From positions 1-48,892 of the forward strand of contig CACYBB010000015.1 in the NCBI GenBank assembly GCA_902772585.1: a stretch of DNA of 48,892 bases. Reading direction: 5' to 3'. The position numbers and the translations under genes are program-made. The stretch is from an uncultured Bacteroidales bacterium (GTDB lineage Bacteria; Bacteroidota; Bacteroidia; Bacteroidales; Bacteroidaceae). The notes under the pieces are model-generated. The model was not told the DNA's origin. It did not search any database and saw only the letters and a list, made by a program, of their open reading frames with translations. This document shows, in pieces, positions 1 through 48,892 of this stretch (position 1 is its first letter; each line of letters begins with the position of its first letter).

Positions 1-332
1 AGGCCTGCCTCACGGATAAAGAGCTGATCGTCAGTGAAATAGTTAGCCTTCACTACGTCAATCTTCTTCTCAATCTGGCGCGTAATCTTGATAATCTGGT
101 CTTCGTCGCTCCATGCGGTAATGGTGTACTTATGCACACCAGGAATGCTGGAGGCCGACACGTTCAGACTCTCGATGTTGACCTGACGACGCGTAAACAC
201 GGCGGTAATCTGATTCAGAATACCTGCTACGTTCTCTGAATAGACCAAGAGGGTATAAAGAGACCCACCCCCTTGCCCCCCCCTGGGAGTGAGGGGAGTA
301 GATGCTCCTTTCGTTTCTTTACTATTATTCAT
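1..332 (-). CDS. ilvN: Acetolactate synthase small (regulatory) subunit, partial
   Basis: Regulatory ACT-domain subunit of acetohydroxyacid synthase, which gives valine feedback control over IlvB in branched-chain amino acid synthesis. The gene runs off the left edge, so only about 110 N-terminal residues are visible. From residue 25 the protein reads SLYTLLVYSENVAGILNQ and then VFTRRQVNIESLNVS, the typical start of the ACT domain. Residues 1-23 (beginning MNNSKETKGASTPLTP) are not part of the family; they are encoded by one arm of a repeat element (261-395). The start codon at 330-332 lies in the loop between the two arms. The gene follows ilvB by 64 bases and is surely co-transcribed with it. 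The family's ancestral start probably lay just before SLYTLL. Confidence 0.93.
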   Translation of the reverse strand, partial: MNNSKETKGASTPLTPRGGQGGGSLYTLLVYSENVAGILNQITAVFTRRQVNIESLNVSASSIPGVHKYTITAWSDEDQIIKITRQIEKKIDVVKANYFTDDQLFIREAG

Positions 333-395
333 ATTATTTCTTTATTTCTTTGGTAATCACTCCCCTCCCTGAAGGGAGGGGTAAGGGGGAGAGTC
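261..395. repeat. Composite inverted-arm element, copy A (ilvB-ilvN junction)
   Basis: The arms at 261-299 and 359-395 are imperfect inverted copies of each other, rich in CCCCTCCCT/AGGGAGGGG. The right arm contains its own perfect hairpin (362-381: CCCCTCCCT, GA, AGGGAGGGG) and ends one base from the ilvB stop codon. The 59-base centre holds the ilvN start codon, and the left arm is translated as residues about 10-23 of IlvN (STPLTPRGGQGG). Close relatives are at 2101-2230 and 33703-33817. Confidence 0.9.
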
Positions 396-396
396 C

Positions 397-2172
397 TTAA
401 ATCTCCAGCATCATCTTATCGACATCCATGCCTGGAGGTGTCATAGGCAGTACGTCATCGTCTTCCTTGATGGCACACTCCAAAAGGAACGGACCCTTGG
501 TGGCCAGCATCTTCTCGACAGCAGCAGCCAAATCCTTACGGTCGGTGACTGCGATATAGGGGATGCCATAACCCTGTGCGATAGGTTCGTAGCAGGGATT
601 CATCATCTTGGTGAACGACTTACGACGCATCCAGAACATATCCTGCCACTGGCGCACATTGCCCAAGTAGTGGTTGTTCAGGAGAATCATCTTGACAGGG
701 GCTTGCTGCTCCATGATGGTACCCAACTCCTGGATATTCATCTGGAAACCACCATCGCCCATGAAACAGCAGACGGTACGATCGGTAGCGAAGGTGGCAC
801 CAATGGCGGCAGGCATGCCGTAACCCATCGTGCCCAGACCACCGCTGGTACAGATGCTGCGCTGCTGGGTGTATTTGAAATAACGGGTGGCAAAGAGCTG
901 ATTCTGACCAACATCGGTGACCAGCACTGTGCCATCGGGAACCTGCTGGGCAACGGCATTGACCACCTCGCCCATCAGCAGCGGACCACTGGCAGGATGG
1001 ATAGCGGGCTCGATGACCATGGTACGCTCCTTGGCGTCGAGCTCACGGAACGAGTCGCGCCACTCCTGATGGTTATTCTTATTCAGCAGGGCCGTCAAAG
1101 CGGGCAGTGACTCCTTACAGTCGGCAACGACAGCCACGTGGGTCTTAACATTCTTGTCAATCTCTGAACGGTCGATATCGAGGTGGATAATCTTGGCCTG
1201 CTTGGCGTAGGTCTTCAGATTGCCCGTCACACGATCAGAGAAGCGCATGCCGATAGCGATGAGCACGTCGCACTGCTGTTCCTTCAGGTTGACGGCATAG
1301 TTGCCGTGCATGCCCAGCATACCGACGTTGAGCGGATGGTTAGAAGGCAATGCGGAGAGGCCCAGCATGGTACGACCAGCAGGGATATCGGCCTTCTCGA
1401 GGAACGCCTTCAACTCCTCCTGGGCATTACCCAGTTCGACACCCTGACCAACGAGTGCCAAGGGTTTCTTGGCATTGTTGATGAGTTCGGCAGCCTCGCG
1501 AACAGCCTCGTGGTCGAGTTTAGGATAAGGAACATACGAGCGGACGAAATCAACCTTCTTGGGTTCCCAGTCAATCTCCTCAACCTGCGCATTCTTGGTG
1601 AAGTCGAGCACTACAGGACCAGGACGACCCGTGCGAGCAATGTAGAACGCACGACTGACAGCCCAAGCCACATCGGCAGCATGACGAATCTGGTAGGACC
1701 ACTTGGAGATAGGCTGAGAAACGCCTACGAGGTCAACCTCCTGGAAAGCATCGGTACCCAGTGCAGAGATGGGCACCTGTCCGGCAATGACCACCATCGG
1801 TGTGGAGTCCATCATGGCATCGGCAATACCCGTCAAGGTATTGGTAACACCAGGACCACTGGTGACAAGTGCCACACCCACATCGCCTGAGACGCGTGCA
1901 TAGCCCTCAGCAGCATGGACGGCACCTTGTTCATGGCGCACCAGAATGTGGTCGAAACACTTCTTCTCGCCTCGTGTATAGTCGAAGAGCGCATCGTAGG
2001 TAGGCATAATGCTACCACCAGGGTAACCGAAGATGGTCTTGACACCTTCTGCCTGTAATGCGCGCATCAACGCTTTTGCTCCTGTTATTTTGTCTTTCAG
2101 GGCCACACCCCCCTGCCCCTCCCTGGGAGTGAGGGGAGTAGATACTCCTTTCGCTTCTATTTCTTTCTTCAT
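397..2172 (-). CDS. ilvB: Acetolactate synthase large (catalytic) subunit
   Basis: Thiamine-diphosphate enzyme that condenses two pyruvates, or pyruvate with 2-oxobutyrate, in valine/leucine and isoleucine synthesis. At 591 residues the length is normal. Visible landmarks are the N-terminal Pyr domain with the catalytic Glu in RHEQGAVHAAEGYAR (E81), the central domain, and the C-terminal PP domain with the TPP/Mg motif GDGGFQMNIQELGT followed by NN. The family-like sequence begins at about residue 26 (KDKITGAKALMRAL). Residues 1-25, including EAKGVSTPLTPREGQGG, come from a repeat element (2101-2230) and resemble the IlvN N-terminus. The start codon at 2170-2172 is inside that element. The gene lies between ilvD (60 bases upstream) and ilvN. 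Confidence 0.96.
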   Translation of the reverse strand: MKKEIEAKGVSTPLTPREGQGGVALKDKITGAKALMRALQAEGVKTIFGYPGGSIMPTYDALFDYTRGEKKCFDHILVRHEQGAVHAAEGYARVSGDVGVALVTSGPGVTNTLTGIADAMMDSTPMVVIAGQVPISALGTDAFQEVDLVGVSQPISKWSYQIRHAADVAWAVSRAFYIARTGRPGPVVLDFTKNAQVEEIDWEPKKVDFVRSYVPYPKLDHEAVREAAELINNAKKPLALVGQGVELGNAQEELKAFLEKADIPAGRTMLGLSALPSNHPLNVGMLGMHGNYAVNLKEQQCDVLIAIGMRFSDRVTGNLKTYAKQAKIIHLDIDRSEIDKNVKTHVAVVADCKESLPALTALLNKNNHQEWRDSFRELDAKERTMVIEPAIHPASGPLLMGEVVNAVAQQVPDGTVLVTDVGQNQLFATRYFKYTQQRSICTSGGLGTMGYGMPAAIGATFATDRTVCCFMGDGGFQMNIQELGTIMEQQAPVKMILLNNHYLGNVRQWQDMFWMRRKSFTKMMNPCYEPIAQGYGIPYIAVTDRKDLAAAVEKMLATKGPFLLECAIKEDDDVLPMTPPGMDVDKMMLEI

Positions 2173-2230
2173 TTTTCTGATAAATAAGTAATTACTCCCC
2201 TCCCTTCAGGGAGGGGTCGGGGGAGAGTCT
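2101..2230. repeat. Composite inverted-arm element, copy B (ilvD-ilvB junction)
   Basis: The left arm (2101-2139) is translated as part of the IlvB N-terminus. The right arm (2194-2230) lies between the genes, ends one base from the ilvD stop codon, and carries the perfect hairpin 2197-2216. The ilvB start codon lies in the 54-base centre. It has the same layout, orientation and flush position after a stop codon as copy A. Confidence 0.9.
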
Positions 2231-2231
2231 G

Positions 2232-4037
2232 TTAGTCGATGATTCTTACTCCACCCTTATCGGCACTCGAAACGCTTTGGGCATAGGCACGGAGAGCCTT
2301 GCTGACCACACGGTTACGACGCAGGGGCTGTTGGGGACGTGCGGCGAGTTCGTCGTCGCTGAGTTTCACATTGATAGAACGGTTGGGGATGTCGATGACA
2401 ATGATGTCGCCATCCTTGATTTTGCCAATGTTACCACCAGCAGCAGCCTCAGGAGAGATGTGTCCGATAGACAGACCACTGGTACCACCCGAGAAGCGAC
2501 CATCAGTAATCAGGGCACACTCTTTACCCATGTGCATCGACTTGATATAACTGGTGGGATAGAGCATCTCCTGCATGCCAGGACCACCCTTCGGACCTTC
2601 GTGGGTGATGACCACGCAGTCGCCTTTCTTCACCTTGCCACCCAGAATTCCCTCGCAGGCATCTTCCTGAGAGTCGAAGACAACGGCAGGACCTTCGAAG
2701 TGCCAGAGACTCTCGTCAACGCCAGCAGTCTTCACTACGCAACCATCCTGTGCGATATTGCCAAAGAGCACTGCCAATCCGCCATCCTTGGTGTAGGCGT
2801 GTTCGAGGTCGCGGATACAACCATTGGCACGATCAGTATCGAGACTCTCCCACTCTTCCGACTGCGAACCCATCTTCGTTGAGAAGCGGTTGCCTGGAGC
2901 GGAATAGTAAATACTAGTAGCACTAGTCTCACTAGTAGCACTAGTAATATTGTACTTCTCCATTGCCTCGCCCAGCGTCATACCATCCACACGGGGTGCA
3001 GAGCCGTCAATGAGACCACCTTTATTGAGTTCGTTGAGGATACCCAAGATACCACCTGCACGACCACACTCCTGAACAGAGTACTTCTGTGTATTAGGAG
3101 CCAGTTTGCAGAGGCAGGGTACCTTACGGCTCAGGGCGTCAATATCCTTCATGGTGAAGTCGGCACCAGCCTCCTGAGCCACAGCCAACAGGTGAAGCAC
3201 GGTATTCGTAGAACCACCCATCGCAATATCCAGCGACATAGCATTCATAAAGGCCTTGCGGGTAGCAATATTGCGAGGCAGCACGCTCTCATCGCCATCC
3301 TCATAATAGGCAAAGGCGTTCTTGACAATCTGACGAGCAGCAGCCTTGAACAGTTCGATGCGGTTGGTATGGGTAGCAAGGATGGTTCCGTTGCCAGGCA
3401 ACGAGAGACCAATAGCCTCCGTCAGCGAGTTCATAGAGTTGGCCGTAAACATGCCTGAGCACGAGCCGCAACCTGGACAGGCACACGACTCAATCTCCTT
3501 CATCTCCTCATCAGAGACCTCAGGATCGGCACCCTTCACCATCGCTGTAATCAGGTCGGCATTCTCACCACGCCAGCGACCAGCCTCCATCGGACCACCC
3601 GAGCAGAACACGGCAGGAATATTCAGGCGCATAGCAGCCATCAGCATTCCTGGCGTCACCTTGTCGCAGTTGGAGATGCAAATCATGGCATCAGCCTTGT
3701 GGGCGTTGACCATATATTCTACGCTGTCAGCAATGATGTCGCGCGAAGGCAGTGAATAGAGCATGCCATCATGGCCCATCGCAATACCATCGTCGATGGC
3801 AATGGTATTGAACTCAGCGGCATAACAGCCCATCTTCTCGATTTCCTCACGAACAATCTGACCAATCTCATGCAGGTGCGTATGACCAGGCACAAACTGT
3901 GTGAACGAGTTGACGATGGCAATAATGGGTTTGCCAAACTGCTCATGTTTCATACCTGTGGCCACCCAAAGTGCTCTGGCGCCAGCCATTCTTCTGCCTT
4001 CTGTACACACTGCACTGCGTAACTGATGCTTTCCCAT
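2232..4037 (-). CDS. ilvD: Dihydroxy-acid dehydratase
   Basis: Iron-sulfur dehydratase that converts 2,3-dihydroxy-isovalerate and 2,3-dihydroxy-3-methylvalerate to the 2-oxoacids, the penultimate step to Val and Ile. The 601 residues match the family length. Cluster and metal motifs are visible: [29 protein letters not shown] and the C-terminal [15 protein letters not shown]. It is the first gene of the ilvD-ilvB-ilvN operon, with a well-formed promoter 40-70 bases upstream. At residues about 365-376 the reading frame passes through four ACTAGT units at exact 9-bp spacing (2913-2945), read as [12 protein letters not shown]. This region joins two conserved parts of the family and is probably a tolerated surface loop. 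Confidence 0.97.
2913..2945. repeat. In-frame 9-bp tandem repeat of ACTAGT units in ilvD
   Basis: ACTAGT occurs at 2913, 2922, 2931 and 2940, a perfect 9-bp period separated by AGC, CTC and AGC. Each unit is itself a palindrome, so the block is also nearly palindromic as a whole. The period of three codons keeps the ilvD frame. Confidence 0.9.
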
Positions 4038-4075
4038 ATCTATATTGATTTATTTTATTCTGTTCTTTGAAGTTG

Positions 4076-4106
4076 CAAAGATAAGCCTTTTTCCGTAAAT
4101 AGCCAA
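4076..4106 (-). promoter_or_regulatory. Promoter of the ilvDBN operon
   Basis: On the minus strand, TTGG (4103-4106) is followed after exactly 19 bases by TATCTTTG (4076-4083), a full match to the Bacteroidetes -7 consensus TAnnTTTG. The ilvD start codon lies 38 bases downstream of the -7 box. No leader peptide or attenuator is seen in the short leader. Confidence 0.8.
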
Positions 4107-4120
4107 CAAAATGACAGAAA

Positions 4121-4153
4121 AAATCCCCGCAACGTAATAATTGCGGGGATTTT
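4121..4153 (-). terminator. Terminator after the OmpA-like gene
   Basis: A perfect 11-bp stem AATCCCCGCAA / TTGCGGGGATT with an 8-base loop is followed on the minus strand by six T. It lies 27 bases beyond the stop codon at 4180 and upstream of the ilvD promoter. Confidence 0.88.
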
Positions 4154-4179
4154 ATCGTGGTTTTAGTGATAAACCTTAA

Positions 4180-5367
4180 TTACTTCTGAGCAGTGGTGTC
4201 GATGAACTTAGCAACACGGTTGAAGTCGTTCTCAGAAGACAGCTTGTCAGTAGCGCCCTGGCCCTCAGCCTCCAGACGGCTAGCAGCAATCTTGTACTTC
4301 TTAATCAGAACGTTCTTCACAGCCTCAGCACGCTGCTTAGCGATGCGGTCGTTAACCTCCTTAGAACCCTCGGGTGAAGCATAACCCAGAATCTTAACCT
4401 TGCTGTTAGGATGGTTCTTCATGTACTTAGCAACCATCTCGCAGCTTGCCATACCAGCAGCATCAACGGTGGTCTTACCCTGACCGAAGATAACGATAGG
4501 CTGCAGAGTAGCATTCATCTCCTTGATGATGCGCTCCTCAACGATGGTCTGTGCAGGACGAGCCTGGCAAGCAGCCAGCTGAGCCTTCAGGTCAGCAATA
4601 GCCTTACCGTCAGCAGCAATCTTACCATCCTTAGCCTTGTTGTCAGCACGCAGCTCGTTGATCTTAGCGTTCAGGCCATCAATCTCAGCCTGGTCGCGCA
4701 GCTGCTCCTTCTTGAAGTTATGAGAACCGTTAGAGTTGCCGAACTTGTAGTTCACACCAACGCTAACCTGAGCGATGGCATTCCACTTGTCGTTAACCTT
4801 GCGGAAAGGATTAGCCCATACTGGAGAAGGCTGACCCATTACAATAGCAGGCTCGATGTAGAGCTGCCAAGCCTTGTCAGCACCCAGGTTAAAAGCGAAG
4901 TCCAAACCAGCCTTAGCATTCAGACCAGAAGAAGCATTACCGTATGTGTGGCTGTAACCACCACCAACGAGAGCGATAACCTCAAAAGCGCGGGGATCAC
5001 CCTGATAACCAGCAAAAGCATTGCTCAAGTTGAAGGTACCCAACAGGTCAACATTGATAGCGTCGATGAAAGTCTTCTGCTTCATCATTGACTTATCTGA
5101 AGACTCGAAATAGAGGTCAGCATCTAAAGCAAGACCGAATACGGTGGTCAGATTCTTACCAACGCGAACACCCAGTTTTGGAGCAAAACCCTTCAGGCGA
5201 CCCCACTCCTCAGTACCTACATTGAACTTAGAGATAGGAGTAGCTACACCAACGTTAGCACCAACATACCAGTTGTCACCAGCCTTGTTAGAAGTGATAG
5301 TGGTCTTCTGCGCAGAGGCAGAAACAGTCAGCATTGCTGCTGCAAGCATTAAAAATAACTTTTTCAT
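4180..5367 (-). CDS. OmpA-family outer membrane protein
   Basis: Envelope-anchoring outer membrane protein of 395 residues. A signal peptide is visible at residues 1-19 (MKKLFLMLAAAMLTVSASA). Residues about 25-215 form an OmpA-like beta-barrel, ending in a strand-like GVNYKFG. Residues about 218-270 form a heptad-rich coiled coil (EQLRDQAEIDGLNAKINELR and onward). The C-terminal peptidoglycan-binding OmpA domain spans about 285-390 and includes VKILGYASPEGSKEVNDRIAKQRA. It is monocistronic, with its own promoter and terminator, and resembles the major OmpA proteins of Bacteroides and Prevotella. The sequence does not show whether the barrel forms a pore. Confidence 0.93.
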   Translation of the reverse strand: MKKLFLMLAAAMLTVSASAQKTTITSNKAGDNWYVGANVGVATPISKFNVGTEEWGRLKGFAPKLGVRVGKNLTTVFGLALDADLYFESSDKSMMKQKTFIDAINVDLLGTFNLSNAFAGYQGDPRAFEVIALVGGGYSHTYGNASSGLNAKAGLDFAFNLGADKAWQLYIEPAIVMGQPSPVWANPFRKVNDKWNAIAQVSVGVNYKFGNSNGSHNFKKEQLRDQAEIDGLNAKINELRADNKAKDGKIAADGKAIADLKAQLAACQARPAQTIVEERIIKEMNATLQPIVIFGQGKTTVDAAGMASCEMVAKYMKNHPNSKVKILGYASPEGSKEVNDRIAKQRAEAVKNVLIKKYKIAASRLEAEGQGATDKLSSENDFNRVAKFIDTTAQK

Positions 5368-5435
5368 TGTTTTTGTTAATATTAATAATGTAAATGTTTT
5401 GTTCTACACAAATATCCTCGATACTTTAAACGGTG

Positions 5436-5466
5436 CAAAGTAACAAAAAATATTTAAAACTGCCAA
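5436..5466 (-). promoter_or_regulatory. Promoter of the OmpA-like gene
   Basis: On the minus strand, TTGG (5463-5466) is followed after 19 bases by TTACTTTG (5436-5443), one mismatch from TAnnTTTG. The AT-rich untranslated leader is about 60 bases. A second TTTG-like signal slightly further downstream (near 5411) is possible but weaker. Confidence 0.6.
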
Positions 5467-5523
5467 GTTTTTTAGTAAAAATCATACATTTACGTTCACT
5501 TTTTTATAACAAACAGCCTAGAA

Positions 5524-6066
5524 CTACTGTTTTTGAATGATTTTTCCACCCTCTTCGATGGCTTGCATGTTCAGAGGAATCAAGTGATGATGACGCTCAG
5601 GAAGCGTTTTCTTCAGAGCTTTTTCAACACCTGTTGTACTTACCACAGGAGCAATCTTCAGCAGACCACCGAGGACAATCATGTTGAACACCTTACTGTT
5701 CTTCATCTCAGCAGCCTTGTCCATAGCGTTGATTTCATACACGGTGATATCCTTACGAGTGGGCTTGTTGATGATACCAAAACCGTCGTAGATGAGAATG
5801 CCACCAGGCTTGATTTTGGGTTCAAACTTCTCGAGTGATGGTTGGTTCAATACCACAGCAATGTCGTACTTGCTGAGGATAGGCGAAGAGATGCGCTCGT
5901 CGCTCACAATCACCGTCACATTGGCAGTACCACCACGCTGCTCTGGACCATAAGCAGGCATCCAAGTGACCTCCTTGTCGTCCATCAGTCCACTATAGGC
6001 CAGAATCTTACCCATTGAGAGCACGCCCTGACCTCCGAAACCTGAAATAATTATCTCTTTTTTCAT
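5524..6066 (-). CDS. 2-oxoacid:ferredoxin oxidoreductase, gamma subunit (Vor/Kor type)
   Basis: Gamma subunit of a ferredoxin-dependent 2-oxoacid oxidoreductase, 180 residues, the normal length. The N-terminus ISGFGGQGVLSMGKILAYSG is the family's glycine-rich signature, and GPEQRGGTANVTVIVSD is also typical. It overlaps the beta-subunit gene by 4 bp (ATGA), so the two are translationally coupled. It is the last gene of the ferredoxin-alpha-beta-gamma operon. The substrate is inferred: nearness to ilv genes and the subunit set suggest branched-chain 2-oxoacids (2-oxoisovalerate), but 2-oxoglutarate cannot be excluded. Confidence 0.88.
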   Translation of the reverse strand: MKKEIIISGFGGQGVLSMGKILAYSGLMDDKEVTWMPAYGPEQRGGTANVTVIVSDERISSPILSKYDIAVVLNQPSLEKFEPKIKPGGILIYDGFGIINKPTRKDITVYEINAMDKAAEMKNSKVFNMIVLGGLLKIAPVVSTTGVEKALKKTLPERHHHLIPLNMQAIEEGGKIIQKQ

Positions 6067-6836
6067 TTGTCTGTCGTATCTTTTAAGTCACCTTTGGGAT
6101 AGAAGGGGAACATATTCTCCTTCATCCATTCGTTAGCCTTAGCGGGAGTCAGTTTCCAACCACTGTTACAGGTTGAAACAAACTCTACGAGCGATGAACC
6201 CTTACCAGCCATTGAAGCCTCGAAAGCCTTACGCAGCGCCTTCTTAGCCTTGAGGATAGAACCTACAGACTCTACACTCTGGCGAGTGACGTAGCAGGTA
6301 CCCTCCAACTGGGCAGCGATATCAGCCATCTTCAGTGGGTATCCGTGAATCTCAGGATCACGACCATAAGGACAGGTAGATGTCTTCTGACCAATCAGCG
6401 TGGTAGGAGCCATCTGTCCACCAGTCATACCGTAGATAGCGTTGTTAACGAAGATAATCACGATATTCTCGCCACGGTTCAGTGCGTGGATGGTCTCGCA
6501 GGTACCGATACAAGCCAGGTCGCCATCACCCTGATAGGTAAATACCAGTCGGTCGGGCCAGGTACGCTTGATACCGGTAGCCAGTGCGGGAGCACGACCG
6601 TGGGCAGCCTCCTGCCAGTCGATATCTATATAATTGTACGCGAAGACGGCACAACCTACAGGTGAAACACCTACGGCCTTATCTTCCATACCCATCTCTT
6701 CGATGACTTCGGCAATGAGCTTATGTACCACGCCGTGGCTACAGCCTGGGCAGTAGTGCATATTGTTGTCGTTCATCAGCGTCGGCTTCTTGCAGACGAT
6801 GTTCTCTGGTTGAACTATTTGATTTCTATCCACCAT
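6063..6836 (-). CDS. 2-oxoacid:ferredoxin oxidoreductase, beta (TPP-binding) subunit
   Basis: The 257-residue catalytic subunit binds thiamine diphosphate. The motif CPGCSHGVVHKLIAEV near the N-terminus is the conserved Cys pair region. GDGDLACIGTCETIHALNR with the later VNNAIYGMTGGQ forms the GDGx(n)NN TPP/Mg site. Together with the alpha subunit it cleaves a 2-oxoacid oxidatively to the acyl-CoA and reduces ferredoxin; many gut anaerobes also run it in the carboxylating direction. It starts 62 bases after the alpha subunit, and that gap is filled by low-complexity repeats. Confidence 0.92.
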   Translation of the reverse strand: MVDRNQIVQPENIVCKKPTLMNDNNMHYCPGCSHGVVHKLIAEVIEEMGMEDKAVGVSPVGCAVFAYNYIDIDWQEAAHGRAPALATGIKRTWPDRLVFTYQGDGDLACIGTCETIHALNRGENIVIIFVNNAIYGMTGGQMAPTTLIGQKTSTCPYGRDPEIHGYPLKMADIAAQLEGTCYVTRQSVESVGSILKAKKALRKAFEASMAGKGSSLVEFVSTCNSGWKLTPAKANEWMKENMFPFYPKGDLKDTTDK

Positions 6837-6838
6837 GA

Positions 6839-6912
6839 TATTTTACTATTTCACTATTTTACTATTTCACCATTTTACAATTGTCAAATCGTAAATTGTC
6901 AAATTGTCAAAT
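6839..6912. repeat. Low-complexity intergenic repeat within the vor operon
   Basis: Tandem variants of TTTACTATT(T) (6841-6878) are followed by TTGTCAAAT units (6883-6912). The second block reaches into the last codons of the alpha-subunit gene and encodes its C-terminal HLTI. A related GTAAAATAGTAAAAT tract lies just before secA (26863-26880). Confidence 0.7.
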
Positions 6913-7984
6913 GCTGTAAAGCTGTGACAATTTCCTCGGGATCGGGCACGATACCACCCAGACGTCCGAACTGCTCTACGGGCACAGCACCGTTCACAGC
7001 CAGACGTACATCCTGTACCATCTGTCCGGCGTTGATCTCGGCAACCAGGATACCCTTTACCTTCTTAGCCAGTTCAGCTATCTGCTTCTCGGGGAATGGG
7101 AACAGAGTGATTGGGCGGAACAGTCCTACCTTGATACCCTGCTCACGGGCTATCTCTACGCTCTTCTCAGCGATACGGGCGGCACTACCAAATGCTACAA
7201 TAGCATACTCGGCATCGTCCATCTGCTGCTCTTCAAAGCGTACCTCGTTCTCCTGAATCTTGCGATACTTCTCCTGCAGAGCCAGGTTGCGCTGCTCCAT
7301 AATCTCTGGCTTCAGCTCAAGCGATGTGATAACCACGCGCTCTCTGTTCTTTGGTTTACCAGTAGAAGCCCAAGGACACTGCTTGATAACCTCCTCGTCG
7401 GTACGACGGGGCTTGAATGGGGGCAGAACCACCTTCTCCATCATCTGACCGATCACACCGTCGCTCAGAATCATGGCAGGGTTGCGATACTTAAATGCCA
7501 GCTCGAATGCCAGGTCAACGAAGTCGGCCATCTCCTGTACAGATGATGGAGCCAGTACGATAACCTTGTAGTCGCCGTTACCACCACCGCGGGTAGCCTG
7601 GAAGTAGTCACCCTGCGAAGGCTGGATAGTACCTAGACCGGGACCACCGCGCTGCACGTTTACAAACACACCCGGCACCTCGGCACCAGCCATGTAAGTG
7701 ATACCCTCCTGCATCAGTGCGATACCAGGAGAACTCGAAGATGTCATGGCACGCTTACCTGCACCGGCAGCACCATAAACCATGTAGATACTAGCCAGCT
7801 CACTCTCGGCCTGAACCACCTGCATACCGGTAGTCTCCCAAGGCTTCAGCTCAGCCAGTGTCTCAATCACTTCACTCTGCGGAGTAATAGGATAGCCGAA
7901 ATAGCCGTCGCATCCGCATCGAATAGCAGCGTGGGCGATTGCCTCGTTGCCTTTCATCAATACAACTTCTTTTTCCTGTGCCAT
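6899..7984 (-). CDS. vorB: 2-oxoacid:ferredoxin oxidoreductase, alpha subunit (VorB-like)
   Basis: Alpha subunit of 361 residues, similar in length to 3-methyl-2-oxobutanoate oxidoreductase VorB proteins. It begins KGNEAIAHAAIRCGCDGYFGYPITPQSE, the typical Pyr-domain start. MTSSSSPGIALMQEGITYMAGAEVP and RGGPGLGTIQPSQGDYFQATRGG are well-conserved family blocks. A C-terminal transketolase-like domain follows, with YAIVAFGSAARIAEKSV and then GLFRPITLFPFP. It starts 2 bases after the ferredoxin stop codon, so all four genes form one transcript. The last few residues are derived from an intergenic-type repeat. VorB is the best guess for specificity; KorA is the alternative. Confidence 0.88.
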   Translation of the reverse strand: MAQEKEVVLMKGNEAIAHAAIRCGCDGYFGYPITPQSEVIETLAELKPWETTGMQVVQAESELASIYMVYGAAGAGKRAMTSSSSPGIALMQEGITYMAGAEVPGVFVNVQRGGPGLGTIQPSQGDYFQATRGGGNGDYKVIVLAPSSVQEMADFVDLAFELAFKYRNPAMILSDGVIGQMMEKVVLPPFKPRRTDEEVIKQCPWASTGKPKNRERVVITSLELKPEIMEQRNLALQEKYRKIQENEVRFEEQQMDDAEYAIVAFGSAARIAEKSVEIAREQGIKVGLFRPITLFPFPEKQIAELAKKVKGILVAEINAGQMVQDVRLAVNGAVPVEQFGRLGGIVPDPEEIVTALQHLTI

Positions 7985-7986
7985 AA

Positions 7987-8217
7987 TTACTCCTCCACTT
8001 TTTTACGATACACGGTGATACAACCATCGGGGCAGACGATGCCGCACGAAGCACAGCCCACACAGGCTTCTTCGTTGACAGCTTCCACGTATGGGTAGCC
8101 GTGCAGATTCACTTTGTTGGCCAGGGCGATGACCTTCTGAGGGCAAGCAATGATGCACAACTGACATCCCTTGCAACGCTCAGTATCTACCACGATGGCG
8201 CCTTTCATTTTTGCCAT
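7987..8217 (-). CDS. Ferredoxin-type 2x[4Fe-4S] subunit of 2-oxoacid oxidoreductase
   Basis: A 76-residue electron-transfer subunit with two CxxCxxCxxxC clusters: CKGCQLCIIACP and CVGCASCGIVCP. It is the first gene of the operon, with a clear promoter 40-70 bases upstream. It delivers electrons from the TPP centre to soluble ferredoxin. The length and the position directly before the alpha subunit are typical of Vor/Kor delta subunits. Confidence 0.92.
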   Translation of the reverse strand: MAKMKGAIVVDTERCKGCQLCIIACPQKVIALANKVNLHGYPYVEAVNEEACVGCASCGIVCPDGCITVYRKKVEE

Positions 8218-8257
8218 ATTGTATTTGTTTAATGCATTAATTTTCTTATTTGGGGTG

Positions 8258-8288
8258 CAAAGGTACGAATTAGTGAGGAAACCACCAA
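8258..8288 (-). promoter_or_regulatory. Promoter of the 2-oxoacid oxidoreductase operon
   Basis: On the minus strand, TTGG (8285-8288) is followed after 19 bases by TACCTTTG (8258-8265), a perfect TAnnTTTG. The ferredoxin start codon is 40 bases downstream. Confidence 0.8.
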
Positions 8289-8375
8289 AAGATTTTTGTA
8301 TTTAACCTACAGAAAATGCAATTATTTATGCAAAATCAATCATTCATGTACGATTCTTGCAAATTTATGCAGCAA

Positions 8376-12347
<3,972 letters not shown>

Positions 12348-12377
12348 TTATTCATAGCGTTGTATAGAAGCTCTGTG

Positions 12378-12557
12378 TTAGGGATTATACATGTCCTTAC
12401 AATAGAAGGCCATGATATCATCCAACATGCGCTTGGCCTCAACAGCAGGACTGTCGGGGTCAAGCGCAATAGCCTGGATGTAGTTGTTGATGGCTTCGTG
12501 CCACAAGCCCTGCTTGCGAGCCTCGTTGCCTTTCTGATAATACTCGTCTGCGGTCAT
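12378..12557 (-). CDS. Small 59-residue TPR protein coupled to folD
   Basis: A short reading frame of 59 codons beginning [20 protein letters not shown] and ending FYCKDMYNP. It contains one tetratricopeptide-like unit (residues about 4-36: YQKGNEARKQGLWHEAINNY, then IALDPDSP). Its ATG shares one base with the folD stop codon (TAATG), so translation is probably coupled. The helical pattern and the frame-specific codon use support a real gene. The function is unknown; a single TPR unit would need a partner or a dimer to form a binding surface. Confidence 0.8.
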   Translation of the reverse strand: MTADEYYQKGNEARKQGLWHEAINNYIQAIALDPDSPAVEAKRMLDDIMAFYCKDMYNP

Positions 12558-13435
12558 TATTTATAGAATTCCTTCTTTCCGGCAGCCAGCGTATTCTTCA
12601 TCAGCGAACAGATAGTCATGGGACCTACTCCACCAGGAACGGGAGTGATGAACGAGCACTTCGGAGCGACCTCATCAAACTTTACATCACCGTTCAAGCG
12701 GAAACCACTCTTACGGGTAGCATCAGGCACGCGGGTTGTACCAACGTCAACGATGACAGCACCATCCTTTACCATATCAGCAGTCACAAAGTCGGGCTGA
12801 CCAATAGCAGCGATGATGATGTCTGCCTGACGACACTCCTCCTTCAATGTCTTCGAACGTGAATGACAAACGGTAACGGTTGCGTCGCCATACTGTTTCT
12901 GCATCATGAGCTGAGCCATAGGTTTGCCAACAATGTTCGAGCGACCGAGGATAACGCACTTCTTACCGCTAGTTTCAATGCCATAGCGTTTGAGCAGAGT
13001 AATGATACCCAGCGGTGTAGCTGAAATAAAGCACGGCAGACCAATAGCCATACGACCCACATTGATGGGATGGAAACCATCAACATCCTTACGATAGTCG
13101 ATAGCCTCGATAATCTTCTGCTCGTCAATGTGCTTGGGCAAGGGCAGCTGTACGATGAATCCGTCCACGTCCTGGTCCTTGTTCAACTTGTCCACACATG
13201 CCAGCAATTCCTCCTCCGTCACGTCTGCCTCATAGCGAATCAGCGTCGACTTGAAACCGCAGGCCTCGCACGCGAGTACCTTATTCTTTACATAGGTCTC
13301 CGAACCACCGTCGTGACCTACAAGTACCGCTGCCAAATGGGGTTGTTTGCCACCCTTGGCCACAATCTCTTTTACCTCTTCGGCAATCTCAGCCTTGATA
13401 GCTGTTGCCGTTGCTTTACCGTCAATTAACTGCAT
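12557..13435 (-). CDS. folD: Bifunctional methylene-THF dehydrogenase / methenyl-THF cyclohydrolase
   Basis: A 292-residue FolD that interconverts 5,10-methylene-, 5,10-methenyl- and 10-formyl-tetrahydrofolate. The family signatures are clear: [14 protein letters not shown] (with the catalytic Lys), [32 protein letters not shown], the NADP-binding [17 protein letters not shown], and the C-terminal [16 protein letters not shown]. It lies 44 bases downstream of ffh, with a 26-bp palindromic repeat in the gap, and is followed without a gap by the small TPR gene. The second folate enzyme of the window is the cyclo-ligase domain at 45016-46116. Confidence 0.97.
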
Positions 13436-13447
13436 TTGTTTCTATTT

Positions 13448-13473
13448 CGTTATTACGTTATAACGTTATTACG
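13448..13473. repeat. 26-bp palindromic repeat, copy 1 (ffh-folD gap)
   Basis: A near-perfect palindrome built from CGTTATTACG and CGTTATAACG units, centred on GTTATAAC. Its reverse complement is identical over all 26 bases to 30261-30286, the gap after secA. Looser relatives (CGTTATTTCGTTAAATCG; CGTTAATACGTTATCG) lie at 38092-38109 and 43124-43140. Confidence 0.9.
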
Positions 13474-13479
13474 ACTGGC

Positions 13480-14823
13480 CTAAAATGGCTTACGCATCTT
13501 CATGGCAGCAGCCATCTGCGCCATCTTCGACGAACCTGCACCAGTCATCATGCGCATCACCTTGCGCGTCTGGTCGAACTGCTTCAGCAGACGGTTCACC
13601 TCTTCAATCTTCGTACCAGAACCCTTGGCAATACGCAGTTTACGACTCTGGTTGATGATATCAGGATTCTGGCGCTCCTTAGGTGTCATCGACTGGATAA
13701 TAGCCTCAATACCCTTGAAAGCATTATCGTCAATATCAACATCCTTTAAGGCTTTACCCACGCCAGGAATCATACCAGCCAGATCCTTGATGTTACCCAT
13801 CTTCTTGATTTGCTGAATCTGTCCGTAGAAATCGTCAAAGTCAAACTTATTCTTACGGATTTTCTTCTCTAAACGCTTAGCCTCCTCTTCATCGAACTGC
13901 TCCTGAGCACGCTCCACGAGTGAAACGATATCACCCATGCCCAAGATGCGGTCGGCCATACGCTCAGGATGGAACACATCGAGTGCTTCCATCTTCTCGC
14001 CAGTACCCACAAACTTAATAGGCTTGGTGACAACAGTACGGATAGAAAGGGCAGCACCACCACGGGTATCGCCATCGAGCTTGGTCAATACTACACCATC
14101 GAAATCCAGACGGTCGTTGAATTCCTTGGCAGTATTCACAGCATCCTGACCCGTCATCGAGTCAACGACAAAGAGCGTCTCGTCGGGCTGAACAGCCTGC
14201 TTCAGCGTAGCTATCTCGTTCATCATCTCCTCGTCAACAGCCAAACGACCTGCGGTATCGATGATGACTACATTATAATTTTTCTGCTTAGCCTCACGGA
14301 TTGCGTTCTGAGCAATTTCTACAACGTTCTTGTTGTCGGGCTCTGAATAAACGGGAACACCAACGCTCTCGCCAACCACATGCAACTGCTGGATGGCAGC
14401 AGGACGATAAACGTCACAGGCAACAAGCAACGGATTCTTGTGCTGCTTAGTCTTCAGCATATTAGCCAACTTACCAGAGAACGTGGTCTTACCAGAACCC
14501 TGCAAACCAGACATCAGCACGATGGCAGGACGACCCTCCAACTTCAGTTCTACGGCCTTGCCACCCATCAGTTCTGCCAGTTCGTCGTGAACAATCTTCA
14601 CCATCAACTGGCTAGGCTTGATGGCCGTGAGCACATTCATACCCAGTGCTTTCTGCTTGACAGTATCAGTAAACTGCTTGGCTACCTTGTAGTTCACGTC
14701 GGCATCCAACAGGGCCTTGCGAACGTCCTTCAGGGTCTCAGCAACGTTAATCTCAGTGATTTTTCCTTCACCTTTCAGTATCTTGAACGAACGTTCAAGT
14801 CTCTCACTTAAATTCTCAAACAT
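13480..14823 (-). CDS. ffh: Signal recognition particle protein Ffh (SRP54)
   Basis: A 447-residue SRP GTPase that binds signal sequences and 4.5S RNA and delivers ribosomes to FtsY. The N domain is followed by the G domain: P-loop GLQGSGKTTFSGKLA, DVYRPAAIQQL, DTAGRL, the TKLDGDTRGGAALS block and GTGEKMEALDVF. The M domain ends with a methionine-rich MMTGAGSSKMAQMAAAMKM. It has its own promoter, whose -33 region overlaps the terminator of the upstream gene. Confidence 0.98.
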   Translation of the reverse strand: MFENLSERLERSFKILKGEGKITEINVAETLKDVRKALLDADVNYKVAKQFTDTVKQKALGMNVLTAIKPSQLMVKIVHDELAELMGGKAVELKLEGRPAIVLMSGLQGSGKTTFSGKLANMLKTKQHKNPLLVACDVYRPAAIQQLHVVGESVGVPVYSEPDNKNVVEIAQNAIREAKQKNYNVVIIDTAGRLAVDEEMMNEIATLKQAVQPDETLFVVDSMTGQDAVNTAKEFNDRLDFDGVVLTKLDGDTRGGAALSIRTVVTKPIKFVGTGEKMEALDVFHPERMADRILGMGDIVSLVERAQEQFDEEEAKRLEKKIRKNKFDFDDFYGQIQQIKKMGNIKDLAGMIPGVGKALKDVDIDDNAFKGIEAIIQSMTPKERQNPDIINQSRKLRIAKGSGTKIEEVNRLLKQFDQTRKVMRMMTGAGSSKMAQMAAAMKMRKPF

Positions 14824-14848
14824 ATCATTAATTGCAATTATTGAGCTG

Positions 14849-14880
14849 CAAAATTACAATAAAAAAACGAGACTCACAAA
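14849..14880 (-). promoter_or_regulatory. Promoter of ffh
   Basis: On the minus strand, TTTG (14877-14880) is followed after 20 bases by TAATTTTG (14849-14856), a perfect -7 box. The -33 box falls in the loop of the terminator hairpin at 14862-14898. The leader is about 20 bases. Confidence 0.7.
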
Positions 14881-14898
14881 TAATGAGTCTCGTTTTTT
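14862..14898 (-). terminator. Terminator after the FadL-like gene
   Basis: A perfect 15-bp stem AAAAAACGAGACTCA / TGAGTCTCGTTTTTT with a 7-base loop lies 13 bases past the stop codon at 14912. Its A/T arms give a U-tract in either direction. Confidence 0.9.
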
Positions 14899-14911
14899 CT
14901 GTTTTACGTGT

Positions 14912-16504
14912 TTAGAACGTATAGCCCAACGTGAAGAGCACCTGATGACGCTTGTTTGTAACCGATATCTGCGGAGCGATATTGTCATACATGGCATCAT
15001 CGGAATCGTAGTAGCTCATAAAGGGCGAGAAGGTTCCTTTGGTAGCGCTATACTGGTAGGCCAGAGAGGCATTGAACTTGTCGAATGTATAACCGAAACC
15101 GCAGGTAAAGCGATTGGTTGCATCCCAGTTGGTATAGTCGGTAGCAGAACTAATATAGGAGGCATCAGAATTGAGTGTGCCGTCCTTAAAGCCTTCTTTC
15201 TGATACATTGGACTGACATAGTTGTAGCCTATGCGCAAGGCCAATTCACGGGTTGGCTTTATTTCAGCACCAAACTTCAGAGTGTGCACACCTTTCAGGG
15301 TCTTTGCGGTGTGGTCGTTCATCACACGGTCACTCTCAGAATCCTTACGATAGGTATCTGTCCAGTCATCATAATACTCACCAGTGAGGTAGCGCGTGTC
15401 CATGCTTCCGTAGTCTGCATATTCATAGCTGGCACCCAGGGCCACCTGTGAACCAATGGTATGACCCAGGCTGACACCAAACTTCCATGGTGTATACAGG
15501 CGGAACTTATAGCTGGTGCGGTCGCGGGCATCGTTGATGGTTCCAGAATCAAACCTTAGATTACCGTCAGAGATATACGAATAGTTGGCTGTTTTCAAAT
15601 CATAGAATGTTGGTGAAGCAATAGACAGACCAATGCGGAACGGCGAACTCTCAATAGGACGGAGGATAACACCAGCCTTGACATCTATACCCGTACCGGT
15701 AATCTCGCGACGGTCGGCAACCTTACACTGGAACAGGGGCATCTCTTCAACATACTCGCTATAGTGCTTGTAGTGAACATCATGAACGCCAACGGTTACT
15801 CCCAGATAGATGCGGTTGTTGATATTACCACTGACATTGAAGTCGTACTCACCGATATAACCCTCATGGGCACGATCGAAGCGGAAACTGTTGGCATTAT
15901 CATAGCCCCATGTCTTGTCACTATTATCCCAGTTCAGATTTGGACCAAACAGGTCGTCCAACTGACTACAGGTAATATAAGGAGCCCTAAAGTTTGGCAC
16001 ATCAATAATAGTGCCGTCATCCAGTTTCTCCTGCTTCGCCTCATAGACCAGATCGTAATTACCCTTGGCCCACGTCAGTTTATTGAGCGATGCATTACCC
16101 AACTGACTGGCAGCAGAGAGAATCATATCGAAGTTACGACTCTTGTGGTAGTTAATGCCCACGTTGATAAACGAAGTCTTTCCGCTACGATAGGAATAGA
16201 CGAAACCCAACTGGTCGAACGATGCATTGGTTGTAGAGCCACCCACAGCATTCGTAGCATCAGCTTGCGAGACAAGTCCCATAGACAGGCTGATATTAGA
16301 GTGACGGAACATACCAATGCCGGCAGGATTAGTGCCTATGGTCGAGATGTCGGCACCAAGAGCCTCCATAGCACCACCCATAGCCACATAGCGGGCTGTA
16401 CCATTCAGGTCTTCCTGAACAATCTTCGCATTCTCGTAAGTTTCCTGTGCTGCTGCGGGCATTGTAGCCACGACAATAGCAGCTATAGCAAATAACTTTT
16501 TCAT
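14912..16504 (-). CDS. FadL/OmpP1-type outer membrane barrel protein
   Basis: Outer membrane protein of 530 residues with a signal peptide at 1-19 (MKKLFAIAAIVVATMPAAA). The N-terminal stretch DLNGTARYVAMGGAMEALGADISTIGTNPAGIGMFRHS is the plug/hatch signature of the OmpP1/FadL/TodX family as seen in Bacteroidetes. The rest is alternating barrel strands, ending with an aromatic strand VLFTLGYTF. Members of this family in Bacteroidetes are sometimes labelled hemin receptors; nothing here proves the ligand. It follows the Tyr/Trp-rich protein gene by 52 bases and may be co-transcribed with it. Confidence 0.85.
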   Translation of the reverse strand: MKKLFAIAAIVVATMPAAAQETYENAKIVQEDLNGTARYVAMGGAMEALGADISTIGTNPAGIGMFRHSNISLSMGLVSQADATNAVGGSTTNASFDQLGFVYSYRSGKTSFINVGINYHKSRNFDMILSAASQLGNASLNKLTWAKGNYDLVYEAKQEKLDDGTIIDVPNFRAPYITCSQLDDLFGPNLNWDNSDKTWGYDNANSFRFDRAHEGYIGEYDFNVSGNINNRIYLGVTVGVHDVHYKHYSEYVEEMPLFQCKVADRREITGTGIDVKAGVILRPIESSPFRIGLSIASPTFYDLKTANYSYISDGNLRFDSGTINDARDRTSYKFRLYTPWKFGVSLGHTIGSQVALGASYEYADYGSMDTRYLTGEYYDDWTDTYRKDSESDRVMNDHTAKTLKGVHTLKFGAEIKPTRELALRIGYNYVSPMYQKEGFKDGTLNSDASYISSATDYTNWDATNRFTCGFGYTFDKFNASLAYQYSATKGTFSPFMSYYDSDDAMYDNIAPQISVTNKRHQVLFTLGYTF

Positions 16505-16556
16505 AGCTTATACATTTTAATAATATAAAGGGTTGAGGTTAGGGGTTACACATCTC

Positions 16557-17444
16557 TTATCGTCCAAAGCGACCGCCACCACCAGAGCGACCACCGCCGC
16601 CACCGAAGGAACCGCCACGGCTGCCACCTCCTCCAACGCTGGAACGAGAAGTACCAAAGGAGCCGCTGCTGCTACTGCTGGAACGGTTGTTGGAACCGAA
16701 ACCTGTGCTATTGCGCGAACCATTGAAAACTCTGTTGTTAGTCGTAGTACGACTGGTTGTCGAACGATTTCCGAAAGTGCCATTATTAGAACGATTATTA
16801 AAGGAACCAGTACTGCGATTACGTCCGAAGCCATTGCCGAAAGCCGATGTACTTGTAACATTACGATTGGCATGGAAGCGTTGGTGTGCTGTTGGGCGAT
16901 AACTGCGGCCACCATAATAACGATAATAGGGTCTGTACCAGCTGTAATATCCCCATGGACGGTAATAATAGCTGCTGTACCATCCATAGCGCCAAGGCGA
17001 CGACCAGCTGTAATAACCGCCATAGTACCAGGGATCGTACCAAGGATCATACCACGAGATATACCAAGGATCGTACCACGTGCTGTACCATCCATAACGA
17101 CCATAATACCAAGGGGATAGCCAGCGTCCGTCACGATAACCCTCCCAGTAGGCCTGACTGGGGGTGTAGTCATCGAAGCGCGACAGCTGACGCGTGTACT
17201 GGTAGTCTTCGGTCTCTACTTCCTGTCCTGTCGAATCGATAGGCGTAACTGTGGACGACAGACGACCATTATAGTCGTCAATACTACGGTTAGAACCCGA
17301 ATAGTAGGTTTTCTTGGGCATACCGTAGTTTTCTGCCTCCTTGGCAACGTTCTCTTTCGTAGGAACGAAGTACATATCATCGTCCTGTGCCATCAACTGG
17401 AGTGGCAAGGAACAGATTGCTGCTAAAAGAATCCACTTTTTCAT
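16557..17444 (-). CDS. Exported Tyr/Trp-rich, Ser/Gly/Arg-rich low-complexity protein
   Basis: Unrecognised 295-residue protein. I use the start at 17442-17444, which gives a signal peptide MKKWILLAAICSLPLQLMAQ; an upstream in-frame Met lies near the promoter and is less likely. Residues about 95-180 are a string of Tyr/Trp/Pro units (WYDPWYISWYDPWYDPWYYG and the like). The DNA below them (17020-17090) is a degenerate tandem repeat of ATACCAAGGATCGTACCA type. Residues about 185-295 are Asn/Arg/Ser-rich and end in Gly-Gly-Gly-Arg repeats. The composition suggests an intrinsically disordered or aggregating envelope protein. An open frame in another register over the C-terminal half is a by-product of the repeats. 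Confidence 0.8.
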   Translation of the reverse strand: MKKWILLAAICSLPLQLMAQDDDMYFVPTKENVAKEAENYGMPKKTYYSGSNRSIDDYNGRLSSTVTPIDSTGQEVETEDYQYTRQLSRFDDYTPSQAYWEGYRDGRWLSPWYYGRYGWYSTWYDPWYISWYDPWYDPWYYGGYYSWSSPWRYGWYSSYYYRPWGYYSWYRPYYRYYGGRSYRPTAHQRFHANRNVTSTSAFGNGFGRNRSTGSFNNRSNNGTFGNRSTTSRTTTNNRVFNGSRNSTGFGSNNRSSSSSSGSFGTSRSSVGGGGSRGGSFGGGGGRSGGGGRFGR

Positions 17445-17475
17445 AGCTTTTCGTCTTTTATACTTGTTCACGTTG

Positions 17476-17483
17476 CAAAAATA
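17476..17483 (-). promoter_or_regulatory. -7 box upstream of the Tyr/Trp-rich protein gene
   Basis: TATTTTTG on the minus strand, 31 bases before the chosen start, matches TAnnTTTG. No properly spaced -33 box is seen. Confidence 0.45.
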
Positions 17484-17505
17484 CAACATATTTTTATGCA
17501 AAAGT

Positions 17506-17540
17506 AGGGAAAAACCCTAAGACAGCGTAGGTTTTTCCCT
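17506..17540. promoter_or_regulatory. Inverted repeat between divergent genes
   Basis: AGGGAAAAACC and GGTTTTTCCCT are perfect 11-base inverted arms, extended by CTA/TAG inside, between the divergent promoters of the Tyr/Trp-rich gene and prmA. No gene ends here, so it is not an ordinary terminator. It may be an operator or a relic of a repeat. Confidence 0.5.
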
Positions 17541-17548
17541 ATTTTTTG

Positions 17549-17556
17549 TAATTTTG
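17549..17556 (+). promoter_or_regulatory. -7 box of prmA
   Basis: TAATTTTG matches TAnnTTTG and lies 19 bases before the ATG at 17576. There is no clear -33 box. Confidence 0.5.
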
Positions 17557-17575
17557 TGGGCAAATTTAACATCTT

Positions 17576-18484
17576 ATGAAGTACTACGAAGTTGATTTCA
17601 CCATCGCGCCCTGCTCTCAGGACGCCCAGGATATCCTCTCAGCATTGGCTGGTGAGGCAGGTTTCGAAACATTTGAGGAAACAGGAACAGGACTGAAGGC
17701 ATATGTGCAGCAAGCGCTGTTCGACGAGGAAGCCCTCCGTCTTGCGCTCGAAGGTTTTCCCTTCGAGAACGTCACCCTCTCCTACTCCATCCAGGAAGCC
17801 GAAGACAAGGACTGGAATGAACAATGGGAACAAGAAGGTTTTGAACCGATAGAGGTAAGAAGGAAAATGGAAGAAGGAAGAGGTAAGATGGATGATGGAA
17901 GATGTGCCTCATTGGTCATTCATGATGGCCGCCACCTCCCCTCAGACTTCAGCCTTCAGCCTTCTGATATCGAAATTGAGATTGACGCCCATCTGGCCTT
18001 CGGAACAGGCACCCACGAGACGACACGCATGATTTGCGGTATGATGCTTGACATGCCGTTGGACGGGCAGCGCGTGCTCGATTGCGGCTGTGGCACCGGT
18101 ATTCTGGGCATCTGCGCCTTGAAACTGAGAGCGGCCAGTTGTGTAGGCTATGATATCGACGAATGGAGTGCCGATAATACCCGTCACAATGCTGTCATCA
18201 ATCGCGTTGACGACCACCTTACTGCTCTCTGTGGTGATGCCAGTGTTCTCAGCAGTTTCTCTGCTGAGTTCAACCTCGTCCTCGCCAACATCAATCGCAA
18301 CATCCTGCTCAACGACCTGCCTCGTTTCCGTAGCGTGATGGCACCAGGAGCCCAGCTTATCTTGAGCGGTTTCTATAAAAATGACTGTGCCCTGCTCGAA
18401 AGCAAGGCACAGACACTTGGTTTATCGTTGAAGGCTACCCGCACCGACGGCGACTGGGCTTGCCTTCTGTTTTCTCTTGATTAG
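17576..18484 (+). CDS. prmA: Ribosomal protein L11 methyltransferase
   Basis: SAM-dependent methyltransferase of 302 residues that trimethylates ribosomal protein L11. The N-terminal substrate domain includes DWNEQWEQEGFEPI. The catalytic domain carries AFGTGTHETTRM, motif I LDCGCGTGILGICALKL, YDIDEWS, and motif IV LANINRNILL. Two unusual stretches precede the catalytic domain. Residues about 95-109 (RRKMEEGRGKMDDGR) are encoded by a GGAAAATGGAAGAAGG-type repeat (17858-17903). Residues about 122-130 (SDFSLQPSD) are encoded by TTCAGCCTTCAGCC (17941-17965). Both look like intergenic repeat sequence accommodated in frame. The stop codon overlaps the stop of the convergent ppiD-like gene. Confidence 0.94.
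   Translation: MKYYEVDFTIAPCSQDAQDILSALAGEAGFETFEETGTGLKAYVQQALFDEEALRLALEGFPFENVTLSYSIQEAEDKDWNEQWEQEGFEPIEVRRKMEEGRGKMDDGRCASLVIHDGRHLPSDFSLQPSDIEIEIDAHLAFGTGTHETTRMICGMMLDMPLDGQRVLDCGCGTGILGICALKLRAASCVGYDIDEWSADNTRHNAVINRVDDHLTALCGDASVLSSFSAEFNLVLANINRNILLNDLPRFRSVMAPGAQLILSGFYKNDCALLESKAQTLGLSLKATRTDGDWACLLFSLD
17858..17967. repeat. In-frame simple repeats inside prmA
   Basis: A purine-rich GGAAAATGGAAGAAGG/GATGGATGATGG tract (17858-17903) and a CAGACTTCAGCCTTCAGCCTTC tract (17943-17964) flank a short segment encoding VIHDGRHLP, which resembles the normal linker of PrmA proteins. Confidence 0.7.
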
Positions 18485-20625
18485 AAGAAGAGGTAGCGGT
18501 TGTCTACCACATCAGCTTTCAGATACATCTCGTTCATGAAGCGACTGGCAGCCTGCATAGCCTGCTGCTGCAACTGCTTCATCTGCTGCTTCTCATCCAG
18601 TTTCACGCCCTCGCGCTGCTTCTTGGCAATTACCTGGAAGAGGTATGCTGCACCATTACCCTTAACAATGGCGGGGCTGAACTGACCCTGCTTAACAGCA
18701 GCAACAGCACCACTCAGGGCAGGCTCGCTAGAACCAGCGGCAGAAACGAATACAGGAGCAGAGAAAGTAATCTGGCGAACGCTGTCAACAACAGCACCCT
18801 TCTGCTTAGCAGCAGCGATGTCCTTGACACCAGCCAGCTGAGCAGCAGCCTTCTCAAACTTCTTGTCGCGAGTAACCTCCACCTTCAGCTGTTCCTTCAC
18901 GCTCTCCATAGCACGATAGCCTACAGGATGAACACCAGTAAGGGCAATTACCAGCAGGTGGTCATTGTTGCCACACTCATAGAGCGGAGAAACCTCACCA
19001 GCCTTGGCATCGAAGATCCACTTCATAGCCTCGCGAGTAGCACGCAGACCAGCAACGTTGTGCTCTGAGCTGTACAGGTCGTTACGCTCCTGAACACGGA
19101 AGCCGAACTTCTGAGCGTTCTTCTCCAGACCTTCCAGGTCCTTGTTCTCGCTGACATACTGGCTGAAGTTGTTATAAGCGTTTGAATAAGTTGTCTTTGA
19201 GAAATCGATAGTGTGCTTCACAACAGCCACATCAAACTTGTTAACCAAAGCCTTGCGGTCAGTTACCTGCAGCACGATATTGCCCTGAGAGAACTGGAGG
19301 TTCTTCACCTCGCCAGCACCCAGCGTGTTGAGTGACTGAATGTACTCCTTGGTGTCAGCATCGATAGTCTGTGCACGCTCATACATGGCAGAGGTCATCC
19401 ACTGCTTCTCACCGGTCTGACCATACTTCTTAGCCAGTACCTCGAAGTCTGCACCACCCTTCAGAGCGGTATAGATGCTGTCAGCCAACTTGTGAGCCTC
19501 CTCAGCAGTAGCGCCACCAACCTGAATCTGACGATACTCGACAGAGTCGGGCTGCTGTACCTTGTTGATAAGCTTCACCACGTTCAGGGTATTGTCATAA
19601 GCAGTCTCGAAGGGAGCAGAAACCTGACCCACCTGCATAGAGTCAATCTTAATAGCGATATCGTTGGGGAATGCGCTACGAGTAGCAGCGATACCAGTAT
19701 AGGCAATCTGCGACTGAGCCTTGCGAACAACCTCAGCGGGAGCCATACCGCTCTCCAACTGCTGCTGAGCCTCCTTCATGGTCTTCATCAGCGCATCACG
19801 GTCAGCCTGAGAAGCAACTACCTGGAAGTCAACATACTTAATGTCGCGGCTCTCCACATACTGCTTGAACTGCTCTTTCTTCTCGTCGTACTTAGCCTTG
19901 AGGTCAGCATCGCTTATCTGAATATCAGTATCCTTGATAGCGTTGTAAGGAACAGTAGCCAACAGAATGTCGCTCTCCTCGTTCTGATCAGCGAAAGCCA
20001 TCTTAGCAGAGATGGGGTTCGACAGCAGAGACTGAGCGAGCAGGCTCTGGTACTTCTGACCGAGCAACTGCTGACGGAGTGTCTTCTCAATGAACTTCCA
20101 ATAGTTGTAGATGCGAGTGTACTGCTCCATCATCTGGGCATTACCACCCTGCTCCTGCTGCTTCTTATAGTCAGCCAAGAACTTTGTGAGCTGGCTAACG
20201 TCGAAACGACCAGTCTGCTGATTGACAAACGGAGTCTGCATCAGCATACCATTGGTACCAGCCTTGAGCACGTTCTGCAACTCCTCATCAGTAACGGTCA
20301 GACCAACCTTCTTGGCTTCGGTCTCCAGAATGGTGTTGTTGACAAACTGCTGCCAAACCTGATCCTTTACCTGGTTGAGTTCTTCCTCTGAGAGGTTGTC
20401 ACGGTTCTGAGTCATCTTGATGACCTCCTGATACTCGTCGACAAGACTCTGGAAGTCCTGGACTGAAATTTTCTTACCTAACACTTCGCCGACCTGCTGA
20501 CGACGCTCGTTGCCAGTAGCCTCGCACGAGCGGAACATCTCTTCGGCAATGAATGCAAAAAGGGCGAGACCAATTACTGTAGCAAGTACTGGTCCCCAGC
20601 TTCTAATTTTTCCAATTGCTGCCAT
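18481..20625 (-). CDS. PpiD/SurA-like periplasmic folding factor (peptidyl-prolyl isomerase family)
   Basis: A 714-residue membrane-anchored chaperone. The N-terminus (MAAIGKIRSWGPVLATVIGL and onward) is a signal anchor of PpiD type. A SurA-N-like helical region follows (about 40-210), with DFQSLVDEYQEVIKMTQ and LTVTDEELQNVLKAG. Parvulin-like segments occur at about 330-450 (VEYRQIQVGG, GADFEVLAKKYGQTG) and about 510-610 (WIFDAKAGEVSPLYECG). The C-terminus is Gln-rich and helical. It should help outer membrane proteins fold after Sec export, which fits the neighbouring barrel, lptC and secA genes. Its stop codon overlaps prmA's by 3-4 bases on the opposite strand. Confidence 0.9.
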   Translation of the reverse strand: MAAIGKIRSWGPVLATVIGLALFAFIAEEMFRSCEATGNERRQQVGEVLGKKISVQDFQSLVDEYQEVIKMTQNRDNLSEEELNQVKDQVWQQFVNNTILETEAKKVGLTVTDEELQNVLKAGTNGMLMQTPFVNQQTGRFDVSQLTKFLADYKKQQEQGGNAQMMEQYTRIYNYWKFIEKTLRQQLLGQKYQSLLAQSLLSNPISAKMAFADQNEESDILLATVPYNAIKDTDIQISDADLKAKYDEKKEQFKQYVESRDIKYVDFQVVASQADRDALMKTMKEAQQQLESGMAPAEVVRKAQSQIAYTGIAATRSAFPNDIAIKIDSMQVGQVSAPFETAYDNTLNVVKLINKVQQPDSVEYRQIQVGGATAEEAHKLADSIYTALKGGADFEVLAKKYGQTGEKQWMTSAMYERAQTIDADTKEYIQSLNTLGAGEVKNLQFSQGNIVLQVTDRKALVNKFDVAVVKHTIDFSKTTYSNAYNNFSQYVSENKDLEGLEKNAQKFGFRVQERNDLYSSEHNVAGLRATREAMKWIFDAKAGEVSPLYECGNNDHLLVIALTGVHPVGYRAMESVKEQLKVEVTRDKKFEKAAAQLAGVKDIAAAKQKGAVVDSVRQITFSAPVFVSAAGSSEPALSGAVAAVKQGQFSPAIVKGNGAAYLFQVIAKKQREGVKLDEKQQMKQLQQQAMQAASRFMNEMYLKADVVDNRYLFF

Positions 20626-20690
20626 TTGATTTTTATAGTTTTTAATTTTTTATTTTTGTTCTTTTCTATTTGAATTTCAGATTCAGCCTG

Positions 20691-20698
20691 CAAAGTTA
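20691..20698 (-). promoter_or_regulatory. -7 box of the PpiD-like gene
   Basis: TAACTTTG on the minus strand, 65 bases before the start codon, is a perfect TAnnTTTG. A correctly spaced -33 box is not evident. Confidence 0.45.
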
Positions 20699-20742
20699 CT
20701 AAATTTCATTGAAACAGCGACATTTTTTATAAAAAAAATACC

Positions 20743-22011
20743 TTACTCCACGACTTTTAGCCTTACTAATTCGATTTTTGTCATCGTATTCTTAACGATT
20801 TTGAACTCAAAGTGCCCTATTTTCACTATTTCGTTGAGTTTGGGGAACGACTGATATTCGTGCAGGATAAGTCCGCCAACAGTCATATAGTCATCACTCT
20901 CCGGCAAGTTGAGGTCAAAGAGTTCGTTAACCTTCTCTATCTCCAGTCGCGCCGACAACATATAATCGCCATCGCTAAGCTGTTTGGCCACATATTTCGT
21001 GTTGTCGTGCTCATCCTCAATATCGCCAAAGATTTCCTCCACGATATCCTCTAGCGAGACAATACCGCTGGTACCGCCAAACTCGTCAATGACAACGCCG
21101 AGCGACTTCTTCTGCTGCAGGAAAATCTGCATCAGTTTGCGAGCAGCCATTGTTTCCGGCACATAGGGCATCTCCTGAATGTGACCTTCCAAGCCCCCTA
21201 AGTTAGGAGGCAAAGTGAACATCTCCGAAGAGTGGATATAACCAATGATATGGTCGATATCCTCGCGATAGACGATAATCTTCGAGTGACCACTCTCAAT
21301 GAACTTGCTTTTCAGTTCCTCAATACTGGAGTCGTCAATATCGATAGCATCGATTTCTGTACGAGGCACCATACAGTCGCGTACCTTCGTATCGGCAAAG
21401 TCGAGGGCATTATGGAAGATTTTCACCTCCTCCTCTATTTCGTCCTCATCCTTTGCATTATCTATGCTCGACTGCACCAGATAGTCCAAGTCAACCTTTG
21501 TAAACTCCTTGTCGTCACTTTCTTTCGGCATCTTCACACCAACGATGCGTAGCAAGCCGCGCGACAGCAGCGTGGCAAATCGCGATATCGGATAGAGCAA
21601 CAGATAACACAGATAAGCCGGCAGCGCAAAGACCGTCAGCATCGTATTCGGGTTCGACTTGAATATCGTCTTCGGCAGGAATTCACCCGTAAAGAGCACC
21701 ACGATGGTCGATAATAGCGTATCAGCCATCACGCGCATACCATCGCTCAATGGATAGAACAGCGTCTGGTCGAAGATTTTGGCAAAGAGGATACCATAGA
21801 CCACCAGCGCGATATTATTACCCACCAGCATGGTCGACACGAAGTTATTCGGATGGCGGTAGAACACGTCGAGAGCCCGTTGTGCCATGCCGTTCTTCTC
21901 GCGATCCATCTCAGCACGCAGGCGATTGCTTGAAACGAAAGCAATCTCCATACCGGAGAAGAAGGCCGAGAATACCATCGACACAATGAGTCCTATGATT
22001 AGATTCGTCAT
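20743..22011 (-). CDS. CNNM/CorC-type membrane protein with CBS domains
   Basis: A 422-residue protein of the hemolysin-C/CorC/GldE family, probably involved in divalent cation (Mg/Co) transport or its control. DUF21/CNNM transmembrane helices span residues about 1-135 (LIIGLIVSMVFSAFFSGMEIAF and onward). A CBS pair spans about 200-330, with VRDCMVPRTEIDAID, the ATP-site-like FGGTSGIVSLEDIVEEIFG, and a CorC C-terminal domain at about 345-420. In the CBS region TLPPNLGGLEG is encoded by a palindromic repeat (21193-21211). The gene overlaps the lptC stop by 4 bp. Confidence 0.9.
   Translation of the reverse strand: MTNLIIGLIVSMVFSAFFSGMEIAFVSSNRLRAEMDREKNGMAQRALDVFYRHPNNFVSTMLVGNNIALVVYGILFAKIFDQTLFYPLSDGMRVMADTLLSTIVVLFTGEFLPKTIFKSNPNTMLTVFALPAYLCYLLLYPISRFATLLSRGLLRIVGVKMPKESDDKEFTKVDLDYLVQSSIDNAKDEDEIEEEVKIFHNALDFADTKVRDCMVPRTEIDAIDIDDSSIEELKSKFIESGHSKIIVYREDIDHIIGYIHSSEMFTLPPNLGGLEGHIQEMPYVPETMAARKLMQIFLQQKKSLGVVIDEFGGTSGIVSLEDIVEEIFGDIEDEHDNTKYVAKQLSDGDYMLSARLEIEKVNELFDLNLPESDDYMTVGGLILHEYQSFPKLNEIVKIGHFEFKIVKNTMTKIELVRLKVVE
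21193..21211. repeat. Short palindrome encoding PPNLGG in the CorC-like gene
   Basis: GCCCCCTAA / TTAGGAGGC are 9-base inverted arms (one mismatch) around a single G. They are read in frame on the minus strand as part of LPPNLGGLEG, a peptide not expected in this CBS loop. Confidence 0.6.
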
Positions 22012-22712
22012 GGCTGATACGTTGATTTCTGGAAAGCTTTATGACGGGTAGCAGCCTGGCGCACGGGAACCTGTTGTGTGGTATCGGGCTGCTGACTGTT
22101 AGCTGTTGGCTGCTGGCCATTGGCTGCTGGCTGTTGGCTGTTCTGGCTGTCGCCCTCCATATCCTCCGCCTGGAACGAGCCTTCAGAATTGGTTACCACA
22201 TAGTGCGTCATGTACTCATCACTACGGAAATAAGTACCTTCGAGCATGCGTTCTGGCGTTACCACCCGCGAGAACTTATAGGAGTAGAACTCATGCTTGA
22301 TGCCGTCCCACCACAATTCCTCGCTATTGAAGTTCAGTCCGTTGGCATTACGAATGCTGACGCGTCCACGCAGTTCCCACAATTTATTCTGGTCATAATA
22401 CCAGGCAGAATCGGCGCTGATGTAGCCTGCAATATGGAAGTTCTCGTCGAACTGTTCCATGAAGATACCCTTCTCGAAGGTCCAGCGTGACGGATTCTTG
22501 ACGGTATTGACATCCCATCGCTCTGTCACAATGCGGTACTTGATGACGCCCGAGTCGGAGATAAGCGTATTGACACCATAGCTCACCATCATCGATGCTG
22601 AGTCGCGGTCACGAACGGCAGCTGCCGTGTGCGACTTTTGTTCCGTACACGACAGCACCATGAGCAACGCGCTCACGCCTAAGAGGTATAGTATCTTTAG
22701 TCTACCTTCCAT
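22008..22712 (-). CDS. lptC: LPS export factor LptC
   Basis: A 234-residue bitopic or lipoprotein-type LptC that passes lipopolysaccharide from the LptBFG transporter to the periplasmic bridge. The N-terminal segment LKILYLLGVSALLMVLSC has a lipobox-like LMVLSC. The beta-jelly-roll core covers residues about 40-190, with KYRIVTERW, FEKGIFMEQFDENFHIAGYI and NGLNFNSEELWWDG. The last 45 residues are unlike LptC: a Gln/Pro/Asn repeat (SQQPAANGQQPTANSQQP) encoded by GCTGTTGGCTG-type repeats at 22088-22150, then a basic tail. It overlaps the upstream barrel gene by 16 bp and the CorC-like gene by 4 bp, so the three are one operon. Confidence 0.9.
   Translation of the reverse strand: MEGRLKILYLLGVSALLMVLSCTEQKSHTAAAVRDRDSASMMVSYGVNTLISDSGVIKYRIVTERWDVNTVKNPSRWTFEKGIFMEQFDENFHIAGYISADSAWYYDQNKLWELRGRVSIRNANGLNFNSEELWWDGIKHEFYSYKFSRVVTPERMLEGTYFRSDEYMTHYVVTNSEGSFQAEDMEGDSQNSQQPAANGQQPTANSQQPDTTQQVPVRQAATRHKAFQKSTYQP
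22088..22150. repeat. GCTGTTGGCTG-type repeat in the lptC tail
   Basis: Imperfect tandem copies of TGTTGGCTGCTGGC and variants on the plus strand encode the QQP-A/T-AN units of the LptC C-terminus in frame on the minus strand. Confidence 0.7.
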
Positions 22713-23998
22713 TTTGCAAACCAGCGTTCATTGAACGTCAGTCCGATATTGATGCGGAATATGTTCTCCTTAATCAGGTCGCAACCCATGCTGCGTCCCC
22801 ATTGTGCGCTGATGTTCACCGTTGAACGGTTGTTCCACGAATTATAGATAGGTAGCGCGAAACCTGCGCTGACGGTCAACCCACCAGGGCCGTCTTGCGT
22901 ACCTATTTTATAATAAGGGGTAGCATATGACACACCCATGCGGTAGTGTATCAACTGGTAGAACTTGCGTCCCATCGGTTTGGGTTGCCAGTCAATACCA
23001 GCAGCCACCTTGTGGCGGTCCTTAAAGTAACCGCTCTGCAGCGAATAGGTTCCGTTGGTATTGTTGAACAGCGGATAGTCCAGCGAGCCCCACTTCTGGA
23101 GGGTATAGTCGACAGCAGCCGTCAGACTGCCCTTATGCGCCAGCGAGGCACCCACACCAAAGGTATATGGAATGCTCAGGGCATTTTCCACACTCAGCGT
23201 ACTGCTGTTCACAACCGCATTCGATGAATTACTATTGATAATCTTCAAATCGGCTTCAGCACCGAGCTTATGTCCCAATCCGAACGTAGCACCCACCGTC
23301 AGCAGGTCCTGATCGCTCACGAGTTGTTGCCACTGGACACCGAAGTCCAGTTTGTAACTGCTGAGCGACGTAGAATATACACGAGACTCCGTATTGGCTT
23401 CGGATTCACTGGTGCTCATCGAGATGGTCTTGTCGTAATGTCCCCAGAAATAAGAGATGTTGGCACCCAGCGACAGATTCTTCGTCACGCGCCAACCGGC
23501 ACCGAGAAAGAACTGCGAGAAGCCGCCACTACCGTCATAAACCTGCGAAGAGGTAGTTTTTGCGCCTATAGGAGAAGAACCTATCTCATCCTTGTGCGTG
23601 TAGGAGTAACCGATATTTGAATAAGGTACCACACCCAATCCCACGCCGATGCGACGAAACAGGCGGAAGCCAGCCACGGCATAGTCGAAGTTACCCGTCT
23701 TGGTGTTCAGGCTCTTTCCGCCCTCCTTATAGTTGGACATCTGTCCGGTCACACCAGCGTCAAAAATCATGCTCAGAGAGTCGATAGCGGAATAAGAGGC
23801 AGGATTCTGCATGTTGACATACTTGCCACTTCTAAGTCCATAGGCCACACCACCCATGGCACGGTTAAAGCCTACTGACTGGTCCGATAGCGTTCCTAAG
23901 CCAAACTGACTATAGGGCGAAAGTGTTGTACTCACCTGAGCCATTGAAGGCAGCAGTACCCAACCAGCCAGAAGGCTTACTATTATGCGTTTCTTCAT
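22697..23998 (-). CDS. Outer membrane barrel protein of the lptC operon
   Basis: A 433-residue exported beta-barrel protein with a signal peptide at residues 1-20 (MKKRIIVSLLAGWVLLPSMA). After it comes TTLSPYSQFGLGTLSDQSVGFNRAMGG, a start resembling FadL/OmpP1-type Bacteroidetes proteins, then many amphipathic strands and a final aromatic strand (FRINIGLTFNERWF). It is the first gene of the barrel-lptC-CorC-like operon and has a well-formed promoter. The position beside lptC suggests an envelope role, but the exact function is not recognisable. Confidence 0.8.
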   Translation of the reverse strand: MKKRIIVSLLAGWVLLPSMAQVSTTLSPYSQFGLGTLSDQSVGFNRAMGGVAYGLRSGKYVNMQNPASYSAIDSLSMIFDAGVTGQMSNYKEGGKSLNTKTGNFDYAVAGFRLFRRIGVGLGVVPYSNIGYSYTHKDEIGSSPIGAKTTSSQVYDGSGGFSQFFLGAGWRVTKNLSLGANISYFWGHYDKTISMSTSESEANTESRVYSTSLSSYKLDFGVQWQQLVSDQDLLTVGATFGLGHKLGAEADLKIINSNSSNAVVNSSTLSVENALSIPYTFGVGASLAHKGSLTAAVDYTLQKWGSLDYPLFNNTNGTYSLQSGYFKDRHKVAAGIDWQPKPMGRKFYQLIHYRMGVSYATPYYKIGTQDGPGGLTVSAGFALPIYNSWNNRSTVNISAQWGRSMGCDLIKENIFRINIGLTFNERWFAKWKVD

Positions 23999-24030
23999 TT
24001 TTTATTCTTTATGAATTCAATTTCGGAGTG

Positions 24031-24061
24031 CAAAGGTACAATAAAGCAGGAACAATACAAA
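24031..24061 (-). promoter_or_regulatory. Promoter of the barrel-lptC-CorC-like operon
   Basis: On the minus strand, TTTG (24058-24061) is followed after 19 bases by TACCTTTG (24031-24038). Both boxes match the consensus fully. Confidence 0.82.
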
Positions 24062-24132
24062 ATAAATATACGAATTTTAATTTTTTATTAAAAAAAATCG
24101 TACTAAACGCACGATAAGTGGAAAATAAAGGC

Positions 24133-24140
24133 TAATTTTG
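24133..24140 (+). promoter_or_regulatory. -7 box directly before the Lnb-like gene
   Basis: TAATTTTG ends only 4 bases before the GTG start at 24145. Transcription would then begin at or next to the start codon, implying a leaderless or nearly leaderless mRNA. No -33 box is evident. Confidence 0.45.
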
Positions 24141-24144
24141 CAGC

Positions 24145-25341
24145 GTGAAATACAAAAAGACCATAAAAAGCGTCCTCAGAGGGGGACTTTTCTTGCTGAC
24201 TTTGCTCTGCCAGAATACAGCGTTGGCCCAGAATCAAGACGTGCCACCGATGGATTCTATAGAAATTAGTCTGCTCACCTGTCAGCCCCATGACGAGGTG
24301 TACAGTCTCTATGGACATACAGCCATCCGCTACCACGAACTGACGAGAGGGGGCATCGATGCCGCCTTCAACTACGGCGTGTTCAACTATAACGCCCCAT
24401 TCTTTGTTGCCCGTTTCGTTTTCGGTCTGACGGACTATGAGTTGGGCGCTTACCCCACCCAACTGTTCCAGAAAGAGTATCGCCAGTTTGGCAGTATGGT
24501 AACCGAGCAGGTGCTCAACCTCACCAACGACGAGAAGCAGGAATTGCGCTTGGCACTGATTGAAAATCTGAGGCCAACCAACAAGATTTACCGCTACAAT
24601 TATTTCTATAACAACTGCACGACGAAGGCTCGCGACATCATTGAGCGTTGCATTAACGAAAAAGTACAATATACTGAGCGTGAGGACTATACACCAACTT
24701 ATAGAGAGATAGTTCACCACATGACTCGCAACCATCCCTGGTCCCGTTTCGGCAACGATTTGCTACTGGGCATCCAGGCCGACAGCAAGACCACTATGCG
24801 CCAACAGGAGTTCCTGCCCGACAATCTGTTGTACGATTTCGACCACGCTCAAATCTACACTAATGGTCAATACCGCCCACTGGTCAAGGAGCGCCGCATC
24901 ATCGTGCCCGCAGGTGTGCAGATGATACACGATGGTTTCCCGCTGACACCCCTCCAATGTGGCGAAATCCTGTTAGCCCTGGGCTTCGTGCTCTTCCTGA
25001 TACAATGGCGCATGCACCAAACCTTCCAGGTGTGGGAAGTCCTGCTGATGCTGGTTTCTGGCATCATCGGCGTGGTGCTGTTCCTGATGCTGTTCTCGCA
25101 GCATCCCACGGTACGCATCAACCTGCAGCTGCTCTTCTTCAATCCGCTGCACCTGGTCTATCTGTGGCCCGTCCTCAAGGGCCGTCCCACCCGCTATTGG
25201 CGCATTTGTGCCGTTCTGTGCCTCTTGTTCCTCCTCGGCAGCCTGTTCCAGTCCTACGCTGAAGGCATCTACCTGTTGGCATTATGTTTGCTACTACAAA
25301 CCGTACTACATATTTTCATGCATAAAAAGAATGAGCAATAA
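24145..25341 (+). CDS. Lnb-like lipoprotein N-acyltransferase (DUF4105)
   Basis: A 398-residue membrane protein of the DUF4105 family, to which the Bacteroides lipoprotein N-acyltransferase Lnb belongs. It would add the third acyl chain to lipoproteins in organisms lacking Lnt. A signal peptide (LRGGLFLLTLLCQNTALAQ) precedes a periplasmic domain (about 35-270) with CQPHDEVYSLYGHTAIRYHE (His58) and YNYFYNNCTTKARDIIE (Cys158), the likely catalytic His and Cys. About four transmembrane segments follow (about 270-395), for example GEILLALGFVLFLIQW and ICAVLCLLFLLGSLFQS. The start is a GTG; no upstream ATG fits. It overlaps the next gene by 11 bp. The family assignment is strong; the acyltransferase role is by family knowledge. 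Confidence 0.85.
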   Translation: MKYKKTIKSVLRGGLFLLTLLCQNTALAQNQDVPPMDSIEISLLTCQPHDEVYSLYGHTAIRYHELTRGGIDAAFNYGVFNYNAPFFVARFVFGLTDYELGAYPTQLFQKEYRQFGSMVTEQVLNLTNDEKQELRLALIENLRPTNKIYRYNYFYNNCTTKARDIIERCINEKVQYTEREDYTPTYREIVHHMTRNHPWSRFGNDLLLGIQADSKTTMRQQEFLPDNLLYDFDHAQIYTNGQYRPLVKERRIIVPAGVQMIHDGFPLTPLQCGEILLALGFVLFLIQWRMHQTFQVWEVLLMLVSGIIGVVLFLMLFSQHPTVRINLQLLFFNPLHLVYLWPVLKGRPTRYWRICAVLCLLFLLGSLFQSYAEGIYLLALCLLLQTVLHIFMHKKNEQ

Positions 25342-26767
25342 ATACATCTATATTACCCTGCTCTCAGCGCTGGCCTTCAGCAACGAAATCGGTGCTCAGA
25401 CGGTTCCGCAGGCGCCCAAACTGGTGGTGTCCATTACCGTCGACGAGTTGCGCACCGACCATCTGGAGACCTTTGCCCCACTCTATTCTGCGGGTGGACT
25501 GCGCAAGTTGCTGACCGAGGGAGCCTTCTATGCCAACGCGTCGTACAACTTTACGCCTGTTGACCGCGCCTCGGCAGCCGCCTCGTTATCTACGGGCACC
25601 ACGCCTTATTATCATGGTGTCACCGGCGAGGAATGGCTTGACCGCAGCACACTCCGCCCCGTCCGTGCCGTCCACGATGCCCGTCAGGGCTATTCTCCCC
25701 GACAGTTGGGCACCTCAACGCTGGGCGACGAACTGAAGATAGCCACCAACGGCATTGCCAAGGTCTTCGCCTTTGCTGCTACCCCCGAGAATGCCATTTT
25801 GTCAGCCGGTCATGCTGCCGACGGAGCCGCCTGGATGCAGTCCGGCGAGTGGGTCATCACCAACTACTACGAGCCCCTGAACCAGTGGCTGCGCGGCTAT
25901 TCACGCCTTTACAAGCCTACCATCGAGAATAATAACAAAAATAACAAGAATAATAAGAAAGCAGCACCGGTCCCTGACTACCAGTCAGCGAATGCCAGCG
26001 TCACGGAGATAGCCCTGGAGTGCCTGAAAAATGGCGGTTTGGCGCTCGACGACAAGACCGACCTGCTCAGCATCGGCTATTCGGTAGATCCCCAGATGGA
26101 GAGTTATGTGGCGCTGGACCGCACCATTGCCCAACTGGTGGGTAGCGTCAGCAAGCGTGTGCCCCTGGACCGCGTACTCTTCGTGCTGACCAGTACCGGT
26201 TCCGCCCGCGTAGAGAACGAGCAGAATAATAATGAGAAATACCGTATTCCCACGGGGAAATTTGATATTCAGCGCACCGCCAACCTGCTGAACATGTACT
26301 TGGGAGCCACCTTCGGCACCGCCCAGTACGTGGAGGCCATCTATAGGAACCAGTTGTTTCTGGACCACAAGTTGCTGGAGCGCAAGAACATCAATATGGT
26401 CGACGTGCTGTCGCGTGCCCAGCAGTTCATCTTGCAACTGTCTGGCGTTCGCCACGTCTATACCACCAACCAACTGACCACCAGCGACAGCTATCAGCTG
26501 GAGAAGATTCGCAGCGGCTTTAATGTGGAGAAGTGCGGCGACCTGCTGATAGATATTGCGCCCGGTTGGGAACTCGTCAACGAGCACAACCACACCTCGA
26601 CGACGTCGCGCGTCAGCAACATCCCCTTCCCCATCATTTTCTTTGGTGCCGATGTCAAGGCCCAGCGCGTCCAGACACCCGTTACGGCCGATGCCATTGC
26701 ACCGACCATAGCTCGCATCATCCGCATTCGCGCTCCGAATGCCTGCGCTACGGAACCGCTTTTTTAA
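25331..26767 (+). CDS. Alkaline-phosphatase-superfamily protein with degenerate metal site
   Basis: A 478-residue exported protein. I start it at 25331 (MSNKYIYITLLSALAFSNEIGAQ, a signal peptide); the open frame extends further upstream inside the previous gene. The fold is that of PafA/type I phosphodiesterase-like alkaline phosphatases: SITVDELRTDHLETF (Asp38 retained), STGTTPYYHGVTGEEWLDR, and NIPFPIIFFGADVKAQR. However, the usual second Asp/His (DxxGH), the ADHG motif and the final DTH before the IPLVFFG-like strand are replaced by other residues (VLTSTGSARVE; RVSNIPFP), so catalysis is doubtful. An Asn/Lys linker (25928-25965) lies mid-protein. It is coupled to the Lnb-like gene. Confidence 0.8.
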   Translation: MSNKYIYITLLSALAFSNEIGAQTVPQAPKLVVSITVDELRTDHLETFAPLYSAGGLRKLLTEGAFYANASYNFTPVDRASAAASLSTGTTPYYHGVTGEEWLDRSTLRPVRAVHDARQGYSPRQLGTSTLGDELKIATNGIAKVFAFAATPENAILSAGHAADGAAWMQSGEWVITNYYEPLNQWLRGYSRLYKPTIENNNKNNKNNKKAAPVPDYQSANASVTEIALECLKNGGLALDDKTDLLSIGYSVDPQMESYVALDRTIAQLVGSVSKRVPLDRVLFVLTSTGSARVENEQNNNEKYRIPTGKFDIQRTANLLNMYLGATFGTAQYVEAIYRNQLFLDHKLLERKNINMVDVLSRAQQFILQLSGVRHVYTTNQLTTSDSYQLEKIRSGFNVEKCGDLLIDIAPGWELVNEHNHTSTTSRVSNIPFPIIFFGADVKAQRVQTPVTADAIAPTIARIIRIRAPNACATEPLF

Positions 26768-26772
26768 CCATA

Positions 26773-26880
26773 AAAAGGTAAAAAAGTAAAAAGGTAATGC
26801 AGAAGTACGAATATTTTTCGTACCTTTGCACGCGTTTAATTAATTGTCTAATAGTTTAATTGTAAAATAGTAAAATAACA
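26773..26880. repeat. Low-complexity A-rich repeats before secA
   Basis: AAAAAGGTAAAAAAGTAAAAAGG (26774-26796) and GTAAAATAGTAAAATAAC (26863-26880) flank the secA promoter. They are of the same type as the repeat in the vor operon (6839-6878). Confidence 0.55.
26805..26828 (+). promoter_or_regulatory. secA promoter region with inverted repeat
   Basis: TACCTTTG (26821-26828) is a perfect -7 box. It is preceded by inverted arms GTACGAA / TTCGTAC that overlap its first bases, a possible operator. The -33 box is poor. The leader to the secA ATG is about 47 bases. Confidence 0.5.
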
Positions 26881-26882
26881 AT

Positions 26883-29800
26883 ATGAATTTCAACAAGATT
26901 TTACGTTCGCTGTTCGGCGACAAGTCCTCACGCGACATGAAACTCATCCAGCCCCTGGTAGAGAAGGTCAAGGCCGTTTACCCTGAGGTACAGAAGCTCG
27001 ACAACGACGCCCTCCGTCAGCGCACGAAGGACATACAGCGCTTCATCCAGGACAGCGCACAGCAGCAGAAAGCAGAGATTGACAAACTGAAGGCCACCAT
27101 CGAGGAGACGCCCATCGACGAGCGTGCCGACATCTTCGCCCAGATAGACAAGCTGGAGAAGGAAGTGCTCGACATCTACGAGCAGTCGCTCAACGAGGTG
27201 ATGGCCGAGGTGTTTGCCATCGTCAAGGAGACCGCCCGCCGCTTTGCCGAGAACGAGGAGACGGTGGTTACTGCTACCGATTTCGACCGCGAACTGGCTG
27301 CCGATCCGAAAAAGGACTTCATCACCATCGATGGCGACAAGGCCATCTACCACAACCACTGGACGGCAGGTGGCAACGACCTGAAATGGGAAATGGTCCA
27401 CTACGACGTGCAGCTCTTCGGTGGTACCGTACTGCACCAGGGTAAGATTGCCGAGATGGCGACTGGTGAAGGTAAGACCCTCGTGGCTACCCTCCCCGTG
27501 TTCCTGAACGCGCTGACCGGCAATGGTGTCCACGTGGTGACCGTCAACGACTATCTGGCCAAGCGTGACTCCGAGTGGATGGGTCCGCTCTATATGTTCC
27601 ACGGACTCTCTGTGGACTGCATCGACAAGCACCAGCCCAACTCTGAGGCCCGTCGCCGTGCCTATCAGGCTGATATCACCTTCGGTACCAACAACGAGTT
27701 TGGTTTCGACTACCTGCGCGACAACATGGCCATCAGCCCCTCTGACCTCGTGCAGCGCGCCCACAACTACGCCATCGTCGACGAGGTTGACTCCGTGCTG
27801 ATTGACGATGCCCGTACGCCGCTGATTATCTCTGGTCCCGTGCCCAAGGGCGACGACCAGATGTTCGAGGAGTACCAGCCGCTGGTAGAGAAACTCGTCG
27901 GCGTGCAGAAGCAGTTGGCCACGCAGTATCTGGCCGATGCCAAGCAGAAGATTGCCGAGGGACAGGAGAAGAACGACAAGAAGCTTCTGGACGAAGGTTT
28001 CCTGGCACTCTACCGTTCTCACAAGTCCATGCCTAAGAACAAGCCGCTCATCAAGTTCCTCTCGGAGGACGGCATCAAGAGCGGCATGCTGAAGACCGAG
28101 GAGACCTATATGGAGAACAACAATCGCCGCATGCCGGAGGTCGTTGAGCCCCTGTACTTCGTGGTCGACGAGAAACTGAATTCCTGCGACCTGACCGACA
28201 AGGGTACCGCCTGGTTGGCCAATCAAGTCAACGATAAGGACCTCTTCGTGCTGCCCGACATTACCAGTCAGTTGTCAGCGCTGGAGGGCGACGCAAGCCT
28301 CTCTGACGAGGAGCGCATCAACAAGAAGGACGAGATGCTGCAGCACTATGCCGTGCAGTCGGAGCGCGTCCACACCCTGCAGCAGTTGCTCAAGGCCTAC
28401 TGCATGTTCAACAAGGACGACGAATATGTGGTCATCGACGGCGAGGTTAAGATTGTCGACGAGCAGACCGGTCGTATCATGGAGGGTCGCCGCTGGAGTG
28501 ACGGCTTGCACCAGGCTGTCGAGGCCAAGGAGCACGTCAAGGTCGAGGCTGCCACACAGACCTTTGCCACCATCACCCTGCAGAACTATTTCCGCATGTA
28601 CCACAAGCTGGCCGGTATGACCGGTACCGCTTCTACGGAGGCTGGCGAGTTCTGGGATATCTACAAGCTCGACGTGGTGGAGATTCCCACCAATAAGCCC
28701 GTCATTCGTGACGATATGGACGACCGCATCTACAAGACTGCCCGCGAGAAGTATCGCGCCGTCATCGAGGAGGTGGTTCGCCTGCGCAACCTGGGCCGTC
28801 CAACGCTGATTGGTACCACCTCGGTGGAGATTTCAGAGCTCTTGAGCCGCATGCTCGACATGTATGTCAATCCCGAGACCGGCAAGCGCGAGGGTATCCC
28901 CCACCAGGTCTTGAACGCCAAGTTGCACCAGAAGGAGGCCGACATCGTGGCCTTGGCTGGTCAGTCAACCAATGGCAAGGGTGCCGTGACCATCGCCACC
29001 AACATGGCCGGTCGTGGTACCGATATTAAGCTGTCACCTGAGGTAAAGGCTGCAGGCGGTCTGGCCATCATCGGCACCGAGCGCCACGAGTCGCGCCGTG
29101 TGGACCGCCAGTTGCGTGGTCGTGCCGGTCGTCAGGGTGACCCGGGTTCGTCTCTGTTCTTCATCTCTTTGGAGGACAAGCTGATGCGTCTGTTTGGCTC
29201 TGAGCGCATTGCCACCGTCATGGACAAGCTCGGTTTCAAGGAGGGTGAAATGCTGGAGAGCCCCATGATTTCTAAGCAGGTAGAGCGCGCCCAGAAGAAG
29301 GTCGAGGAAAACAACTTCGGTATTCGTAAGCGCCTGCTGGAGTACGACGACGTCATGAACAAGCAGCGCACCGTGGTCTATGGCAAGCGCCGCCACGCCC
29401 TGATGGGTGAGCGCATCGGCATGGACATCTCAAACACCATCTGGGACCGCGTGGTCAACATCATCGAGACCAACGACTACGAGGGCTGCAAGGAGCAGTT
29501 CATCAAGATTTTCGCTATGGAGTGTCCCTTCACCAGCGACGAGTTCATCAACAAGAACCACGAGGAACTCTGCGAGGAGGTCTTTCAGGTGGCTATGGGC
29601 AACTTCAAACGCAAGATGGAGCACATCCAGGAGGTCGCCATGCCCGTCATCAAGCAGGTCTATGAGAACCAGGGCCAGATGTACGAGCGCATCGTCGTTC
29701 CCCTGACCGACGGCCGCAAGATGTACAACATTCCCTGTAACCTGAAGGAGGCCTACGACACCGAGTGCAAGTCGGTGGTCAAGGAGTTCCAGAAGCAGAT

Positions 29801-30248
29801 GCTGCTACACATCATCGACGAGGCTTGGAAGGAGAACCTGCGCGAGTTGGACGAACTGAAGCACTCTGTGCAGAACGCCTCTTACGAGCAGAAAGACCCG
29901 CTTTTGATCTTCAAGTTGGAGTCTGTCAAGTTGTTCGACAATATGGTCAACACCATGAACAACCGCTCCGTCTCTATCCTGATGCGCGCCCAGATTCCTG
30001 AGATGCAGCAGGTGCAGGAGGCTGCCCCCGAGCAGCACACTCAGCGCCAGCAGTACACCGAGTCTAAGCAGTCGCTGAACCAGGAGCAGATGACCGACCC
30101 CAACCAGGCTGCCGCCGCTGCCCAGGACACCCGTGCCCAGCAGCCCCGCACGCCTATCATCAAGGACAAGCTGCCCGGACGCAACGACCCCTGTCCCTGC
30201 GGCTCCGGTAAGAAGTTCAAGAACTGCCACGGAAAGGGACTCGTGTAA
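26883..30248 (+). CDS. secA: Preprotein translocase ATPase SecA
   Basis: A 1121-residue motor of the Sec pathway; the length is typical for Bacteroidetes, which carry insertions. Motifs are [14 protein letters not shown] (Walker A, about residue 195), [20 protein letters not shown] (DEAD-like Walker B), the helicase-2 block [13 protein letters not shown] and [16 protein letters not shown], the helical scaffold and wing domain, and the C-terminal zinc motif [19 protein letters not shown] Gln-rich linker (about 1045-1100) joins the core to the zinc end. It is followed 46 bases later by an ABC ATPase gene, with a 26-bp palindrome in between. It is a likely highly expressed housekeeping gene. Confidence 0.98.
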
Positions 30249-30260
30249 TTGTCGTTATCC

Positions 30261-30286
30261 CGTAATAACGTTATAACGTAATAACG
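30261..30286. repeat. 26-bp palindromic repeat, copy 2 (after secA)
   Basis: It matches the reverse complement of 13448-13473 at all 26 positions. It fills most of the 46-base gap between secA and the ABC ATPase gene. It lacks a T-tract, so it is not a classic terminator. Confidence 0.9.
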
Positions 30287-30294
30287 AAACAACT

Positions 30295-31038
30295 ATGATC
30301 AAACTAGACAACCTTAAGAAGCAGTTTGGCGAGACCACAGCCTGCGACATCCCCTCGTTCAAAATCAACGACGGCGACATCCTTGGTCTCGTGGGTAACA
30401 ACGGTGCCGGCAAGACCACCCTCTTCCGCATGCTCCTCGACCTGCTCCAGGCCGACGAGGGAAGCGTGGAGTACGTCTTTGCCCCCGACGCCACCGTTCC
30501 CGACGCATCCGCGTCGGGTTCCATCAACCCCGCCGAGAGCGAGGCCTGGAAGCGCCACGTGGGTGCCTACATCGACGAGGGCTTCCTCATCGATTTCCTA
30601 ACCCCCGAGGAGTACTTTGCCTTCCTGGGCAAGGTGTCGGGCATGACGCAGGCCGAGGTCGACGAGCGCCTGAAGGACTTTGAGCGCTTTGCCAATGGCG
30701 AAGTGTTCGGTCAGAAGAAACTCATCCGCAACCTCTCTGCCGGCAACAAGATGAAGGTGGGCATCATCTCCGCCCTACTCCGCAAGCCGCAGACGGTCAT
30801 CCTCGACGAGCCCTTCAACTTCCTGGACCCCACCTCTCAGTTGGTCCTGAAGCACCTGCTCACCGACTACAACCGCGAGACGGGTGCCACCATCATCATC
30901 TCCAGCCACAACCTGCAGCACACCGTGGATATCTCCACGCGCATAGCCCTGTTGGAGCACGGCGTCATCATCCGCGACCTGCCCAACGCCGAGGCCAGTG
31001 CCCGCACGGAACTGGAGGCCTACTTCTCCGCTGAGTAA
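30295..31038 (+). CDS. ABC transporter ATP-binding protein
   Basis: A 247-residue nucleotide-binding subunit. It has Walker A GLVGNNGAGKTTLF (about residues 31-44), signature LSAGNKMKVGIISALL, Walker B TVILDEPFNFLDPTS and the switch His in IIISSHNLQH. The family resembles single-ATPase exporters of the gliding/antibiotic type, but no permease gene adjoins. Residues about 60-80 (FAPDATVPDASASGSINPAE) are an insertion between Walker A and the signature, and contain a CCCGACGC/GCGTCGGG palindrome (30499-30518). It probably shares the secA transcript and ends at a strong terminator. Confidence 0.9.
   Translation: MIKLDNLKKQFGETTACDIPSFKINDGDILGLVGNNGAGKTTLFRMLLDLLQADEGSVEYVFAPDATVPDASASGSINPAESEAWKRHVGAYIDEGFLIDFLTPEEYFAFLGKVSGMTQAEVDERLKDFERFANGEVFGQKKLIRNLSAGNKMKVGIISALLRKPQTVILDEPFNFLDPTSQLVLKHLLTDYNRETGATIIISSHNLQHTVDISTRIALLEHGVIIRDLPNAEASARTELEAYFSAE
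30499..30518. repeat. Palindrome inside the ABC ATPase gene
   Basis: A perfect 8-bp stem CCCGACGC, ATCC loop, GCGTCGGG, translated in frame as PDASASG. It lies in a segment that looks like an insertion relative to the ABC family. Confidence 0.65.
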
Positions 31039-31048
31039 ACGATACAAG

Positions 31049-31080
31049 AATCCCCGCCATTGCTGACGGGGATTTCTTTT
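31049..31080 (+). terminator. Terminator after the ABC ATPase gene
   Basis: Stem AATCCCCG / CGGGGATT (8 bp) with a 10-base loop, followed by TTCTTTT, 11 bases past the stop codon. Confidence 0.8.
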
Positions 31081-31173
31081 AACAACCACGAATTTCTCGA
31101 ATTATACGAATCTTTTTTTATCGAATTTCTTTGACCTAAAGGTATAGAGTGTGGCGTTGCAATTATTTCACTC

Positions 31174-31300
31174 GACAATGCAAAACAAAAATGCTTTTTT
31201 GTTTTGCATTGTCCTCATTTATTCGTATCTTTCTCCTTTGGAGAAGATACTTTCGCTCGGAAAAAAGAAGAAAAACAAACTTTTCTTCTTTTTTTCGCTC
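31174..31300 (+). promoter_or_regulatory. Three successive stem-loops upstream of the RND operon
   Basis: The first (31174-31213) is a perfect 18-bp inverted repeat, GACAATGCAAAACAAAAA with loop TGCT. The second (about 31226-31251) pairs GTATCTTTCTCC with GGAGAAGATAC with one bulge. The third (about 31260-31295) pairs GAAAAAAGAAGAAAA with TTTTCTTCTTTTTTTC with one bulge. ATTCGTATCTTT occurs twice (about 31221 and 31305), as does TTCGCTCG (about 31253 and 31294), so part of this region looks duplicated. This accounts for most of the 311-base gap between 31039 and 31349. Confidence 0.7.
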
Positions 31301-31309
31301 GCTTATTCG

Positions 31310-31317
31310 TATCTTTG
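31310..31317 (+). promoter_or_regulatory. -7 box of the RND efflux operon
   Basis: TATCTTTG matches TAnnTTTG, 33 bases before the adaptor ATG. A TATCTTTC look-alike about 85 bases upstream is part of the duplication. No good -33 box is seen. Confidence 0.5.
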
Positions 31318-31349
31318 CAATCACAATTGACAACATATAAACTAACAAT

Positions 31350-32450
31350 ATGAAGAAAGCATTGATTTCGTGGGTTTTCACGGCGGTCTGCGGCGGACTG
31401 CTGCTCACGGCGTGCGGCCAGCAGAAAAAGAGGGAGCAGGGCGCACAGCAGTATAAGACAACCATCGTGGAGAAGAAGGACATGACGCTGGAACGCCAGT
31501 ACTCAGCACGACTGACGGGTCGGCAGATTGTGGAGATTCGTCCACAGGTCAGCGGCTGCATCACGCGCATCTGCATCAACGAGGGTCAGAACGTCAAGAA
31601 GGGTCAGCTGCTGTTCGTCATCGACCAGGTGCCCTACCAGGCAGCCCTGGAGGCAGCCATCGCAGCACGCAAGAGTGCAGAGGCCCGACTGGCTACGGCT
31701 CGCATGAACTACGAGAACGAGACGCAACTGAAGGAAGGTCGAGTGGTGAGCGACGTCAGCGTAAAGACCGTCCACAATGCCCTGCTGGAGGCCGAGGCAG
31801 CCATGTCGCTGGCCAAGGCGCAGGAGGTGTCAGCACGCAACGACCTGTCATATACCGAGGTGAAGAGCCCGGTGAGTGGCGTGGCGTCGATGATTCCCTG
31901 GCACGTTGGCTCGCTGGTGAGCAGCAACATCAGTGAACCGCTGGTGACGGTGGCCGACGTCTCGGAGATGTATGCCTACTTCAGCATCAACCAGCGCCAG
32001 GCCTTCGGCCTGGCCAGCCGCTACGGCTCCATCCAGCAACTCATAGAGAAGTCGCCCACGGTCATCCTGCGACTCATTAGCGGCGAGGACTACCAGCAGC
32101 AGGGCCACATCACCGCCGTCAGCGGCACCGTGGACACCTCGACGGGTGCCATCTCGCTGCGTGCCACGTTCCCCAACGAGGGACACCTGCTGCACAACGG
32201 CGGCTCGGCAACGGTAGTAGTGCCCATGGAGCACAAGGACTGCATCGTCATTCCGCAGGAGGCCACCTACGAGTTGCAGAACCGCTCGTTCGTCTATCGC
32301 GTGGTGAACGGCAAGACAAAGGCCACCGCCGTCACCCTGTTTCCGCAGAACAACGGCAAGGAGTATATCGTAGAGGACGGCCTGCAGGTTGGCGACACCA
32401 TCATCGCCGAGGGTGCCGGACTGCTGAAAGAAGGAATCGAAATCAAGTAA
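31350..32450 (+). CDS. RND efflux periplasmic adaptor (membrane fusion lipoprotein)
   Basis: A 366-residue AcrA/MexA-type adaptor. A lipoprotein signal with lipobox LLTAC (Cys24) anchors it in the membrane. The order is: first beta/lipoyl half (about 45-85, RLTGRQIVEIRPQVSGCI), alpha-hairpin (about 90-150, AIAARKSAEARLATARMNYENE), second lipoyl half with SYTEVKSPVSGVAS, beta-barrel (about 190-290), and membrane-proximal domain to GAGLLKEGIEIK. It is followed after 3 bases by the RND permease. No outer-membrane factor gene is attached, so the pump must borrow one. Confidence 0.93.
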   Translation: MKKALISWVFTAVCGGLLLTACGQQKKREQGAQQYKTTIVEKKDMTLERQYSARLTGRQIVEIRPQVSGCITRICINEGQNVKKGQLLFVIDQVPYQAALEAAIAARKSAEARLATARMNYENETQLKEGRVVSDVSVKTVHNALLEAEAAMSLAKAQEVSARNDLSYTEVKSPVSGVASMIPWHVGSLVSSNISEPLVTVADVSEMYAYFSINQRQAFGLASRYGSIQQLIEKSPTVILRLISGEDYQQQGHITAVSGTVDTSTGAISLRATFPNEGHLLHNGGSATVVVPMEHKDCIVIPQEATYELQNRSFVYRVVNGKTKATAVTLFPQNNGKEYIVEDGLQVGDTIIAEGAGLLKEGIEIK

Positions 32451-32453
32451 ACT

Positions 32454-35400
32454 ATGAACGTAAGGACATTCATTGACCGCCCCATATTATCCGGAGTCAT
32501 CAGCGTGCTGATGGTGCTGGTAGGCATCATCGGTCTGAGCCGTCTGGCACTGGAGCAGTTTCCAGAGATAGCGCCGCCCACGGTCCGCATCATGGCCTCG
32601 TACACCGGTGCCAATGCCGAGACCGTACAGAAGAGCGTCATCGTGCCCCTGGAGGAAGCCATCAACGGCGTGGAGGGCATGATGTACATGACGTCAAGTG
32701 CATCGAACAACGGAACGGCCAGCATCGGTATCTTCTTCCGTCAGGGCACCGACCCGAACATGGCGATGGTGAACGTGCAGAACCGTGCCGCAACGGTGCA
32801 GGGCCGACTGCCCAGCGACGTGGTGAAGAGCGGTCTGACGGTTCGCAAGCGCCAGACGTCGAACATCAAGCAGATAGCCGTCTATAGCCCGGACTCGACG
32901 TTTGACCGCTCGTTCCTGGCCAACTATACGAAGATTAACATCGAACCGCGACTGAGCCGTATTCCGGGCGTCGGCGAGGTGAACGTGATGGGTGCCGACT
33001 ACTCCATGCGCATCTGGCTGGACCCGCTGAAGATGGCGCGCTACAATCTGACGCCTGCCGACGTGACGCAGGTGCTCAACGAGCAGAACGTCGAGGTGGC
33101 TACGGGAACGCTGGGTGCCGAGAGCGAGAACACGTTCCAGTATGTGCTGAAATACCGCGGTCGCTACGAGGAGGAACAGGAATATGAGAACCTGGTGGTG
33201 CGCTCGCTGCCCGACGGCGACGTGCTGCGCATTGGCGACATAGCCCGCGTGGAACTGGGTTCGCAGAACTATAATATCATTGGTGAGACGAACGGCTCTC
33301 CCGGCATCAACATCAGCATCAACCAGGTGGCTGGCTCGAACGCCAACGAAATCATCAAGGCAATAGATGCCGAGGTAGAGGAGATACGCCAGTCGCTGCC
33401 GCCGGGCATCGTGATAGAAGACCTGGAGTCGAAGAAGGACTTCCTTGACGCCAGTATCGCCTCGGTAGTGGAGACGCTCTTCGAGGCCCTCTTGCTAGTC
33501 ATCCTCGTGGTGTGGCTGTTCCTGGGTTCGTGGCGCGCCACCATCATCCCCGCCATTGCCATCATCGTGTCATTGATAGCCACGCTGGCCGTCATCTACG
33601 CCATCGGCTTCTCGCTGAACATGCTGACGCTCTTTGCCCTCGTGCTGGTCATCGGTACGGTGGTGGACGATGCGATAGTGGTGGTAGAAGCGGTAGAAGC
33701 AGAGACTCACCCCCAACCCCTCCCTGTGAGGGAGGGGAGTGGTTACTCTCATAACGAATCCTCAACGGAAGGGCTTTCTACTCCCCTCCCTCACAGGGAG
33801 GGGTTGGGGGTGAGTCTTGTCGCCGACGCCATGCACAACATCACCTCCGCGCTCATCACCACTACGCTGGTCTTCATGGCGGTATTCGTGCCGGTCTGCT
33901 TCATCGGCGGCGTCACAGGAACGTTCTATACGCAGTTCGGACTGACCATGGCCATTGCCGTTGCCATCTCGCTGTTCAACGCCTTGACACTCTCCCCCGC
34001 CCTGTCGGCCATCATCATGCGCGACTCGAAACTGAACAAGTTCCAGGAGCGCTTCAACGTGGGTTTCACGGCCGTTGCTACGCGCTATAAGGGTGTTGTC
34101 ACGGGATTCATCGGTCGCAAGAAGTTGGCTGGCCTCCTTGTCGTTGTGGCCTTCGCCGTCCTCGGATGGATGATGAAGACCACCAAGACGGGACTGGTAC
34201 CCAACGAGGACATGGGAACGGTATTCATCAACGTGCAGGCATCGCCAGGCAGCAGTCTGCACCAGACCTACCATATATTAAAGGAGGTAGAGGAACGCAT
34301 CAAGGACCTGCCGCAGTTGCGCATCTACTCGCTCATTGCGGGCAACTCGAACAGCTTCGAGCAGTCATCATCGAACGGTAACTTCACGCTGAAACTGAAG
34401 AAGTGGGACGAGCGCAAGGGCAAGGGCGACGACGACCAGAGCATCGTGCAGGAAATCTATCGTCGCACGGCCGATATCGCCAACGCAAAGATTCAGGTGA
34501 ACACGCAGAACATGCTGCCAGGCTTTGGACGCATCAACGGCTTCGAACTGCACGTACAGGACAAGCACGGTGGCACCATTCAGGAGTTGCTGGGCTATAC
34601 GAACAAACTGATAGCGGCCCTTGGCGAGCGCCCAGAGATTGGTCGTGCCTACACCAACTTCTCGCTAAAATATCCGCAATATCGCGTGGAGGTGGATGCC
34701 GCCCTGTGCAAGCGTCGCGGCGTGTCGCCCAGCGATGTGCTCTCAGCCCTCAGCGGTTATGTAGGCGGTCTCTACGCCTCGAACTTCGTGCGCTTCACCA
34801 AACTCTATCGCGTCATGGTGCAGGCTTCGCCGGAGTACCGTCTGGACACGGAGTCGCTGAACAATATCTTCGTCAAGAACAACCAGGGCGAAATGTCGCC
34901 CATCGGCCAATACCTGACGCTGACGCGCGTCTATGGTTCTGAGACGCTCTCGCGCTTCAACCTCTTCCCATCGATACAGGTGGGCGGTACGGCTGCCGAG
35001 GGCTACAGCTCAGGACAGGCCATCAACGCCATCCGCGAGGTGGCTGCCGAGGTGTTGCCCGAAGGCTATGGCTATGAGTTTGGCGGTATGACGCGCGAGG
35101 AGGCTTCGTCGCAGAACACCACGGCACTGGTCTTCGTGCTCTGCATCGTGTTTATCTACCTGATTCTCTGCGCGCTCTACGAGAGTCTGTTTATCCCGAT
35201 GGCGGTTATCCTGAGCGTGCCCTTCGGACTGGCAGGATCGTTCCTCTTTGCGTGGATGTGGGGACTGGAGAACAATATCTACATGCAGACGGGACTTATC
35301 ATGCTGATTGGTCTGTTGTCGAAGACGGCCATCCTGCTGACGGAATATGCTTCGACGCGTCGCCGCCAGGGCATGGGCATCGTCGAGGCAGCACTTGATG

Positions 35401-35627
35401 CCGCTGCCGTTCGTCTGCGCCCCATTCTGATGACGTCGCTGACGATGGTCTTCGGACTCCTGCCACTGGCCCTCGCAACAGGAGTTGGAGCCAACGGTAA
35501 CCACTCACTGGGCGTAGGAACCATAGGCGGTATGGTCATCGGAACCATTGCCCTGCTGTTCATCGTGCCCGTCCTCTTCGTCATCTTCCAGACAATAGAG
35601 GAACGAGTGATGCAGAAAAAGAAATGA
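32454..35627 (+). CDS. RND efflux permease (AcrB/MexB type, HAE1 family)
   Basis: A 1057-residue proton-driven inner membrane pump. It starts with the classic FIDRPILSGVISVLMVLVGI. Twelve transmembrane helices are arranged in two repeats, with large periplasmic porter loops. The proton-relay pair in TM4 is intact (D405/D406 in GTVVDDAIVVVE). Directly after TM4, residues about 417-455 (starting THPQPLPVREGSGYS and ending STPLPHREGLGVSL) are unlike any RND protein. They are encoded by the inverted-repeat element 33703-33817, inserted in the cytoplasmic TM4-TM5 loop. The second half has the usual TM10 region (FALVFVLCIVFIYLILCALY-like) and a normal C-terminus. Confidence 0.94.
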   Translation: MNVRTFIDRPILSGVISVLMVLVGIIGLSRLALEQFPEIAPPTVRIMASYTGANAETVQKSVIVPLEEAINGVEGMMYMTSSASNNGTASIGIFFRQGTDPNMAMVNVQNRAATVQGRLPSDVVKSGLTVRKRQTSNIKQIAVYSPDSTFDRSFLANYTKINIEPRLSRIPGVGEVNVMGADYSMRIWLDPLKMARYNLTPADVTQVLNEQNVEVATGTLGAESENTFQYVLKYRGRYEEEQEYENLVVRSLPDGDVLRIGDIARVELGSQNYNIIGETNGSPGINISINQVAGSNANEIIKAIDAEVEEIRQSLPPGIVIEDLESKKDFLDASIASVVETLFEALLLVILVVWLFLGSWRATIIPAIAIIVSLIATLAVIYAIGFSLNMLTLFALVLVIGTVVDDAIVVVEAVEAETHPQPLPVREGSGYSHNESSTEGLSTPLPHREGLGVSLVADAMHNITSALITTTLVFMAVFVPVCFIGGVTGTFYTQFGLTMAIAVAISLFNALTLSPALSAIIMRDSKLNKFQERFNVGFTAVATRYKGVVTGFIGRKKLAGLLVVVAFAVLGWMMKTTKTGLVPNEDMGTVFINVQASPGSSLHQTYHILKEVEERIKDLPQLRIYSLIAGNSNSFEQSSSNGNFTLKLKKWDERKGKGDDDQSIVQEIYRRTADIANAKIQVNTQNMLPGFGRINGFELHVQDKHGGTIQELLGYTNKLIAALGERPEIGRAYTNFSLKYPQYRVEVDAALCKRRGVSPSDVLSALSGYVGGLYASNFVRFTKLYRVMVQASPEYRLDTESLNNIFVKNNQGEMSPIGQYLTLTRVYGSETLSRFNLFPSIQVGGTAAEGYSSGQAINAIREVAAEVLPEGYGYEFGGMTREEASSQNTTALVFVLCIVFIYLILCALYESLFIPMAVILSVPFGLAGSFLFAWMWGLENNIYMQTGLIMLIGLLSKTAILLTEYASTRRRQGMGIVEAALDAAAVRLRPILMTSLTMVFGLLPLALATGVGANGNHSLGVGTIGGMVIGTIALLFIVPVLFVIFQTIEERVMQKKK
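33703..33817. repeat. Composite inverted-arm element, copy C (inside the RND permease gene)
   Basis: The arms 33703-33740 and 33780-33817 are 38 bases each and perfect reverse complements; the spacer is 39 bases. Each arm also contains its own hairpin (CCCCTCCCTGTGAGGGAGGGG type). It is read through in frame. The right half encodes STEGLSTPLPHREG, matching the peptides from copies A (ETKGASTPLTPRGG) and B (EAKGVSTPLTPREG). Confidence 0.95.
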
Positions 35628-35648
35628 CGGTCGTTATCGGACCGTCAT
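35624..35648. other. Hairpin spanning two convergent stop codons
   Basis: A perfect 9-bp stem ATGACGGTC / GACCGTCAT with a 7-base loop covers the RND permease stop (35625-35627) and the DUF5715 stop (35634-35636). There is no T-tract on either side, so if it ends transcription it does so weakly. Confidence 0.55.
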
Positions 35649-36380
35649 GTGGAAGCAACCCTGCTTGACCTCATACTTGATGTAGGCTCGCTTGTCGCGC
35701 CGAATATCGCGGAGCACTTCGGAGAGTACCCACTTCAGCGTATCGTTGCGCACCTCCTGGTCAAGGGCGTGGTAGCGGTTGTAGCAAATGTCAAAGGTGG
35801 TGCCGTAGAGATGGCAGGAATTGTCGGTAGCATTACCGTTGTGGCGCTGCAATTTCTTAACATCATCCATAGAACGCATAATGCTGGTAACGATAAGTTG
35901 GTTCAGGGGCACTCCCTTCATGTAAAGGCTGTCGTAGAACGCCTGACCGATGTCCTGCAACAACAGGGCAGCACGGGGCACGAGATAAGGAATGGAACTG
36001 TTGAGCTTGTCAACATGATAGTAGGGACTCTCGCCGACATAAACCAGTTCCTTCTTGCGCGCCTCAGCATCTTCGCGATTCTTGACGGGATGAACGCCCC
36101 ACTTGTTGGCAGCCACAATCTGAACACTCTGGCTATCGGGAAAGGCCGCCTTGTAGTTCGGAACGGAGAGGATGCGGTGGTGCTTCTTCTTATCATGAGA
36201 AAGGTTCTGCGTGACCACATTCTCTTCGAAAATCGCTTCCTCACTACCCTCCTCTGTTGGATATACAAAGGGCTTGACAGCAGCCAACAGCAACACTACC
36301 ACGACGAAGCCCAGCAAATATTTTTGCTTGAGGGGCAGCGCCAACAATTTTTCAATTACTTTATCTATTAGTTTTTTCAT
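35634..36380 (-). CDS. DUF5715 protein, probable M15-like zinc peptidase
   Basis: A 248-residue protein with one N-terminal transmembrane segment (YLLGFVVVVLLLAAV, residues 21-35) and a periplasmic domain. The C-terminal half shows VTSIMRSMDDVKKL followed by SCHLYGTTFDICY (His190, Asp197) and CFHMTV (His244). This is the same order as the D-Ala-D-Ala carboxypeptidase (M15) motifs: Arg in the RS turn, SxHxxGxxxD, and a late His. It may therefore cleave peptidoglycan peptides; this is inferred from motifs only. It overlaps the TPR gene by 20 bp and is the last gene of the leu operon cluster. Confidence 0.8.
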   Translation of the reverse strand: MKKLIDKVIEKLLALPLKQKYLLGFVVVVLLLAAVKPFVYPTEEGSEEAIFEENVVTQNLSHDKKKHHRILSVPNYKAAFPDSQSVQIVAANKWGVHPVKNREDAEARKKELVYVGESPYYHVDKLNSSIPYLVPRAALLLQDIGQAFYDSLYMKGVPLNQLIVTSIMRSMDDVKKLQRHNGNATDNSCHLYGTTFDICYNRYHALDQEVRNDTLKWVLSEVLRDIRRDKRAYIKYEVKQGCFHMTVR

Positions 36381-37047
36381 ACCATTCAGTTAATAATCCA
36401 CGGGGAATACCACGCTTGACGGCAGCATCAAGCACACGACGCGCCTCTTTCCTGCGCTCCAAGACCAGCAACAAATCGACATGCGACACCACATAGGTCG
36501 GGTCTTTAGGTGCCAACTCTTCTGCCTTCTGCCAGTCATAGAGCGCCACCTCGTCTTGCTTCATCTGGCGTTCCAGATTGGCACGAGCGGCATAGGCAAC
36601 TGCTGAGTCGGCATGCTGCTGGATAAGTTGGTTCAGATTGTCAAGAGCATCTTGTTTACGTCCCAACTGTTGCAGCACCACCGCCAGCGACAAGCGGGCC
36701 TCGAAATGTGCAGGAGCAATCGCCAACAGGTCGTTGAGGTCGTTGCGCGACAACTCGAAACGGCGCAGATGGGTATTGGCATAGGCACGATAGAACAAAG
36801 CCGCAGGGTTGTGGGGTTCCTTCTGCAGCACAAGATTATACTCATCGATAGCATACTGCCATTGCTTCAGTTGCAGGTTGGCATTGGCCTTGCGCAAGCG
36901 CAGGTCTGTTGACCATGCCGACTCCGCTATCTGCTTGTTGATAGCCGTCAGCGAGTCGCGCCAGTTTTCCTGTGCCTGTCCCGTCTGTTGCCATGCTATG
37001 GCAACAAACAAAAGCATCACGCCTTTTCGATATACTCTACAATCCAT
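36361..37047 (-). CDS. Exported tetratricopeptide-repeat protein
   Basis: A 228-residue TPR protein with an N-terminal signal-like segment ([20 protein letters not shown]). Four or five TPR units span about residues 45-215 ([60 protein letters not shown]). Two starts are possible. The ATG at 37045-37047 gives a basic n-region before the hydrophobic stretch. The ATG at 37015-37017 shares a base with the leuB stop (TGATG) and would be coupled. I list the longer form because its signal peptide looks complete. The role is unknown. Confidence 0.82.
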
Positions 37048-38078
37048 TGTCCTACTTCTTTTGTTCCATATTTCTTGCCACCCTTGACTTGGATTTCAGG
37101 GGTGCGAACGTTAGCATCCAGCGAAGCATTGACGGCCTCACGAACGAGGGCGCCCTCACGCTCCAGTCCGAAGTGCTCCAGCAGCATAGCGGCAGACAGT
37201 ATCTGTGCCAACGGATTGGCAAGGTTCTGACCAGCAGCCTGAGGCCATGAACCGTGAACGGGTTCGAAGAGTGGTGTGTGCTCACCCAGCGACGACGAGG
37301 GCTGGAGACCCATAGAACCCGTGATGCAGGAGGTCTCGTCGGTCAGGATGTCACCAAAGGTATTCTCCGTCACGATGACATCAAAGAAACGGGGCTCCGT
37401 GAGTACACGCATCGAGGCGTTATCGATGAACATATAGTCGGTGGTGACCTCAGGATACTGGGGCTCCATCTCCTTGGCTATCTGACGCCACAGACGGCTG
37501 GACGCCAAGACGTTAGCCTTATCGACAACGGTCAAGTGCTTGCGACGCGTCATGGCTATCTCGAAAGCAACCTTCAGGATGCGCTCAATCTCAGGACGCG
37601 TATAAACATTGGTGTCGAAGGCCATATCGTTGTCCTGATGCTTCTCACCAAAATACATGCCCCCCGTCAGTTCACGAATGACCACGAAATCGGCACCACG
37701 CAACAGTTCCTCCTTCAGCGGCGACTTGTGCAGCAGGCAATCGAACGTGGCCACAGGACGGATGTTGGCAAAGAGTCCAAGCTTCTTGCGCATAGCCAGC
37801 AAACCTGTCTCAGGACGCATCTTCAGCGTGGGATTATTGTCGTATTTCAGGTCGCCAACGGCAGCAAACAAGACTGCATCAGCACGCATACAGACATCAT
37901 GGGTCGTATCTGGATAGGCATCGCCACAGGCATCAATAGCACAGGCACCCACCAGCGCTTCCTCATATTCAAACTCGTGACCACACTTCTTGGCAATGGC
38001 GTTCATTACAGCCACACCTTGTTTCATAATCTCTGGGCCAATGCCGTCACCAGCCAATACCGCAATTTTTAGTTTCAT
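37017..38078 (-). CDS. leuB: 3-isopropylmalate dehydrogenase
   Basis: NAD-dependent oxidative decarboxylase of leucine synthesis, 353 residues, standard length. Landmarks: [16 protein letters not shown], the substrate Arg region [37 protein letters not shown], the [28 protein letters not shown] block, and [19 protein letters not shown]. If the preceding gene is a citramalate synthase, the same enzyme would also oxidise 3-methylmalate for isoleucine. It starts 15 bases after the LeuA-family paralogue. Confidence 0.97.
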
Positions 38079-38093
38079 ATTATTTATTTTTCG

Positions 38094-39659
38094 TTATTTC
38101 GTTAAATCGTTTTCAATAATGTTCAGCATCTTGAATGTCGCCTTGATGGCAGCTTCCGTCTGGTCAGCATCAAGGCCGCGTGTACGCAACAAGCCGTCCT
38201 TGTAGTGCCATGAGATGACCGTTTGCACCAAGGCATCAGTACGACCACCAGGGGGAATACTGACCTGATAGTTGGCCAACGTGGGGAAGGTGCGGTCAAG
38301 ATATTTCTTATAGATGTGGCGCAGGGCTTTTACGAAAGCGTCATACTGACCATCGCCAACCGCACTTCCTTCAAACTCCTGACCATTGATTTCCACCTTG
38401 ATATTTGCACCTGGCTTCAGGCCATAGGCAGTTGTAACGATATAGCTAATCAACTTGACCTTATCCTCAGAACCGTCGTGTTTCAAGACGTCGCTGACGA
38501 TATAGGGCAGGTCTTCCTGAGTCACGATTTCCTTCTTGTCGCCCAGTTCCGTGATGCGCTCCGTCACACGACGCGTCTGCTCGGGAGTCAGTTCCAGTCC
38601 GAGTTCCTCGAGGTTCTTGGCAATATTGGCCTTTCCGCTATTCTTACCCAGCGCATACTCACGCTTACGACCGAATCGCTCAGGCATCAATTCGTTATAA
38701 TACAGCTTGTCTTTCGTGTCGCCATCGGCATGCACGCCTGCCACCTGCGTAAAGACGTTCTCACCAACAATCGGCTGATTGGGGGCAACACTAATACCGC
38801 TGAAACTCTCGACCATTCGAGAGAGGTCGTTCAACTGGCTCTCCACAATATTCGTCTTGGCATGGAACTGGTCCTTCAGGATAGCCTGCACGGAGGCCAT
38901 CGGCGCATTGCCGCAACGCTCCCCCAGCCCATTGACGGTGACGTGCAAACCACGAGCACCACTCAACACGGCCGCCAGCGAGTTAGAAACCGCAAGGTCG
39001 TAGTCGTTATGGGCATGGAAATCGAAATGCGTCTCAGGATAGCGCTTCATCATCTTGCGGAAATACTCGATGACCTGCAGGGGATTCATCACACCCAAGG
39101 TATCAGGCAGCATGAAACGCTTGATATTCGTTGCCACCAACTCGTCCATCAACTGATAGACGTATTCGGGCGAATCCTTCATACCGTTAGACCAGTCTTC
39201 CAAATACAGATTCACGCTGATGCCCTTGCTGGCAGCATATTCTAACTCCTTCTTGATGTCGCTGATGTGCTCCTCGGGGGTCTTGTGCAACTGGTGGGTG
39301 CAATGCTTCAGCGAGCCCTTCGCCAACAAGTTGACGACCTTTCCGCCACACTCGGCAATCCAGTCTATCGACTTGCCGCCATCCACGAAGCCCAACACCT
39401 CGACACGCTCCAGCAGTCCGTTCTTCTGGGCATAGGTGCATATCTTGGTAACGGCCTCACGCTCGCCTTCCGATACACGCGCCGATGCAATCTCGATACG
39501 ATCGACGTTGACATCAGACAACAGCTTACGAGCCATCACCAGTTTCTCATGAGGCAGGAACGAAACGCCATTGGTCTGTTCACCATCGCGCAACGTAGCG
39601 TCCATAATCTCTACGAAGGGCACCATGCGCTGATATGTATTTACCTCCTCTGCTCCCAT
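38094..39659 (-). CDS. LeuA-family acyltransferase, probably (R)-citramalate synthase
   Basis: A 521-residue second member of the isopropylmalate/citramalate/homocitrate synthase family. The DRE-TIM barrel has MDATLRDGEQTNGVSF, the metal motif HAHNDYDLAVSN, and VNGLGERCGNAP. GKNSGKANI and a C-terminal LeuA regulatory domain (about 390-520) follow. Since the operon already has a canonical leuA, this copy is best explained as a citramalate synthase (pyruvate + acetyl-CoA), whose product LeuCD and LeuB can convert to 2-oxobutyrate. The sequence cannot prove the substrate. The ATG at 39657-39659 overlaps leuD by 19 bp; a second ATG 11 codons later, just before VPFVEIMD, is an equally possible start. 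Confidence 0.85.
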   Translation of the reverse strand: MGAEEVNTYQRMVPFVEIMDATLRDGEQTNGVSFLPHEKLVMARKLLSDVNVDRIEIASARVSEGEREAVTKICTYAQKNGLLERVEVLGFVDGGKSIDWIAECGGKVVNLLAKGSLKHCTHQLHKTPEEHISDIKKELEYAASKGISVNLYLEDWSNGMKDSPEYVYQLMDELVATNIKRFMLPDTLGVMNPLQVIEYFRKMMKRYPETHFDFHAHNDYDLAVSNSLAAVLSGARGLHVTVNGLGERCGNAPMASVQAILKDQFHAKTNIVESQLNDLSRMVESFSGISVAPNQPIVGENVFTQVAGVHADGDTKDKLYYNELMPERFGRKREYALGKNSGKANIAKNLEELGLELTPEQTRRVTERITELGDKKEIVTQEDLPYIVSDVLKHDGSEDKVKLISYIVTTAYGLKPGANIKVEINGQEFEGSAVGDGQYDAFVKALRHIYKKYLDRTFPTLANYQVSIPPGGRTDALVQTVISWHYKDGLLRTRGLDADQTEAAIKATFKMLNIIENDLTK

Positions 39660-40234
39660 GCTTCTATCTTATTTTTATTTGCCACGAGGAAATCGATATC
39701 GTCCAATCCGTTCATCAGACAATGCTTCTTGTAGCCGTTGATATCAAAGTGCTCAGAATGGCCCGTCGTGAGATTGGTAACCGTCTGGTTGGGCAGATCA
39801 ACCTCGACCTGAGCATCAGGATTGTCTTGAATGGTTGAAAACAATTCAGACAGGAAAGCTTCTGATACCTGCACGGGCAACACGAAATTATTCAGTTCGT
39901 TGTTCTTGTGGATATCGGCGAAGAACGACGAGATAACCACGCGGAATCCATAGCCCGCAATGGCCCAAGCAGCATGTTCACGCGAAGAGCCAGAACCGAA
40001 GTTCTTGCCAGCCACGAGGATGCAGCCCTTATACTGGGGGTTGTTAAGGACAAAATCCTCATTCAACGAGCCATCGGCCTTATATCGCCAGTCGCGAAAC
40101 AGGTTGTCGCCAAAGAACTTCTCCTCCTTGGTGGTTGCCTTGAGGAAGCGTGCGGGGATAATCTGGTCGGTGTCCACATTCTCCAACGGAAGGGGCACAC
40201 AAGTCGATGTTATGATGTCAAATTTCTGTTTCAT
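39641..40234 (-). CDS. leuD: 3-isopropylmalate dehydratase small subunit
   Basis: A 197-residue aconitase-fold swivel subunit. Signatures: [15 protein letters not shown] near the start, [25 protein letters not shown] in the middle, and [19 protein letters not shown] near the C-terminus. It overlaps leuC by 4 bp (ATGA), as is usual for subunits made in equal amounts. With LeuC it isomerises 2- to 3-isopropylmalate, and probably also citramalate. Confidence 0.97.
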
Positions 40235-41607
40235 AATAGTGTTCTTGGGTCGGTTATTACTCCTGTGACGGCAGCTGCGGCTGCTACTAAAGGCGATGCA
40301 AGGATGGTGCGCGAACCAGGTCCCTGACGACCCTCAAAATTGCGGTTCGAGGTAGAAACGGCATACTTACCAGCAGGCACCTTGTCATCGTTCATAGCGA
40401 GGCAAGCCGAACAGCCAGGCTGACGAATTTCGAAGCCTGCATCTGCCAGCACTTTATCAAGACCTTCGGCCTCTATCTGCTGACGAACAACCCATGAACC
40501 GGGCACCAGCCAAGCCACAACGTTATCAGCCTTCTTGCGACCCTTGACGATAGAGGCAAAGGCGCAGAAGTCCTCAATGCGGCCATTGGTACAAGCACCC
40601 AAGAACACGTAATCAATAGGTTTGCCTAAGAGACACTCGCCAGCCTTGAAACCCATATACTGCAGGGCTTTCTCGAAGTTGGCATCACCACTCGCAGGAA
40701 TGGACTCCGTAATACCAATGCCCATACCTGGATTGGTGCCATAAGTGATACGTGGCTCGATATCCTTGGCATCGAACACCAGTTCCTTGTCGAAAATGGC
40801 ATCGTCGCCACTCTTCAGCGTCTTCCAATAGGCAACGGCTCTCTCCCACTCTTCACCCTTAGGGGCATATTCTTTACCTTTGATATAATCAAAGGTCACC
40901 TCATCGGGGGCAATAAAACCACCACGGGCACCCATCTCTATCGATAGGTTGCAAAGCGTCAGACGACCCTCCATGGAGAGGTTTTTAACCACCTCACCAG
41001 CATACTCGACAAAATAACCTGTAGCACCACTAGTGGTCAATTGCGCCATCAGGTACAGCGCGACGTCCTTCGCTGTCACGCCCTTAGCAAGCGTACCGTT
41101 AATCGTGATGCGCATCGATTTGGGTTTCTGTTGCAGAATGCATTGGGAAGCCATCACCATCTCTACCTCCGACGTGCCAATACCAAAGGCCACAGCGCCC
41201 ATCGCGCCATGCGTGGACGTGTGGGAGTCGCCACAGACGATGGTCATACCAGGCAGCGACAGTCCCTTTTCAGGACCTACCACATGAATGATGCCGTTGT
41301 CCTTGGAATACATGCCGAAATGCTTCAAACCGAAATCTTGGGCATTCTGCGCCAACGTGGCAACCTGCTTGGCAGAAATAGGGTCTTCGATGGGCTTGTC
41401 CTGATCATGGGTTGGCGTGTTGTGGTCGGGCATGCAGACAATCTGCTCGGGACGGAAACACTTCAGTCCCCTACTCCGCATACCCTCGAAGGCTTGCGGA
41501 GAGGTCACCTCATGGCAATAGAGGCGGTCAATATAGAGTTGTGTGGGACCATCGTCAACAACCTGTACGACGTGCTTGTCCCATATTTTATCGAAAAGTG
41601 TATTCAT
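40231..41607 (-). CDS. leuC: 3-isopropylmalate dehydratase large subunit
   Basis: A 458-residue [4Fe-4S] subunit. Landmarks: [46 protein letters not shown], the cluster Cys in [13 protein letters not shown], and GCSACLAMN. The C-terminus [17 protein letters not shown] is typical. It overlaps leuA by 4 bp upstream and leuD by 4 bp downstream. Confidence 0.97.
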
Positions 41608-43109
41608 TCGTCTTTCTGCTTAAATTTATTGATACAGTCGATATAAGCCTCAACGCTGGCAGTAACGATATCGGTATTGGCGCCAAAGCCATAGTAGAGA
41701 CTGCCGTCGTACTCTACCTGCATATGCACCTTACCAACATCGTCCGAGCCCTTGGAGATTGCCTGAATGGTAAACTCCTTCAGCGTCATCTGCTTCATGA
41801 TAATCTTCTTCAGCGCCTTAATGGCTGCATCGACAGGACCATTACCAGAGGCTGCAGCCTCGAACTTCTGACCAGAAATATCAAGTCCAATAGAGGCCAC
41901 ACTCTTTACGCCCTTACCTGTGGTAACCTGCAGGAAGTCGAGGCGAACAGCATGGGTATCGGCCGTATCAGCACCTGCCAACATCAAGGCATCGGCATCG
42001 GACACCTCCTTCTTCTGGTCGGCCAGCACAAGGAACTTCTCGTAAATCTTATCGAGTTTCTCCTCCGTGAGGTCAACACCATTCACATGCAGACGATGCT
42101 TCAAGGCTGCACGTCCACTACGAGCTGTTAGTACAATGCTGTTATCATCGATGCCCACATCCTTGGGATCCATAATCTCATAGGTATGCACATTCTTCAG
42201 CACACCATCTTGATGGATGCCGCTGGAGTGTGCAAAGGCATTACGCCCAACAATGGCTTTATTGGGCTGGATAGGCATATTCATCAGACTCGACACCATA
42301 CGACTGGTAGGATAAATCTTAGTGGTATTGATGTTCGTCTCGATGCCCAATCCCTTGTGACACTTCAGAATCATCGCAATCTCTTCGAGCGAGGTGTTAC
42401 CTGCGCGCTCACCAATACCATTGATGGTCACCTCCACTTGACGGGCACCCGCCATCACTCCATTGAAGGTGTTGGCAGTAGCCATTCCCAAATCATTATG
42501 ACAATGGGTTGAGATGATGGCACAATCAATATTATCGACATGCTCTTTCAGATATTTGATTTTATCAAAATACTCCTGAGGCAAGCAATAGCCAGTGGTA
42601 TCGGGGATATTGACAACAGTAGCGCCAGCCTTGATAACGGCCTCAACGACACGTGCCAGATACTCATTATCTGTGCGACCTGCATCCTCACAATAGAACT
42701 CAACATCGTCCACAAAACGCTTGGCATACTTCGTAGCAGCAACAGCACGTTCCAGAATCTCTTCACGGGTAGAATTGAACTTAAACTTGATGTGCTCATC
42801 TGAGGTACCAATACCGGTGTGGATACGCTTGTGCTTAGCATACTTCAAAGCATCAAAAGCAACTTCGATATCACGCTCAACGGCACGAGTCAGCGCACAG
42901 ATAGTGGGCCACGTGACGGCCTTGGAAATCTCAATGACCGAATTGAAATCACCTGGAGAACTAATAGGAAAACCTGCCTCAATTACATCAACGCCTAACT
43001 GCTCAAGCGCCTTAGCTACCTGAATCTTCTCAACAGTATTCAACTGACAACCGGGCACCTGCTCGCCATCACGAAGTGTTGTGTCGAAAATAAACAATCT
43101 GTCACTCAT
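41604..43109 (-). CDS. leuA: 2-isopropylmalate synthase
   Basis: First enzyme of the leucine branch (2-oxoisovalerate + acetyl-CoA), 501 residues. The TIM barrel starts [17 protein letters not shown]; the metal motif is [14 protein letters not shown], and [15 protein letters not shown] and GIHQDGVLK follow. The C-terminal allosteric domain spans about 385-495. It is the first structural gene of the operon, 109 bases beyond the leader-peptide stop and downstream of the attenuator. Confidence 0.97.
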
Positions 43110-43149
43110 CTCTCTAATATTTTTCGTTAATACGTTATCGTTGCCACGA

Positions 43150-43192
43150 CAAAAACGAAAAAGCCTCTCTACACCCGGAAGTGAGAAAGGCT
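43150..43192 (-). terminator. Attenuator terminator before leuA
   Basis: On the minus strand, AGCCTTTCT pairs with AGAGAGGCT (one G-U), and CAC pairs with GUG around a TTCCGG loop (43162-43192). Runs TTTTT-CG-TTTTT follow immediately (43150-43161). No gene ends here; the hairpin lies between the leader peptide and leuA. Its 5' side contains TCACTTCCGG (43175-43184), exactly complementary to the leader segment at 43235-43244. Confidence 0.88.
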
Positions 43193-43218
43193 CTGTATCG
43201 TACTGTCTTATACCTTAA

Positions 43219-43299
43219 TTATATACATACCCTATCACTTCCGGCAGCTTTACGCAGTCGAATAATAATAATGGCGTTAATCAGATTAAGACTTTTCAT
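43219..43299 (-). CDS. Branched-chain amino acid leader peptide
   Basis: A 26-codon reading frame beginning MKSLNLINAIIIIRLRK and ending DRVCI. It has six Ile (four in a row at codons 10-13, all ATT), three Leu and one Val. The start lies 24 bases downstream of the -7 box, so it is the first open frame on the mRNA. Codons about 19-22 overlap an antiterminator segment. A ribosome stalled at the Ile run leaves that segment free; one that reaches the stop codon covers it. This is the classical layout of amino-acid attenuation. The mechanism is inferred from the sequence geometry. Confidence 0.85.
   Translation of the reverse strand: MKSLNLINAIIIIRLRKAAGSDRVCI
43235..43244 (-). promoter_or_regulatory. 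Antiterminator segment of the leu attenuator
   Basis: CCGGAAGTGA on the minus strand pairs over 10 bases with TCACTTCCGG at 43175-43184, the 5' half of the terminator. It starts 17 bases after the last of the four Ile codons, just outside a stalled ribosome. Confidence 0.8.
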
Positions 43300-43322
43300 C
43301 GTTCTTTTTTACTTATCGGCTG

Positions 43323-43354
43323 CAAAGTTAAGCAATTCCCACGAAAACAACAAA
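43323..43354 (-). promoter_or_regulatory. Promoter of the leu operon
   Basis: On the minus strand, TTTG (43351-43354) is followed after 20 bases by TAACTTTG (43323-43330), a perfect -7 box. The -33 box abuts the terminator of the upstream DUF4301 gene. Confidence 0.78.
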
Positions 43355-43392
43355 CAAATCGCAACTTTTTTTGATGTAAAAGTTGCGATTTG
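43355..43392 (-). terminator. Terminator after the DUF4301 gene
   Basis: A perfect 15-bp stem CAAATCGCAACTTTT / AAAAGTTGCGATTTG with an 8-base loop, followed on the minus strand by TTTGTTGTTTT. It lies 15 bases past the stop codon at 43407. Confidence 0.85.
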
Positions 43393-43406
43393 CAATATTT
43401 TCAACC

Positions 43407-44906
43407 TTATTGATGTTGGTCTCTCAACAAATCGTTGACGGTCTTAACAGGATTGAACGTGCCAAGAGGAACTTCCACAAAGACGGTAGACCAATTGCTC
43501 ATAGCACCATTCCACAAACCGGGAAGCTCCAATGCTTGCAGTTCCTTACCACTCTTTGACTTTTGTGAGATAAAGCCAGTGGTGGGATCAACAAACTTGG
43601 GCAGGTCGAAGGCATTGCCCTTATAGTCCTTCACAGCGCAGACAAGATCAACAGGATTGAAATGAGTGCCCTTGGTAAACATCTCCATATATTCCTTGTT
43701 CGACTTGTCAATCTGGCTGGACTCCAGAATCTGCAAACTAACAGTACCATCTTGGTTGTAGGTCAGGAACGGACCACCACCAGGCTCACCGACATTCTTC
43801 ACGACACCACAAACGCGCATCGGGCGATTCAGCTTCTCGCGCAGGTAAGCAGCATCAACCTTCTTACCCTTCGGATCGGTACAGAGATTCTTTTCTACAA
43901 ACTGAGCAATCTCGGCAATCTGTGCATCGGTAGCTCCTGCATCCAGCAGACGCAGATACTCGAATGCCTTCTGCTGCAGTTCTATCAGCACACCGGCAAT
44001 AATCTGCTTCCAGATAACTGTCTCGCTCTTAAGACGATCAGGAACGACATTATCAATATTCTTCACGAAGATAACATCAGCATCAATCTCGTTAAGATTC
44101 TCAATCAGAGCACCATGACCACCAGGACGGAACAACAGCGAACCATCTGAGTTGCGGAATGGGGTGCCGTCAGGATTAGCAGCAACTGTATCGGTACTGG
44201 GTTTCTGTTCAGAGAAACTAATATCATAGTGAACGCCAAACTTCTGAGCATACAAATCAGCTTTTTGAGCAACCTTCTGCTTGAAAAGCTCCATGTGCTC
44301 GTGAGATACAGTAAAATGCACATAAGCCTCACCATTGGATGCGGCATAAAGAGCACCTTCCACCAAGTGTTCCTCCATCGGAGTGCGTGGTCCCTCAGTA
44401 TAGTTGTGGAACAACAGCAAGCCCTTAGGCAACTGACCATAGTTCATTCCCTCAGCTTTCAGCATATTGGCAGCAACAGCCTTATAATTTCCTTCAGCCA
44501 TCAAAGCTCTAATACCTTTGCCATTATTCTTCTGGCAGACGGCATCGAGCTCGTCATAAAAGGCAAACTTCTCAATATTATCAAAATACTTCTTCTCGAA
44601 ATCAGTAGTGGGCTTGTCGTAGTCGGCATCGACAAAGGCAAACATATCCTTGAACATGCGGCTGGCTGCACCTGAGGCAGGTACAAACTTCACCACCTTC
44701 TTGCCTTGTGCCTTGTATTTCTGCCAAGCATCGACAAAGTGCTTACGCTCAGCATCATTGGGGGCAACAATACCACGACCGATAGCTGCAGCGGCCTCTA
44801 ACTTAAGAAATGGGAAACCAGTTTTAAACTGTCCGAGTTGGGTCTCAATCTGCTGCTCAGAGATTCCTTTCTGAGCAAGCTGTTTTAAATCTTGTTGTGT
44901 CAGCAT
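43407..44906 (-). CDS. DUF4301 family protein (nucleotidyltransferase-like)
   Basis: A 499-residue protein of a Bacteroidetes family of unknown function. KVVKFVPASGAASRMFKDMFAF (residues about 69-90) resembles the nucleotide-binding start of UDP-sugar pyrophosphorylases. FRPGGHGALIENLNEIDADVIFVKNIDNVVP (about 262-292) matches their second conserved block in style. KGLLLFHNY and RTPMEEHLVEGALYAA are further conserved-looking blocks. I infer a sugar-nucleotide or related nucleotidyltransferase fold; the substrate is unknown. It is monocistronic with a consensus promoter and a strong terminator. Confidence 0.85.
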   Translation of the reverse strand: MLTQQDLKQLAQKGISEQQIETQLGQFKTGFPFLKLEAAAAIGRGIVAPNDAERKHFVDAWQKYKAQGKKVVKFVPASGAASRMFKDMFAFVDADYDKPTTDFEKKYFDNIEKFAFYDELDAVCQKNNGKGIRALMAEGNYKAVAANMLKAEGMNYGQLPKGLLLFHNYTEGPRTPMEEHLVEGALYAASNGEAYVHFTVSHEHMELFKQKVAQKADLYAQKFGVHYDISFSEQKPSTDTVAANPDGTPFRNSDGSLLFRPGGHGALIENLNEIDADVIFVKNIDNVVPDRLKSETVIWKQIIAGVLIELQQKAFEYLRLLDAGATDAQIAEIAQFVEKNLCTDPKGKKVDAAYLREKLNRPMRVCGVVKNVGEPGGGPFLTYNQDGTVSLQILESSQIDKSNKEYMEMFTKGTHFNPVDLVCAVKDYKGNAFDLPKFVDPTTGFISQKSKSGKELQALELPGLWNGAMSNWSTVFVEVPLGTFNPVKTVNDLLRDQHQ

Positions 44907-44936
44907 AATGTCCTTAGTGTTTTAAGTTATTGGTTG

Positions 44937-44967
44937 CAAATTTACAAAGAAATCTTGCATCTACAAA
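44937..44967 (-). promoter_or_regulatory. Promoter of the DUF4301 gene
   Basis: On the minus strand, TTTG (44964-44967) is followed after exactly 19 bases by TAAATTTG (44937-44944). Both boxes are perfect. The leader is about 25 bases. Confidence 0.82.
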
Positions 44968-45015
44968 ATAATTATCCAACTATTTTACCAAATAAGGCAA
45001 AGAAATGCACATTTC

Positions 45016-46116
45016 TTATGAACATACCTCGTTCATGCATATATCATGCCCCTCGGTTGGAACTTCTGCAACACGTTGAAAAGGGAAACAAACTCCTATT
45101 TTTTTCAGATATGGATGCGCAGCCAGAAAGCGGTCATAATAACCACGACCACGTCCCAAACGATGACCAGCAGCATCGAAAGCCATACCAGGGACAAGAG
45201 CAACATCGACTATATCATAATCGGTAAAGAGTTCTCCATTTGGTTCTAATATATGGAAAGCACCCTCCATTAAATCTTCCTGCGAAACATAGCGTCGCAA
45301 CTCCATCGTTTCATCACCCGTTACTTTTGGCAAGACAACATGTTTCCCTTGTTCTACCAGCCAGTTGATGAGCAGACGGATATCCACCTCGTCAGGCAAT
45401 GGCCAATAGGCCATTATCGTATGACTATCAGCCAACTTGTTTTTCAACTGCTCCACGATATTTGCTGACATCACAGGCAACAGTTCCTGATGCTGATGTT
45501 TAGCCTCACGCATCTGCTGACGTAACACGGGTTTGGTAAGTGCCTGACGCGCAGAAAATTCACAACCACAATATTGCTGATTGTAAAAACCATACTCCTT
45601 GAGCAACTGGTTTCTACGCTCCTGCAAACCTCCCTTACGCCAGTTTTGGGCCCAAAAGGTAACATTATTGCCAACAGCCTGCTCAGCTGCAAGACCTGCA
45701 CGCTCTATCTGCTCCAAACTCTTCCAACGGCTGGAAGCCAGGGTTGTTGCAAAATAACGAATGCCTAATTCATGTGCTTTGCGAGCGGCAGCTGTGAGTC
45801 GCAAGGTGAAGCATTGTTCACAACGACGTCCTCGTTCAGGTTCATTTTCCAGTCCACAGACACTTGTACGCCACACCTCATGATTATAGTCATCATCTAT
45901 CCACTCAATGCCTAACGATACTGCATGGCGCTTACTTTCCTCCTTGCGAATCTCATATTCCTCACGAGGCCAAATATTGGGATTATAGTAGTAGATGGTC
46001 GGGCGCACACCATTCGCGATCAGCCATTCAACGATGGCCGACGAACAAGGAGCGCAACACGCATGCAACAGCACACGATCACAATCCGCGGGCTTTCCAA
46101 ATGCGTTCTTTGGCAT
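45016..46116 (-). CDS. Fusion of epoxyqueuosine reductase QueH and 5-formyl-THF cyclo-ligase
   Basis: A 366-residue two-domain protein. Residues about 10-192 are QueH (DUF208), which makes queuosine from epoxyqueuosine in tRNA: LLHACCAPCSSA (C20, C21, C24), RRCEQCF (C99, C102) and YCGCEFSARQ (C183, C185). Residues about 197-366 are a complete 5-formyltetrahydrofolate cyclo-ligase: LRQQMREAKHQHQ start, IMAYWPLPDEVDIR, and the ATP/substrate loop GHRLGRGRGYYDRFL. The two are joined without a stop or frameshift. I start it at 46114-46116; an upstream in-frame Met lies deeper in the preceding gene. The 5' end overlaps the DnaJ gene by 38 bp. Confidence 0.9.
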   Translation of the reverse strand: MPKNAFGKPADCDRVLLHACCAPCSSAIVEWLIANGVRPTIYYYNPNIWPREEYEIRKEESKRHAVSLGIEWIDDDYNHEVWRTSVCGLENEPERGRRCEQCFTLRLTAAARKAHELGIRYFATTLASSRWKSLEQIERAGLAAEQAVGNNVTFWAQNWRKGGLQERRNQLLKEYGFYNQQYCGCEFSARQALTKPVLRQQMREAKHQHQELLPVMSANIVEQLKNKLADSHTIMAYWPLPDEVDIRLLINWLVEQGKHVVLPKVTGDETMELRRYVSQEDLMEGAFHILEPNGELFTDYDIVDVALVPGMAFDAAGHRLGRGRGYYDRFLAAHPYLKKIGVCFPFQRVAEVPTEGHDICMNEVCS

Positions 46117-46864
46117 CGTTGATTTCCTGGAACTTCTTCTCAGCGGCCTTGCGGATATCCTCACCCAACGCAGCCACCTTGTCAGGATGATGGTTTAGCG
46201 CCAAATTGCGGTAGGCTCGCTTCACCTCAGCATCAGTAGCATTAGGTGAGACACCCAACACCTTGTAAGCTGATTCCAAATCATCCTTACCCATACCCAG
46301 CATCGAATCAATCTCATCAATGGACATCTGCATCCATTGGGCACACTCCTTCATCGCAACGACTTCCGTAGCATCCACATGCCCATCAGCTTGCGAAATC
46401 ATGACGAGGAAATTCAGCAACTGCAGACGCTGAGAATAGTCCATATTCTGAGCTATCTGTCGACAACAGTCAGCAACAGTATTCTTAAACTGTTGCTCCC
46501 CTACTCGCTTCTGCTCGTCGAACAGACGACGCAGGATTTCGTCACCCTGCTGACTGGCCACATCGCCAAAGTTCTGGCGCAGCATGTTGCGAACCAATTC
46601 CATCTCTGAGTGCATCACCTTGCCATCAGCCTTGATGATATATGAGGCCAGCACCAACATCGAAAACAGAAAACTATTTCGCTGTCCCTGTGCAGCCCTC
46701 GTCTGATAACCACCATAGCCATCATAGGCACCCTGTGTTTCTGGAGTATTCACCCCATCGAGCATATTGTCGAGAAAACCACCCAACACAATGCCAGCTA
46801 GTGCTCCTAAGGGTCCCCCACTCATGAATCCGAGGATTCCTCCAATCCATTTTCCTAATGCCAT
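46079..46864 (-). CDS. TerB-DnaJ domain protein (DjlA-like)
   Basis: A 261-residue co-chaperone. The N-terminal glycine-rich hydrophobic segment (WIGGILGFMSGGPLGALAGI) may sit in the membrane. A TerB-like helical domain spans about 65-180, with ASYIIKADGKVMHSEME and ISQADGHVDATEV. The J domain is at the C-terminus (about 193-261): YKVLGVSPNATDAEVKRAYR and the HPD motif in NHHPDKVA. I use the ATG at 46862-46864; a GTG one codon earlier is possible. It lies 11 bases after the HD-domain gene. Confidence 0.92.
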   Translation of the reverse strand: MALGKWIGGILGFMSGGPLGALAGIVLGGFLDNMLDGVNTPETQGAYDGYGGYQTRAAQGQRNSFLFSMLVLASYIIKADGKVMHSEMELVRNMLRQNFGDVASQQGDEILRRLFDEQKRVGEQQFKNTVADCCRQIAQNMDYSQRLQLLNFLVMISQADGHVDATEVVAMKECAQWMQMSIDEIDSMLGMGKDDLESAYKVLGVSPNATDAEVKRAYRNLALNHHPDKVAALGEDIRKAAEKKFQEINDAKERIWKARGL

Positions 46865-46875
46865 CACTTATCACT

Positions 46876-47538
46876 TTAATAGTCGTACCACCAGACCTTG
46901 CCTTCGCGCTCCTCACGCTCCAGGTCGTCAATCAAGCACTCAGCCAAACGGAGCACTGTCTCCTGTGGCAGCATGAAACGCGAATCGTCACTATGCGGAT
47001 TGATGCACTGCAGGAAGTGAGGCATCTCCCCCTTATAGACCTCCCTCATTCGTCTGCTGTCGGAATTGTCAGCTGAACAACTGAAGGTGATGTTAGCCAG
47101 TCGGTCACACAACTTGACAAACGGAGCGTATGGAGTCTCGCGTATCCCTTGATAATACTTCTCGCCTGCCCTCTCAGCACGTGAGCGACCCTTGTCATTG
47201 GTCAGCGCATAGGCTATCTCGGTAGCCATAACAGCCTGCTCCTCAGACAAAAAGCCACGAGCCACTTTCATCACGTCATTATACGTCAGACGAACATCCT
47301 CTATACTGTCATGATAATACCCGCCGAAGAACAAGGGCAGCACATCCTCCTCCCTTGCACACACCAGATGACCAAAATCCCGTATGCCCTGCACCACCAT
47401 ATCCAAATGATATCCATAGGGCAAATCTTCGCCATAGGTCTGGTTAACACTCTGATGCAAATCATGGGCCGACTGCCTGATTTGCTCTATCTTGCCTTCA
47501 TACTTTTTCAAGTACAATTCAAATTCTTTTCTCTCCAT
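46876..47538 (-). CDS. HD-domain hydrolase, RelA/SpoT-hydrolase-like
   Basis: A 220-residue protein. The start at 47536-47538 (MERKEFELYLKKYEGK) lies 29 bases after a perfect -7 box; the open frame upstream crosses the promoter and is not coding. The metal ligands of an HD domain appear in order: His44 (YGYHLDMVV), His76-Asp77 in GGYYHDSIEDV, and Asp145 in VKLCDRLANI. The HDxxED pair and the KxxDRLxN block resemble the (p)ppGpp hydrolase domain of SpoT and stand-alone small hydrolases. The substrate is inferred; other nucleotide phosphohydrolase activities are possible. Confidence 0.8.
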   Translation of the reverse strand: MERKEFELYLKKYEGKIEQIRQSAHDLHQSVNQTYGEDLPYGYHLDMVVQGIRDFGHLVCAREEDVLPLFFGGYYHDSIEDVRLTYNDVMKVARGFLSEEQAVMATEIAYALTNDKGRSRAERAGEKYYQGIRETPYAPFVKLCDRLANITFSCSADNSDSRRMREVYKGEMPHFLQCINPHSDDSRFMLPQETVLRLAECLIDDLEREEREGKVWWYDY

Positions 47539-47566
47539 AGTGCGAGCTGCTACACAAATTATTCGA

Positions 47567-47597
47567 CAAAGATACGAAAAGTCGTGAGCATAACAAA
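47567..47597 (-). promoter_or_regulatory. Promoter of the HD-TerB/DnaJ-QueH operon
   Basis: On the minus strand, TTTG (47594-47597) is followed after 19 bases by TATCTTTG (47567-47574), both perfect. Confidence 0.82.
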
Positions 47598-47614
47598 AAA
47601 AAAACTCCAAAAAG

Positions 47615-47646
47615 TTTGTAAAATAGCAAAAAACACTGTAAATTTG
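47615..47646 (+). promoter_or_regulatory. Promoter of the 47715 gene
   Basis: TTTG (47615-47618) is followed after 20 bases by TAAATTTG (47639-47646). It is divergent from, and 17 bases away from, the promoter of the HD-domain gene. The leader is about 62 bases. Confidence 0.7.
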
Positions 47647-47714
47647 CAAAATAAATGCTATAAAAATGACATTTAACATCAGAGAAAATAACAAAAACTT
47701 AAAATTTTAAGCAT

Positions 47715-48704
47715 ATGAAAAAGAAGAGTATTATCCTGTGTTCGCTGGTAGTGATATGCGCCATCGGATTGATTACCTCTTATTATATTGAATGGCCTGT
47801 TGATTTCAACAAGGCCGATGGAGATATCGCCAAGGCTGCTAAATTCTCTCGTGAGCAAGTTTCCGAAAAGCTTACTAATATGGAAGAACTCCTTCAGACC
47901 GACTCAGCTTTCAGGGATGATATTGTGACAGCCCAGGTGGTGATGCAGACACGCGCCCTCCAGTTCGGCACGCTGGTTGACATGTCAAATGAGGTAGCCG
48001 GCAACATCCCCGCATTTGCCGAGGTGCTCAAGGATATGAACGCCAGCCGTGAGATGGTGGACAACGTTGCCAGTTCGCTGGCAGAGTCGGCCGAAAAACT
48101 GAATGCCGCCCTTGATGGTGAGGAGTGTCCCGACTTGGCACAGTCCACCATCAACGCCTCACTGGCTTACACCACGCTGCAGAAGCAGAACAATTTGGCC
48201 AACCGTTTCATTGAGACCACCGACAAGTATTTGGAGACAGCCCAGGGTGATGACAAATTGAAACTGGTCCGCGACCAGTGGTTGGATTACCAGCAGATGA
48301 CTGCTGCCCTTGAGGGTGACAAGGCAAGTGCTGAGGCTTTGGCTAAGAAGGGTAACCTGCTTAGTGGCGAAAAGGCTCTTGCTGCCATAGCTAATTTCGG
48401 TATTGCAGAACGCATAATTGTGTTGCAAAGTTGCGAGTTGGCCCAGGCTTTGAAGCTTCCCAACACGATTGGAGGCAAAATTCGGCCAAAGGTTCTCGAA
48501 AGTGAAATCAGTTCGGTTCTCCTTGCTCAGAAGGAAATTCTTGCTGGCCGTAAGATCAATCCCCACAATGCTCAGAAGGAGGTTCTTGCTGGCCGTAAGA
48601 TCGATCCCTATAATGCATTTATGATTGGCAACGTCATCAGTCAGATAGCAGCAGCAAACAATAGTGTAATGCTGAACAAAAAAGGCCCAAAAATTGAACC
48701 ATAA
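47715..48704 (+). CDS. Exported or membrane-anchored helical protein, unrecognised
   Basis: A 329-residue protein I do not recognise. It has an N-terminal signal anchor (SIILCSLVVICAIGLITSYY). The rest is mostly helical with heptad-like stretches (SREQVSEKLTNMEELLQTDS, ASSLAESAEKLNAALDG). Near the C-terminus a 15-residue unit is tandemly duplicated: AQKEILAGRKINPHN then AQKEVLAGRKIDPYN, encoded by a 45-bp direct repeat (48525-48614). The final segment returns to a hydrophobic-helical pattern (MIGNVISQIAAANNSVML). The partial gene 14 bases downstream may be co-transcribed. Confidence 0.75.
   Translation: MKKKSIILCSLVVICAIGLITSYYIEWPVDFNKADGDIAKAAKFSREQVSEKLTNMEELLQTDSAFRDDIVTAQVVMQTRALQFGTLVDMSNEVAGNIPAFAEVLKDMNASREMVDNVASSLAESAEKLNAALDGEECPDLAQSTINASLAYTTLQKQNNLANRFIETTDKYLETAQGDDKLKLVRDQWLDYQQMTAALEGDKASAEALAKKGNLLSGEKALAAIANFGIAERIIVLQSCELAQALKLPNTIGGKIRPKVLESEISSVLLAQKEILAGRKINPHNAQKEVLAGRKIDPYNAFMIGNVISQIAAANNSVMLNKKGPKIEP
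48525..48614 (+). repeat. 45-bp tandem duplication in the 47715 gene
   Basis: Two adjacent 45-base copies starting GCTCAGAAGGA and sharing CTTGCTGGCCGTAAGATC. They differ at only a few positions, which suggests a recent in-frame duplication. Confidence 0.85.
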
Positions 48705-48718
48705 TTACTGCGGTGTAT

Positions 48719-48892
48719 ATGCGTAACTGGATTGCTGTCCTTCTGCTATCGATGATTCCCTGTATATCCAGGGGGCAGAACCAGACCTATTGCCAGTATA
48801 AGACGGACGAAGCCACGCTGGTGTTCTTTGACAAGAACCTGTCACGCTACATCCCTCACATGATACGCATGTACCAGAACGGCAAAGCGCTT
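48719..48892 (+). CDS. Exported protein, 5' end only
   Basis: The start of a gene cut by the right edge; 58 codons are visible. It begins MRNWIAVLLLSMIPCISRG, a signal peptide, then TYCQYKTDEATLVFFDKNLS and ending YQNGKAL. The start is 14 bases after the preceding stop codon, suggesting one operon. The family cannot be assigned from this fragment. Confidence 0.75.
   Translation, partial: MRNWIAVLLLSMIPCISRGQNQTYCQYKTDEATLVFFDKNLSRYIPHMIRMYQNGKAL

Follow-up and report, generated by a model that had tools for sequence, protein, structure and literature searches.

A predicted isoleucine/leucine leader-peptide attenuator upstream of the leu operon in an uncultured Bacteroidales bacterium and its relatives

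The leu operon in the window, i.e. the whole 48,892-nucleotide stretch of DNA that was analysed, is preceded by an element that is very probably a transcription attenuator of the classical ribosome-mediated type, which senses the charged forms of tRNA-Ile and tRNA-Leu and controls leuA-leuC-leuD-cimA-leuB. The anatomy of the attenuator, its conservation and covariation, its codon bias and the logic of its folding are supported by computation, and from these we infer ribosome stalling, termination in vivo and coordination between ribosome and polymerase. The proposal of an Ile/Leu leader-peptide attenuator in front of the operon, made in the initial annotation, is supported by conserved reading frames and covarying helices, with the regulation itself presumed. 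The result is a well-delimited regulatory element before the leu operon in Prevotella, Bacteroides and related bacteria, which are abundant in gut and rumen and in which such elements are hardly annotated. The operon is predicted to respond to Ile as well as to Leu, the former because it carries a citramalate-synthase-like gene, and, since classical attenuation needs a ribosome close behind the RNA polymerase, the leader bears on transcription-translation coordination in Bacteroidota.

All the elements named in the initial annotation were present in the window, on the minus strand and with coordinates exact to the base (Table 1). The 26-codon leader contains 6 Ile and 3 Leu codons and no Trp codon, matching the earlier description of four ATT, two further Ile and three Leu codons; it is a short reading frame rich in codons for the amino acids of the operon, the Ile part of this statement resting on the cimA-like assignment. 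The described stem with its T tract corresponds to an intrinsic terminator between the leader and the first structural gene, and a promoter-like sequence was found before the leader, as claimed. The segment CCGGAAGTGA (43244-43235) is a perfect complement of TCACTTCCGG (43184-43175), also as claimed, but the antiterminator had been drawn too short at 10 bases: AGGGT (43233-43229) additionally pairs with GCCTT (43191-43187) for a total of 15 bp, so that part of the terminator's own 5' arm is taken. In region 2, positions 43248-43242 (GCTGCCG) form the 3' arm of a 1:2 hairpin and 43244-43229 the 5' arm of the antiterminator, which lies directly past the control codons and whose formation excludes the terminator. 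The earlier scheme of leader, antiterminator and terminator therefore holds, but it overlooked the 1:2 helix, which is conserved in relatives and is imperfect in the window copy (5 of 7 pairs, two mismatches). There are thus three mutually exclusive helices, namely a weak 1:2 hairpin, the 2:3 antiterminator and the 3:4 terminator. The duplex between leader and terminator in the window was computed at -24.4 kcal/mol, whereas shuffled sequences averaged -11.2 (z -5.45), and 0 of 100 shuffles were as strong.

Table 1. Features of the predicted attenuator and of the operon behind it, with gene names from NCBIfam models, and of a second leader in the same genome
Feature	Position	Strand	Basis or remark
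Promoter-like TTTG-N20-TAACTTTG of the leader transcript	43354-43323	-	23 nt between its end and the ATG
Leader ORF MKSLNLINAIIIIRLRKAAGSDRVCI	43299-43219	-	26 codons plus TAA, ATG start; translated from the window
Control codons, four consecutive ATT (Ile)	43272-43261	-	read from sequence
Leu control codon CTG	43257-43255	-	second codon past the ATT run
Region 1, 5' arm of 1:2 hairpin, CGACTGC	43260-43254	-	covariation across relatives
Region 2	43248-43229	-	inside the leader ORF; arms of two overlapping helices
Region 3	43191-43175	-	antiterminator 3' arm, also terminator 5' arm and loop
Terminator hairpin (3:4) and U-tract, GAGCCTTTCTCACTTCCGGGTGTAGAGAGGCTTTTT	43193-43158	-	-17.7 kcal/mol in the window
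leuA, 2-isopropylmalate synthase	41604-43109	-	NF002086, 735 bits (cut-off 532); first regulated gene
leuC, 3-isopropylmalate dehydratase large subunit	40231-41607	-	TIGR00170, 624 bits (cut-off 560)
leuD, 3-isopropylmalate dehydratase small subunit	39641-40234	-	TIGR00171, 189 bits (cut-off 116)
cimA-like (citramalate-synthase-like) gene	38094-39659	-	best model NF042433, 637.8 bits
leuB, 3-isopropylmalate dehydrogenase	37017-38078	-	TIGR00169, 424 bits (cut-off 353)
Phe/Tyr leader of the same genome	L274 ~1337-1480, upstream of G000:C5:95160		same design in L252 and L256

Conservation was assessed in leuA upstream regions. A LeuA search over 200 genus genomes found the gene in 153, 30 of which were taken as loci, and with 80 named records and 80 further stretches the set came to 190 regions (L001 being the window itself), the named records and other genomes partly overlapping. 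A scan detected a CC(C/T)TT-type hairpin followed by a T-run in 139 of these regions and no such terminator in the other 51, among which L003 is a false negative and L018 a contig end. There were 129 loci with a terminator within 200 nt of leuA and an open reading frame with at least 4 Ile/Leu codons. Before any selection on the antiterminator, 119 of the 129 had at most 5 of 100 dinucleotide shuffles with as strong a pairing (mean z -3.93), and removal of near-duplicates at 88% identity reduced these 119 to the 92 sequences of alignment A1, which were therefore chosen for terminator, Ile/Leu reading frame and antiterminator strength. An Ile/Leu-rich, ATG-started frame occupied the same position in 92 of 92 relatives, in part as a condition of entry, and the element was present in records named Bacteroides fragilis, Phocaeicola, Segatella and Marseilla, the leader of Bacteroides fragilis (L042) reading MNQSFIHILLCGIIILLAKVGGSECRA. 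Alignment upstream of leuA in Prevotella and Bacteroides, the check suggested for the original proposal, thus yielded conserved Ile/Leu-rich frames with covarying antiterminator and terminator stems. At one locus (L008) the leader follows closely downstream of the end of a gene that, from a motif, is presumably ilvC, suggesting an attenuator within a larger ilv-leu operon; at another (L019) it lies likewise close behind the end of a different gene.

Across the 92 leaders there was a mean of 4.5 Ile and 3.8 Leu codons. The 14 codons before region 2 held on average 7.0 Ile and Leu codons in frame compared with 0.3 and 3.6 in the other two frames, a descriptive comparison given that the frame was picked for Ile and Leu. 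Codon choice provides a separate line of evidence, as CTA use was no selection criterion. Among the 59 of the 92 loci with leuA sequence, CTA made up 77 of 235 leader Leu codons (33%) versus 31 of 1874 (2%) in the leuA parts; by locus, its mean fraction was 0.323 in leaders and 0.017 in leuA, being higher in the leader at 49 loci, tied at 5 and lower at 5 (Wilcoxon p 3.7e-10). ATT similarly accounted for 228 of 268 leader Ile codons versus 838 of 2516 in leuA. For E. coli, one study argues that CUA is the most suitable Leu control codon (PMC1183508). The arm GGAAGTGA was kept although the reading frame across it varies, with 76, 13 and 3 of the 92 leaders in the respective frames, which indicates that it is maintained as RNA and not as peptide.

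The sequence TTTG-N20-TAACTTTG before the leader is what we take to be the Bacteroidota-type promoter consensus, and both of its parts recur in relatives. In 85 of 92 leaders TAnnTTTG occurred no more than 55 nt from the leader ATG (3.05 expected by shuffling), and TTTG was found 16-26 nt upstream of TAnnTTTG in 83 of 88 scorable leaders (12.4 expected). Between terminator and leuA, TAnnTTTG was at chance level (1 of 92; 2.3 expected).

Covariation was scored separately for each helix, because RNAalifold run on the alignment recovered the terminator only, as follows from three helices that exclude one another. The 1:2 helix, which had no part in the selection of the 92 sequences, was paired in 77.5% of cells, with two-sided changes at 6 of 8 pairs and a covariation score of 0.249 compared with 0.043-0.072 for slid partners. 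The 2:3 antiterminator was paired in 88.6% of cells with two-sided changes at 7 of 15 pairs (score 0.184, slid 0.043-0.096), and the 3:4 terminator in 94.3% with two-sided changes at 7 of 11 pairs (0.209, slid 0.036-0.144); the pairing percentages of these two helices are inflated, since the strength of both had been a criterion in selecting the sequences. For each of the three helices the score was reached by 0 of 500 shuffles, in a control that ignores the relatedness of the sequences. A coarser measure, the number of pairs with changes on both sides, was equalled or exceeded in 24 (1:2), 18 (2:3) and 4 (3:4) of 500 shuffles, and sliding 2:3 by one column gave 8 two-sided pairs versus 7 for the true register, but 30 versus 46 cells. 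A conserved 1:2 helix overlapping region 2 is therefore present in the family. It is weak, two of its eight columns being unpaired in 55 and 50 of the 92 sequences.

Folding of the 92 elements was computed with the ribosome represented as a mask of footprint size, 18 nt upstream and 12 nt from the A-site codon, a helix being counted where its occupancy exceeded one half. With the ribosome on the last Ile codon and the polymerase at the end of region 3, the antiterminator formed in 88 of 92 sequences. With the ribosome in the same position on full-length RNA it formed in only 43, so that the mechanism requires folding during synthesis. With the ribosome at the stop codon the terminator formed in 92 of 92 full-length RNAs, and the antiterminator in 8 with the polymerase at the end of region 3. 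In the absence of a ribosome the terminator formed in 89 full-length RNAs and the antiterminator in 61 with the polymerase at the end of region 3, indicating that termination without translation is not clearly enforced by the 1:2 helix. The distance from the ribosome edge to region 2 was 9 nt from the last Ile codon in 66 of 92 sequences and 3 nt from the last Leu codon in 69 of 92, leaving region 2 barely clear of a ribosome stalled on Ile or Leu. In the proposed sequence of events, RNA polymerase would start just below the promoter and a first ribosome would translate the leader. Where Ile or Leu is scarce, the ribosome would stall on the ATT run or the CTG that follows, covering region 1 and leaving region 2 just free to pair with region 3, and the resulting 15-bp antiterminator would take the 5' arm of the terminator and allow readthrough into the leu genes. 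Where both amino acids are plentiful, the ribosome would read on across region 2 as far as the stop codon, the antiterminator would come too late, and the 3:4 hairpin with its U-tract would end transcription near 43158.

The hairpin could in principle belong to its upstream neighbour, a gene on the same strand (43407-44906) for which it would serve only as a terminator, with the leuA promoter located below it and the short frame present by chance; intrinsic terminators are common between genes. That gene is, however, followed by a separate, strong hairpin (-20.7 kcal/mol) which ends 245 nt before leuA, and the leader promoter sits between the two hairpins. The chance-level frequency of TAnnTTTG between terminator and leuA, together with a leader, region 1 and region 2 that are conserved and covarying, makes this explanation extremely unlikely. 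It is just as improbable that the leader encodes a functional small protein to which the RNA structures are secondary. The peptide segment before region 2 (e.g. LLN-IIIIRL) is indeed conserved among close relatives, but the C-terminus shifts frame while the RNA arm beneath it stays, the same layout is found at other operons with other amino acids, and the codons are biased toward CTA and ATT.

The choice between hairpins could also be made by a trans-acting factor or small molecule, as in a riboswitch, a T-box or the target of an RNA-binding protein, rather than by the ribosome. Competition between terminator and antiterminator is common to such systems, and the 61 sequences in which the antiterminator can form without a ribosome are compatible with them. 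A sensor of this kind nevertheless appears very unlikely: in the window no Rfam family scored as high as its gathering threshold, the control codons at different operons match the pathway in which the downstream gene acts, and the distance between control codons and region 2 hardly varies.

Among the closest known counterparts is the leuL leader of the leu operon in Escherichia coli and Salmonella, which likewise has CUA control codons and competing antiterminator and terminator. The present element differs from it in that Ile codons outnumber Leu codons, the operon holds a cimA-like gene, and the promoter follows the Bacteroidota-type consensus instead of the sigma-70 type. Within the same phylum, but at the trp operon, Rfam lists Bacteroid-trp (RF01692) as a cis-regulatory element of Bacteroidetes, and one publication describes it as resembling the E. 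coli Trp leader (PMC6414381). The RF01692 model gave 0 matches in the window and in the window's own genome, its control in Bacteroides ihuae being found, and in Rfam 15 there were 0 families at the gathering threshold across the 48,892 bases. For a different class of the phylum, a Flavobacterium psychrophilum transcriptome study reports strong clues for leader-peptide attenuation upstream of amino-acid operons (PMC9723704). A B. thetaiotaomicron transcriptome study mentions short reading frames reminiscent of leader peptides, with BT_4401 as an example, and states a lack of Shine-Dalgarno sequences in Bacteroides (PMC7366714). Attenuators with a branched-chain leader peptide ahead of a branched-chain operon have likewise been described for ilvD in Staphylococcus aureus (PMC5794164) and ilvBNC in Corynebacterium (PMC10272879), in other phyla and with other first genes. 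In the part accessible of Naville and Gautheret (2010), leader-peptide systems were then known to the authors only in Proteobacteria and Actinobacteria, and that part contains no mention of 'bacteroid'. No report of a leu attenuator in Bacteroidales appeared among the open-access matches listed, and an earlier prediction in Lopatovskaya et al. (2010) is possible. The suggestion that leader attenuation would be notable in Bacteroidales needs qualifying, as the mechanism is known in the phylum (RF01692, Flavobacterium); the leu/Ile element itself is hardly catalogued. The leu/Ile element is a new, well-supported case of a known mechanism that has a trp counterpart in the phylum.

A proposed explanation for the presence of Ile codons is that the operon also makes an Ile precursor by way of a citramalate-synthase-like enzyme. 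The fourth gene of the operon matched NF042433 ((R)-citramalate synthase CimA) at 637.8 bits compared with 361.5 for the next model, a 2-isopropylmalate synthase, but remained below the curated cut-off of 950 bits; it is named cimA-like here as the CimA model is by far the best while its cut-off is missed, and its CimA activity is putative. The threonine-deaminase regulatory domain PF00585 was absent from the window's genome (88% complete) and reached its cut-off in 5 of 60 genomes and in 0 of 36 in the genus, with one sub-threshold genus match. An IlvA query detected no IlvA-type threonine deaminase in the window's genome and matched 11 of 100 genus genomes at E 1e-15. The order leuA-leuC-leuD-cimA was seen in 18 of 19 further leuA places, with leuB next in 17 and none visible in the L309 stretch, and a leader was present in 17 of those 18 (all but G117). 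Since most of the 19 places had been chosen for having a leader, this shows cimA accompanying the leader and is not a correlation. In one genome (G047), leuA-leuC-leuD-leuB lacks cimA and has a bare promoter with no leader, and the cimA gene, which stands alone, is preceded by a promoter of its own, a leader MMQSTSQHIIISIIIRQPIVAGSV containing 7 Ile and 0 Leu codons, an antiterminator arm and a terminator; this layout, from a single genome, is the arrangement predicted by the cimA explanation. An IlvA relative and a match to R1, the covariance model of the leu leader element, occurred together in six genus genomes (G024, G042, G045 and G091, with weaker R1 matches in G053 and G065), so that the Ile codons can occur without IlvA loss.

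R1 matched 109 genomes of the 200 in the genus; among the 85 good ones it matched 45, against 63 with leuA, so that the element is not universal. Matches numbered 69 among 295 genomes of the order, spread over 50 of 184 genera, and 21 among 296 genomes of the phylum. The filters were strict and miss weak matches, each count includes the window's genome and some genomes recur between searches. Seventy R1 loci were inspected, of which 33 lay before leuA, 30 before ilvD, 2 before pheA, 1 before cimA, 1 before a gltB-like gene and 3 without an assigned gene; these proportions carry little weight, as 30 loci came from the order search and the other 40 were selected manually, chiefly second places and weak matches. 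L224 and L238 represent a single place, and L247 and L248 have identical sequence. At L205 and L206, to which the script assigned no gene, direct inspection revealed the usual leader, and L254 stops at a contig end. Leaders before ilvD contain Val, Ile and Leu codons, mostly adding Val runs, and those before pheA contain Phe and Tyr codons. In the phylum search, 12 of 17 loci were examined, the leaders being read by eye and one gene per kind being checked against Pfam. There were Trp leaders before anthranilate synthase (L277, L278), a His leader before hisG (L287), Thr/Ile leaders before aspartokinase (L285, L289), an Ile leader before ilvA (L286) and a Met/Cys leader before a Cys/Met-metabolism enzyme. 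An R1 match before a gene with a GATase_2 domain (L268, the gltB-like case) had no evident pathway-matched codons and was not counted as a leader, and matches on the opposite strand at leaders (e.g. G131, G153) were taken as echoes of the palindromic terminator.

R1 thus points to attenuators at other amino-acid operons, which are candidates for RNA family libraries. It is possible, although we hold it only tentatively, that Bacteroidota share one versatile leader-peptide attenuator design in which the frame of regions 2, 3 and 4 is kept and the control codons are swapped from operon to operon. Such a design would cover the joint sensing of Ile and Leu in connection with cimA, serial modules and control by Met/Cys. 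In that case the ribosome would closely trail the transcribing polymerase in a phylum that mostly initiates translation without Shine-Dalgarno sequences.

Further leaders were noted in passing. The window's genome contains a second one of the same design, a Phe/Tyr leader (MNMLNAYFYGYYFYFTSNCEAVGRM) followed by a strong terminator, upstream of the prephenate dehydratase gene pheA (Table 1). The ilvD-ilvB operon of the window (2232-4037 and 397-2172, minus strand) has no leader, only a promoter-like TATCTTTG, unlike relatives in other families, which do have a branched-chain leader before ilvD. A conserved leader beginning MMQMCMMMCC, with a terminator, lies approximately 100-330 nt upstream of a Cys/Met-metabolism PLP enzyme gene (L292-L298) in 7 of 8 gene-matching genomes of one family, the upstream region of the eighth (L299) not having been located by the script; judged from its sequence, this element resembles an attenuator responding to Met/Cys. 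Modules of leader plus terminator occur twice in succession at L266 (ilvD), L276 (an ilvE-kind aminotransferase), L279 (the same kind of gene by resemblance), L280 and L284, some of these modules having Ile-only leaders, and the small genes behind them in L280 and L284 are presumably ilvN.
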